Part shown: piece by piece, positions 1 to 64,000 of the stretch
How positions within the stretch are numbered: position 1 is the stretch's first letter
Layout of the letters: each line of letters opens with the position of its first letter
NCBI RefSeq assembly: GCF_026151205.1
Contig: NC_087084.1
Location: 4,395,538-4,459,537, forward strand
DNA length: 64,000 nt
Reading direction: 5' to 3'
DNA from: Bolinopsis microptera
Taxonomy: Eukaryota; Ctenophora; Tentaculata; Lobata; Bolinopsidae
Translations under genes and position numbers: made by a program
Notes under the pieces: model-generated
What the model saw: the letters and a program-made list of their open reading frames with translations, nothing else
Databases searched by the model: none
What the model was told of the DNA's origin: nothing

Positions 1-187
1 GTAAATTTTGCGATTTTAGCTTCACAAATACAATGTCATAACTTAACCAATTAAATGCAGCTGAAGTTAGAGAGTTAAAGGTTTGGACAAAAATATGGAC
101 AACAGTACAGGACACAGGTGGTCCACAGTGCATTTGGGTCATTATTATAACGGAAAGTAGGGTCGGAGAGAGAGGTCGGACTTGTTC

Positions 188-270
188 TAGCAACTCCCTA
201 GCAACTCCCTAGTCAAGGCAGCCTAGCAACGGCAGCCTAGCAACGGCAGCCTAGCAACCTAGTCACGGCA
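188..270. repeat. Short degenerate tandem repeat
   Basis: A unit of about 14 bp (cggcagcctagcaa and variants such as ctccctagcaa) is repeated five to six times just left of the telomere-like block. No coding potential seen. Confidence 0.8.
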
Positions 271-316
271 GTATTCAAGCAGCCCGACAGGTGTTCCAGA
301 ACTAAATGTGTTAATG

Positions 317-406
317 TTAACCCTAACCCTAACCCTAGCTAACCCTAACCCTAACGTTAACCCTAACCCTAACCCTAACCCTAACCCTAACCCTAACCCT
401 AACCCT
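317..406. repeat. Interstitial telomere-like (CCCTAA)n block
   Basis: About 14 mostly perfect CCCTAA units, with small interruptions near 339 and 355. On the + strand the C-rich form reads 5' to 3', the orientation expected at the left end of a chromosome. The block is only about 90 bp and has unique sequence on both sides, so it is an internal telomeric site or a subterminal relic, not a working end. The TTAGGG type is the ancestral animal repeat and argues against an arthropod (TTAGG) source. It also creates spurious reading frames on both strands. Confidence 0.93.
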
Positions 407-527
407 GTTCGAAAACACTTGTTCGGGAACACCTGTCTGGCTACTTGGATACTGCCTAGTTTTAACATTAACAAATGCGTAATAGCTCCGCACAACAAGG
501 TTGTGATTAGGGGAACTATTGGAGATG

Positions 528-665
528 TTCGTGTTAACTATACTAGTGTTTTAGTTAACTATACTAGTGTTTTAGTTAACTATACTAGTGTTTTAGTTAA
601 CTATACTAATGTTTTAGTTAACTATACTAGACAGCAGAGTGTAGGCACTGGTGTTTTAGTTAACT
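528..665. repeat. 21-bp tandem repeat
   Basis: The unit ttttagttaactatactagtg recurs five times almost perfectly, then once more in diverged form after a roughly 20-bp spacer. It lies about 120 bp from the telomere-like block, so the two may form one subterminal repeat cluster. Confidence 0.9.
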
Positions 666-670
666 TTCTG

Positions 671-2780
671 AAAATAACTAATGTCTAGATTGAAAGAATG
701 GAAAAATGTTTTTGAGAAAGGAAGCACCTTAAAAGGTAAAGGATGATCTTTCCAATTATCTACGATCGTCGATTATACGACAAATCCTTTGATGTTAGAG
801 GGGTAAATATATTGCAAGAAATTCACTTATAAAATATCGCATGATAAGAGCCTTTTCCTTGTCGCAACAAACGGGAACACTAAAACGTTTGCCCCAGAAT
901 CATTACAACAATGCGACTAATAAATAATGTTCCAATCCGGATATTACAAAAAATCACAATTATATTGTCGCACGGAATTGGCAGATCTCACAGCATGAAA
1001 ATGGTAATGTCTTTCTCAGAATGATTAGAGTAACTAAAACGTCAAGCTAAACGTCCAACTAAAACTTCTTCACTCTGGACAGGATCTGGGGTTTAAGTAA
1101 CGAGTGGGCTGTGACGTCACACGAGCCTATGATTATCATTTCAACCTGCCAAAACTCACCGGGGTTAATTTAGAAAAAGTGGTCAGTTTCAATTAAAAAG
1201 CTTGAAAATCTTAATTGGTTTGTTAATGGATCTTAATTGGTTTGTTAATGGATTTATGAGTGGTTGAAGTTTAACAAGATCTTAATCCTAATGCATTTAT
1301 TAATTATCAATATAGATCGGAAACAAGGGCATCATACCTTTTCCGACTCAACCATAATAGAATAAGCAAAATAAGCGTCGAAAAAATGCAAACCACGGAC
1401 ATTGCTCTTGCTGTTCCACTCCTCCGGGGAAAACTAATATTGATTAGCCAGATCAGAGTTTACCCTGCGCATGATCGCAACTTGTCATTATCCAAATCAA
1501 TATAATATCTGTGTGGAACATTACAAAGATCTGGCAGCACAATCTTTATAATCATATGGTTGCTTAGTAACCGTAGACTCACCGAATATGTTGACAAACT
1601 TGGATCATGCGTATTTACAAGATTGCTTGTGTATTCATGTTGGTTTGTTGATGAGCACGTGTTAATATCGTGATCGTTCCGTCCTTATGCTATTATACCA
1701 AATACTCATTTTGTCCGGTCTCATATTAACGGATATCCTAAAATAATGATCAACTTTCATGAAAACATTGTGTTATTACTTTGATTCGTATTTAGCGATA
1801 GTATGATCAGAGTTAGGACGATTGCCGGTGGAGAACCGCAGATAACCGAGAAATTGCAATGTGGTGATATTTCTACAATACTATCAGTAAATTGGAAGCT
1901 CCCACTCCGCTCCCTGTTTTAATTTGTATGTGTTTTAATAATGGAAACCATAAACTACTAATAATATAAGCTTATAAGCGCATATAATATTGCCAAAAGA
2001 TAATCACGAATTTAACCTTAATGGTCCCTTTGCATTTTCAAAATTAAGATCACCATCTCATTTATGAAATGGTTGTAAAGCCGAGGAATATTATAATGTC
2101 AAACCAATTTTGTAATGACTGCATCAGACAGATATACGTCTGAGGAATATATCCCAAATACCACGGACCAAGTTTTATCTTTTACAGCTGGCGGTATCTT
2201 GTCAACGAAACCGACCAACCAATTATCAAATTATAACATTGCACAGCGGAGTAAAGTGAGTATCGGTTAGCACGGGAATCTCCCCAGAGCAGGCTGCTCT
2301 CTTAGACTGTCCAGTGTTCTCAAATCGGCATCTGTCTGATCACTTAACAGACTTCACCATGGTTTAATTCATCTCCCAAATGTCATTCATTAATTACACT
2401 GACATGTCTACGCTGACGAGACATAGTGTTACAACATAATATATAGATGTTTGCATTGATGTTTTACAATAGTTTGGAACGAAGAAGTGGGGTATTTTTG
2501 AAGGATTTATTTGAGTAAATATTCAAGAATTAACATACTCCTCTTTTTTACGGTGCACTATGATATTCGAAACTCCAAATGATTATGGTATCAACGTGCT
2601 TTACTTTTGGTATCGATCATAAAAGTATGTAATAGATAATTAAATCTTAGAAAATAGTTCTGTTAGTTGTCGGATAATATGCTTCGTCATTTTAACCTTG
2701 AGTACTGACCTCCATCATAATCTTTCAAGGGGGGAAATAGTGTCTCAGTGACTGTATATTTTAAGAATACTATTTAAAGT
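671..2780. other. No gene recognised
   Basis: AT-rich sequence without a convincing exon. The only local structure noted is a 22-bp perfect tandem duplication (cttaattggtttgttaatggat) near 1210-1253. Confidence 0.5.
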
Positions 2781-2789
2781 ATTACAAAT

Positions 2790-2945
2790 AAAATAACATT
2801 AATTATAATTAATAACATAATTAATTAAAATTAACAGTAGTTATAATTAATTACGTAATTAATTATAAACAACAGTAGTTATAATTAATTATAATTAATT
2901 ATAAAAAACAGTAGGTATAATTAATTATAATTAATCATGAATAAC
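2790..2945. repeat. AT-rich degenerate tandem repeat (ttataattaattataatt)
   Basis: Three to four copies of a roughly 35-bp unit built from ataattaattataattaat and separated by acagtag. It ends within the intron side of the exon candidate next to it. Confidence 0.75.
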
Positions 2946-2957
2946 AGTAATTCCTAC

Positions 2958-3135
2958 CTTCTTGATCCTGCAGCTCAACTAGCCCGTACCCATTGTGCTG
3001 CATGATCTCAATATACTGCACGTTATTCTCATGAACATTGTTTCTACCGTTGACAGTTTGTTTTGCGTGATTAACCGGCGGGGTATCACTTTCAAAGACA
3101 CGCCGTTCAATCGTACAGCATATCAGGTTCCCCAT
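2958..3135 (-). CDS. Candidate first coding exon with N-terminal MGN..CC motif
   Basis: A minus-strand open segment starts MGNLICCTIERR and runs 59 codons to a consensus donor (CAAGAAG|GTAGGA). An in-frame TGA lies only a few codons upstream of the ATG, so this looks like a first coding exon. A Met-Gly start followed by two cysteines is the usual layout for N-myristoylation plus palmitoylation, which would put the product on a membrane face. The rest is polar (Asn, Gln and Glu rich). I could not find the next exon in the remaining 2.9 kb to the left. It does not join in phase with the minus-strand exons at 7804-8196, so it is probably a different gene. The product is not recognised. Confidence 0.4.
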
Positions 3136-3640
3136 GATGTTCCTTCAGGCGACGCAGATGCTTTCAGTGTTCTGGTGCAAAGTCTTTCGGGTGCAATATC
3201 TTGATAGTCTGATTATTATCTTTGAACTGAGTTTGATGTTTGTTTTGTTCGATGCAGCTAACGAAACTAGCTTTTAAATGGAATCAGCAGTTTCTGGTAC
3301 AAGGGCTGAGGGGTGATTTTGAAGAAGAAGAAATGGCCGACAGCGGTATCCGTTTCATCAGGTGCACGCTAGAAGTTTAAAAGGATTATTGAAACAATAT
3401 AAACATTAAACGAATCAACTGTAACTTATTAAACGACGCAGTCATCACACTATTTCCAACAACTGCCTCATGTCAAGAAAAATAGGGGAAAAAAAGGAAA
3501 AAAAATGCAAAGAAAAGCTATGATATTTAATAAAGTATAGACAAATAGATAGCAAAAGGGGGTTAACGGAACCGTCACATAACCACTCCTCCCTGCCTAA
3601 GTACGGAGCAGAAACCTTGTTAATAATAGTAATACCACAG
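3136..3640. other. No gene recognised
   Basis: Possible 5' flank of the minus-strand exon to its left. Nothing further supported. Confidence 0.4.
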
Positions 3641-3642
3641 TC

Positions 3643-3706
3643 TTGCTGAACTATAGTACCTAAAGTAAGTAACTAGTTACTTATTTTAGGTACTACAGTT
3701 CAGCAA
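3643..3706. repeat. 64-bp palindrome
   Basis: Arms beginning TTGCTGAAC and ending GTTCAGCAA meet at the centre aactagtt, with a few mismatches. It could extrude a cruciform or fold as a long RNA hairpin. It might also be the fused ends of a small TIR element. Confidence 0.85.
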
Positions 3707-3709
3707 CAT

Positions 3710-4410
3710 ATCAATATGGCTTCGCCTCGAAAGAAAGCCGAACAATTGACTCAATGCACAACTGAAAGAGAAAGAGTATAAGCTATGGCGCTGCATGGTG
3801 ACAGAAAGCACACGGTTTAAAACGGTTATACAATACATAGGGATCCCCTTACAGATAGAACGTCAACAGCTTTTTATCAATGTCAGCAGAATAACCTCTT
3901 AAATCGAGCATGCTCAGAGCAGGTATAGGTACCATATTATCTGAGTTACTGGTAGGCTTATAATGTCTGCTAAACTTTTTGAGGTACTGCACATCCACGC
4001 AACTATAGAACAGCTCTCACGTAAGTGATAGATAGTAAATAATTTAGTAAATTGGGCTGCTAATGTTTGAAATACGTTTTGTGCGTCACGGACTATGGAA
4101 ATAATGCACTGAGTAAAGTACAATATGAAACTTTCACCTCGGAATAGAACGACAATTTCTAATGCAAGAAAAACTGTGAGGAAATGCATAAACCCGGTCA
4201 TTATAATTAACTGGACAACCATTAGGAGGGAAATATCCAGAAATAAGAGCTAGACACGGTGGAAGTACATGAAAAACTCGTTTATTTTTTGGTACACTCT
4301 CGACTAAATACCTGTTCATTTAATGGCTCCAAGTCTAAAATCCTCATTACACACACAAACCACCCCGGCATCGAAAATTTCAGTCCAGCTCTCAAAAAGT
4401 CGGGCAAATC
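3710..4410. other. No gene recognised
   Basis: The open stretches here are short, overlap on opposite strands and lack splice context. Confidence 0.4.
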
Positions 4411-4415
4411 CCACG

Positions 4416-4457
4416 TCACGTGACCACGTGACCCATCATCCACGTCACCATGGCAAC
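4416..4457. promoter_or_regulatory. Clustered CACGTG E-boxes and RFX-type X-box
   Basis: Two overlapping GTCACGTGAC/CCACGTGAC sites are followed by CACGTCA and then GTCACCATGGCAAC at 4444-4457. The last matches the palindromic RFX X-box form (GTNRCCATGGYAAC). bHLH-ZIP factors bind CACGTG and RFX factors bind X-boxes, but occupancy here is only inferred. No gene start was identified alongside. Confidence 0.45.
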
Positions 4458-4810
4458 GATCAACAGATCCTGCCCAATTATTACCGGTATCTATTAGCTA
4501 ATCACTGACAAAATTGGAGTTTTCTACATATTTACATTTTGCTAGATAGTCCAGGCCATCATCACCACACACACTTTTCACGGTATTTATATTAATAGCG
4601 ACTTTACCGATAAAAAATGGACTGAACCTCGGTTATGTCGTTGACTTCTGACAGTGGTATCGGGAAATTACATCTCCAGAGCACAATGGGAGTGTCCGAG
4701 GAACTGTTGCTTCCGTCTTCCGCACTATTTACCCGCATATCGTTAGAAATAACCACTTATCTACCGGCTACCGCGTACAAACAGTACCTAATTACACCAT
4801 GTTGAAAACA

Positions 4811-5124
4811 TTGGTAACGTTGGTAACGTTGGTAACGTTAGTAATGCTGGTAACATTAGTAACGCTGGTAACGTTGGTAAAGTTGGTAACGCTGGTAACA
4901 TTATTAACGCTGGTAACGTTGGTAACGCTGGTAACGTTGGTAACGCTGGTAACGCTGGTAACGCTGGTAACGTTGGTAACCCTGGTAACGTTGGTAACAT
5001 TAGTAACGCTGGTATCATTAGTAACGCTGGTAACATTAATAACGCTGGTAACGCTGGTAACATTAGTAACGCTGGTAACGCTGGTAACATTAGTAACGCT
5101 GGTAACGTTATAGTAACGTTGGTA
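4811..5124. repeat. 9-bp minisatellite (ggtaacgtt/ggtaacgct)n
   Basis: About 34 units of 9 bp alternate between gtt, gct and att endings. Because the unit is a multiple of three, all frames remain open on both strands, giving artefactual low-complexity frames such as (NVTSVT)n. No splice or start context suggests real translation. Confidence 0.93.
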
Positions 5125-5631
5125 GAGTTTTTCAGCCAGTCGTGCCATGTTCTCATGTTATAAATATACCCACTCGCGCTGCAGGTCACGAGTTTGGAAT
5201 CATGTCTAAAAGTTTGAGAAACAGAAACTTAGTGACGATCTAGAGTATAGAACAAAAGGTTGGATAATGAGAGTGAGAAAATTAGAAAAACTTGATCGGG
5301 AAAATGAGAAGAACCTGTTGTCGGGAACGACGTAAAAGCTAATAACTGCATGGGTTCTTCTCGGTTCGGGAATCACTTATTAAAAGCAGACATAAACAAC
5401 AAACACACCAAATACTAACAGTGCCAACTAACCACCCGATCAATACCGAAACCCCGCCAGAACCTGGTAACACTATAACCTTCTTCAGGCACACTTCACC
5501 TCGCAACCACGTCTTATAAAGTCATGGTGGTCCAGTACGGCGGACTCGTTCTGTGACGCGGAAATTTGTACGGGTTGATGCTGCAGGACGGTTTATAGTG
5601 GCCGGCCAGCCAGTTATCGAAATTTCAAGTT

Positions 5632-5726
5632 TGCGATAGCTACTAGCTAGCGTTAACAAGCGCTAACTAGCGCTAGCTATCGCTAAATCAGCGATAGTGA
5701 GCGCTAGTAAGCGCTAGCTATCGCAT
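5632..5726. repeat. Inverted GCGCTAGC/CGATAGC motif cluster
   Basis: The motif tagcgataGC and its complement occur at least six times in alternating orientation with the palindrome GCGCTAGC. The stretch can fold on itself in several registers. Confidence 0.7.
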
Positions 5727-5729
5727 TTA

Positions 5730-7800
5730 GACTATAGAAAAAGCACCACAATTTGTACGGGTTGCTGCAGCGGTTTATCATGGCCAGTGAGTGAACAGTA
5801 CACTATCCAGCTAGTATTAGTGAGCAGTACACTCGTACTTATACTGATAGTCATGTTGCCTCGGTTAAATTAACTTCAGCTCCCTCGTCAGTCCTATAAC
5901 AGTATGAGAGAGAGAGAGTGAGTCTCAGTTCAATCTCTTAATAAACCGGATGTTCTCATGAAATGTGTACGGGTTCGTAAGCAATTTCAGCGGGCAAAAC
6001 AAGTTTTAACAGACGTTTAAATTAATCAGCTCCCAAAGGTAATGTTAGGGTGGCGGTGAGGTAATTCATTAATCTGACTCTGATTATTATTAAGTGTGAA
6101 GTGTTTATTGTATTGTTTAATTCATTAACAATAACTCCCTTTTGGTTTAATATAATAGTTTTTATCGGTATTGTGGGAGTGCCAATTTCATTATTGGATG
6201 TTTAGCTCTTAGCAGCGTCATCATTTTTAGGTATAGCCGCAAGAGCTGCAGGTTAACCTTAAATTTTCGAGCTACTTACAGATGTATGCTCGACCGTTTA
6301 GTTTGGCTGAACTGAATGGGATTTCCGATTGAGTGTCACCGAAAGTGAAGTAATCACTGAGTAAGATTGACAGGGGACTTTAGTCACGCACATTTCTTTG
6401 ATGGTGCAAGGAATTAGGCTTAAGTCTGAACACAATCACATGAGAGTTGATAAATATCATAAAATTGTGGTACAGCAGTAATAGCAGTAATACCAGTTTT
6501 ATCAACAAATGGGTCAACGAGCGGTGCCGTGAATATTGAGGTAAGCAGATTAGCAAGAGATCTGTGACGTGCACGGCACGTTTATACGGCACGTTTAATG
6601 GTAATTGCAGGCTTTTCTAATTGAATAACATGCTAAATATGCAACAAGTAACGATGAAAGTTTTGAACGCACTAATATCAACATGAACAATGTAATATTT
6701 ATGGGCACGTAAAAAAGTCGATGTTATAGCAGGAAATGAATTAGCGCTGATCATGCCGCCTTCAGGCATTGTTATACCGAGTCGGTATACCTGAGGAAGG
6801 GCATAAACTTACTGCACAAAAATTACCAACATTTGGCAATTTACGGAGAGGAACGTGTTTTGATTACCCTATCATCCCATTTCTAATAACATAATAGACT
6901 GGTAATATGTGGTGTTGTAAGCGTGCACTATTCAAGTATTCAATAACTAAGTTAGAATTTTAGCAATTGGATTATGGTTATGTAGGCAGAAATTGGGCTA
7001 TCCGTAGTTATGACTTACGAAGATCACTTTACCATCTATTTCCAGATACATTGTTTGACTGCATTTACTATAAGTTACTAAATGTAATACTGTATGATAT
7101 ATAACGGTGTTTATGATCTTATTTTATGATTACAACAGTTACCATGGTTACAAAATTAGTAACCATGGTTACAACGTCTACAACAACCAACATTACAGAA
7201 CCCTCAATGTATCAGTGAAAAATAAAAAATGGCAAACTCTTAAGTTGTTAAACGGCTGAATGTTTCATCATGCGCCTCAAATTTTCCTTCAGAGTCGTGT
7301 ATACAATTACAGGGAGATTAAAGGAAATTAAGGCCACTAATAATAGTTTCCCGTCGTCTGAACAATGGACTCATGAAATTATAAACTTGGGTGGAAATAT
7401 GACGTGAATGGAATGATACACCCGTAATATACAATTATTGTTATCATGATTGCTAATAATGAAGTAGTGTAATAATTGATTGAAGTGATTAATTAATATT
7501 TATGTGATATTCTATCCACCGGTCGGGGGATATTGTATCCTCCAACCGGATCAATATGCTGGTTTTCATCAGATCATTAGATGTTGTATATAAAAATAAT
7601 TGTGCTATTTAAAGATAGTGTATTTTGGTCAACAAATATAAGTGATGTTAGAGCTTGGTGTGGACAAATCCTGACCTCCTTTTACACCAAGGGATATGAG
7701 ATGACTCTTAAAAATGTCGGAGGGGGCTACATTTGTTTTGGCAGGTTACATATTTTTTTCAATTAATGAAAAAAAGATAGTGTATTTTAGTATGTCAACT
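5730..7800. other. No gene recognised
   Basis: AT-rich. Two near-palindromes, GTTACCATGGTTAC and GTAACCATGGTTAC, lie at about 7138-7172 and resemble RFX X-boxes. Nothing else is supported. Confidence 0.4.
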
Positions 7801-7803
7801 CAC

Positions 7804-7896
7804 CGTCGTTATCTTGAACAGACTCATATTGGAAATCAAGAGGGGTAGTTTCTATACGCTCTAACTCGGTCTCTGTTACCTTTGTGAGTCTGATGT
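7804..7896 (-). CDS. Candidate internal exon, product unknown
   Basis: A 93-bp exon on the minus strand is bounded by a pyrimidine-rich acceptor (TTTCTCTTTCCAG|AC) and a consensus donor (GACG|GTGAGT). In the open phase it reads IRLTKVTETELERIETTPLD followed by an acidic, tyrosine-containing stretch. It joins in phase (1/1) with the exon at 8141-8196, which precedes it on this strand. The composition resembles a polar cytoplasmic tail, but I recognise no family. Neither the start nor the following exon was found. Confidence 0.5.
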
Positions 7897-8140
7897 CTGG
7901 AAAGAGAAACAATTTATTAAAGTGAAAGTGAAAGTGAAACATTTAATTTGAGTTAAGATCGCAACCATATTGGATTTTATAGTCAGATAAAGAGGTAAGT
8001 AGTGTTTTCCTTTCATTATAGTAATAAAATCAGCCAGGACTCCATCAGTCCATTATTAATGATAATAAATTATCACCTCAGATAGGACTATTAACTTATT
8101 AATCAAAAAGTTAAAAACATAACAGAATAATAAAACTTAC

Positions 8141-8196
8141 CCTCAAGTATTCCAACCTGACTGATAGTATTGATAGTGCTCTTTTTGCTTTTTCTC
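8141..8196 (-). CDS. Candidate internal exon upstream of the previous one
   Basis: A 56-bp minus-strand exon lies between an acceptor (GTTTTCAG|GAG) and a consensus donor (GAGG|GTAAGT). In the one phase without a stop it reads RKSKKSTINTISQVGILE and continues directly into the exon at 7804-7896, with codon GAC split across the junction. The upstream exon would have to end with two bases of a codon and was not located. Confidence 0.45.
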
Positions 8197-8199
8197 CTG

Positions 8200-9500
8200 A
8201 AAACGTTAAGGACTCTCATAGTTGTCATTCTAGTGTGTCATAGTAGCGGCTTTCTGGAAGTCTCCACCCATATGTCCATACCTGCACAGTTACATTGTAT
8301 TATAGCTAGTAAGTCACATTGTTTGCATTGTATTATAGCTAGTTTTAATAATTTCAACACTACTATATAACAAATAATTTGTAAGGTACTGATGACGAAA
8401 GAAACTATTCTACCAAACTTTAACACTTATTCGTTGTCTCATTGCAGGAAAATTGATTCTCGATCACATTGCATAAGCTAGTGTCGCTCGCTGTGGAAGT
8501 GTTAACAGTCTTACAAAGGTAGGAATGAAAATGAACTATTGCCAGACAAATTAAGAACGTTCAATTAAGCAGCTTTAGGCAATTTAAACCGCATTGTCTT
8601 TCAGATCATGCGGTTGTAGGATATGAGACAAATTAATAAACAAGTTTGAGTTACATTAAAATGTTAAATACCATGCAATTTTCGCTAAACTGAGCTGAAA
8701 GTGAAACCTAGAGTAAAGCTTTCAATGTTTTGATACTAGATAAAGGTTGACAAAAGGCCAACGATACAACAGCTGGTTGGAAGTACATAATCAAGATAAA
8801 TTAAGTATTAACAATGGAAGAATCAAAACTAATTTCCCTTGGCCAATTCCATTGCCAGTGTAATTGTTACATTTAAATGTAATACCACCAACATTGGTGG
8901 GAGTTGTTTTTGCGGTAATTAAGAGAGGTCAGGAGCATTAAATTAAATTAACAAGATAATATAACCTGGGGTAGATACGGAAATGTAGAAAACAATTTCT
9001 TTGAGCAACATGCAAGATAGATAGTTTCAAAAGTTCGGAGTACAAATAAGTTCTGATTCAACAGCCAGAAGGTGGTGGCAATTTGAGGCTATGTTATTGT
9101 TCATTTAAACCAGAATTTAGGGAGAAAAGCAGGTGATCATAAAAAGATAGCAGATAAGAAAACAGTGAGAATACCAGATGACCATCAATAAATGGCGAAT
9201 GATTAAAAAAACCTACCCCAGGCGTCTAGTGGTCGCTCTGAGGTAAAAAGTAAAGAAGTGATAGTGTAAAAGTAAAGAAGTAATAATTAAATAAGTTAGT
9301 GGCTCTGGTTTCGCATTTAAACACTTAACCCTGAGCACGAGCAAGCTGAAGCTGCTTGTTCAGGGACTGGTATAAACGTTTAAATAACCAGTACAGCGAA
9401 ATTAGAAAGAAGACAATTTAGCACTGCAGAATAGTTAAATAATGAGAATATTGTAACGACTTTAACTATTGGTTGGAGTGGAAATAATAGCAATAATAAT
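8200..9500. other. No gene recognised
   Basis: Contains an 18-bp direct repeat (cattgtattatagctagt) near 8293 and 8327. Otherwise nothing supported. Confidence 0.35.
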
Positions 9501-9504
9501 GTTT

Positions 9505-9513
9505 TCTCTCTAC

Positions 9514-9546
<33 letters not shown>

Positions 9547-9554
9547 TCTCTCTC
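9505..9554. repeat. CT microsatellite
   Basis: Near-perfect (CT)n with two small interruptions. Confidence 0.95.
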
Positions 9555-10043
9555 GCTTGTTACGATATTACAACACCAAAGATGATGCTCTATTGGACAG
9601 TGAGTATAAATTGTAAGAGAGAAAGACCTCACATTAATACTTAAATAGATACCGGAAACCATCTCTATCTGCTCGTATAGACTTAAAGAAGGCTGCCTGG
9701 CCAATCTAATATAATCTAATATATACACCAACTATCGTATGCTGTGACCAACAATTATGGATAATTCTAGTTGGTAATAATGTATAATGTATTATTTATA
9801 ATAAACAACAACGTTTCATCGAAATTTTCAGAATAAAAGAATAAACCAAGATAAATGATGTTTTAAAATCACTACTTTTGATTGTGATAAAATTAGAAAT
9901 TATCTGTTAACAAAGCTCCTACTTAGAGTACCAGCAGATCAGTGACATCTGAGTTACATAATATTGTGATGGTACAGATAAGTGGTCTCAAACAGCTTTG
10001 AGCTCAGTCAAACGAAAGAAATCATAAAAAGTGGCGGCTGCCA

Positions 10044-10077
10044 CCAGTGGCGTAACGTTGCCTGGTTACGCCACTGG
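10044..10077. repeat. Perfect 13-bp hairpin
   Basis: Arms CCAGTGGCGTAAC and GTTACGCCACTGG are separated by 8 bp, and the flanks ggctgccac/ctgccac are also shared. It looks like the ends of a tiny inverted-repeat element. Confidence 0.85.
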
Positions 10078-10079
10078 CT

Positions 10080-13000
10080 GCCACGGCAACTTTCTCCCTG
10101 ACTCACCGACGCGGAGGGTGTGAGATGTGTGAGATAGCCGGCACAATTGTAGCAAAATCTGAAAGATCACGATAATAACTCTTGCAAATATCCCTGTCAG
10201 TGATACAAAGAGAGAAAGAGCCGCTGATTGACAACAATTTAATGGGAGCGCCAACAAGCGGTATTGCAGTAGTCCTCCAATATAAGAATATACCGCTGGC
10301 ACTGCTAGTAATAATAATAATGTGTAATATAAGAATATAACTTATAGAACTCTAAATACTTAATGAACACACTTGCAGGTACCACCCGTATTTAGTATTC
10401 ACACCCAGACCTGAGTTTAGTCATTTTCCGATAAGAGATTGGGGATGGGTTCTATAAACAAACAAACAACAAACAAGAATATAACTTTCACAAAGGCCAT
10501 GACCGGGCAGCCATCTTAATTAACCTCACTATTGAAATATTACATTGACATGAATTATATCTTTGTTCTCAAAACAGTGGTATAATACGGGAATTCACAT
10601 ATAATAATACGGGAATTGTATATAGCACCAAATTAATGGTGGTACCACATAAACTGCCTTATATAATGTATTTTCACAGGGTGAACACCTATAATACAAG
10701 AAGTCTTCATAGAAGGCAATGAGTATAAACTGGTTATCTCAATGAATTATAGAAGTAAGATGTTTCGTTCTTCGCTCTCTTGAGCTGGGTTGAACATGAT
10801 AAATTACTGCAGGACGGGCTCCGTCACATTCTCAACCCAGGGGGGGGGGGGGGGCGTTATAAATTGTTCCTATGGCAAGGATTTGGGGGCTCAGCCTCGA
10901 CGGTGGGGTCCATGCCCCATGGGCGGATCCAGTTAGCAAATTGGGACGGTTTTGGAGCGCTTTCCCGATATCTGGAGTCATAAATCTAAATAATAGAAGT
11001 ACCACAAACAGTAGAATGTTAATAAATAAGGACATGTAGGAAATAAAAGAAGCCAGCCTCAACTGGATTCAGGCAGAGCAACGTGACAAAAGGCAATAGT
11101 GGGGAACTGACAGTCGATCGAAATGCGCGGCTCCACCTTGGCACGTGTCGTCTGAGAGATCGAAGGTCAAATTTATTCTCGAACATTCTTAGCACTGAGT
11201 CTAAAGTGTAAATGGAGTGTATAGAATATTCAAGAGTCAATATGCACTGCTAAATGTATTTTGTATTTTGCATTTACTATTTTGTTTCACAGTGAGTGGA
11301 GACTCTTATTTTGTCCCTCAATCTATCGAATACAAAAAAGGCACCAAAACATCAAGATAATATGTCATCACGGTAGCTCATCACTCATGGCATCGTATTT
11401 ATGCGATTAGAGTCAAACAAAAAGAGGTGAACAGTTTTGTAAATTCAGATAAAATTCATAGCTCCTCTGAACTGCAAATAGATTGCTGAGCACCATGATG
11501 TCTGATGATTTTATTCCACCTGATCACCAATTGACGTCGGATGACTGTTACAATACCAGATGACTATAACTTAACTGCTACTCAAGCTATGGTTTGGAGA
11601 TATTTTCTTGTGTTTGAAGTGATATCTTAAATTTTGTACATAGAAATTCTAACTTACACAGGTTATCTGTTCTACAACCATCATACTTTATGGAAAGTTT
11701 CAAGAAAATCGTATGATTCGGACAAGAGTCGCTGTCGGACAAAAGTCGCCCAATCTGGCCGTTACTGTTATATAAATTTATTAGTGTAAAGAGTAAGTAA
11801 CTATAATTATATATAATGGGCTATATTACATACATATTCTGTGGAACCTTATACAGCCGTACCACGACAAAATTCACCACCGTATAACCTACATACGCCT
11901 TAAAATTAAGAAATAGTAATATACATAAATATTTGTATGCAGTTTACTGGAATTTCGAAACTTTTGGAATATAACTGGCTGCCGTCGTTTTTAAACAAAG
12001 GTTAATAATAGTTAAAGTTGTGGTTTGAGCAGTGCAGTACAGTGTCTGGAGCCACACTGAGCTACCCCGGCGGCCAGCAAGGCATGTGCAGAACGAAAGC
12101 TTATATGGGAATAGTACGCCCTTATTTCAATTTCTTGCTTGAAATTATTAAGATTGCTGGCGATATTGAAATCATATTATAATAGTTCGATCATATTAGT
12201 CATATTATAATATGAGTAGTACATAATATTATAGCAGTATGTATAATTATATAAGTATATAGTCATAATATGATATTATAATATAAGTCATATTATATCA
12301 TGACTTTTTTCACATTTCTCATTTGCTAACTTCACTCACAGTCAGCCACTATGACACTGTTAACCACCTTCCTTGTGTAGTTGGTTAATCATACCCGTGG
12401 GATATAACTACAAATATCTGATTTCATACCATGACATAAACAAAATGTCTAGTTTTGAAACATAACCCAATGACATGTTAATTCTTAAACCCGGATGTTC
12501 GCATTACGAAAAAATCCTTAGTTAAATACCATCAGTATCATAGATAACTATATAAAATATGTATAACTATATAATATATTTGGCTGATTACATAACTGTG
12601 AAAAATTATGTTTTTACGATTATATATAACAACTTATATATAATAACTTATGTATAAGTCAAATCATTTAGCAAACGACAAAAAATTTAGCCACGATAAA
12701 AACTAGCGAAGGAAAACTTAAAAATGCATTACACTGCGCTGAATCATTAACCACTAATTCATCGAACAGAAAGTACTAGTATGCATAATTAATTTGAATA
12801 ACACTAACAGTGTACTATAGTACCCAACTTATACATTAAGAAGTACACAGAGAGGCTGTGCCATTATTCAAGAACCCGCGGCGCAGCAAGCATGATATGA
12901 AGCTTATTGTTATTGTTATTATTGTTATTGTTGTATTAATTAAGTGTGGGTTGAGATATAGTACTATAGTACTAGTAGTCATTCACTCATAATCATAAAT

Positions 13001-13260
13001 CAGTAACAAAATAATAAGTAATGACTAATGATTAGTAACAACAAGCATTGACTACATGGTCATACCAACCGTGCACAAACCATTATTGCAGAACAATTTA
13101 CTATAATAACATTACAAAAGGAGACAGGTAAGTTAGAGTCATCTATATATGTTTTATACATAAAAGAGGATCAAAGTTGTAGTTATATGACGCACGCATA
13201 GATCTGCTACTATAGTACTATAACAATAAAACATGTCTCACCCAGTAAACCAATACAATG
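10080..13260. other. No gene recognised; low-complexity patches
   Basis: Contains a 15-nt G run (10840-10854), a block of cat/att/ata repeats at 12170-12300, tataactatata repeats at 12540-12660 and a (ttattg)n patch near 12905-12940. A hydrophobic minus-strand open stretch at 10099-10302 ends at a donor-like GTGAGT, but its start is unsupported. Confidence 0.4.
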
Positions 13261-13266
13261 TCCCTA

Positions 13267-13310
13267 TAGGATACTCCTTACATTATGTATAGGATACTCC
13301 TTACATTATG
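13267..13310. repeat. 23-bp tandem duplication
   Basis: The unit taggatactccttacattat occurs twice in a row, separated by g/t. Confidence 0.85.
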
Positions 13311-13792
13311 GCCTATGCGGGTAAGATTTATATTATTAGGTTTACTTTGATTTGAAATGTCGTGGATAGAAAAGTCATGCACCCCGTTACGTTGTTTACA
13401 AAAATAAGATCCTGCACGTGGAGATAAAACAGCAAATAAAAAACATCCCCTGCAAAAAAGCAAAAAGTCGCTAATAAAAGCGCCACTATAACAAGCTGTA
13501 ACTACATCTCCCACCAGAGCAGTGTGGGTATACAGCTCGTGTATGTCAATATACCAACTAATGGAGGGCAAGTTATGTTGCCCAGCAACAAGTTGTGTTG
13601 CCCGGCAACAACAACTGCTCAGATGTTGGGGTGAAAGAGCGAGTTTTAACGTCACACTCCAATACAAGTACACCGTCAATAAAACTACCATTTTCCCCGG
13701 GACTTTCAAGCGGCAAATTGACAATTTAGTGTTCCCTGTAAATTGGTGTTCAGTCAATGGAGATATCCCGGTGAGACCAGGACGCACATAGA

Positions 13793-13816
13793 CGCACACG
13801 TTACAATACGTGTGCG
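13793..13816. repeat. 9-bp-arm hairpin with adjacent imperfect repeats
   Basis: CGCACACGT and ACGTGTGCG surround a 6-nt loop. The sequence ctataggttactgt is then repeated twice up to about 13860. The long open stretches over 13278-13799 on both strands lack splice context and are not annotated as genes. Confidence 0.7.
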
Positions 13817-13947
13817 TTTCTATAGGTTACTGTACGTTACTATAGGTTACTGTGTGTTACAGGGGAAAACAACAAACAGCTCCCGCGCTAGCAGGGGTTC
13901 TCCGAGGAAAATGCGCGGGTTTTGACAAATAGCAGCTCGGGGTTAGC

Positions 13948-13984
13948 TCTCTCTCTCCCTCTCTCTCTCTCTCCCTCTCTCTCA
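13948..13984. repeat. CT microsatellite
   Basis: Interrupted (CT)n/(CCCTCT)n tract. Confidence 0.9.
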
Positions 13985-14367
13985 CTCCTGGTGAGAGCAT
14001 GCCATCATGGCATCATTCCTTGTGTGTCATTAACTCGGCTATGCGCACGCACTCACTTTGGTAAAAGTTTATGGTATTTTACATTTGTTAACGTTGTCCG
14101 ATCTTCTCAGTAATGGTTATTGGCAAGGTGTTTTAAGTTACGGAATTGTGCGAAAATTGTAAGCTGATAAGCAAGGAAACAGCTTGTAAGGATGGTTCAT
14201 ATGTCTAAACAACAGGAAAAAAAGTTGTGTACATCATCTGAAATTACGACTGACTAATTCTAATCAACAATGTCAAACTTGTGAGTATTGAGTATTAATA
14301 ATAGTTCGATATATAAAGCGATTACTTCAAGATTAAAGAATTTTGATCGCGCTTATATTATGGACAC

Positions 14368-14531
14368 CTAAGATGAGAAGTACGGACTCGTTCAGGGGGA
14401 AAAGTACGTACGCAACTTTGAAAAGTCCGACTCATACGACGTACGATTCAGATACAATTTTTTTATTTTTGAATTATTATCATCGGGGCCGTTGTAAAAT
14501 GTAATTGTTAATTGCCGATGTTAGAGAAAAT
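14368..14531. mobile_element. Left-end fragment of the AGATGAGAAGTACG TIR element
   Basis: About 164 bp nearly identical to the left end of the complete copy at 19430-19921. It starts with the same TA-AGATGAGAAGTACGGACTC terminus. The match stops abruptly at gagaaaat, so the right two thirds are missing. Confidence 0.85.
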
Positions 14532-14539
14532 GATTAGGT

Positions 14540-15180
14540 AAGATACTTTCTAAGAAGATGGGGGGGGGGGGGTGGCTTACCCGTAACAGATATAAAGAGA
14601 TGAATGACTTAATTATGTGACATTTGAATCTTTTTGGACCACATATTAAAATTTGGTTAACTTTCATAGCATACTCCTTGAGATACAAGTATTTTAAAAT
14701 GCTTCACACAATTTTGGCAGTGAAATATCAATCTGTAGAGCTCTAGTGCCACCTTTTTATGAACGTGTCCATATGTGCGCCTGAGGGCAATTTAATGATT
14801 TCGCCCTCTAGGACCAGGATTACCAATAGAAGTTGCATAACTTAACGGCTCTGGTTTCTAATGTCTTAAAAAGGACCCTATGTCGAGAAAAATAGTAGAC
14901 ATCAAATTGCAAACTCAACTACACCTAGATTCTAGCAGATCTAGCTCATGACCAGTATTTTTGCACCTCAGTGAAAATCATTATATCTCATTTTTCCTTC
15001 AAAAGTGAGAAATTGGGGCCTACGCCCAACAGAATCTTCATAGTGTTAGAATAAACATGGATAATGTGGTCATATTAAGCCCGATCTTCAAGCTCTAAAA
15101 CCTTTAGATGCTGAAGTATAAATTTCCCACTTATGCGACTAATATGAAACATAAGTGATTAGTATAGAACTAGAGGTACC
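14540..15180. other. No gene recognised
   Basis: Contains a 13-nt G run at 14560-14572. Nothing else supported. Confidence 0.4.
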
Positions 15181-15183
15181 ATT

Positions 15184-15222
15184 AGTAGGTCATTGGTAAT
15201 GGTCCATTACCAATGACCTACT
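15184..15222. repeat. Perfect 19-bp palindrome with 1-nt loop
   Basis: AGTAGGTCATTGGTAATGG is followed after a single T by its exact complement. Such a tight palindrome is prone to cruciform formation and to deletion when cloned. Confidence 0.92.
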
Positions 15223-15954
15223 TACTTAATTAACTTGTTTGAGGGGACAATATTTTTACACAGCCAAGTGCACTCTCGACACCTTCCGGCTACTAGAGTA
15301 AATAGAGTGGAGATGTAATTGGAATAGTGATGAGTTTTTCAACAAAGGCTACAAAAGGGTAAACGCAAGAGGACGCGAAAAGAATCATAATTAACAAAAG
15401 CTACTGCAGGGGAAAGCAAGGGGACGTGAAAAGACAAAAGATCAAGGTGTAGCATATCGTGGACTTGATAGGTTTGCAGGGAGATGAGATGCAAACCACA
15501 CACACAGTAATATATTATATTATATATATGAGGCAGATTGACCTAAAGGTTAGTTCAGTTGATCTCTCTTTTGGGGATGTGATTTGGAGCAGAACCTGTT
15601 ATGGTTTGGTTCTGGTCGGCCTGGATACATGGAATTATATTTTAGATCACGGAGAATAAGTTAAGGTTACTCAGTATTAGTCTGGTAGCTTTAATGAGAT
15701 GAGATAAGTAAGCTTAGATTTATTTAGTTCTGGTTATTGTACTATTATCGTAACTATCTAAAGTAGTAAGTTATCCCTTTTTCATCTTTGAGATTACAAC
15801 TATAGGTGCTTTAGTCGCTTAATCGTATTTTTAACTAAACTGAATTATCTATGAATTGGCTAACCAATTTATAGCCAATACAACAGTAAGTTGTGGCGGG
15901 TTTAAAGTCAAGTCAATTGATTCTATGATTTATTTATTGCCCAACTGATTTTAG
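15223..15954. other. 5' flank of the PAN-domain gene
   Basis: No coding exon seen. An imperfect repeat (aggggaaagcaaggggacgt and relatives) lies near 15355-15445. No clear TATA box could be assigned. Confidence 0.4.
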
Positions 15955-16968
15955 ATGAAGTTGTTCGTTGCATTCTGTGCTGCTCTGGTTGCTCTGGCGG
16001 CCGCAGATGACTGCAATGTCCCCAAAAAGGTTGTCTATGGTGGAGATATCGCCGGAGCTAAGTGGACCGCACCTAACTTCCAGGCATGCAAGGATAGCTG
16101 CAGAACTGATGACAGGTTCCATATAATTATAAAGACATTTATAAACGCGCTCTCTTTAATCATTTAATTATGTTGTATCTATCATTATGTTTGGAATACA
16201 TTTTCATATTAAAAAACATTTACAATTGAATATAAGCACCAATGTAATTATGGTCTTACCACCGTGTTTTGGTTCAGCCGAAATAAATTTTACTTTGATG
16301 TTTTACATATTGTTTCTCACTCCAGCTGAGTCTGGTAGTGTTGAGTCTCATGAATATTTTTCTAGCTCTCTTTTTCCATGTTTTTGCTTCACAGGAGATA
16401 TTGTGGTCTTTTCTATTGAATATAACTGTAATACATTGATGTAAAGTTTATTTGAATTTTGAAATAAAAAATATCTCCGGTTTATTTCTTTAAATACAAA
16501 TTTTCACAGGTGTCACGCAGTAGTCTACTACAACACTGGAATTAAGAAGGGATCGTGTTTTCTGAAAGACGACACACATGGTCCACGTGTAAGTGCCATA
16601 TGGGCCATATCCGCCTTCAAACCCTGCCTCAGCAAGACCTTGCTAACCAGTACAAGAGTTCCCCGCTGGAATGTGCAAACTGCCCTAAAAATTGGTACTC
16701 CAGACCAGGTTCTACGTCTTTAAAAGACTGTCACTTCTTGCGTGGCGTGTACTGCTGGGATGCGTATAACAATGTACGACCATATAGTATCTACTCGGAC
16801 GAGATGAACTTCGATGATGCTAAGATAAAGTGCTTTTTTAGCGCTCGATGCAAGGGAATAACCTGTGCGTGGAATTTTGGTAAAGCTGAAAAGTGCGTTT
16901 TGATTGGACGTTTTGTTTACAGTAATTCTAAGCAGCAGAACACCATGGCTTACAGAAAATTGTGTTAA
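15955..16968 (+). CDS. Secreted PAN/Apple-domain protein (two exons, possible third junction)
   Basis: Exon 1 is 15955-16115: ATG, then the signal peptide MKLFVAFCAALVALAAA, then the first Cys of an Apple domain. The donor GACAG|GTTCCA and acceptor TTTTCACAG|GTGTCAC keep the frame (codon AGG). Domain 1 has the PAN pattern C..GGDIAGA..C..C..CHAVVYY..CFLKDD..G. A short ECANCPKNWYSRPGS segment follows, resembling the GCC2/GCC3 or ephrin-receptor-like Cys motif. A second Apple-like domain (CHFLRGVYCWDAY..C..C..ITCAW..C) ends at TAA 16966-16968. The two domains lie in different frames within exon 2. Either a base is lost or gained between about 16600 and 16670, or a 44-bp GTAAGT..CAG intron (16589-16632) is removed, giving about 191 residues but cutting the end of domain 1. 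PAN domains bind protein or carbohydrate ligands outside cells. The ligand here is unknown. Confidence 0.75.
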
Positions 16969-17290
16969 AACGTGAAATATTCAAGGACTGAAATAGTGGA
17001 AGTTAGAAAATATCTTTTTAGATTACTGTATAACCTTGCTTACAGTTACATATATTATTTAGAATTGTTTTGGGACAAATAGTAAGATCAGTTATTACGA
17101 ATAATCATTATTCAATAATGATTGTCATAACGAGTCCTATTAAATTTCATCAATTATACAAACTTTTAATCCTTAAATTATAAGTGAACACGCGAATAAG
17201 TTATGTAGTGACAGTTATTACTATTTCAATTCTGCTAAACTTATTGTTTGTAACTGGAAAAACGTAAATGGTAAACAAAAAACCCATTAC
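16969..17290. other. 3' flank of the PAN-domain gene
   Basis: AT-rich. No exon seen. Confidence 0.4.
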
Positions 17291-17927
17291 GGGTAAACCC
17301 CCCCTGAAGCGTCACCTGTTTTTTGGGCCCAGATTGCCGAGTTAGGGCTAAATTTACAGGGTTCTGAAGTGTCTAGCAATAATATTTAAACCTTTTTCTA
17401 GCCTGCCAGGAAGATTTGGAAATTTGAAAATAAAATCAGGTACAATTTTTTTGACGTTGAAATGGAGTTCGTTTTAAAACACCACCCCTAAAATGTCAAC
17501 TCTATATGTGTGATAATTACAAAATTTACAGGAGGCCTGATTTATCTTTTGTCACTAGTAGTAGTACTATTTGTTTTGTCTTATTAAAACATTAAGCTAC
17601 TTGAAAACATTCACTCACTAAAGGAAGTACCTCAAAACCGTAATCACCCCCTAAAATGTCACGTGCACCACCCCTAAAACGTCAGCTAAAACAGGTTGTG
17701 TAGCACTCAGAATGTTGCCCAATTATTAATTTTAACCACTTCTGGGACTAATATAACCTATTTCTGAGAGGTACAGGTGTCGACCAGAATTTCTCTCACT
17801 GTTGAAAAAAATGGTAGAATTTAGTCAATTTACTTTTTGTGACATTTTGGGGACTTTTTTTTGAATACCCAGAACTTACGGCAAAACAGTAACTCAGTCA
17901 ACAAAATTTACACCTGTAGTTAGATTA

Positions 17928-18233
17928 TCTCTACTATAATTCAGAGAATTATTTCTGCTGTCTGTATGTATGTACGACCGCCCACGTGCAAATTAGATAA
18001 AAAATAGGAAGTTGCATAGTCACCATGGTAACGAGGGTTGTTACACGCACGTGCACGTGCAAAGATTGTAAGAACGGCATTTTTATCGGTTTTGTTGATA
18101 TTACGTTGTGTTTAGTTCGAGCTACATTGTAATCGGCTGTATTTTCGGTTGTGACGGATGTTTTTTGATGCAAGAAAAACTTACTAACAAAAAAATACTA
18201 TTACTTTCCTCCCTGTGACCACGGGCTTTCTAG
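17928..18233 (+). mobile_element. Non-autonomous Helitron-like element, copy A (306 bp)
   Basis: It begins TCTCTACTATAATTCAGAG directly after an A and ends in CTAG. A short stem (CCCTGTG/CACGGG) lies about 7 nt before the end. Helitrons typically have 5'-TC and 3'-CTRR termini, a 3' hairpin, insertion between A and T, and no TIR, and this copy matches those points. It carries no coding sequence, so it would depend on a Rep/helicase supplied elsewhere. Internally it has an X-box-like GTCACCATGGTAAC (18019-18032) and GCACGTGCACGTGC. Confidence 0.75.
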
Positions 18234-18539
18234 TCTCTACTATAATTCAGAGAATTATTTCTGTATGTACGACCGCCCACGTGCAAATCAGACGAAAAAG
18301 CAAAAATTTGCAAAGTAACCATGGCAACGAGGGTTGTCGGGTTGTTACACGCACGTGCACGTGCAAAGATTGTTAAAACGGCAGTTTTTATCGGTTTTGT
18401 TGATAGTACGTTGTGTTTAGTGCGAGCAACATTTTAATCGGCTGTATCTTCGGTTGTGTAGGATATTTTTTTACGCGAATTAAACTTACTAACAAAAAAA
18501 TACTATTAGCGCATTTCCCTGTGACCACGGGTTTTCTAG
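18234..18539 (+). mobile_element. Non-autonomous Helitron-like element, copy B (306 bp)
   Basis: It abuts copy A with no spacer (CTAG|TCTCTAC), has exactly the same length, ends CTAG and is followed by T. It differs from copy A by scattered substitutions and compensating small indels. Its X-box-like site is GTAACCATGGCAAC (18315-18328). Head-to-tail Helitron pairs can arise by insertion at the new T or by rolling-circle tandem transfer. Confidence 0.75.
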
Positions 18540-19429
18540 TCTAGTTATAAACTAGCAATTGGCACAAAATAAATGGATTCAATGTGATTTTAACCTTGTG
18601 CAAATTGCATGTTTTAATTGCATTTTTTGGGATTTTTAACATCATCCTGCATTTTGGCAATTTTAGTGACCTGTAGTCAATTAAGCCAACCCAGTAATCG
18701 ATCTGACCTTCTCTATAGACTATATTTGACAGCTTTTAGCAAAATTGAATGTCAAAAACTACGGTTTTTGGTACTTACTAGTTTATGGTAAACCTATGAT
18801 ATGCCCCCTAAAATGTCATTTTTTTCTCCCCTAAAATGTCAAATTTGTATTTTGTTCGCATGGTGTGCGATAATAGCTCTTGTTTTGGCACTTGGTAATT
18901 ATTAACATCAACTATTAACGAAATGTGAGTATGCATTGCATCTTAGGAAAAGCCTGAGTAATTTGATCAGGTTAAAATGACATTTTAGGGGGGATAATTA
19001 GACATTTTAGGGGATGTTTATTGCGATTAATAAAATAAAACTAATTCCTTGAGCTGCCAAAGCTTTCCAATATTACCATTAGATGCTAAATATTATGTTT
19101 AATAGGCTGGTACCTCCATTTTATGGTGCTTGAAGTCTCAAAGCCAGAATCTGATAAAATGACATTTTAGGGGGCAGCCAGGTGATATTTTAGGGGAGGG
19201 TAGTAATATTGAGTAATGTATAACTTTCCATATCTCCAGTGCAGTCATATGTACAAAGTTGCTAAAATATGTAAATACCACTATACTAGACCGAAACTGA
19301 GTTAATATTAATGAATTCCAGAGTTATAAAATTGTGCGCTTTTTTTCAAAAATAACAAATTCGTACAAAGTGAAAAATGCCCTTATGGCATCATTTAGAT
19401 TCAATTTCAGGATGTGGCAGGGTCTGAAT
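18540..19429. other. Right half of the motif-array region, no gene
   Basis: Apart from the 14-bp motif copies there is no coding signal. Confidence 0.5.
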
Positions 19430-19921
19430 CTAAGATGAGAAGTACGGACTCGTTCAGGGGGAAAAGTACGTACTTGTACGCAACTTTGAAAAGTCCGACT
19501 CATACGACGTACGATTCAGATACAATTTTTTTATTTTTGAATTATTATCATCGGGGCCGTTGTAAAATGTAATTGTTAATTGCCGATGTTAGAGAAAATA
19601 TACCTGATACCGTTCGCGAACAAATTTAACACAGAATTCTTAGGCCATGAGGCAAGCATTTAAAAGTGAAACAAAAATTCTACAAAATTACAAGACAATT
19701 TACTTATTTAAACAGCTTGTTTCTCTTAAAGTTAAAATTTAAGTTAATCGACGATTGAAATATAAAAACACAAGTTTTTGAAAACGCTCAATATTAGTCC
19801 GTAACATGCGATTTAGAACTCTTCCATCGATTTCTAGAAGGAGAACTTTTCAGTAGAATTGAAAAGTACGTACGATACGAGTAAATTGAAAAGTCCGACT
19901 CATTCGTACTTTTCATCTTAG
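19430..19921. mobile_element. Complete TIR element, TA-flanked (about 490 bp)
   Basis: The left end ctaagatgagaagtacg and right end cgtacttttcatcttag are inverted. The outermost TA on each side is a plausible target duplication, as in Tc1/mariner-class MITEs. Subterminal parts also mirror each other (ggactcgt / agtccgactcat). No reading frame is present. A second copy of the left end lies at 14368-14531, and a related family with the same outermost bases occurs at 40373 and 49337. Confidence 0.75.
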
Positions 19922-19929
19922 ATGGACAC

Positions 19930-21180
19930 GTACACAATTTAAAACGATTTATTTCCTTTTTTACGACAGAAAGTAATAAACAAACTTTACTATATTCATT
20001 AGATTTTAAAGCATGAAGTCAGCTCTTCAAATCATATTTAACCTTTGAGATGTCAAATCAACAACAATCAGTGGGGCCATCGAATCCTGAATTCTGAACA
20101 AAAATCGTTGTCTTACCCGCCATTACCCCGTAAAATGTTAATTATAAGTATAAGTACTCACATATCTGGTCGCGACCAAGAATCTTTTGAAATCCCAATT
20201 TCCCCCGACAAAGGGTCAAATGGCTAAGCCTAATCTCAAATTCCACCAATCTCCATCCATATGTCCTTGCCCTTGGGGCCCGCTAAGCAATCTGGAGGAT
20301 GAAATGATATGGAACAAGAAGGTGCAGTTAGTAAAGCGGTCAGAGTTAAACTTAAAGCAAGCCGTCAAAACGATTATAAGTTACTGCCAATTACTTGCAA
20401 ATGGTTAAGTTGGGACTTAATATCGGACTTTATTTAAACGAACATTACGTGGACGCTGGATCATGCTCTAGCGTTCATATTAATTTCTGCTCGAATTATA
20501 ACTATAAAGTTTGTCAAAATCATAGTCCCTTCAAATGTTTTCCCAAACGTATTCCAATACAGACTTAATATCCAGGATATGACATCTTTTTAATTTCCGT
20601 TTTACTTTTTCCGAGAATTTAATTTCTGGTTTCTCAGTTGTGTCTTATCCAATAATAATTATCGATCCATAATCCATATAATACTATAAGTATAATGATA
20701 TTAACGGCATCTGCTATTAACACTAGTTGTTGCAAGATATTATTAAATTGTTTCATTTTTACCTCAGATTTGAACCTAAAATTAAGTTTATCCCTAGCAT
20801 CCACCCAACCTTAAAACATGAGTGAATATTATATAAAATAATATAATAGTAGAAATTTGAGCATCAAAAGTTGCTAAAAACAGTCAGAGAAACTAGTTCG
20901 ATCTTTAACAAATGTTTAAGAAAGTGCAGCCAGTGTAGCAAACCACCAAATCAGAATGATTGACAGACACGTAGTCAATGTCATACATATTGACCTTGTA
21001 GCACCAGGCTAATAAATTGACAGCAGCTATATTTAGCTTTCTCTCTGTATAGTGTAGCGGTACTGTGTAGTATAGGCTTATAGGGTACTGACTGTGTCTA
21101 GAAGAGGGGTACTGTGATCCTAGCAGCACATTCTAATCTCTTCGCTTCTTATATCTTTAGACTTTATATAGTAAATTAGT
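19930..21180. other. No gene recognised
   Basis: AT-rich sequence. Only short open stretches without splice context. Confidence 0.4.
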
Positions 21181-21280
21181 AAAATGACTCCTCCAGATTA
21201 GCTGATTAGATCGACTCTTAACCTTTAATTTGACATAACTCACTAGCTGAAGTAGCTCTGATACGTCCGATTAGAACCTG
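21181..21280 (+). mobile_element. SINE-like dispersed repeat, 5'-truncated copy
   Basis: It shares aaaatgactcctccag, the rest of the body and the terminal gtccgattagaacctg with the copies at 21332 and 30951. It is shorter at the 5' side. Confidence 0.7.
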
Positions 21281-21331
21281 TAAGACTGGCCTCCAGCTGC
21301 AGCCATTTTTAAGATTAAAGCAAATAGAAGA

Positions 21332-21508
21332 TGTTCAAAGGGTGTAGGATGTTCAGTTCGACAAAATACAGGTGGAAATTATTTCATAGTCCCTAAAATG
21401 ACTCCTCCAGATCAAGTCTTAATAGCGGTGTAAGATGTTCCTTAACCTTAAATTTGACATCGCTCACTATATAGCTGAAGTAGCTCTGAAACGTCCGATT
21501 AGAACCTG
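21332..21508 (+). mobile_element. SINE-like dispersed repeat, full-length copy
   Basis: About 177 bp, from tgttcaaagg to gtccgattagaacctg. It matches 30951-31118 along its length. No coding capacity and no recognised tRNA, 5S or 7SL head. Confidence 0.7.
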
Positions 21509-21540
21509 CAACTTTATATATCTTTTCTAATAAATCTTAA

Positions 21541-21685
21541 TTCTCGTGGGGAAGTGAGGTACATTTGTTTACTTTAATAGTATAAGGTTCTGTTGAACAG
21601 AAGACTGAGGTGATGCACATTTGTTTACTTTTAATGGTTAGGTTCTGTTCAGCAGAAGAAAGAGGTGCACATTTTGTATTATAGA
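21541..21685 (+). repeat. Tandem roughly 70-bp repeat, partner of inverted copy at 28821
   Basis: Two units with the core gtgaggtacatttgtttact..aaggttctgttgaacagaag, plus the start of a third. The same array occurs in reverse complement at 28821-28975, so this is a dispersed element. Confidence 0.75.
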
Positions 21686-21689
21686 CATT

Positions 21690-22408
21690 ACACAATTCTT
21701 AGATTGGAATTAAAAGCAATGAAAGCTTGTATTTGGACAAATTAAACAGTCTATTATCTCGAATAAATTTTTAACATTTTCCAATTCATAACAACTAAAA
21801 TGTTAAATATTTGTCTCTTTTTTTGGCTGCTTAAACTTAAACGTAAAAACCTCTTCGTCAAAAAAATCCTTTTCATATCAACTTGGTAGTCCCATCACTA
21901 AGATATTAATTTTTCAACATTAGCCAAAATTAGCTGCCAATGAACTTATATATGGGTCAGTAAAATAACTGTTCAAAATTATCAAACATTTTTCTGGATC
22001 AAATCAGAGTCAGTACTTAAAATGTAAATGTCAAAATGTTTTAAAACGGGTTACTGTTATAGAAACGGGTTTAAAAAGCCCTGGCATCAGACTAATCCCC
22101 ATGATACGCATCAGAAAAAGTAGATCCTCGTCTCCAAATTAGTAACCAATTAGTAACCAAATTAGTAACCAAGCAGCTGTAGGGAGAACATAGTACTTTG
22201 TAGTAGGACCTGGAGAGAAGGTGATTAGTAATACATTTTACCGGCCGCGGAAACGAGAGGGATAACCAGTAATATTATTAGAAATTGATAATTTTTAAAT
22301 TTTCATATTCAGCAAATCAACAAACCTATAGTTAATAATAAGTGATTATCTTGTTATTAAAATCAACGTACCGAATATGAGTTAATGCTCTCCCTTGCTT
22401 TCTTTCCT
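21690..22408. other. 3' flank of the pentraxin-like gene
   Basis: Holds a small tandem repeat (ttagtaacca, near 22137-22170). No exon found beyond the stop codon at 22409-22411. Confidence 0.4.
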
Positions 22409-24085
22409 CTAGCTGCTGTCATCTTCCTCTGCCGGCATAGGATGGTACGCCTTAAAATAAGCTATGATATTCTCCGTGATCGGTGTGCCGACGAAATGAT
22501 CTGCAAGTAAAATTATTATTAGTTTATTTCTAGCGTACAAGAAAAATGTTTCGCGTTCAATATTACTGGAAACGGCCAGATTTCAACCATATTTACTATG
22601 ACGCATGCCAGTATTAACCAATCAACTTCCAGCATTGTCCAATCGAACAAGAATCTCTGTCACGCGTCACAACTAATACGGTTAACCTCCCCTGCACCAC
22701 TATCCAGTCGTAGAACCAGATCTAGAACGAAGGAAAATCTCTAAAAATAATACTTGACAAAGTAAACCTACTCATGTTAATTATTCACTTACCCAACATG
22801 TTCCAGTTAGCTTTTAGCTCGGTCAGTTTCTCGGCGGTGAGTGTTTGGTTGAAGTAAGTCTGATCATTTAGTATGTGCCAAATACTGCGAGTACACTCAC
22901 AATCTCCCTCTTCTTTTTCTTCGTTCTCTTCCTCCGCAGGCATAGGATGGTAGGCTTTGAAATGAGATATGATGTTCTCCGTGATCGGTGTCCCGACAAA
23001 ATGTTCTGCAAACAAATTCAACATATTTAAATGGTTTATTTAAAAAAGAGAATTGTTGAATAAATTAATCAGGTTCCAGCATTACCCAAACAAAACTGAT
23101 TGTCACTGTCACATGTCCAAACAAGTGTCCATCACCCCTGCGCCATTATTTAGAACTTAAACGTTTGTTAATGAAATAGTTTCCTTCTAAAGATTATTAA
23201 AAATCAATGTGCCTATTAAGATAATGGCAAACCCAACTTGCTTAGTGCTTACTTACCCAACATGTTCCAGGCGGATTTTAGCTCTGTCAGTTTCTCGGCG
23301 GTAAGTGTTTGATTTAAGTAGGTCTGATCATACAGTATGTCCCATATACTATGAATGCAGTCACAATCTTCCTCTTCTTCCTCCTCTTCCTCCTCTTCAG
23401 CAGGACACCCAGAGTCCACCTCTGTGACATTGCCAGTCCTGTCTTGACTCAGTATGCTCTCCCAGGTGATGAACCTGACTTCCTGGTGCTTCTTTTCTAC
23501 ATCAGAACATCTCCCGCTATTAAACAACTCCGCTACTTCTTCTTGACTGAGCACTTTTCCAAAAACCTCCAGTTTCATCAGCTGCCCACCGAATAATTCA
23601 TGGTTATGTGGGCTGCTGTCTTGTCCCAAAGTGATGACACCCCCCTCTTCTAATGGAGCTGAGGAAACACTTTTAGATCCTATCAGAGTACCATTATAGT
23701 AGGTCTTTATTTCCGGAGAGCTCGTCGACCAGCTTTGACATTGATGAGTCCATGTACCAAGATGTACTTTAACAGCACTTTCCACGCCGATGCTGTCACC
23801 GTGAATGTAGTTGTGCGAACCACCATCTGATATTAGGATCTCATCCCCGTGTGTGGACGTTTTGTAGTTAAACCAGTCTCTGTAGGTGCCAGTCAGCTGT
23901 TTCTTTACCCATGAACACACCGTTAGGGAGTCTTTGACCTGGCTCATATTAGGTGGAAACCTGACGTAATCACCAACTGTGGTGCCGAACTGCAGAGCCT
24001 TTGTTAATAGTTCCTCGGAGGCCGATATAGTGGGGATTGTGCAATGGAGGGCTAGCAGGGCTGTTAGCAGTTGAAAGGACACCAT
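22409..24085 (-). CDS. Secreted pentraxin/LamG-like protein, three exons, 377 residues
   Basis: Exons on the minus strand are 24085-23257, 23005-22793 and 22500-22409. Every junction is consensus (G|GTAAGT; TTTGCAG|AA and ACTTGCAG|AT) and phase 1, and the total of 1134 bp includes TAG. Residues 1-22 are a signal peptide (MVSFQLLTALLALHCTIPTI). Residues about 28-200 form a concanavalin-A-like/LamG jelly roll. They contain HQCQSWST, which fits the pentraxin signature H-x-C-x-[ST]-W-x-[ST], followed by TYYNGTLIG and VITLGQD. An acidic Glu run follows, then three Cys-poor modules of the type CxCxxSIWxIL..TLTAEKLTEL and HFVGTPITEN..KAYHPMPAEE. Pentraxin-type domains bind ligands with calcium, often in innate recognition, but calcium residues were not verified. 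The tail modules are unlike any family I know. Confidence 0.85.
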
Positions 24086-24089
24086 GTTC

Positions 24090-24507
24090 CTGGTTTAAGA
24101 TAATTGATAATTCATTTATAAGTTCGTTTGAGTATACGATCTTATCAATTGTTTATTAATAATTACTCGTTCATTTCACGTTCAAATCAGACTAATCATA
24201 TTATATTCTTATTAAGTAACCCAGACTTTTTTATCTGCATGTTAAGGTACTAAACTTATTCAAATTACTTGACATAATACCCATTTTTACCACCTGAAAA
24301 AGTTTTTCAGGTATCAGATTGTTTTTATGGTTTATTATAATTAATTATACCGATAATGAAGACATATTTTTAGAAATGTCTGCCGGTGGGTTACATTATT
24401 GGGGCGGTAATCCGAAATCTTCAGAACCTATTTGTTAAATTTACCGATAAATTACCGATCTCCTACTTATTACTAATCAGCTAATTAATAACCTAATCAC
24501 TTGACAG
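24090..24507. other. Intergenic region between the pentraxin-like gene and the Kelch exon
   Basis: Would contain the promoter of the minus-strand gene. A small inverted repeat (ctgaaaaagtttttcag) lies near 24294. No assignable promoter element. Confidence 0.4.
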
Positions 24508-24684
24508 GTCTGACCGGTGGAGACACGGACCACTATTCCTGCTCACTTCACACCATGGACCTATCCTCCCGGAGTCCCGTATGGAGTCTGGTGACCCCCA
24601 CTATCTACAAGTGTTCTGAGATAAGACGGTACGGTCAATCTTTTGTCTATAATGAGGACTCGGGGGGTATTGTCGTGATCGGAG
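24508..24684 (+). CDS. Kelch-repeat exon (isolated)
   Basis: A 177-bp exon lies between the acceptor TCACTTGACAG|GTCTG and the donor GGAG|GTGAGC. It is open in phase 1 and symmetric (1/1), so it can be duplicated or skipped without frame loss. It encodes one Kelch blade: LTGGDTDHYSCSLHTMDL, then PVWSLVTPT, RRYGQSFVYN and IVVIG(G). This gives the Kelch pattern of a GG pair, a Tyr or aromatic, a Trp and a second GG, so it spans one blade from GG to GG. Kelch propellers need five to seven such blades and serve as protein-interaction platforms. I could not find neighbouring exons that continue the frame, so the parent gene is incomplete, a pseudogene remnant, or has very long introns. Confidence 0.6.
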
Positions 24685-24689
24685 GTGAG

Positions 24690-25765
24690 CTTATTTGTCA
24701 AAGGAATTAATGGCAATGCTAACTTTTGCAAGTTATGGCGGCTAACCCGAAACACAGCGGTGGAACCATGATAACATTGCAATTGGGGCTGGATATGGAT
24801 ATGCTGAATACTACTAAAAAAGCTGTTTAGCTGTTTCTCAATTCTCACCCAGTGTTTTTTTCAATGCATCATGTACGGTTCGACAAGAGTTTGGATGTTT
24901 TACTCTTCAGTATAAAAAACAAAGTTACCTAAATAATTTTGTATATCGACGAATGATTGCTGGCGTGGAATAAAAACATTCTTATTTTTAAAAATGACCC
25001 TATACCTATTTTTACTGCCCATTTTTAAACATGACTCTCAATGGGCTTAAAAAGAAAATGCTTCCTTTTAAAATGTATATCATGTAACGAAATAGATAAC
25101 AAAATGATAAGTTTTCATGAAGACTATACAAATAAAAACGTACAGTACAAGTTTAAAAAGCGTGGCCCTAACAACTTAACAACCATTTAGTTTGCCTTGA
25201 TATAATGTAATATAGAAGAACTGAAAAATAATACTAAAGGCTCCATACGTCAATGGAGCTCTCGAAAAGCAAACCACTGAACACTGATGACCTTTGGTCT
25301 GAGGCTGATATTAAATAAACTGCTGAGGGGCGGTTCTGACAAGTGTGACTGAAGACATACTACCTTTATCTCCTGACAATGCAGCCCTGTCTACATCTGC
25401 CCGCATATTATAATCGGCCTGGTTCTTGGATCCAGATAACCCCCGATACAAGATGCAGAGGGCAATAGTACCTGCTTTCTGGATGCAGAGAGCCTCACTA
25501 ACAGGGGAATTTCCAGTAAATAGCTTGTCAGTTGGGACGGTTTACAGGGTTTATGGGGAGATAGGCAGGGTGCACGGACCATCTTGGAGCTTGAGACTGC
25601 ATTGTTACAGCCTCTATCATACTATCATAGATTCACGGGTTGTGACAGGAACTAGTAATTCTACAGTACAGAATTCAACGTTTGCCGTTATATTATAATT
25701 ATCATTAACAGTAGTATGTGAATGTATACTCTTGCAAACTGGGTCAAATAAGGCCAGATAACCTT
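24690..25765. other. No supported exon
   Basis: A stretch at 25385-25690 follows an acceptor-like tctcctgacaatgcag, but no frame joins the Kelch exon without an early stop. Confidence 0.35.
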
Positions 25766-25769
25766 GTGA

Positions 25770-25821
25770 CGCATTGAGGCACTGAGGCACTTGAGGCAGC
25801 ACTTTGAGGCACTTGAGGCAG
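25770..25821. repeat. Short tandem repeat (cttgaggcag / actgaggcac)
   Basis: Five units of about 10 bp built on ttgaggcac. Confidence 0.8.
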
Positions 25822-25858
25822 TTTCAGTTTCCTAGGTATAGCTGGGGAAATAGCCCTA

Positions 25859-26012
25859 ATGTGTCATAATGCAGGGTGGGCCAAAAGTCAGTACCCATAC
25901 GTTGGGTCTTATACTTCCTCTGTGTTTTATTTATATTTGATGTGTCATAATGCAGGGTGGGCCAAAAGTCAGTACCCATACGTTGGGTCTTATACTTCCT
26001 CTGTGTTTTATA
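25859..26012. repeat. 81-bp tandem duplication containing a Tc1/mariner-like end
   Basis: The unit starting atgtgtcataatgcagggtg occurs twice with almost no differences. Its cagggtgggccaaaagtcag resembles the left end of the element at 46521 (cagggtggcccataagtgac). A downstream accacgccca also echoes that element's TIR. This is probably a duplicated terminus of a related transposon. Confidence 0.65.
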
Positions 26013-26019
26013 TTTGAGA

Positions 26020-28075
26020 ATTGAAAATTCGAATATTTTAGACCACGCCCATTCAATATGAAAACACCTGTATTGTTCTCTCTGAACATGCTGGACGCCT
26101 AATTTTTTCAGAGACGGTAGATTATTAAATGTTGCATCTGGTCTGAAAAAATTACGTGAAAAGGATTTGAAATGACGAAGTAATCAAGCATTTTGTGTAT
26201 CTCGTTAACAAAATTGACTGGGTGATTATGTGACACCGTGAAACGACACCTTAATTGGACAGCCTTAACGATTCCCATAATGTTTAACAGTTTAACGGGG
26301 TGGTTAACGGGGTCACCTTATCACATGATACTGATAAGGTTAGCCAATCACCTGATCACACGTAATGAATAAACTCGTTATGCTTCGTATCTCGGTCATC
26401 TGAGAAGCTACAACTTTCATGTTTTCATGAGAGTTGAATTCAATAAAATTTGGCTCGATCCGACTATCTAAACTATCAAATAAATGCGAAAATGAGCCTT
26501 ATTTAAAAAAAAAGAACACGAATATTTTTCGATTTGACTGAGCTATTAAGGGGAGATACACCAAAACCGTTTTTGCTCCGAACATCGATTTTATTTTATA
26601 TTATTTTTAAATAGACAAAAAGAATAAGATTGTACACCTTCAAAAATTTAAAAAAATATTCCCTCCTCGAGAAAAAAAATATTTTTCTTTTTCGAAAATT
26701 TTTAAAATTTGGAGAAGTCTGTCACTGTAATACCGATAGTTCGGCCATTTACTGAACATTTACTTACACTCCGAACAAGACAACCCTATAAAAGATTATA
26801 TAATTGAACAATAAATGACCAAGTTACAGACCAAACAAGGTGGAAAAAGAAAAATTGGGATTTTTGCCTACCACCAAAGTTGTACATTTTACCACTCGCC
26901 CAGGTCATCAGATATCGCTTCAAAAATTCTTGTGAGTGTAGTTGATGATCATGGAAAGCTTTTTGGAACAGGATTTCTCTCAATTTTGAGTTTTAAGCTA
27001 TGCAATGTGGCCTCAAACGACTTAGTAAAATTCATCGTAAAAAAGGGCAAAAAAGGCAGATTTAAGGCTTAAAATGCCTATAACTCAAAAAGTATCAGTT
27101 TTTTTGAAATAATTTTTACAGGATCGTAATCAGCTTGGTAAGACGAATCTTTTAGTACGACATTTACATCTTTTAGTACTTTCGCTTTTGGGTACTAATA
27201 TCAGACGAAGCCTTATATCACGGCCAACTCTTTGCTTCGTGAAATATGGAATTTACCGTTCAGCATGAAAAGCGATTTATTTTAATACATAGTTTGTTAG
27301 GCATCATTTTTATAATGGAGAAAATACAGTTTTTTACTCACGATCTTATTTCATTAAGATTTCAACTTGCCATAATAAAATCAATAACGTTATTTTTACA
27401 ATAGCAGTAGTATTTACAACTTTGCACTTCCCCATCACCATATCTCGAGCATGTTTTTAAAGAGCTAAAGTTATGTGCAATCTCCATCCGAGGTTCACAA
27501 TTATCCTTGCACAGCTATGTTTTAAAAACTATGAACTACTGCAGCATCGAGGAAAATAATCCTACAAAAATAGTAATGCGAAGGAGGTGTGGCCTTGAAA
27601 ACTTGGATTAAGTGGTCAACCAGCTTCTCTTCAAACAGCTGCACATCCTTGATGGCTTTATACAGTATAGTAGTAAAGTAGTGTTGTTGAATTGGAGCTG
27701 CTAGTTAGTCTGGGTATCCCATTATGATGTCAAATAATTAGGTCAGAAGAAAAAATCATGAGTTGAATAACAATATTTCCAAAATTTAATTATAATAATG
27801 AGAAAGTATAAATAAATATCCATATAATAAAATATCAATAAACTATTTTTTAACGACGCTTCAGTCTCCGCCATTTCCTTAACGCTTTCGGCTTTTTCCA
27901 TATATCATTAAAATGCTATTGAGTAGTGAAGCCTGCAGAGACCACCAAGTGATAGGTGATGGTTTAGAATAACTGATTCCACGATACTTTCCAACTGCTT
28001 GGTAATACTAATCTTGCTAATCTTAACTTTCTTAACTGTTTTTCTAAACGATGAACCTAAATCAATTTAAATAAG
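26020..28075. other. No gene recognised; possible transposon body
   Basis: AT-rich with long A/T runs. On the minus strand a roughly 50-codon open stretch (about 27700-27545) includes IKDVQLFEEKLVDHLIQVFK and reads like real protein, but splice boundaries and family are not clear. It may belong to the transposon whose end lies at 25859. Confidence 0.35.
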
Positions 28076-28080
28076 CTAAA

Positions 28081-28302
28081 GTGCTAATACTGAAGTGTTA
28101 AAGCTGAAGTGCTAAAGCTAGATTGCTAAAGCTGGAGTGCTAAAGCTGGAGTGCTAATGCTAGAGTGCTAAAGCTGGAGTGCTAAAGCTGGAGTTCTAAA
28201 GCTGGAGTGCTAATACTGAAGTGCTAAAGCTGAAGTGCTAAAGCTAGATTGCTAAAGCTGGAGTGCTAAAGCTGGAGTTCTAAAGCTGGAGTGCTAAAGC
28301 TA
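28081..28302. repeat. 14-bp minisatellite with 126-bp higher-order period
   Basis: Units of gtgctaaagctgga number about 16. The variant order (gctaatactgaa, gctagattgctaaag) repeats after nine units: the block from 28081 recurs at 28207. This shows a secondary duplication of the array. Confidence 0.85.
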
Positions 28303-28604
28303 GCGTGGAGGGTGTTGCACTTCCGTACCCTCTACTTCAATATGAAACTGCTCTCAACTCTTACAACAAACATATTTGATATTGAGATATTGTAACAAAC
28401 ATATCAATCTAGAGTTTTCTCTGAAAATCGTGCTGGTACCTGTTCGATCAGTTAACGTGACGATTGCCTTGATCTTCTGTTTCAGTTTATCTACCACACA
28501 ACTCAGCTCTATTTTAACCCCCTAGGTGATAAGCTGAACCGAAGGATCAAACCATGTTGCTAATTGTTGCTCATATTAACTATAAAACATCAATTTTGAG
28601 GGAT

Positions 28605-28740
28605 GATGAAGTGTTTATAGGTTCTGAAACCTAGTTAAATCGATTTCTCGTGAATTTTTAAAATGAGTTAGTAATATTATGATTAACAAAGTCGATTTCT
28701 CGGTTATTTTCAAGCTTTCGTTCAGAAAATAAATTTGAAC
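28605..28740 (+). mobile_element. Relic of the 54315-56227 foldback family
   Basis: The segments ggttctgaaacctag, aatcgatttctcgtg and tttcagaaaataaat correspond in order to about 55700-55830 inside the foldback element. The flanks diverge, so this is a decayed fragment. Confidence 0.6.
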
Positions 28741-28747
28741 CTCCAAA

Positions 28748-28788
<41 letters not shown>
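28748..28788 (+). repeat. 41-nt uninterrupted G run
   Basis: A pure poly-G tract on the + strand, able to form G-quadruplexes. Its exact length is likely uncertain in the assembly. Confidence 0.95.
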
Positions 28789-28789
<1 letters not shown>

Positions 28790-28820
28790 GGGTAACAAGC
28801 GTTACAAAATACAAGCGTTC

Positions 28821-28975
28821 CATAATACAAAATGTGCATCACCTCTTTCTTCTGCTGAACAGAACCTGCCCCTTAAAGTAAAAAATCTGCATTGTGCATC
28901 ACCTCTGTCTCCTGCTAAAACAGAACCTTGCTATTAAAGTAAACAAATGTACCTCACTTCGCCAAGAGAATCAAC
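28821..28975 (-). repeat. Inverted copy of the tandem repeat at 21541
   Basis: Two units in reverse complement (gtgcatcacctctttcttct..aacagaacct..). It matches the 21541-21685 array including the terminal cgccaagagaat/ttctcgtgggg part. Confidence 0.75.
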
Positions 28976-28979
28976 ATCT

Positions 28980-29535
28980 ATAATCTAAATAAATGTGCGT
29001 GTGTGCGTGTGTAATTTACGGATATTAGTTTAATTAAAATTCCTGATAAAGCCTGAAAGATGAAGATTTAAAAATCCAACCATAAGACAGTTTATCTCTA
29101 ATCAAACTATTTGGAATGAATGGATGAGAAGAGCTTGGTATTAGTTGACATACAGAATTAGAATGTGTATCTATAGCTGACCGAAATTATAACTCAATAC
29201 CTCTTTCTACTCCATAGTAGATTAGTCTATACCTCATCCTATTTCCTACTCAATATATCTCAAAACCTTCCAAATATGATGAGCGCTGCGGGTGATACAT
29301 TTATATTCGCCACAAGATACCCTAATCTAAACGAATTTTAGCTGTAAACTTTTACAGACGTCTTACTTCAGCAACTCATGTTTTTGATTGCTTAGTAATA
29401 CTCGAGGGTAGATATAAGTTGTTATCTCCTGCAAATAAAATTATTATTCCCCCTTGTGCCAGCTTTTATCGTGATAAAAAACGCAGGTAAAACCTTAGGA
29501 CAGTCATGCATAATGGTCGGTTTTCGAGCAAGAAG
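28980..29535. other. No gene recognised
   Basis: A short GTGCGTGT patch near 28995-29010. Nothing else supported. Confidence 0.4.
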
Positions 29536-29538
29536 CAA

Positions 29539-29581
29539 CGGTCATTTAACGGTCGTTTAACGGTCGTTTAACGGTTGTTTA
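29539..29581. repeat. 11-bp tandem repeat
   Basis: Four units of ggtcgtttaac. Confidence 0.85.
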
Positions 29582-29698
29582 TTATACAGCTAGGTTTAAT
29601 CAACGAACCATATAACACGATACCAACCATCAATCTGAACCCATTTTGCCTTGCATAATTTTATTGCTCGTTGGATAGAACGACACGTCGGATTGTGT

Positions 29699-30051
29699 CA
29701 CGTGCTCTGGGTTAGCACGTGCTCTGGGTTAGCACGTGCATGACAGCACGGTGTGCTGGCCTTATATAATAATTGACGTAATAATAACAAACAAGCACGT
29801 GTCGCCTCATCTCTCAAACAAATATCCATTCTTTCTGCATTGTAATCAGTGAAAATAACAAATTCCTTTTGCTTACCTGCTTCACTTTTCAGCATAATTG
29901 CTATTTTTCCGTCCAACAAATCGCTCAAAGCTGACAAACCTCCGAATGTCAGATGATGGTGCATGTTGGCGTGCAGCAGCCAATCACATCGTCTCATTCC
30001 GCCCACGTGCTCTGATATAACACCACGTGACTTGAACACGTGTCACGTGAC
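29699..30051. promoter_or_regulatory. Cluster of eight CACGTG E-boxes
   Basis: CACGTG occurs at 29699, 29716, 29733, 29796, 30004, 30024, 30037 and 30044. The first three lie in a 17-bp tandem unit (cacgtgctctgggttag). The last sits in the perfect palindrome GTCACGTGAC (30042-30051), the form bound by USF/MITF/TFEB-type bHLH-ZIP factors. Four sites lie just upstream of a candidate minus-strand first exon (29997-29877), consistent with a promoter. Confidence 0.5.
29877..29997 (-). CDS. Candidate first coding exon under the E-box cluster
   Basis: ATG at 29997, then 40 codons (MRRCDWLLHANMHHHLTFGG then LSALSDLLDGKIAIMLKSEA) to the donor GAAGCAG|GTAAGC, phase 1. An internal Met at codon 12 could also start it, and a longer open frame extends upstream to 30039. 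No following exon was identified on the minus strand to the left. The family is unrecognised. The link to the CACGTG sites is positional only. Confidence 0.4.
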
Positions 30052-30059
30052 CACGCGAC

Positions 30060-30845
30060 ACACTTTGATTTACCACTCACGACGTTTTGTTGATTAGATT
30101 GCTTGATGATGTTTTGTACTGCGTATTTCGTTGCAGGATACGTACTTGAACTTCGTTATAGCTTTATAGCTAGTTATACGCGTATTTTCACTGCTTCTAT
30201 ACCTTGGGTTTCTGGTTTAACATTTTTGAACAGTCAACTTTTAAGTTACTAGTCGAACAACCACTTACCACATACAATAATATATCTAAATTTAAAATTA
30301 AGTTAATAAGGGCATTTTCAATTTTGAATAGTTTAAAGGTAGGAAAACTTAACGGATATCACTTTATTACTAATATTATTAATATTTATTACTTTAGTTT
30401 ATTCATCACCCACCTTTGAGGAGCTTGGTTAGCAAGTAACTCCACGTTGGAGTAACTACACAATAGTCTAACTATATAATAAGAGTAACTACATAATAAG
30501 ATAACGGTAGAGAGGTTGGTAACACAACCATATTAGATTTCCTTATAAGTGAGCTCATATTTCCACTTCATGCTGTTCCCAATCACACCTCCTCCACTAT
30601 GCGGTAGTACATTTTTTTACTTGTCTCGTTTTTTCGATGTTCTTATCTTCTCTCCTTCCAAAACTTAAAACGGTCGTGTCCCCGAAAATTAAATAATATA
30701 TACTTAAGTACTTGGTTTATTGGTTCATTAGAACTTAGTCAAGGACAGCAGCTGTGCTCAAATAGGCACAGAGACAGTAAGGTTATAAGTTCACTTTTAA
30801 GCTGTTTTGTGATCGAAGGAATGGCTATTTACTTGAAGTTCAGCA
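30060..30845. other. 5' flank of the nine-exon gene
   Basis: AT-rich, with no supported coding exon. A 5' non-coding exon could lie here (an acceptor-like aagttcag sits directly before the start codon). Confidence 0.35.
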
Positions 30846-33800
30846 ATGCAGGATGATGCTGCCAAGCTTGTAGAGATATTCAGCGAACTGAACAAATTGC
30901 AGGGTTATCAGAAACAGATACAACAAGTCAAAAAGAGGTTAGATCTCATTGTTTGTTCAAAGGATGCAGGATGTTCAGCTCGACAAAATACCAGTGGACA
31001 TTATTTCGTAGGCCCTAAAATGACTCCTCCAGATCCAGTCTTAACCTTAAATTTGACAAATCTCACTAGCTGAGTAGCTCTGATAAAACGGATGATTATA
31101 CGTCCGATTAGAACCTGATAGATCTCATTATCATCATAATGTGTTTGAATTGTTTTGAAATGTTTTATGTCCTATGGATATTTTCATTGAAATTACGTTA
31201 GAATTAGAAAGTGCATTACGATTGCAGCTGATCGACCCTTTCTATTAAAGATCTAAAGCACCAAAATCTATTTTCAAAGTCCCATTATTCTCACAAATAA
31301 CCAAAATAAAACTCAATTCACAATATTTAACTGTGCAGATTTCAGATTGCAGAAGATAATGGAGACGGAGAACGTAAAGCTGGAAGGTCCTGAGTTTGAA
31401 GCAAAGTTAGCTTCCAACATCCACCCCTTCATGTACTCATACCCTGAACCACTAGGGGATCGTTACAGAGACGTTCAAAGTGAATAATTGTGGTGTTATA
31501 ACCTCAGCTGTGATGTTTTATAAACAACTGATTATGATCGATTAATTGTGTACTCGATTAAGTTCTATTTTTGTCTTCCTTACAATGTTCCATGGTCTAA
31601 GATGAATAAAATACATTTTTTCTATCTACGATGCTAGATTCCTTCTGATAATAATTCACAAAGAAGAGCTTTCGCCCTTAGGTCTGCTGGATGAGTTGGC
31701 AGACAAGAGCACAAAAAGAGGAGTCCAGCATCAGAGGTACCTGGAAACGGTTATGCAGTTCAAAGATAAGGGATACAGGTTTTTGGACATTTTAAAGTAA
31801 TTCTTTAATTTTTTTCGTATGATTTGAATTGCAATGAATAGTTTAAAGTTAGGTTCGAGGTTGGAATTAGGTTTAGGGGTAAGGGATATCTTGTTGGAAG
31901 CTAAATTCTGCGACCATATTTTGGATGGGGTTTATAACTGTTAAGAAAGAATGATCAATAATCAGTTTTTCAGACAACGAATAAGTTTTTAAAAGTTTTC
32001 GTCAGTACCTCAATAAATGTATTGAATTTTAGTTGTGAAAATAGTTGACCCACATCACAACTGCCAGGTACGCAGTATGTAGCGGTAATAAGTTCTTTCT
32101 AATGCAGAGATTTCACCAGCGGGTCTATTTGTGATTGTCTAATCCCGGCCCTTCCCGGTCATTTTGGACCTTTACCGATAGTTTAAATCCGACATCTAGC
32201 GTCATCTAGCGTGAAATGACGCTAGATGACGCGTTTCTTGATACACGTTGTAACTCCTTTTCGCGTGCACGAGAGAAGCTTGCAACGTGCAGCAATACGT
32301 TTTACTCAAACACCCGGACGAATCTACAGTTGCTAACAACAAAGAATAACCCAGGTACGCACTGTGTAACGGTAACAAGTTCTCCCCCTCTAACAGTGGA
32401 CTCAATATAGACCCTGGAACCTACCCCTTCAGAAGTAGCGCTTCGGACAACTGTCTGTACTTCTCCAACAATACTTCTGATAATTCGTAAGTTCACTCAG
32501 TTTTAAATGTGTTGTGTTTGTTAAACTTTTTAACTATTCGAAGGTGGAGTCACATTAATCTATATTGGTTTAACAAACATTTTCACGGTTGACGTTTGCA
32601 CGCAAATGATCGAAGCATCGAAAATTAAACTTTGCATGATTCGAAACATGCATAAAAAGTTAGAATTATGAAAATAGGTTTATTTGGTATATACTATAAC
32701 CGTTCAAATTTGTGCTGGTTCTCATCAGCATCTAAAAGTAATTATCATAACACTTAAATGTATTGTATTGCCTTCTCGTTATTCACCTACTACTATCAGA
32801 AGTACAACAGACACATCCTCAACATCAAGATCTAGTCCACCAGTATTCTTTTCTACCAAAGAAGGAATAGAGACTGCATCAACTTTAGACGAATCCATGG
32901 TTAGATAACTTGCAATAAATTTCTGCTTGTTGAATTTCATATTTATAACTTCTGAATGCACTAAAAACACATAAATTGGGTACTGACGGCTGATGTGTTG
33001 AATACTTACCTTGTTATAGATCTAATAAATTTCATGTTTTCAGATTTGCCATCCTCCCTCTGAGCTGCCTGATACGTGTAGCACAAGTTCGTCAGATTCC
33101 AGTTCTAAGTCAGGCCCCAAGCAGCTATCCGGTAATAATTTTGAGTACCTTATTAAATCTTTAAATATACATATTTATTATTCATGTAATACATGTTTTA
33201 CAATAGTTTTGAGTACCTTATTAAATCTTTAAATATACATATTTATTATTCATGTAATACATGTATTACATCTTTACATGATGTAATAATAAATGAATCT
33301 AATTTAGAAATGGAGAAGTTTTCGCATTTATGAATATCAAGGCTCACAATATGATATATTGGTAGCTAAAACAATTTAAAGTACGAATATCACCTTTATC
33401 AGAAGGAAAGTGGACACAGCCTGAATCCTTAGTCTGTAACCCTCCTGAATCTACCTACCAATCCCTGATCTCCCAAGAAACTTACCCACCCTCACCCTCT
33501 CTCTCAAAGAGCTCCAAAACCTCCTCCTCGCGGAGCACCTCCTCCGCAAAGAAAAGCATTTCTCCAATGACCTACGACGAGATATCTCGCTACAGTGAAC
33601 TGTACTGCACCCCAGGCACCACCACCCTGGATCCAGACACATACTCTAGGTTACTTCTTGGTCGAATAATTTTCATATAATTGATTTGACACATATAAAA
33701 TTGTAATAATGATATAATGATCTTTCTAATTTTTAATTTTTAATAATTTTTAATAATTTCTAATAGTTTCTAATAATTTCTAATAATTTCTAATAATTTC

Positions 33801-35226
33801 TAATAATTTCTAATAATTTCTAATAATTTCTAATAATTTCTAATAATTTCTAATAATTTCTAATAATTTCTAATAATTTCTAATAATTTCTAATAATTTC
33901 TAATAATTTCTAATAATTTCTAATAATTTCTAATAATTTCTAATAATTTCTAATAATTTCTAATAATTTCTAATAATTTCTAATAATTTCTAATAATTTC
34001 TAATAATTTCTAATAATTTCTAATAATTTCTAATAATTTCTAATAATTTTTAATAATTTCTAATAATTTTCTCCAGATATCAGACTGTTCGGAGCATGGT
34101 GGTCTCTCAGACCTGGCTGACTGGCTGGATTAAGGACCTTTATAATATTGAGAGTGAAATTGTTTCAGCTACTGGTAAACCTTTGTTGTAGACTGATTAT
34201 TGAGGTTATTTTGATGAGAGTTCCTGCAGCCATGGCTATAATATTCACGATTGGATAATTTCCCCGAACTGTTAAGCACATATATTTAGTTGCTATTGCG
34301 ACCACAAGGATTTCACGGCATATTTATTATTTATGGTATAGCTGTGCTAATATAAACATAAAATTTTACTTAAGTAAAATATTTGTTTAAACGACCAGGC
34401 CAGTCGGGTTTATAGTAAATAAGCCAGCCGCTAAAAGATGACCGCACTAAACTACAGTCGCAGATATATCTGTAGTTTATATGAACATTAATTAGAGGTT
34501 TTAGTACTATAAACCTCTAAATGTTCAGATAAAATGTTTACGGCAGTGGTTTTCAGCTTTTCAAAAAAAGGTTACGATTTTCAGACCAAATACATTGATT
34601 GCCGGATAATAACTTTTAAAGTATTGTTAATAAACTTTGTGTTTTATACGTTGCTATTTTATAGTTTGATAGTTTATTGTAGTGATACTGATATGAAAGA
34701 ATTTTTATTGGAAATCTCGAATGGTAAATATTGGCTGAAGATTTGCTCAAATTCTATCTTTCTTTTCAGTTTCAGTTTAACAACAATAGGTAATTTATTG
34801 AAGTATGTAAACAGTATTTAAGCATTCTTCGTCCCGTCTTAATGGAAGAAAATGCAGCTTAGTTCAAAAAGACCAGAGCTGATCAAATCCCTAAATTCTT
34901 TTAACCTTTTGAAGGCTCAGTAGTGCCAACAGCTTCACTTTGAAAATGAGCATGTCTATTTGAGTGCGAATTACTCAAATACACTATGCTGATTGCTGAG
35001 GTAATATTTGACTAGTCATATTTGGTATGATCTACCAATCCAGAATATATGTATAGATTGACTTTATTATTCATAGTTATCACCATAAATTGTAATAAGG
35101 TCCCCATAAGAACCATCACCTGATCGTGTAGGGACCGAGCTAATTGGTAATTTGCATTGTTCAGACTCCAGCAGCACAGCTCTCAAACCGGTTCAAGAGT
35201 ATTTGTTAGTTGATTTAAATGTATGA
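30846..35226 (+). CDS. Nine-exon gene for a 335-residue coiled-coil/Ser-rich protein, unknown family
   Basis: Exons: 30846-30937, 31346-31479, 31682-31778, 32397-32486, 32800-32899, 33044-33131, 33403-33649, 34077-34174, 35165-35226. They total 1008 bp, every junction is GT-AG and in phase, and the end is TGA. Strong sites include CTCTAACAG|T, AATTC|GTAAGT, TGTTTTCAG|A and TTTTCTCCAG|A. The weakest are the AAA|GTGAAT donor of exon 2 and the choice of acceptor for exon 3. Residues 1-50 form a charged amphipathic helix (MQDDAAKLVEIFSELNKLQG, then QKQIQQVKKRLQKIMETE), likely a coiled coil. The middle is Ser/Thr/Pro-rich and low complexity, likely disordered. Near the C-terminus SPMTYDEISRYSELY and TWLTGWIKDLYNIESE look folded. 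Without transcripts the start and last exon are less certain. There is no recognisable catalytic motif and I do not know the function. Confidence 0.6.
30951..31118 (+). mobile_element. SINE-like insertion with 11-bp target duplication
   Basis: 168 bp flanked by the direct repeat TAGATCTCATT (30940-30950 and 31119-31129). It matches 21332-21508 and ends gtccgattagaacctga. It sits at the very start of intron 1 of the nine-exon gene, two bases after the donor GT, so the donor's downstream bases are part of the duplicated target. The target duplication supports retroposition. No poly(A) tail is seen. Confidence 0.75.
32199..32232. repeat. 14-bp perfect hairpin
   Basis: Arms GCGTCATCTAGCGT and ACGCTAGATGACGC flank a 6-nt loop, within intron 3 of the nine-exon gene. 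A partial third copy of the arm (catctagcg) precedes it. Confidence 0.88.
33138..33264. repeat. About 67-bp tandem duplication in an intron
   Basis: The segment beginning ttttgagtaccttattaaat and ending atgtaatacatg occurs twice, nearly identically. It is intronic between exons 6 and 7 of the nine-exon gene. Confidence 0.9.
33728..34066. repeat. 10-bp minisatellite (taataatttc)n
   Basis: About 33 almost perfect units. It occupies most of intron 7 (33650-34076) and ends 10 bp before the acceptor of exon 8, so array length sets the intron size and may touch the polypyrimidine tract. Confidence 0.95.
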
Positions 35227-35924
35227 CAAAGACAGACTAGTATGACAGTATGACAGTATAACAGTAGTACAATCCTAATGGGCACGATTTCCTGCATGCA
35301 TTTTCAAGCTGATCAATTACCTAGGATTTGTGAGTTAATAATAGTCCACAATTTTGAACGATTTGTATCTTTTATTTTCGCTATGCACCCTGTTATTTAT
35401 TATTATAATTGCAGTAATCAGTATATATATACTCATGTGTTATCATTCTAATCCTATATAGTTACAAGTTGAAGTAAACTGTGAGACCTCAACTAGCATT
35501 AAATCTAAGTGCATTTTTTACCAACAGTAGACTCTACAGCTGGTTTAAAATAAAATTATTATTGTGAGACTAGGTAATGGTAAGTTAAAAACTTTAATGG
35601 TACACATAACTTTACACGATGATGTCTACAGTAGAGTTTACAGCAGACTCTGTGTGCGTCCTCATTTGCGGTTAAATTGTACTTTGTACAGAAGGTTAAA
35701 TGCTATAATCGGATACGATAGTCTATATCAGCTAATTACTATTGCGTAGAGTATAGAAATTTGTTCTGCCTTGACGTAACTATTTTCTTTGTGATTATCT
35801 TTAGATATACTAGTAATTGTATGCATTTCTCAAAACTTTAAAAAAGTTAAAAGTAAGCGTCCTGCTGAAAACTTACCAACAGTTGGACATATTATAATCT
35901 CACTCCCAAAGTCATGTAGACGGG
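35227..35924. other. Intergenic region before the intronless gene
   Basis: No further exon supported. An in-frame TAA about 30 nt upstream of the 35925 ATG supports that start. Confidence 0.45.
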
Positions 35925-37748
35925 ATGGACGACGAACAGAGACGACCCTCGATTGTTGAAAAATATGTTTCTTATCTCTCTGATAATCTGGGAATGTTAC
36001 ATTTCAACTGCAGACAAAAAAACTCTATAGCTCAGCCTAGAGAGGTTTTTGGGGGATTCGATTTAGCGGACTTTCAGAACAATGTTGTAGCTGCTTTCGC
36101 TGAAGCAACCGGATCTTTATCGCCTAGCGAAATGACTCAACCTGAAGTAGATAACAACAAGCCTACGTCAGGAATATTTTCCTCGACTTTTAGACCTCCT
36201 GTCGAGTCTGAAGAGTTGCCGTCAGCTCCTGAAGTACGGCCATCTATAAACGAAGAGGAGCCTCCAGAAAATACCACCTCAAACAATAATGAACATGTAC
36301 CAGGTAAATTCCTTTCTGCTAGTCCTGACGTTGATATTCAGCGTAAGTACGGGTCCCCCAGACTGGATGTTAGAGCAACATTACTTACATTATCCCAGCC
36401 TAAAAGTGAACAACTTGAACAGGAGGAAGATAAGCAGTCTGTAAACGAAGAAGATGTGGCAGATACTATAAAGATAAGTTCTACTTTTATTCAACCTGAC
36501 AGTGACCAAACAGAGCACTCCTGCTGCACCGCCACTGAAGACTGCAGACCAAACTCGACACTGGTCGACCTAACAGGATTTAAAACAAATCAGATCAATG
36601 TTCGTTTAGAACCTGGAAGTGGCATTGATCTGGAAACATCTAAATCTCTTATCAAGGTTAGGGCTACAGCTCATCTAGTCGGGCTGGAACCAGATGATAC
36701 CCTCACAGTTAACAACAAGGAATCAGATGATATAGTGATCGGGGACGATACGTTCCAAGTATTGGTTCCTTTATCAGGAGGAAGAGGTGAAGGTAACAGG
36801 GAGGTTCGTGTCTCTTTTGTGCTACAAGTAAACCCTGGCAAGAGTAGTGGTCCTTCCTGCATTGTAGAGGATTTGGATGAGCTTGACTCCTCTGTAAGAG
36901 CTGGGGAATGTGTTAAATCAGTAAAGCCTGTGAAGAATATTATCCCAAGAGTGAAACACAAATCTAATACAGCTATTGTTCGAGGTCAACCCCCTCTAAC
37001 TGTCAGCAAAAAGAGAAAAGCACGAAAAATCTCGGTGAAAACAAGCGAGAGAATGTGCAGGAGGCTGAAATTTTCCAACTTATATTATGTGTCAATAATT
37101 CACTCAACAAGTCACCACCGTCTCGTACAACAAGACAAATCTTCAACAATAAGTTTCTTTACCCGTTGTATCACTGACCACGCAAGTGAGACCCTGAAAC
37201 GTTTCATACTGAAGAACCTGAACTGCGAGGAGAGAACAGCTCAAAGAACCAGTCTAAATCCTCAACTACCTGTCACTCAGTTTGTTAAACAGCTAACCCA
37301 AACAGCCTGGATAGGACCAGTTGCATGCTGTATAAGCGGGATAACCTTCAAACCAATCCCCCTCTCCACCTACCCCCGTCTCCACAAGCTAGTCTCCAGA
37401 GTCAGCAGCATGTTAGCACGCAACGCCTCTCTCCCTTGGGTCTACAACTCTCTAGTAGTCAACATGTGTGGTAACGGAACAGACACTACCCACTGGAGCA
37501 GGGAGCTGTTAGATCCAGCAGTGTTCAAGGTTACCCGCCCGGTGTCTATACTCTCAGTAGGGACCTGCAGGAGGGTGATAGTGAGTGATAGGAGAGGGAG
37601 AGTGAGAGGGGTGGTTATCATGACTAATGGGAGCTTGTTACATGTCAGGAGGAGGTTTGTTAGTAGGTACAGTTTGAGGGTGGAGCTAGATAGTGGAGCT
37701 AGTGGGAGCACTTTGTTTCTTACCTTTCACAGGTGCAGCACTCGTTAA
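35925..37748 (+). CDS. Intronless 607-residue protein with degenerate AlkB-like C-terminal domain
   Basis: One uninterrupted frame from ATG 35925 to TAA 37746-37748, in a locus where neighbouring genes have exons near 100 bp. Residues about 60-370 are acidic, Ser/Pro/Glu-rich and probably disordered. A basic KKRKARKISVK patch near residue 365 could be a nuclear signal. From about residue 430 the sequence looks folded. Its last 105 residues follow the order of the AlkB/2OG-Fe(II) core: YNSLVVNMCGNGTD, THWSREL, VSILSVGTCRRVIV, TNGSLLHV, RYSLRV, LFLTFHR. Residues expected as iron ligands are missing: the HxD site reads HWS, the distal His is Leu, and the 2OG-binding RxxxxxR is only partly kept. 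I infer a pseudoenzyme or a domesticated mobile-element gene. The family match rests on pattern alone. AATAAA lies near 37888. Confidence 0.6.
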   Translation: MDDEQRRPSIVEKYVSYLSDNLGMLHFNCRQKNSIAQPREVFGGFDLADFQNNVVAAFAEATGSLSPSEMTQPEVDNNKPTSGIFSSTFRPPVESEELPSAPEVRPSINEEEPPENTTSNNNEHVPGKFLSASPDVDIQRKYGSPRLDVRATLLTLSQPKSEQLEQEEDKQSVNEEDVADTIKISSTFIQPDSDQTEHSCCTATEDCRPNSTLVDLTGFKTNQINVRLEPGSGIDLETSKSLIKVRATAHLVGLEPDDTLTVNNKESDDIVIGDDTFQVLVPLSGGRGEGNREVRVSFVLQVNPGKSSGPSCIVEDLDELDSSVRAGECVKSVKPVKNIIPRVKHKSNTAIVRGQPPLTVSKKRKARKISVKTSERMCRRLKFSNLYYVSIIHSTSHHRLVQQDKSSTISFFTRCITDHASETLKRFILKNLNCEERTAQRTSLNPQLPVTQFVKQLTQTAWIGPVACCISGITFKPIPLSTYPRLHKLVSRVSSMLARNASLPWVYNSLVVNMCGNGTDTTHWSRELLDPAVFKVTRPVSILSVGTCRRVIVSDRRGRVRGVVIMTNGSLLHVRRRFVSRYSLRVELDSGASGSTLFLTFHRCSTR

Positions 37749-38910
37749 TACAGGGACATGTGGTGACGATTTTGCTTTTCAGTGATTATAAATGGACGAA
37801 TTTTCTTTTGTTTTACTCCCAATTAAAGACATTGACTACTATAATAACTATAAAAGAAGAAAGTTTTTGATTATTGATTTAGTTGTAATAAAGCAATATG
37901 TTTACAATATTATTTTCCATATACATGAGCTACAAAATTCAATTATATACTGTTGTGATACACTGACTGGTACCTATATTATATACACAATTATTTTGTT
38001 GATTGTAATGTTATGATATTGCATAATTTATTGTAAATGTAATATATGTTTCAGAAAATTATGTAATGTAATGCGATGGAGGTTCTTTAAGCAGGCAATT
38101 CCAGTCCAAACCCTGGAAACATGACATAAAGGATTTGTTTTACTTGTTGCATGAAAAGCACTAATATACACAATTTTGTAGATTAGTTAAGTTGCGGTGC
38201 TTCTGCATAACGAATTAATTCATGCTATTCACTAATTTTTGCCAATTTTCTATTTTATGTTTTACCGCGACATATACATTTAACGAAGATGTCATGTTTG
38301 AATTTGTTATATTATTGCCACGTGAGGGTTGCTCTGTATTATTTCGTATGTAGAGCAGTTTGTAATGTTCTCGTCTCTTTTATGTGTTCATGGTAATTAG
38401 TTTAAACGGAAAAGCGTTAATTGGAATTGAAGAAAAGTTGTTACAAAGTAGGCATGACAAGCGTGCAACCTAGCAAATGTGGCAGTCTGTAAGCAGTAAT
38501 TCGCTTGCTAACCTAGTCAGTAGTAGTCAACCGCACAAATTGCCTTGTCCACATGAAAGAAGTTTAGTGAATTTTTTAATTGACACGGCCACTTTAATTT
38601 GTCTTTAGATTCTCTGATTTCAGTTAATCTAATCTGTCAAATAAAATTTACAATTACTATTGCAAACTTATGTGGTCATTTGTTCATATCTGGTTAAATT
38701 TCTTTGACTTTCTATGAACAACTGAACTGCAGCACAATCGTTGTGATATCGTGAAATTTTTAACAATTTGTATGCATCATTAATTGTAAACTGCTTTTGG
38801 GAAATCTCTGGGAAGATTTCTGGGACCTGTCTCGACTTTTTCTCCTTTAAATCGCTTTGTGACGAATTTTTTCTGACCAAAATATGTACTGCTGCTAGAT
38901 TGTGTAAAGC
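37749..38910. other. Intergenic region, no gene recognised
   Basis: AT-rich. Likely 3' UTR of the intronless gene on the left and promoter of the seven-exon gene on the right. Confidence 0.4.
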
Positions 38911-41900
38911 ATGCCGAGACACGGTGAGATATCGTGGCAGGTAGCTCAACTGGAGAGCAAGGTGGAGTTCATGATGGAGAACCTGTTCACCAAGATAGAC
39001 AGCATATACGAGGTGAGAGAGGGTTCTTTGTAACTCTTAACAAATATAATAGTGTATAAGTATTGTTAAACTAGCAACATACGAGGTGTGACGAAGTTAA
39101 ATTTTAATGATTTTTTAAATTTTTATTTTAAGAACACCCTTGCACATTATTTATTTCTCTATTGATGTATAGTCAAGACGTGAGTGTTAAGGCTCTCATT
39201 GACAAATTTATGTTTAATCCTGTTTAATACGAGGTGAGAAAGGATTCTTTGTAAGGGTAACCCTTAAAAATTAGTGTATTGTTAAACTAGCGTCAAATTA
39301 ATAAATTATTCACTAACGACACGTATAGAAATCGTCCCAGATCACTTGCAAGATAGACCGCGTATGTGAGGTGAGGAAGGGTTTCTTGTAAAGGTAACTT
39401 TGAGAAATAGTGCACATATTAAATTAGCAACAAATTAACAAATTATTTACTAACGATACACATAGAAATCCTCCCAGATCTCCTGCAGTAGTGACAAGAA
39501 CTTCCACGAAACGGAAATGTTAAGACAAGAAATATCTCTGTTACGGATACGGTTGGTTCATCATTTTATATCGATGATGCTCAGTTATACTCATCCTAAT
39601 AGAGTTTTATTAAATTTGATTTCGTTTCATAGTTTGTTGATGTTGTGATTATAGTCCAACACGTTATTGTGATATTAACGAGACATGACAGCGCTAAAGA
39701 TGTTAAACTGCTGTATATAAAGTTGTGTACTGTTAAGATAAATACACGACTGATAATATTGATAAAGTTGTGTATTGTAGGTTGCAGGAGATGGCGAACC
39801 AGCCGGTGCAGTGTTCGTGTACTCACAACAAGTCCCCATCTCTAAAGTCCCCTTCTCTATCCGACCTCACTGTAGCGCTCATGGAGACTAAGAAGGGGAA
39901 TCAGCCACCATCTAGTGAGTTATAACATTTGAGTCTGAAATCAAAACTGATTTATGTCTATAGTTTCTTATATTTATAATGCTATAAATAGTTTTCCCAT
40001 GATACAGAATGGCCCACACGACCCTTGAAAGCTTGAATAATTCTCTCAAGAATAAATTGAGTTATTTAGAATAGGTTGCGTTTGGGCAGACGATTTTGGG
40101 CCATTTTGCATCAATTCAATTAATAATTCACCGCACTAGATACTGCTAATTTGTGGAAGAAACTTAACAAGACTTACAAAACCCCGAAACCTCAGAATCT
40201 AGTCGACGTTAAATCCATCGTTGCGGTAAGTTTTTACATTATACAGTAAACTACCATCGATTAATGAAATTCTCTACAGTTTTTGAGAAATGAAATTTTT
40301 AATTTCATTTAGAATTCTGGGACATAAAAAATTACGATGACCTCAGTTTCTCGTGTAAAAACGATCAAAACCTAAGATGAGAAGTACGTACCGTACCCGC
40401 GGCTTTAAGTACGTACGGTACGAGGTTTATTATTAGTACGTACCGTACAACTAGTGAGTGACTACTTTGAAGTACGAAATTTGTCTGAAAAAATTGTGTC
40501 TGTTTTTTACCTTATTTTTCTATTGTTGTAAAATTGGCAGGTATATTTGGAATTTTCAAACCACGATTTTGGTGCCGGTGAATGCTAAAGCCGAATTAAA
40601 CAATTTTTAAGACAATAAATTAATTTTAATAACTGCAATTATACTCAATAGGACTAGGAGTACGTACAGTCATACTATTCTAATGATGAAAATAATAATG
40701 CGGCCGCGACATAAGTTTAGGTGCCCGTAGCGCCATTTTAAGTTTTCCTGTTATTATTTTGTCACGAAAGTCGGACTTCCATCGAAAACCCATTTATTGT
40801 ACTTTATAGCCAATTTTATTAGTACGTGCGGTAACAGCCATTTTTTCCATTTCACCCTTTTGTAAAAAGGCAATAGTGAAAAGTTACGAATGGTAGTTTT
40901 TGGAGAAAAAAGTGGATTTTGGATATAGCGGTAGGTGGGTCTGAATATGGTGTCATTCCTTCCGTTTGTTACTAATACTATGTCAACTAGCCGCGCGCGC
41001 GCGAGGATTGCTTGCGGAGATGTTGTGTATAGCTACTGCTAGGCTAGCCTGTGGTCAATGAATGCGCGGCGCGAGCGTATTTTAATGCATACTCTGTAAT
41101 GTATACAGGATAGTATTAGGTAATAAGCCCAATTTGTACGTGGCACGCGTAGTGTACTGATGTGTTTCAATATTAATATTATGAAGTGAGCTGATTAGAG
41201 CTTATATTTATAGTTATACTTATAATTATAGTGAATGGAAATCGATCTAGCATCCGCCAAAACGAAAAAACGGGCGCAATTCTTGTTTAAAGTACGTACT
41301 ACTAGGGGTTGATTCACGATGTCAATCCTTCGCAGCTCGGTGAGGCACAGTGGTGCATCTCGCCGATCTACCGAAGAAGTGGTTGCGAGAAGCATTATTT
41401 GATGCGCGCGCGACCCAGTAGTGCATCGCGCTACAATACTAGGGGGTGCACCATAAAATAAACTTGCTCGGATTTAAAAAATTTTTGTACCATTGTTTTC
41501 TAGAGACTGTGAGAATTTTCACAATACCGAATTTGTCATACATTTTTGGAAAGATCAGTGAGTTTCGCCTAGGTGCCATATTTGCTTTGATGGTGCGCGG
41601 CTTTTGGAGCAAAATTAGCTGTAAAAGTCGCGTAATTTTACCAAATTTGACCAAATTCGTTGATTTTTGTCGTATTATTTGGATATATCTTCAGTTCCTT
41701 GAATGAGATCATTCTGAAAATTGGCGACGACCTTCCAATAGGGCTTTCACAACTGTCCGAAAAATTTGGTGGATATCAGAGTTGATATAGTAATCAAAAT
41801 GGGGCAAAATACGCTGCTTTTAACTGTAACATAATGTTTGAGGGTTGGATATGCTTTAAACTTTTCGGACACTTTCCTTGTAAGTTTATGAGTAAGCTTA

Positions 41901-44900
41901 CCAATTTTTGTTGCAATCGGAGGTCGGGAAGGATACTTAATATCTATTTGTTTGAAGGAAAATTGTGCTGGCCGAAATTAGCGCTAAAAAACCATTCTAC
42001 AGTCGGAACGCGCGGCTCACTGTCGATGGCACACTACCTAGTTATACTACATACCGTACAAACTTTTCATCATAGTATATAACGAACAAACAATCCTACA
42101 TTTCCAGAAATGGAATGAGAGTTCCAAGAGTGATGAAACACTTAATGTTAATGCTTATCAAATGATAACGCCAACAGTATCCTCTTGTCCTTGATTTTTT
42201 TCTTTTGGCCCAGGGACGAAACATAGCCGAATTTGAACAAACTATCTACAGTAACAATTTAATCCCTTTGATATCGATTGCCACCCATGCCAAGCCGGGT
42301 TGCAACGAAAGCTTAATAGATAATATTTTAGTGAACTCTACTGAGCGTGTCTTAGGATCTGGAATTCTTGAATCCAAGATTTCCCATCATAACCCCATCT
42401 TCTGTTTCATATCGTGTAATACTAAAGAGAGTCCAAATGATGCCAAACTTAAACCTAAGTATGATTACTGTGAGTCTAATATAGAAAGCTTCCTTAATGA
42501 TATCGGAAGGGATATCTACCAATCGAACTTTTCGTATGATGAGGAAGGTTTTGAAAAATTTGTCGAAACTGTCCATGAAAAAATCGAACTGAATTTCAAA
42601 GTGGACTCTACTGCTGGTTTTCAATCAAAACGCAATAGATTGATGAATCCATGGATCACTTCTGCGTTAATTAAATCTGTGTTTACTAAAGGCTTTCACT
42701 ACAAGCGATGGAAGGCTTCGTGTACAAAAATCAACCCATTAGGTGAGGAAACTTTATATCTCAAGTATAAGGAGTATCGCTCTATCCTAAACAAAGCTAT
42801 AAAATCTGCGAAAAAAGCCCACTATGGGAAAAAATTTGAACTTGCTAAAGGAAATATTAAAAAAACCTGGGAATTGATTAACGAACTCAGGGGTAAATCT
42901 AAAAAAGATATAAAAGCATCATTCTTAATTGATGGTAGAATTGTAACTGAACGCCGTGAGATTGCTAACGGATTTAACATCTACTTCTCGTCTATTGCTC
43001 GTACTCTTAATTCAAAAGTTCAATCTTCTGTACCATCTCGTACGGTAACTGATGGCAATTTCAATAAAAAGAAGTTTAAGCAATACCTCAAGGGCAGAGA
43101 AAGAATAGTGAACTCTTTTTTTCTCAGCCCCTGTGACGAGGAAGAGATAAGTAAAATTATTGGTAGCCTTGAAAATGGGAAGGCAAGTGATATCTCTGTT
43201 AAAGTCTTAAAAAAGAGTGTAAATTATCTGTCTGGTCACATCTCTAGATTCTTTAATTGGTTCTTGGACAATGGGGTCTTTCCAAACAAGCTTAAAACGG
43301 GCTCTATTACACCAATCTATAAAAAAGGAGACTCACGATGCCTTGATAACTATAGACCTGTTTCTACATTACCGATATTTGGAAAAATACTTGAAAAAAT
43401 AATTTATAATAGGTTATATAATTACCTCAGTGCTATGAACGTGATTTATGATCGACAATTTGGTTTTAGAAAACAACACTCAACATCTCATGCCGTAAAC
43501 TATTCTGTCAATAAAATACTTAATGAGATTGAACAGAAAAATCATGTAATTGGAATATTTATTGATCTAAGTAAAGCATTTGACACAATTGAGCACGATA
43601 AACTCCTGCATAAACTTGAACACTATGGAGTAAGAGGTATTGCACTAAAAACTCTTGCTAGCTATCTAACAAACCGTAGCCAAGTAACTTCTTTTCAAAC
43701 TGAAAAATCGGACAAGTGTTCAGTTGAGTATGGTGTACCCCAGGGGTCAGTGTTAGGACCTCTACTATTTCTGATTTATATAAATGATATTGTGAGCTCC
43801 TCAAGCTTGGCTGAATTCGTCCTGTTTGCTGATGATACAAATATTTTTGTGATAGGTAGTTCAGCACAGGAAGCTTTTGAAAAAGCTAATCATGTAATGA
43901 AACAGGTCAGTAACTATATGGAGTCTAACAAGTTACATATAAATGCAGGGAAAAGTTGTTACATGCATTTTCAGCCAGGTTTGTCAAGAGCAACACAGAC
44001 CTGTGCCAGAACACGGCCCTTTAACAGGAATCTAACGATTTTAATAGATGGCAAAAAAGCTAGAAAAAGTTCAATGTACAAAGTTTCTTGGGGTGATAAT
44101 AGACGAACAGCTAAGCTGGGAACCACATCTTAATCATTTATCTTTAAAGCTGAACTCCAGTATTGTATCGATTAAGAGAATTTGCAAATTCATTCCCAAA
44201 TCTGAATATTTGAAACTATACAATGCTCTTTTTATGTCACATCTTAGCTATTGTATAAGTTGCTGGGGTGGGATCCCTAAACATAAGCTGAATAAAATCT
44301 TTGCAATTCAAAAACGATGTATAAGACTGCTATTTGGTAACATTCCCAATTTTGATCATAAGGAATACTATTTAACCTGTGCACGTTCAAGAACTTATAA
44401 CGAACATATGGCTAGCAAGAACTACTGTCTTGAACACACTAAACCGCTATTCACTGAGCAGAAAATTATGAACCTGGAGAATCTGCACATGTACCATACA
44501 TTTATGGAACTATTCAAAATTCTTAAATTTGATGTCCCCCAGTCGATTAAAGATCTTTTCAAGTTCTGTCCTAGAAATGAAAAACTTCGTCTGATTGTCC
44601 CATTACTGAGGTTGGATATCTCCCAACAGAACTTTTTGTACACCTCTACGAAAATTTGGAATGACCTCAGCCCCTATGTATTCGAAATATGTGATGCTAA
44701 TGTAGATGGGATAATAATCCCGGGTTCTTCCAAGAATTCAGACTTGTCAGCCTCGTCAGGTGTTATTAAATCTAACCTTAAAAAGCACTTGCTATCCCTC
44801 CAAAATCGAGATGACCCTAATACATGGTAATTGGTAACTAATTTATATTATATCTCAAATTCTAAATCCGGTACGGCTCTGCACACATGATATCTCTCTC

Positions 44901-47900
44901 TGCCATGAAACATGGCTAACCTTTTAAACTATAACTTAAAACTTAAACCTAAACTAAAACTCAACTGGGCTCTCCTATGTCACCAAACTAAACCAATAAG
45001 TAATTTTAGATTGTTATATTTTTCTATATAGTTTATATAACAAGTATATTGACGTAGTGGATGGTTGAGGGGGTTTCAAGCACAGGTCACTCTCAAATCC
45101 TAAAGATAAGCAGTGGCCTTCGGCACTTGAAACCTCTTCAAACCTCCCCTGATATATTAATTATTGACATTGTTTGATTGTGCCGTAAAAATAAATATTT
45201 GTTTTATTAAATATTTGTTTTATTATTTGATCAGAGGAAATTGAAATTTCATCCGGTGTGGAGTGAAAGCGTCAAGCAAATAAGTGTGGACTTAAAATAT
45301 ATTCCATCGACCTATATAAGTGTTATGGACCTTTATTTTTAATGAGATAAAAAGTGACTATCAAAGAATACTATTAGTTTTTTCCTTTTGACCACGGTCA
45401 TGCTAGTAGTAGTATCATCATAAAAACACTTAAAAGTCGTATCGTTGAATAATGTTCTAAATACTAAAATATCAGCACAATTCAATAATTCAATTAATGT
45501 TCTAATTATTTTAGAATAACATAAGAACATAGCATTATAACCAATACTTTAATTCAGATTCATAAATTGTCCGTTATTTCAGACGATGATTTTTTTCTTC
45601 CTCCTTATTTTTAAATTTGGTTTCATAATAATTGTTTGCTTCTTTAAAAAGTTTGTATCTAATATCTTTAAAACATAACAGTATACGTAATAATCAGCAA
45701 AAATAATAACGATATTAGTGTATAGTAATACCTTATTCAAAATTAGCCTTTCGATCAATCTTAGTCAAAGATGCAAAATATATAGGTACCATCCTTTTGA
45801 CGATTGTTCTCCATTCGAAGTGAATTTCAACTAATTGTTATTATTATAAATCTACATTGAAAACGTCAAGAGACCGACTGTAGCGGTTTACCAGAACATC
45901 TAAACATCTAAAACTAAGGCTTGGAATCTCAGTAAGAGCAGATGCTTGTAAAAACTTTTAAACGATTAAATGGTACATCATCGTTCAGTAACATTAAATT
46001 TAGATCCATGATGTACTTCCCGTCTGTTGAAGTGTAATTTTTGTAGTTCCTATAAAGGAGGAACTACAACACAACAAGCGCCCTGTTAAGTCCTGAAGGG
46101 ACTGTTGAATAACCAATAGTGATAAATAATAGTAATGATTAACTTAACAATAATTGATAAATAATTAATTTAATAATAAACACCGTCTAACTGCAAGAAG
46201 CATCAGGACCCATGTGCTAAGCTACTTTATAAACCCCTCCGGGATAGAATAAGATTCTGATAATCCCGGCTCCCGCTAAATAGATTCTGATAATCCCGGC
46301 TCCCGCTGTTAGTTTTTTCCCGCTGAATAAATAACCCCGGCACAGCTTTTATAATCCCGCCCCGCTAATTTGGCTCAACAAGATTTGTTTTGTTTTGATA
46401 TTCCATGAGAATTTCAACCGCGTACTGTCGCGTGTTTTGATGACGTGTATCACGTGACTAACTACTACGACGCGCATTGGTAAAAAATGTCACGTGACCT
46501 ATGGCTTAACGTAAGAACTACAGGGTGGCCCATAAGTGACTACCCACACGCAACCTCTTAATAACTCACGTAATTCGTCTCCAAATTGCACCAAAATTTC
46601 AGAGATTATAGATATGGGTCAAACTTAGATTTCCTGAAAGTTTCGTAAGCCACGCCCAATTACAGTGGGCGTGGCGTGACACTCCCTCTTTTTCACTATT
46701 GTCTTCATAAAATGAGAACGCTTTAAGCTAAGAACTCAAAATTTTTTGCACACATTTGGCTTGATAATTGAAAACCTTTCCCAAAGTTTCAAGTTCATTG
46801 GTTAAAATATGGCTGAGTTATGACCATTTCAAAACTCATCGGATACGTGATCCGAGCACTCAGTCAGTGATCTCGTCACTTGGTTAATGGCCTGTTTGGC
46901 TCACATGCACCGCTTGATTGGTTGCAGCCTGCTTATGGGCCGGCCTATACAGCTGACTGCACCTAAAACGCTATCACACGAATTTATGGTGGTGTCACCA
47001 TTTCAGGGCTTGTTAGCCCTGCTAGTCACAGGTTCCTTACAATCAATAAAAAGGAATGAACCATCCATTGAATCATTGAACCGGGCCTACCGAATCACAA
47101 AGAAACACAAACTTTTGGACCGTGATTTCCAATCGAGGATAGATTTCGCCAACACATTCCTGTCCAAGCAAAATGTGGATCCCTACTTTGAGGACGAAAT
47201 CTGGTACAGCGACAAGGCCATATAAACGGATATGTCAACTCCCAGAATGCAATTCACTGGGGCTCTACTAGACCGGATGAAGTGGTGGAGAGAACGGCTT
47301 TTCCTGAAAAGTCACGATCTGGTTTTTATCCTAAAAATTTGTGTTTCCCTTTCTAGCAAAGTCATCATCGGTATCCAATCAAAGCCTAACGAACCTCATT
47401 AATACACGCTAACGCCTTACTCTTGATCAGATTGGGTGACGAGATCACTAATTGAGTGCAAATATCACTGACTGAGTGCTCGGATCACATATCCGATGGA
47501 TTTTAAAATGGTCATAACTCAGCCATATTTTAACCAATGAACTTGAAACTTTTGGAAAAGTTTTCAATTATCAAGCCAAATGTGTGCAAAAAATTTTGAG
47601 TTCTTAGCTTAAAGCGTTCTCATTTTATGAAGACAATAGTGAAAAAGAGGGAGTGTCACGCCACGCCCACTGTAATTGGGCGTGGCTTACGAAACTTTCA
47701 GGAAATCTAAGTTTGACCCATATCTATAATCTCTGAAATTTTGGTGCAATTTGGAGACGAATTACGTGAGTTATTAAGAGGTTGCGTGTGGGTAGTCACT
47801 TATGGGCCACCCTAAATACACTCGATCTACGTATCGGTCTAATTGCAGGCGCTGGCAAAACTCCAGCACACTACATTCTTACATTACTTAAACTCTTACA

Positions 47901-50110
47901 TTAATTGGACCAGTTCCAAAACTTGTCTCGACGGTTACATTTGATTTTGTCCGGTTCGGTTAATTTTGTCGAGTTTGATATATATATAATAAGCCATGTA
48001 TTATAGTCGTCTACTTTGATGAACTTCATGACACGATATCATTATTAGCTTTTATCGCTTGCCAGGCTTAACTCGACGCCCCTTATCGATATTCATATTC
48101 ATTCAACGTTCTGACTGAGGAATAGTGTTTAGATATAACGCCAATTTCAAAAGTCATAGTACCTTAGTTGTATTTATTTGGAAGTCCCCAATTCCATTTC
48201 ATATTTTCCATAATGATCTCATATAGCTAGAATTAAGAGTAAAATGTCAAATTTGTTGGTCCTAGCACTAACCCGGAGGGGCTTATAACACATAACACCG
48301 GCACGCTTAAGTTATATTAAAATAACCCCTCGTGCTAAAGCACGTCGGGGTTATTTTCATAATAATCCCTCGTGCTTCGCACTCGAAATTATTATAAATT
48401 TTTCCCGCGCGTCGCGGGAAAAATTGAAATATAATCCCTGCGCATGCCGGGGTTATGTGTGTTATAAATTCATCGCCTCTGCCGGCCAACAGAATATGAT
48501 AGCGAAATAAAAGTAATTAACTGATGCTAGGAATCTCAGTAAGAGCCCCTGTGCACGTGTTGATTTATAAATGGCACAGTCCACGTGCCGGGCATTATCT
48601 CGTCTTTTGTGGTAAAAACAGTCGTTTCATTGCGTTAATATTATCAGCTGGCGAAGTAATTTGCTCTCGTAGTGGTCGTTAGGATAGCTCCAAAGGATGG
48701 TTGTGATATTTGTAAATCATTATCTCACTGCAAGAAGACTTTAAATCAGAACAGATGGTGTTGGTCTCCTTCTGAAAATTTCAATTTTATAATATTTTCC
48801 GATCCTTCGTCACCCTCGAGCAAATCTACTGGAGACATGGAACAAAGATCATTTTATTTAATCATAAAAAGATTTTGTATTAGTTTTTTATTAGTACGTA
48901 CCGTACAACCACTTTTAAGAACGAAATTTTTCTGAAAAAATTGTGTCCGTTTTTCACCTTATTTTGCTATCGTTGTAGAATTGGCAGGTATATACATATA
49001 TAATTGGCAGGTATATATACAATTTTCAAACCACGATTTTGGTACCAGTGAATGCTAAAGTCGAATTAACCATTTTTAAGACAATTAATTAATTTGAATA
49101 ACTGCAATTATATTCAATAGGAGTACGTACAGTCATTCTATTCTAATGATGGAAATAAGAATGCGGCGACATAATTTTTGGTGCCCGTACCGCCATTTTA
49201 AGTTTTCCTGTTATTATTTTTTCACGAAAGTCGGACTTTCATCGAAAACCCATCTATCGTACTTTATAACCAATTTTATTAGTACGTACGGTACAGCCAT
49301 TTTTAAAAGTACGTACTTTACGAACTTCTCATCATAGATCTAAACTTATCTCACAAAACAGATTGATTCACAAATTAATTTCAGAAATCTAATCTTTGAC
49401 ATTCTGCTTAAATAAGTATAGATTGCCCGATTACACTATGAAATTAATTTCAGAAGTTTGATGTCCATCACACCTGGAACACAGGAGAAGGAGAGTCAGA
49501 TGTCTCTAGACCTGCCTCAACTGCTCCTAGTGTTGTAGGGACCCCCGTACCAGCTACCACCCACACTCCGAACCAGGTATACATTACTGCAGATAACATC
49601 TCCTTAATTCATAGTGAGCAGTGACACAACAGTAACTGACTTACTGATACTTTTACTGAAATTTTCAAGCTGTTTTTAAATATTTGTAGATATCACAGGA
49701 AGAGAATCTTCCTGAGGGAGATGTAAGCGAAGATAAAACCAGTTATGATTCCGAACCGGACAAAGAAGTAGAAGTTAAACTTGATGCCCCTGATTTAGAT
49801 AGGGTCACTGTTAGTATTGGATTGATAATTATCTTTATTAGTACGGCATATTATCGGAGAAGGCATTTTAAACACTAACTTAATGTTATGGTTTTTTTCA
49901 AAATGTCGGAAAGCGCGCCCTCGAACTTCAACCATCTTTATTGATATTTTGATATTTTTACTCTATGTGTTTCAGGTTGCCTCACCTACTGCTGATCATA
50001 CATTTAAAGACTTGAGGAGCACGAAAGTGGCAACTGTCGCGACCCCGAGACCGAGGAAACGGAGACTGAAGGCCAGATTCTTGCTGAAGAAGAGACAAGG
50101 GGGTGCTTAG
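38911..50110 (+). CDS. Seven-exon gene for a 257-residue coiled-coil protein with basic tail, unknown family
   Basis: Exons: 38911-39012, 39478-39551, 39781-39914, 40140-40225, 49454-49576, 49690-49809, 49976-50110. They sum to 774 bp, all phases agree and the end is TAG. Sites are good (ACGAG|GTGAGA, TCCTCCCAG|A, GCG|GTAAGT, ATTTCAG|A, GTTTCAG|G). An in-frame TAA two codons upstream supports the ATG. Residues 1-75 are heptad-like (VAQLESKVEFMMENLFTKID, then EMLRQEISLLRIRLQEM), so a coiled coil is likely. The middle has LWKKLNKTYKTPKPQNLVDV, then a Ser/Thr/Pro and acidic linker. The last 25 residues are strongly basic (TPRPRKRRLKARFLLKKRQ), a candidate nuclear or nucleic-acid-binding tail. 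Intron 4 (40226-49453) is 9.2 kb and full of transposons, unlike the other introns (114-465 bp). Function not recognised. Confidence 0.62.
39341..39370 (+). CDS. Possible 30-bp microexon in intron 1 of the seven-exon gene
   Basis: Bounded by atcgtcccag| and |gtgagg, it reads ITCKIDRVCE in phase 0/0, so it could be included without frame change. Its first 9 bases copy the start of exon 2 (atctcctgc) and its last 21 copy the end of exon 1 (aagatagacagcatatacgag). The neighbouring intron is duplicated too: a third partial copy (tacgaggtgagaaaggattc) lies at 39228-39250. It may be a real alternative exon or a by-product of the tandem duplication. Confidence 0.4.
40373..40850 (+). mobile_element. 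TIR element family 2, left-intact copy
   Basis: Starts TA-AGATGAGAAGTACGTACCG, the same outer bases as the 19430 element, then a different body rich in gtacgtaccgtac. Homology to the 48890-49337 copy runs from about 40432 to acagccatttttt near 40846 and stops without a right terminus. It lies in intron 4 of the seven-exon gene. Confidence 0.75.
40851..42199. other. Intronic sequence, probably old transposon debris
   Basis: Contains a CG repeat (cgcgcgcgcg near 40992) and an abrupt change of sequence character at agggggtgcaccataaaat (41441). No coding region seen. Confidence 0.35.
42200..45230 (+). mobile_element. 5'-truncated LINE (jockey/CR1-like clade)
   Basis: A 3-kb element in sense orientation within intron 4 of the seven-exon gene. 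It begins inside the endonuclease domain, contains a full reverse transcriptase and C-terminal region, and ends with a 3' tail of two aaatatttgttttatt units after AATAAA near 45190. A repetitive 3' tail rather than pure poly(A) is typical of CR1/L2-like LINEs. Clade assignment is by general motif impression only. Confidence 0.8.
42205..44830 (+). pseudogene. LINE ORF2 remnant: endonuclease end plus reverse transcriptase, frameshifted
   Basis: Frame 1 (42205-44133) starts in the last part of an APE endonuclease (SLIDNILVN, then KISHHNPIF where the usual SDH reads SHH). The RT follows: TPIYKKGD, YRPVSTLPIFGKILEK, the Asp motif GIFIDLSKAFDTI, GVPQGSVLGPLLFLIYIND and the catalytic FADDTNIF near residue 541. 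At an A-run around 44050-44060 the coding frame shifts. The continuation (44048-44830, KLEKVQCTKFLGVIIDEQLS to the TAA at 44828) carries the usual thumb/C-terminal region (YCISCWGGIP, IQKRCIRLLF). The 5' truncation, the shift and the SHH change together indicate a dead copy. Confidence 0.85.
45231..46244. other. Intronic; Helitron relic at 45335-45406 and a small hairpin
   Basis: gtgactatcaaagaatacta..gaccacggtcatgctag matches the 3' end of the 17928/18234 Helitron-like family, ending CTAG at 45403-45406. A hairpin ttgtagttcct/aggaactacaa lies near 46038-46067. Nothing else. Confidence 0.5.
46252..46370. repeat. 30-bp tandem repeat with cccggctcccgct core
   Basis: agattctgataatcccggct occurs at 46252 and 46282 (period 30), followed by diverged gtccccgc-type relatives (aataaccccggcac, ataatcccgccccgc). 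The ataatccc/ggggttat vocabulary is shared with the hairpin cluster at 48319-48456. Confidence 0.65.
46521..47813. mobile_element. Tc1/mariner-like element with about 360-bp TIRs
   Basis: The left end cagggtggcccataagtgac and right end gtcacttatgggccaccct are inverted. Complementarity continues for about 360 bp (46521-46880 against 47438-47813), including cacgcccaattacagtgggc. Flanking TA on the left fits a TA target, though the right side is altered. The 560-bp interior carries a transposase fragment. It lies in intron 4 of the seven-exon gene. Confidence 0.8.
46887..47225 (+). pseudogene. Truncated transposase fragment inside the long-TIR element
   Basis: The readable part is RITKKHKLLDRDFQSRIDFA then NTFLSKQNVDPYFEDEIWYSDKAI. 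This matches the region preceding and including the first catalytic Asp of Tc1/IS630-type DDE transposases (R..R..FA..L......F...I.FSD). The frame then stops, and no second or third acidic residue follows. The first part of the frame (up to about residue 65) is not recognisable. It cannot be functional. Confidence 0.6.
47814..48318. other. Intronic, no feature recognised
   Basis: Nothing supported. Confidence 0.4.
48319..48456. repeat. Four consecutive hairpins
   Basis: HP1 48319-48357 (AATAACCCC..GGGGTTATT with inner CGTGC/GCACG), HP2 about 48359-48394 (aataat..attatt around cgtgcttcgcac), HP3 48397-48425 (AATTTTTCCCGCG/CGCGGGAAAAATT) and HP4 48431-48456 (ATAATCCC..GGGGTTAT). They follow one another without spacers and share the same stem vocabulary, so they may be repeated diverged copies of one palindromic unit. 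Confidence 0.8.
48460..48889. other. Intronic, no feature recognised
   Basis: A short open stretch at 48672-48860 has no splice context. Confidence 0.35.
48890..49337 (+). mobile_element. TIR element family 2, right-intact copy
   Basis: Homologous to 40432-40850 over its whole shared body (attgtgtccgtttttcacct, ccacgattttggtaccagtg, cgaaagtcggactttcatcg). It ends with the inverted terminus acgaacttctcatcat. The left about 60 bp are missing. It lies 114 bp before exon 5 of the seven-exon gene. Confidence 0.75.
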
Positions 50111-50419
50111 ATGAAATCATTGTAATAATATTATAATAACATAATATTATAAGTCATAGTATAAAGTGCATGTTTTCAAAGACCGGTTTCACTGTTAACA
50201 GCTGAAGAAAGAGCAACATAAGTGAAAGACAAGATTGTGTCAGCGAAAATATCATTTCAAGAGCAAACTGTAGAATGATAGAATGTGCAACATCGTAATA
50301 TAAACTCCTTCATGACGATGTCTAAGACTAAAGTTCCTTGTAAATGTAAACGTCTGAATCAATTGAATTGAATTCTTCATTTAAATCGGCTGTTATATCT
50401 TTGGTTTGGATTAATGTTT
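50111..50419. other. 3' flank of the seven-exon gene
   Basis: AT-rich, probably including the 3' UTR. No coding exon. Confidence 0.4.
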
Positions 50420-50750
50420 TTTGATACGATTAAAACTTTCTTTCGAAGAATACTACTATAGCTTCCTATATATACTATGCAACTATAATTTATATATATA
50501 TACATAGTTGCACAGCTAACACGTGCACACTGCACGTGCAATTAATATCGGATCGAAATTTTGATCGGTTTTGTTGATATTACGTTGTGTTCAGTGCGAG
50601 ATATATTTTTATGGGCTGTATCATGTATGTTAAGTTGTGATGCAGATTGATATTTTTTGAAGCAATAAAAACTGACTACCAAAGAATACTACTACAGTAT
50701 TACTGTATTACCTTAAGTTTAACTTACCTCGTGTGACCATGGGCTTTTTT
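50420..50750 (+). mobile_element. Decayed Helitron-like copies
   Basis: Segment 50505-50750 matches the body and 3' part of the 18234 element (tcggttttgttgatattacg, then the gaccatgggctt end). A shorter 3' piece (cgaagaatactactatagc) precedes it at 50430-50475. Again two copies lie in tandem, but both are degraded. Confidence 0.65.
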
Positions 50751-50754
50751 ATTA

Positions 50755-51279
50755 TATATGTATATATTTATAATAAACCTGTCTATCGAGGTCTTTCGAT
50801 TATAAATTAGGAAATAAGTGGTTTGATTTAAAGATCCGGTAATTAATTAAATGGTCCAAAACTTAAAAAGTTGCAACACAAGTAAGCCTGCAGTGCAATC
50901 CGGTGAGAATATACTTACTTTTATGAATGACCCCTAATGCTAATGGCAATTGGCATGGCTCCTGTTAAATGTATAGTTACAACTTTAAATAACTGAAAGA
51001 TTGTAATCACGTTATGAATGAGGCCTGATTATGACATTACACAAGCTGCGAGGAGATCATCACTTCCTTCACTGTATTTCACGGAGTGCCTAGGGGTCGT
51101 TCACTTATTACTTTGTTCCGTTTAAAGAAGCTTACATTAGCGAAATGTATCCACAATAGCTGTTTTTGAAGTGGATTGCGTAGAGGGGAGGGGGAGTCTG
51201 AAATAAACAAGCATTGGCTTACGTAACATGCATATGGTATATGAATATATCATGGTACCGGTCTCTTATCTCTTTGCAG
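50755..51279. other. No gene recognised
   Basis: Nothing supported. Confidence 0.35.
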
Positions 51280-51428
51280 CAAAAATGTTATATCAAATTT
51301 CTGGCACTATGTGCGCTTTCTGAGCAAATGTTTGTCGGGTATTCATTTTGTCCAAGATTTACTGATTTGAGTTTGGTGTTAGACGCTGATTTTGAATCAT
51401 CCCACATGATGAGATATATGCATGAAAG
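51280..51428 (+). CDS. Candidate internal exon, product unknown
   Basis: A strong acceptor (TCTTATCTCTTTGCAG|CAA) and a usable donor (GAAAG|GTGATT) bound 149 bp. It is open as QKCYIKFLALCALSEQMFVG, then YSFCPRFTDLSLVLDADFES and SHMMRYMHE (phase 0 to 2). A second acceptor at 51846 (CACGTTGCCTTGCCAG|TG) opens a sensible stretch (CIPFDFKFVLDTPLLKELPI) but in the wrong phase to join directly. In the joining phase it stops after 15 codons. The relation between the two exons and any parent gene is unresolved. Confidence 0.4.
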
Positions 51429-52338
51429 GTGATTTAATATTAAACAAAAAATATTCGCCATCAACCACTGCAATTTGACGTATAGTGGTCATCATTTCAA
51501 CAACTACCCTATTTTAGTTGTTGCCTCCCACGTAATTAGAATGATTTGCTCTACATGTTAACGGTTGGCTTGAACAGTTCAACTATTAACTGTTGATGCC
51601 CCACCTTATGTGTCGTTGCCACTCAATACCGTGTGATCTGTCGTTCGTCCCCGATGGTGTGCTGAAATTATAGAGAACCTTTTATTGAGCTATAAAATAT
51701 TTATAAGAATTATTATAGAATAAACGGTAAGTATTAAGTTTTCGATGTGTGAAACTAAATCATTACATTATAGTATGTTTTGAAAATTGTGTGTTTGTAA
51801 TCTTGAGATTTTCAATTCAAATAGTTACCTCACGTTGCCTTGCCAGTGTATTCCATTTGATTTTAAGTTTGTTCTTGATACGCCACTACTGAAGGAGCTC
51901 CCCATCCCCCTTAGTTCTAGTGAGCAGTTGAGATATTTAGTCCTCTCGCTTTATATTATCTTATTATACTAGCAGGAACCCGTATAATAATCCTGGACCA
52001 GGCAAAAGTCCTGCTCACATTGGGACACTGGCTAAGTTTCTCGATGTAATCCGACTTATATGACCCTAAATAACACAATTGACTCGGGTACACTTTTTCA
52101 CCAGTGGGGCATTTCTCGGAATCACGCCCTTTTTGACCGCACCCATATCGCGTCCCCCACTATAAATTATCTCGGCTTCTGATTGAGATACAGACCTCAG
52201 CCATGAACCAAAATGTGCCTAAGATGCATGTTTATATTAGTGCTATGAAGAGACTTAAGGCCTAAGAGACTTAGTTTTTGAGAAATCGCCAAAAATCCGA
52301 TTTTACTATACTATCAGTCTCGAGAGTAACAATTATCA

Positions 52339-53580
52339 CACTTATTTCAAGATATCTCCGCTTCTGATTGGAGCTAAGCGCTCATCTTGGGCATTAAAAT
52401 GATCAAAATCATCATATTGAGTGGGGTAGAGCATGGTTTTAAAGTCTTCAGACTTCAGGTTGTTGAGTTATTAGGTCAGATCCCATTTTTACGCTCTCGC
52501 GAATAGCGATTGATGCACTTATTTCAAGATATCCCAGCTTCTGATTGGAGTTTAACGCTCATCTTGGGCATTGAAATGATCAGAATCATCATATTGATTG
52601 GGGTAGAGCATGGTTTTAAAGTCTTCAGACTTCAGGTTGTTGAGTTATTAGGTCAGATCCCGTTTTTACGCTCTCGCGAGTAGCGATTGATGCACTTATT
52701 TCAAGATATCTCAGTTTCTGATTGGAGTTTAACGCTCATCTTGGGCATTAAAATGATCAGAATCATCATATTAAGTGGGGTAGAGCATGGTTTCAAAGTC
52801 TTCAGACTTCAGGTTGTTGAGCTATTAGGTCAGATCCCATTTTCACGCTCTCGCGAGTAGCAATTGATGCACTTATTTCAAGATATCCCAGCTTCTGATT
52901 GGAGTTTAACGCTCATCTTGGGCATTAAAATGATCAGAATCATCATATTGAGTGAGGTAGAGCATGGTTTTAAAGTCTTCAGTCTTCAGGTTGTTGAGTT
53001 ATTAGGTCAGATCCCATTTTTATGTTCTCGCGAGTAGCGATTGATGTACTTATTTCAAGATATCTCAGCTTCTGATTGGAGCTAAGCATTCATCTTGGGC
53101 ATTGAAATGGTCAGAATCATCATATTGAGTGGGGTAGAGCATGGTTTTAAAGTCTTCAGACTTCAGGTTGTTGAGCTATTAGGTCAGATCCCATTTTTAC
53201 GCTCTCGCGAGTAGCAATTGATGCACTTATTTCAAGATATCCCAGCTTCTGATTGGAGTTTAACGCTCATCTTGGGCATTGAAATGATCAGAATCATCAT
53301 ATTGAGTGGGGTAGAGCATGGTTTTAAAGTCTTCAGTCTTCAGGTTGTTGAGTTATTAGGTCAGATCCCATTTTTATGCTCTTGCGAATAACGATTGATG
53401 CACTTATTTCAAGATATCTCAGCTTCTGAGTGGAGCTGTGGAGATAAACGTTCATCATGGGCATTAAAATAGTAAAAGTTATCAAATTAAGTAGCATCGA
53501 GCATGGTTTTAAAGTCTTTAGATTTTAGGTTATTAAATTATTAGGTTAAACCCTATTTTTATGCTCTCGCAAGAATGGTC
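52339..53580 (+). repeat. 177-bp satellite array, left arm
   Basis: cacttatttcaagatatc recurs at 52339, 52516, 52693, 52870, 53047, 53224 and 53401, an exact 177-bp spacing. Each unit carries tgattggag, catcttgggcatt, gtagagcatggtttt and ctctcgcgagtagc. The last unit is the most diverged, as usual at array edges. Confidence 0.95.
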
Positions 53581-53689
53581 ACTGCAATGGTGAAAATATT
53601 TATTAAATGAACTGTAATTAATCGCCAGGAAAAAGTTGTTTGCCAAGAAATATCAGTAAAATGTCACTAAAACCTCTAGCACTAGGAAC

Positions 53690-54314
53690 ATGCTTTACCC
53701 CACTTAATATGATCATACTGGCTATTTCAATGCCCATGATAAGCACTTAGCTTCAATCAGAAGCTGCGATATCTTGTAATAAGTGTGTCCATCGCTACTC
53801 GCAAGAGTGTAAAAATATGTTTTAACCTAATAATTCTACAACCTGAAGTCTGAAGACTTTAAAACCATGCTCTACCTCACTCAATATTATGATTCTGACC
53901 ATTTCAATGCCCAAGATGAATGCTTAGCTCCAATCAGAAGCTGAGATATCTTGAAATAAGTACATCAATCGCTACTCGCGAGAACATAAAAATGGGATCT
54001 GACCTAATAACTCAACAGCCTGAAGTCTGAAGACTTTAAAACCATGCTCTACCCCACTCAATATGATGATTCTGACCATTTCAATGCCCAAGATGAGCGC
54101 TTAGCTCCAATCAGAAGCTGAGATATCTTGAAATAAGTGCATCAATCGCTACTCGCGAGAGCGTAAAAATGGGATCTGACCTAATAGCTCAACAACCTGA
54201 AGTCTGAAGACTTTAAAACCATGCTCTACCCCACTTAATATGATGATTCTGATCATTTTAATGCCCAAGATGAGCGTTAAACTCCAATCAGAAACTGAGA
54301 TATCTTGAAATAAG
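53690..54314 (-). repeat. 177-bp satellite array, right arm (inner part)
   Basis: The same units in reverse complement (aagtgcatcaatcgctactc..). Four units are visible before the inserted element, and the array resumes at 56228 until about 56420. Confidence 0.92.
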
Positions 54315-56227
54315 TAGGGCCTGTCGTGATATCATGGATCGCTTAGGTTCCACCAGGATCTGGTAGTCCTCATAATTCTGCGGCCTCTATGTGTCGTCAT
54401 CTCGCACAACTCCGAAAAACCGTTGTGAGTTTGGCATGTGAAAATTTGCAGCCTTCCAGACATCGATTGGGTTAACAAGTTGTCGTACGTCACCTCAAGA
54501 TCGGGCGACAGGGGGCTGAACAGGCCAGAACCCAATTGATTGGGTCTGAGGTCACGTGGTTATGAGCCTGAGGTCACGTGACTATGACGTCACCAGAGCT
54601 CGTTCTCCGTTTCCCGCTCTTTGGACCAGGTGAGCTTGCATGCTTGTGAAAGTGGGTGTAAGTACAGCTGTACTGTAGTTACATCCAATTACCCCTAATA
54701 GAACGAAGATTTATTTTCTGACAGAAAGCTAGAAATTTACCAAAATATCGACGTTGTTCAAAATTTATTTTGATGACCACCATAAAATTGCACGAGAAAT
54801 CGATTAAACTTGGTTTCAGAACTCAACAATGCTTCCTTATGCCTTAAAATCCATTTTTATCGATACAATAAACATTTTGATCCTGTGGATTAATTAGTAA
54901 CAGGTAACAAATGCACAGAAAAAACCACCGCACTACCATTGCATTCTTAACGGGTCGATTTCGAGTGACCAATAATCGTCGTGATGATATTTATACGTCA
55001 TGCGTTCCTGATCATCATCAGCAATCAAGAGACAGGAGCGGCGATTGCTTTAAATCAACGGTTTACGTTATTTTTGTGAATTCGACCCCTGTTTTAACGG
55101 TTATCACACTTTGTAATTGAATGTATTGAGGATAGCTTTACAAATAAGAGGACCAGTAAACAAAATTGCCACAAGTGTTTCTCTCACTCACTTTCGATAA
55201 GACACAATGAAAATTCTTACTTAACCCATTAGGGACGATAGGGTCGTTTACGACCCACCTTTTCTAGAGGCTATAGAGGACAAACCATAATACTAAACGC
55301 AACGATCAACTAACTGCTGATGGAATTTCATACGATTCGTTGATTTTTTGTAAAAATTGAACTTACATTTTATAAAATTCCGATATTCTTCAACGGTTGA
55401 AAAATTCCGAATCTTATGGTTATGATTTATTAGTTTCATTGAAAAAAGTAAAGCTATCATCAATACATTCAATTACAAAGTGTGATAACCGTTAAAACAG
55501 GGGTCGAATTCACAAAAATAACGTAAACCGTTGATTTAAAGCAATCGCCGTTCCTGTCTCTTGATTGCTGATGAAAAAAAAACCGTTAAGACTGCAATGT
55601 AAGTGCGGTGGTTTTTTCTGTGCATTTGTTACCTGTTACTAATTAATCCACAGGATCAAAATGTTTATTGTATCGATAAAAATGGATTTTAAGGCATAAG
55701 GAAGCATTTTTGAGTTCTGAAACCAAGTTTAATCGATTTCTCGTGCAATTTTAGGTCAGGAGTTGTCATCAAAATAAATTTTGAACAACGTCGATATTTT
55801 GGTAAATTTCTAGCTTTCTGTCAGAAAATAAATCTTCGTTCTATTAGGGGTAATTGGATGTAACTACAGTACAGCTGTACTTACACCCACTTTCACAAGC
55901 ATGCAAGCTCACCTGGTCCAAAGAGCGGGAAACGGAGAACGAGCTCCGGTGACGTCATAGTCACGTGACCTCAGGCTCATAACCACGTGACCTCAGACCC
56001 AATCAATTGGGTTCTGGCCTGTTCAGCCCCCTGTCACCCGATCTTGAGGTGACGTACGACAACTCGTTAACCCAATCGATGTCTGGAAGGCTGCAAATTT
56101 TCACATGCCAAACTCACAACGGTTTTTCGGAGTTGTGCGAGATGACGACACATAGAGGCCGCAGAATTATGAGGACTACCAGATCCTGGTGGAACCTAAG
56201 CGATCCATGATATCACGACAGGCCCTA
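54315..56227. mobile_element. 1.9-kb foldback element with perfect 9-bp target duplication
   Basis: Both ends are TAGGGCCTGTCGTGATATC in inverted form. The flanking 9-bp TGAAATAAG is duplicated (54306-54314 and 56228-56236), and removing one copy restores the satellite unit exactly. The arms extend about 780-820 bp (to about 55137, and from about 55447), with a roughly 310-bp centre. The mirrored arms give identical open stretches on opposite strands (MGSGLFSPLSPDLEVTYDN), which are not taken as genes. A 9-bp duplication with long TIRs is typical of Mutator-like (MULE) and foldback elements. No transposase is present. Confidence 0.88.
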
Positions 56228-56767
56228 TGAAATAAGTGCATCAATCGCTACTCGCGAGAGCGTAAAAATGGGATCTGACCTAATAACTCAACAACCTGAC
56301 GTCTGAAGACTTTCAAACCATGCTCTACCCCACTCAATATGATGATTCTGACCATTTTAATGCCCAAGATGAGCGCTTAGCTCCAATCAGAAGCGGAGAT
56401 ATCTTGAAATAAGTGTGATAATTGTTACTCTCGAGACTGATAGTATAGTAAAATCGGTTTTTTGGCGATTTCTCAGAAACTAAGTCTCTTAGGCCTTAAG
56501 TCTCTTCATAGCACTAACATAAACATGCATCTTAGGCACATTTTGGTTCATGGCTGAGGTCTGTATCTCAATCAGAAGCCGAGATAATTTATAGTGGGGG
56601 ATGCGATATGGGTGCGGTCAAAAAGGGCGTGATTCCGAGAAATGCCCCACTGGTGAAAAAGTGTACCCGAGTCAATTGTGTTATTTAGGATCATATAAGT
56701 CGGATAACATCGAGAAACTTAGCCAGTGTCCCAATGTGAGCAGGACTTTTGCCTGGTCCAGGATTAT

Positions 56768-58524
<1,757 letters not shown>

Positions 58525-59962
58525 TTAGAAATCTAGATACTTGGTAGCTCTAGCGATCCCCACAGTGTTACTGGTAGAGAAGGTGTGATGGAAGGTATCC
58601 TCTCTGATGGTATAGTTACCAACGTAGTATTTCCTGTGTAAGGAGAATGCTGGACAGCTTGTGAGATAGTGTGCTGTAGTTTCATTGTCTTCATCACACT
58701 TTTTGCATGCTGTTGGGTTCGTTGCCAGTCTTGTTTTGGAAATATCTGAGATGACTGCATCCTGTGAATAGATGTGTAAGAATTCTACTCTTGTCTCTAT
58801 TTTGTCGTCTAACGTCAAGGTGTCTGTCAAAGAAACTAATAATGTTGGATTGGTGGAAAACAGTGAGGATCTGAAGAGTAATATATGATAAAAGTGAGGT
58901 CGGAAAAAGTAACTGTCTAGAATATTAGAAAGAGAGGAGTGAGTTTAAGGAGCCAAAGGAGGAGGTCCAATGGGACGGAGAGTGTCCTTCTAACTGCGTT
59001 GAGGGCTCCTAGAGTGTCTATGATGAGGTGGGATTGGGTGATGGTGCCCGATAAGGCATGAAGAACTGCTTAGTTGTCGATGCAGATGTGGAGCTCAGTA
59101 GCTGCGTAGTTGGTCTTGGGGAGGTGAATGCAGAGGTGGAGTAAAGCCAGCAACTCTGCCTGGAAGATGATTGTGGTGTTTGGTGGTAATGTTCTGAAAT
59201 AGTCGATGAGTTAGGATAGAGGACGAACCCCGCTGCTGCAAGATTGTTCGTCACCGAGCTGTCAGTGTACCCAACTAGTGTGTCAGATTTATGGAGGAGT
59301 GGGATCTGAACTAGGGCTTCCGAGCGTTCGAGTATATAATCCGTTTTGAATGATTGTGACAGGTTGGGTGAGGCTGGTGTTCCATGTCTAAAAGTGATGT
59401 ATATCTAAAAGGAAAAGAGGTGGACGTATCTTCTTGAGATGGTCGGAGAGAAGGATAGAGTGAGATGTGAGCTTTCCATTCCGTCTCTAAGTCCGTTTGA
59501 GGCGGACGAAGTGATGTTAAGCCTGAGGAAAGTTATGAGAGAAATGGAGTGAATCCTGAGGTCAAGAGGGGGGAGTTGGGTGAGGACCTCTAAGTAACAG
59601 GTCGGTGAGGGGGAGATGGTTCCTGTGATCAGAAGTAGAGCTGTTCTTTGTACTGATCCATGTGAGAGGGCTGGGATAATGATTTGAATAAAATATTTTT
59701 GTGCCTGTCTCGAATTGTAGATTAAGTTTATGTCGTGCGGGTTAGTGTCTAGTGATTCTAGGAAGTCTACCTCCGCTATAGCAATCTCTGTATGGGTATG
59801 GAATGCGTCTTCTCTAGTCAGTATTCTACAGTCTGTCCTAGTAGCTAGGAGAGTCAGGTCGGGGTCTGCGGTGGAAACACCTGAGCTGGGCGCCCCGTTA
59901 GGGACAGCCTTAGGTGTCCCTGGCTCCTCTAATAAGTCGGCGATTCCACTAGTGGATGCCAA
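58525..59962 (-). pseudogene. Decayed LINE fragment with RNase H domain
   Basis: Reading leftward on the minus strand: a segment with LSHGSVQRTALLLITGT and YLEVLTQLPPLDLRI (59405-59962), which resembles the region between RT and RNase H in R1/jockey/I-type LINEs. Then an RNase H-like core: YTDSSVTNNLAAAGFVLY (first Asp), a frameshift, FQAELLALL (Glu) and HICIDN then stop (second Asp, with a stop where Gln is usual). Last, at 58525-58830, CKKCDEDNETTAHYLTSCPA, the usual C-x2-C..H..C motif after RNase H. At least one frameshift and two in-frame stops make it non-functional. The reverse transcriptase itself was not found, so the copy is truncated or rearranged. Confidence 0.7.
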
Positions 59963-59963
59963 C

Positions 59964-61502
59964 TCACCAGAGGGCCTGGAACTGGTCTGTAAAAGTCTGC
60001 GTGATGCAGAGTTGTAAGGGTAAAGTAGACAAAGGAAAAACTGCGCGCAAAGTGCGCGGCATGGCAGGGAATGAATGGAAAACGGTCTCCATGATAAAAA
60101 ATGGAATGGCTTTCGCCGCGACCATAAAGGTCACGACAAAGCGGGAAAACGGGCAGGCTGAGGTTATGTCAAAAGAGGGATATAGATACAATGATCCAAA
60201 GGGGAGGCAGAGGGAGAGATACCACCGACAACCTGGGTGACAGGCCTCCGACAGTGCACCCACCTCTGTGGGTCTGAGGGCGACAAGTCCAAGAACCAGG
60301 TGTGACGGATGGCATCCAATCCCCTACCTCGGTGGTTAGCTTGAGAAAAACAGGACTATGCCTTTCTCCAGGCCAATCCGTTCAGTAACCAGCTGACCCA
60401 GCACCACCTCTGAGGGAAGATGTGGTTCGGATTGGACTTCGCTAGGATTAGTCAGTTTTTCTGTAGACACTAATGCTCCCTCAAGGAAAGACATGAGCCC
60501 CGGCGAAACTGACCAAAAACGTGGCAGGGATTCTCACCCTTCCAAGGGTAGTATGTAAGTGTGATCAATAACTTACCATCATGGAGGGTTTGTTGTGAAA
60601 TGGAGCAAGGAGCCATATTCATAACATCTTTACAGCGTGTTGCGTGTGACTTGTACACCTTATGTGGGTAATGTGTAATGTATGGCTGATGTTACATTAG
60701 GCTATTATATAAGGTGAACACTATACTCGTTAAGTGTGTTCAAGTGTGGTAGGTCTCTAGGTTTTTAATTGGCTAATCATATGTTAGTTAAAAAACGAAA
60801 TGGGACAATATACTAACTGATGAGATATTCTACAATCAGCAACAGGTGAGCTTTTGTGATGTTTAGAAGTATTTACAGTTAATTAAGAAGGTATAAAATC
60901 ACCAATAACAAGATCGTGACAACGGTGTGGAGCTCACTAAGGGGTGTTATAATTAGTAGGGTACACGGTACGTGTCTGGTACACGTGACGTGCATTACAA
61001 AATAACAAAATAATTCTGCAAATTAACGAATAAAAAACAACTGTCAATATAATATGGTTTTGAATTAAAATATTAAACGGGAAATGTTGCCGTGATTGGT
61101 CGTACCAACTCTTTAAGAAATATGTTGTACAATATTAATGATAAAATCGTTTCGTCTGTATACATTCATAATATGGTAAGGTGAAATTCAATGGGTGTTT
61201 TTAACCAAAAGGGTATTATGGATGTTGAATCAGTCAAAAACGACTAATTCAAGGTTTTGTTTCGGGCGATCTTGTCAAAAACAATTATTTGCAAATTTCT
61301 AACAATTCCATCTGAGGTAATTATATTTCAAATTCAATTGGTCTGTGTCCACTATTATATACTCGTACAATGGCCTGAAGCTAATACAGCTGGAGTCGCT
61401 AGTGTTAAGTAAGGGTTTCAGTTTTAGGGTGGTACTTCTCCATGCGCCTTTTTCCCTTTAATTTTTCTCTCACTTCTTCAATATTTCTGCTCATCTGAAC
61501 AA
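59964..61502. other. No supported gene
   Basis: 59964-60450 is noticeably richer in G and C and has overlapping open stretches on both strands, none recognisable. It may be an older part of the adjacent LINE or another element. 60450-61500 is AT-rich. Confidence 0.35.
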
Positions 61503-61749
61503 TCAATGCTCTCCATTCTTCTCGAGGAGACCACCAGTATTGTTTCTGTCTTCTGTCCGCGTGCTCATACTACATAGGCTTGGTGAAATGTCAAGTCGTG
61601 ACCATTGATGCTCGCTCAGAGGTGTTGTGTAAAGAAACACACTGTTTATAAACTTTATGTCATAAGTAGTTGACATATAGGATCTTGATGCGACTTGGCC
61701 AAAGTCTTCGTCTTGGAAAGAGTCTCTTGAGTCAATGTAAGATTTAAAC
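61503..61749 (-). CDS. Candidate terminal exon, product unknown
   Basis: The acceptor ATGCATCGTTTCAG|G is followed by 81 codons and TGA (phase 2 entry). It reads FKSYIDSRDSFQDEDFGQVA, then SYMSTTYDIKFINSVFLY and DISPSLCSMSTRTEDRNN, ending EKNGEH. The composition is balanced and unlike the repeats around it. Upstream exons would lie at higher coordinates on this strand but were not identified, partly because an inverted repeat follows immediately. The family is not recognised. Confidence 0.45.
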
Positions 61750-61926
61750 CTGAAACGATGCATTATTCATGTTCTATAGATCTGAATTTGGTGGGGAGGT
61801 GAAACTCCTCTCACGTTCTACTCCCTACCAGAATCTAAATATATTGGTTGAAGTGAGAATTATTGGGAGAAGTAAATAATCTAATAATTTAAAGTATCAG
61901 AAGAGTGAATGACTTGGGCCAAACAT

Positions 61927-62503
61927 TTTCTAAGTCGAATCTTTCAAAGTTTTTCTGTAAACTATTTTTGTTCATGTTTTATGCTACCCTGATCATTTTG
62001 AGCCGAAAATAATTTGTCGGTTTTCAAAGTCCTCACCTACCCTTCGATATACGATTTTGGACTCGAGGGTTTCCCCTTGTAATGCGATCTCGGAAGGCAG
62101 GCCTCCCCTTAGCAATACGAGCTCGGAAGCGGGAGCTCTGCCTTCAGAGGTACGTATTGAGAATGACTCAGACAGAAAATTTTCCAAGTCGTAATACTTC
62201 AAAGTTTTTCTGCAAACTACTTCAGTTCATGTTTCAAACTACCCTGATCATTTTGAGCCGAAAATATTTTTTTGGTTTTCTGAAGTCCGTACCTAAATTC
62301 GGAAAATCGTTTATCGGATGGTCGGCTTCGAACAAATATTTATGGTTCATAATGATCAGGGTAACCTTTTTGACTTAAAAAATTGTTGATCCGAGTCATC
62401 TCGATTCTCGATTCGTATCCTTGAAGGCAGGGCCCCGCTTCCGAGCTCGTGTTGCAAAGGGGAGCCATGCTTCCCGAGATTGAATCACAAAGGGGAAACC
62501 TCG
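61927..62503. repeat. Complex inverted and direct repeat (possible foldback element)
   Basis: An arm at 62064-62172 (cgagggtttccccttgtaat..) is the reverse complement of 62390-62503 (..ggggaaacctcg). In addition, a roughly 115-bp direct repeat with ctaccctgatcattttgagc occurs near 61985 and 62231, and the complement aatgatcagggta lies at 62349. The region can fold around a centre near 62280. Confidence 0.75.
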
Positions 62504-62594
62504 ATAGGTTATGAATATAGGCTCCTTATGAATAGTAATATAGGCTCCTCCCAATTGTCCAAATTATGTGCGAAAAATGCTCATAATGTTTGTC

Positions 62595-62640
62595 CGCTAA
62601 TGTACATTGTACGCTAATGTACATTGTACGCCAATGTCCG
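62595..62640. repeat. 17-bp tandem repeat
   Basis: cgctaatgtacattgta occurs twice, then a diverged cgccaatgtcc and gctgatgtcc. The unit contains the palindrome tgtaca. Confidence 0.8.
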
Positions 62641-62644
62641 CTGA

Positions 62645-63335
62645 TGTCCTAAAAATCACGTCTGTTGTCTCATAGAATCCAAAAACAAGGACAGGACATA
62701 TGCGTACTTATAATGTATTCTATTTATTTAAACCTATTTATTTAAACCAGCTTAAACTGGTTTTTTACTTTTCCATAATTAATGGTATACAGCCTACAGG
62801 TAATCGGCACAACTTCTTACTTGATCTTTCCACTCCATTCGTACCCTTTTCCTCTCTTTTTAACCCCACTTTTGGATGCGCTGCTACCCATCTTGAATCA
62901 TGTAACGCATCGTTTTATAGAGTCTAAATATTATAAGACCTTTATTGAGGGATCTTGAATTAATAAAAATTTAATTAAACGTGACAGGTTCAGTCGATGA
63001 AAGACATCTGTTCAGCAATAAATGGATAAGTAAACACTAGCTCCCGTACGGGTTTGTAAGTAGTGTAATTACGAATCATGTAACACATTGTTTTAGCTTA
63101 CTACTATTGTAATTACGTAGTACAGCAATTAAAGTGGGAGTACTTGAGGTTGGCGGTTAAAAGACAACAGAAAAACATGACCACAGCAAATGAAAGCACA
63201 CGAAACGAGAGAAGAGTCAAGAGTGTAATTCACTCAAAACCACAGCAAGTGTCCTCCTAAATAGTGTATCAATAAACACTTCTATACTAATGTATAGCAG
63301 CTCCCGACTCCGTCTAACAGATAAAAAAGAGTATA
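62645..63335. other. No gene recognised
   Basis: Only short open stretches. Nothing supported. Confidence 0.35.
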
Positions 63336-63339
63336 ATAA

Positions 63340-63416
63340 GAGACTAGAGAGACCAGAGTAGAGACCAGAGTAGAGACTAGAGAGACCAGAGTAGAGACCA
63401 GAGTAGAGACTAGAGT
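63340..63416. repeat. gagaccagagta tandem repeat
   Basis: Units of gagaccagagta and gagactagaga alternate in a higher-order pattern over 77 bp. Confidence 0.85.
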
Positions 63417-63419
63417 ATG

Positions 63420-64000
63420 TCCCAGTGACTACCGGTAAGCGACGTTTTAAGGGTGATCACTGCAAGGATCTTGTTGCTTGGTTCACTATTCATATATTCA
63501 AAGATAATGTTCTGTATTTAGTAGACTATGATCATTCAGGCCAATGTGCATTGTCTATAAATTACCAGATTAGTAATCAGACAATTGTATGTAGTCCCCC
63601 ATTGCTTGTCCGAGTCTAAGAGCGCGATACTCCCCCTCTAAATGGATAGGGGAAGAGTTAAGAAAACGATGAAAACAAAGATTAAAAACATGTTGTCGAG
63701 AATTCTTAGCCTACAATGTTTCTCAGTGAAAACGGAAGATGAATTGGAGTCAAACAACTCTGGCTATTCTAGAAAGCTTGAATCGGCGCTATCTTTATAA
63801 AATTATATATCTTTATCGCTGTTTTGTAATCGAATCCAGTGTTTGCGAACATGAATTTTAATAGAATCGCTAGATCATATAACAATAGACCTTGGAAAGG
63901 CTCCAAAAATGTTCATCCCTGAGCCCTCTTTTATAAAATGCAGGTCAATGGGCATGTAATAACAGATAAATGACCAGATTAAAATAGTTTTTATAAAGCG
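63420..64000. other. No gene recognised
   Basis: A 64-codon open stretch at 63425-63619 has no start, splice or family support. Confidence 0.35.

Follow-up and report, generated by a model that had tools for sequence, protein, structure and literature searches.

An intronless 607-residue protein of Bolinopsis microptera carries an ALKBH2/3-type AlkB domain that appears to have lost its catalytic residues

The described systems closest to the protein reported here are human ALKBH3, human ALKBH2 and the bacterial and viral AlkB proteins of the ALKBH2/3 type. In human ALKBH3 the iron triad consists of His191, Asp193 and His257, arranged in a His-X-Asp/Glu...His motif; the enzyme is left almost inactive, and less stable, once the side chain of His191 is removed, and Arg131 and Tyr143 are among the proposed base contacts (PMC10816986, partial text). 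Human ALKBH3 also binds, or works with, the helicase ASCC3 and RAD51C (PMC8508711, partial text).

Within the window, by which we mean the whole stretch of 64,000 nucleotides analysed here, a single open reading frame encodes a protein of 607 residues whose C-terminal domain resembles these enzymes (Table 1). Compared with human ALKBH3 (PDB 8jnk, 2iuw), this protein lacks H191, H257, R269, R275, Y181, R131 and Y143, carries Glu in place of D193, adds about 400 N-terminal residues before the domain and is more basic. The same catalytic losses are seen against human ALKBH2 (PDB 3bu0, 3bty), to which the match is slightly weaker than to ALKBH3. With the bacterial and viral proteins (loci L001-L111; PHROG 21963) the domain shares the core motifs at 15-24% identity (51 aligned), but the equivalents of H191, D193 and H257, which are invariant among them in a 96-sequence alignment, are changed here, and again about 400 additional residues stand at the N-terminus. 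Pseudoenzymes are well known for kinases and proteases; to our knowledge, AlkB homologues are nearly always treated as active enzymes. No catalytically dead AlkB protein of an animal was named in the titles and abstract openings that were searched, a result that is weak evidence of novelty because subscription journals are mostly uncovered by it.

Table 1. Features of the 607-residue gene, with positions in the window.
Feature	Position	Strand	Basis or remark
Single ORF, 607 codons plus stop, apparently the whole gene	35925..37748	+	ORF reading, chance expectation
Acidic N-terminal part, residues 1-325	35925..36899	+	charge
Basic linker, residues 326-409	36900..37151	+	charge
NLS-like basic cluster KKRKARK, residues 362-368	37008..37028	+	charge/sequence
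Putative ALKBH2/3-type AlkB domain, residues 410-607	37152..37745	+	sequence matches; model on AlkB-dominated alignment
Ser525-Arg526-Glu527 at the HxD position (ALKBH3 H191-S-D193)	37497..37505	+	alignment A2
Leu584 at the distal Fe ligand (ALKBH3 H257)	37674..37676	+	two alignments
Thr596...His602 at the two 2OG arginines (ALKBH3 R269, R275)	37710..37730	+	two alignments
AATAAA, candidate polyadenylation signal	37887..37892	+	139 bases past the stop codon

The frame opens with an ATG that has an in-frame stop 10 codons (30 bases) upstream, contains zero internal stops and needs no intron across its 607 codons, which bears out the intronless gene that the earlier note had read here. It is not a chance ORF; frames of this size are expected about 1e-15 times per 64 kb at 37% GC, the value of the window, and 7e-13 times at 43% GC. 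Exon-like stretches on the same strand, recognised by eye, flank the gene upstream and downstream. The base asymmetry between codon positions is marked in both parts of the gene: of 1000 samples drawn at random from elsewhere in the window, 17 reach the value of codons 1-400 and 21 that of codons 401-607. Residues 401-607 exceed residues 1-400 in GC3 (a difference reached in 2 of 2000 permutations, with the best break near residue 471); a fusion, a possible cause of this rise, was set aside, since a pentraxin-like gene in the window is similar in GC3 (0.504).

Along the protein the charge changes sign. The net charge is -4 for residues 1-70, -16 for residues 71-210 and -8 for residues 211-325, then +19 for residues 326-430 and +16 for residues 431-607, so that the long acidic N-terminal half proposed earlier holds for the first 325 residues, but the remainder, from residue 326 to the end, is strongly basic. 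Over its 198 residues the AlkB domain carries a net charge of +18, whereas 94 bacterial and viral AlkBs average 2.3 and do not exceed 15; the corresponding human fragments carry +10 (ALKBH2) and -4 (ALKBH3). A search of the PDB gave no match for residues 1-70 or 206-332, and the Pfam hits of residues 206-332 to Phage_attach (E 0.025) and DUF1758 (E 0.081) are weak and were judged to be noise.

Descent of the C-terminal domain within the AlkB superfamily, from the ALKBH2/ALKBH3 group, to whose double-stranded beta-helix core it is homologous in sequence, is well supported, because the sequence evidence converges on one family, even though single scores are modest. A phmmer search of PDB sequences returned ALKBH3 chains only, both with the full protein (3 rows, E 0.21-0.36) and with the C-terminal 182 residues (4 rows, E 0.067-0.086). 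The Smith-Waterman score against human ALKBH3 is 76, whereas 1000 shuffles reach at most 58 when residues 401-607 are shuffled and 69 when the whole protein is; against human ALKBH2 it is 64, with maxima of 51 and 55, respectively. Residues 1-400 score at shuffle level. The pairwise alignment with ALKBH3 stops at the Trp preceding the HxD motif, short of the active site, while that with ALKBH2 extends as far as the GSLL strand, and the later half of the domain is covered by the ALKBH2 alignment and by profiles only.

Among the profiles, one built from human ALKBH2 and ALKBH3 and 12 stretches of bacterial AlkB, of which one was misframed (14 sequences in all), detects residues 401-607 with E = 0.0017 and the full protein with E = 0.016 (search size 177,635); its alignment reaches the LTF strand, and it reported none of 2,500 shuffles at E<=100. 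The larger, 96-sequence AlkB profile scores more weakly (E 0.033 for the domain, 0.38 for the whole protein). Of 38,880 PHROG families one alone matches, PHROG 21963, 'alkylated DNA repair', with E = 0.001 when the domain is the query and 0.0088 when the full protein is; a true AlkB locus, used as a control, matches this family at 5e-32. The core motifs thus stand in family order, as had been claimed from the letters, and the similarity is above chance by shuffles and profile. When residues 406-607 were compared by tblastn with 72,556 plasmids, 6 records were found, every one at an E of 4-7; four are annotated as AlkB, a fifth is a stretch of Burkholderia DNA lacking annotation, and the sixth falls inside ligA. 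Pfam and NCBIfam gave no match for the full protein or the AlkB region: no Pfam family reached its curated cut-off, 2OG-FeII_Oxy_2 included, whether the full protein or C-terminal stretches were used. Relatives of the domain were absent from the viral_contigs, genome_contigs and phages collections, and human ALKBH2 as a strict-pattern query found no match in viral_contigs. Structure prediction from the single sequence of residues 386-607 gave a mean pLDDT of 35; a confident model of the domain was obtained with an input alignment that held 51 AlkB sequences, and it is therefore not independent evidence.

In place of the HxD/E...H iron triad the protein has S525-x-E527...L584, and in place of the C-terminal pair of 2OG arginines (RxNLTFR) it has T596 and H602. 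The 96-sequence alignment places a gap at the HxD motif, and neither alignment has a His at the positions of the His ligands. The earlier claim that HxD and the distal His were replaced is consequently right for both iron histidines, but the carboxylate position holds Glu527, which could act as a carboxylate ligand. C515 occupies the position of ALKBH3 Tyr181 in alignment A2. N179, Y181, R269 and R275 of ALKBH3 are positions that we take to be 2OG-related, within a set of seven positions assigned as cofactor contacts; N513, the equivalent of Asn179, is the only one of the seven retained.

A count over all columns conserved in at least 85% of the sequences (n=49) shows that the protein keeps 21. 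By class, in a post hoc grouping of the columns made by the analyst, retention is 1/7 for cofactor positions, 0/3 for the base-contact region (131, 141, 143) and 20/39 for the remaining columns, or 20/42 for everything outside the cofactor set. Y143 is replaced by I470 and Y141 by C468, and R131 falls on Q447 in one alignment and, going by column positions, on T458 in the other, neither being Arg. Since the equivalents of R131, Y141 and Y143 are changed, reading of methylated bases by the domain seems unlikely. Catalysis looks impossible from these residues, and the domain is, judged by its alignments, one in which the scaffold is partly kept and the chemistry lost.

The absence of an intron over 607 codons is the main fact in favour of a retrocopy or a captured mobile-element gene, the origin that the earlier note had suggested, in which a LINE or similar element would have carried an AlkB along; a LINE reverse-transcriptase ORF does start at 42205 on the same strand, and an exact repeat of 12 bp, the longest shared by the two flanks (34601-35925 and 37749-38900), occurs at 35734, 191 bp before the ATG, and at 38652, about 900 bp after the stop, its significance being uncalibrated. 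However, no A- or T-tract of at least 7 bases occurs from the stop codon onwards as far as 39.5 kb, and the two A-rich tracts found within 35.0-39.5 kb lie upstream (35547) and inside the gene (36016), so that a 3' poly(A) tract is missing. The LINE frame, the nearest reverse-transcriptase ORF found, is some 4.5 kb downstream, a distance that we do not count as transposon linkage, with exon-like segments that have GT/AG borders (by eye) in between. Nor does the window hold another copy of the protein by tblastn, the DNA comparison yielding short weak matches of 16-33 bases. An origin of this kind is thus unsupported, and we consider it quite unlikely.

A gene in decay, with its frame open by luck, its function gone and its ligand losses due to drift, would agree with the retention of N513 alone among the seven cofactor positions. 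Against it, the frame is intact over 607 codons and the codon-position asymmetry is still present in both halves. We also simulated neutral decay, starting from this frame and applying random point mutations only, until 6 of the 7 cofactor-equivalent codons had changed: none of 1000 whole frames was free of stops (mean 20 stops, fewest 4), and the AlkB domain alone was stop-free in 3 of 1000. Even when decay was halted at 3/7 losses, the runs without a stop numbered 9 of 1000 for the whole frame and 104 of 1000 for the domain. Because not one of the 1000 simulated neutral frames stayed open, the protein was probably kept after its activity was lost, and we hold decay to be very improbable.

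What a maintained protein of this composition might do is best explained, in our view with a probability of roughly 0.45, by an ALKBH2/ALKBH3-derived pseudoenzyme that is nuclear and binds nucleic acid or partner proteins. The AlkB-derived domain would be unable to oxidise or demethylate, a KKRKARK-type signal would carry the protein into the nucleus, and the strongly basic, catalytically dead domain may hold nucleic acid or a partner from repair or RNA processing; the pseudoenzyme could then serve as a scaffold, or compete with active ALKBH2/3, and its acidic N-terminus would be the arm used for recruitment. Since ALKBH3 works with ASCC3 and RAD51C (PMC8508711, in part), competition from a dead relative for partners of this kind is conceivable. 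The dead dioxygenase that the earlier note had envisaged as a nucleic-acid-binding regulator is borne out as to the lost iron histidines, and for its regulatory part a non-catalytic, possibly nucleic-acid-binding role is plausible given the charge of the domain and the NLS-like cluster. The main rival to this reading is a purely structural role, in which the dead domain would be a structural or protein-interaction module whose core is kept for folding and which would not bind nucleic acid. That conserved columns outlast the cofactor columns (20/42 against 1/7), that R131 and Y143 are lost and that human ALKBH3 itself partners ASCC3 and RAD51C (PMC8508711, partial text) all agree with it, but the domain is more basic than all 94 bacterial and viral AlkBs measured and is preceded by an NLS-like cluster, two features in keeping with nucleic-acid contact, and on balance we find a purely structural role rather unlikely. 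An enzyme that is still active with other ligands (Glu527 together with His523 or His573), another metal or another cofactor is hardly credible: Glu is permitted at the HxD/E position (PMC10816986, partial text), N513 is retained, and His523 and His573 are close in sequence, but His523 stands two residues ahead of the ligand position, Leu584 is found at the distal His and both arginine positions are altered. Bearing on the fold itself, the His191 mutant of ALKBH3 is less stable (PMC10816986, partial text), so a ligand-free domain might fold poorly.

Returning to the pseudoenzyme, we tentatively propose, with more doubt than for the reading of the gene product itself, that it may represent a previously undescribed animal family of ALKBH2/3 descent, in which a nuclear pseudo-dioxygenase, built of a long acidic arm and a strongly basic dead domain, would bind nucleic acid or repair partners and regulate active enzymes rather than repair lesions. 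If conserved, it would mean that the AlkB fold can be retained for a non-catalytic role in the biology of DNA and RNA alkylation.

Scans of the remainder of the window gave nothing in Rfam at the gathering score and, for 20 other open segments, nothing in Pfam above the curated cut-off. The pentraxin-like gene is an ORF of 278 residues on the minus strand (23249-24085) in which Pfam recognises a laminin-G_3/pentraxin domain (E 9e-17 and 8e-12); by eye, its start resembles a signal peptide and a run of Glu residues is present. The LINE-type ORF (42205-44133, plus strand) matches Pfam RVT_1 with E 3e-37, and a second ORF, overlapping it in a different frame, continues to 44830 on the same strand, as in a frameshifted element. 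The pentraxin-like and LINE-type ORFs give the window the look of animal DNA. Open segments at 58527-60130 on the minus strand, one of them with a weak match to zf-RVT (E 0.0014, below cut-off), are possibly the remains of a retroelement. A unit of 137 bp is present in 1.9 tandem copies at 39231-39487 and repeats, by eye, a splice-donor-like and an acceptor-like sequence from beside the exon-like segment that ends at about 39012. Finally, a near-perfect tandem array at 33734-34069 consists of 33.6 copies of the 10-bp unit TAATTTCTAA, with 98% matches.
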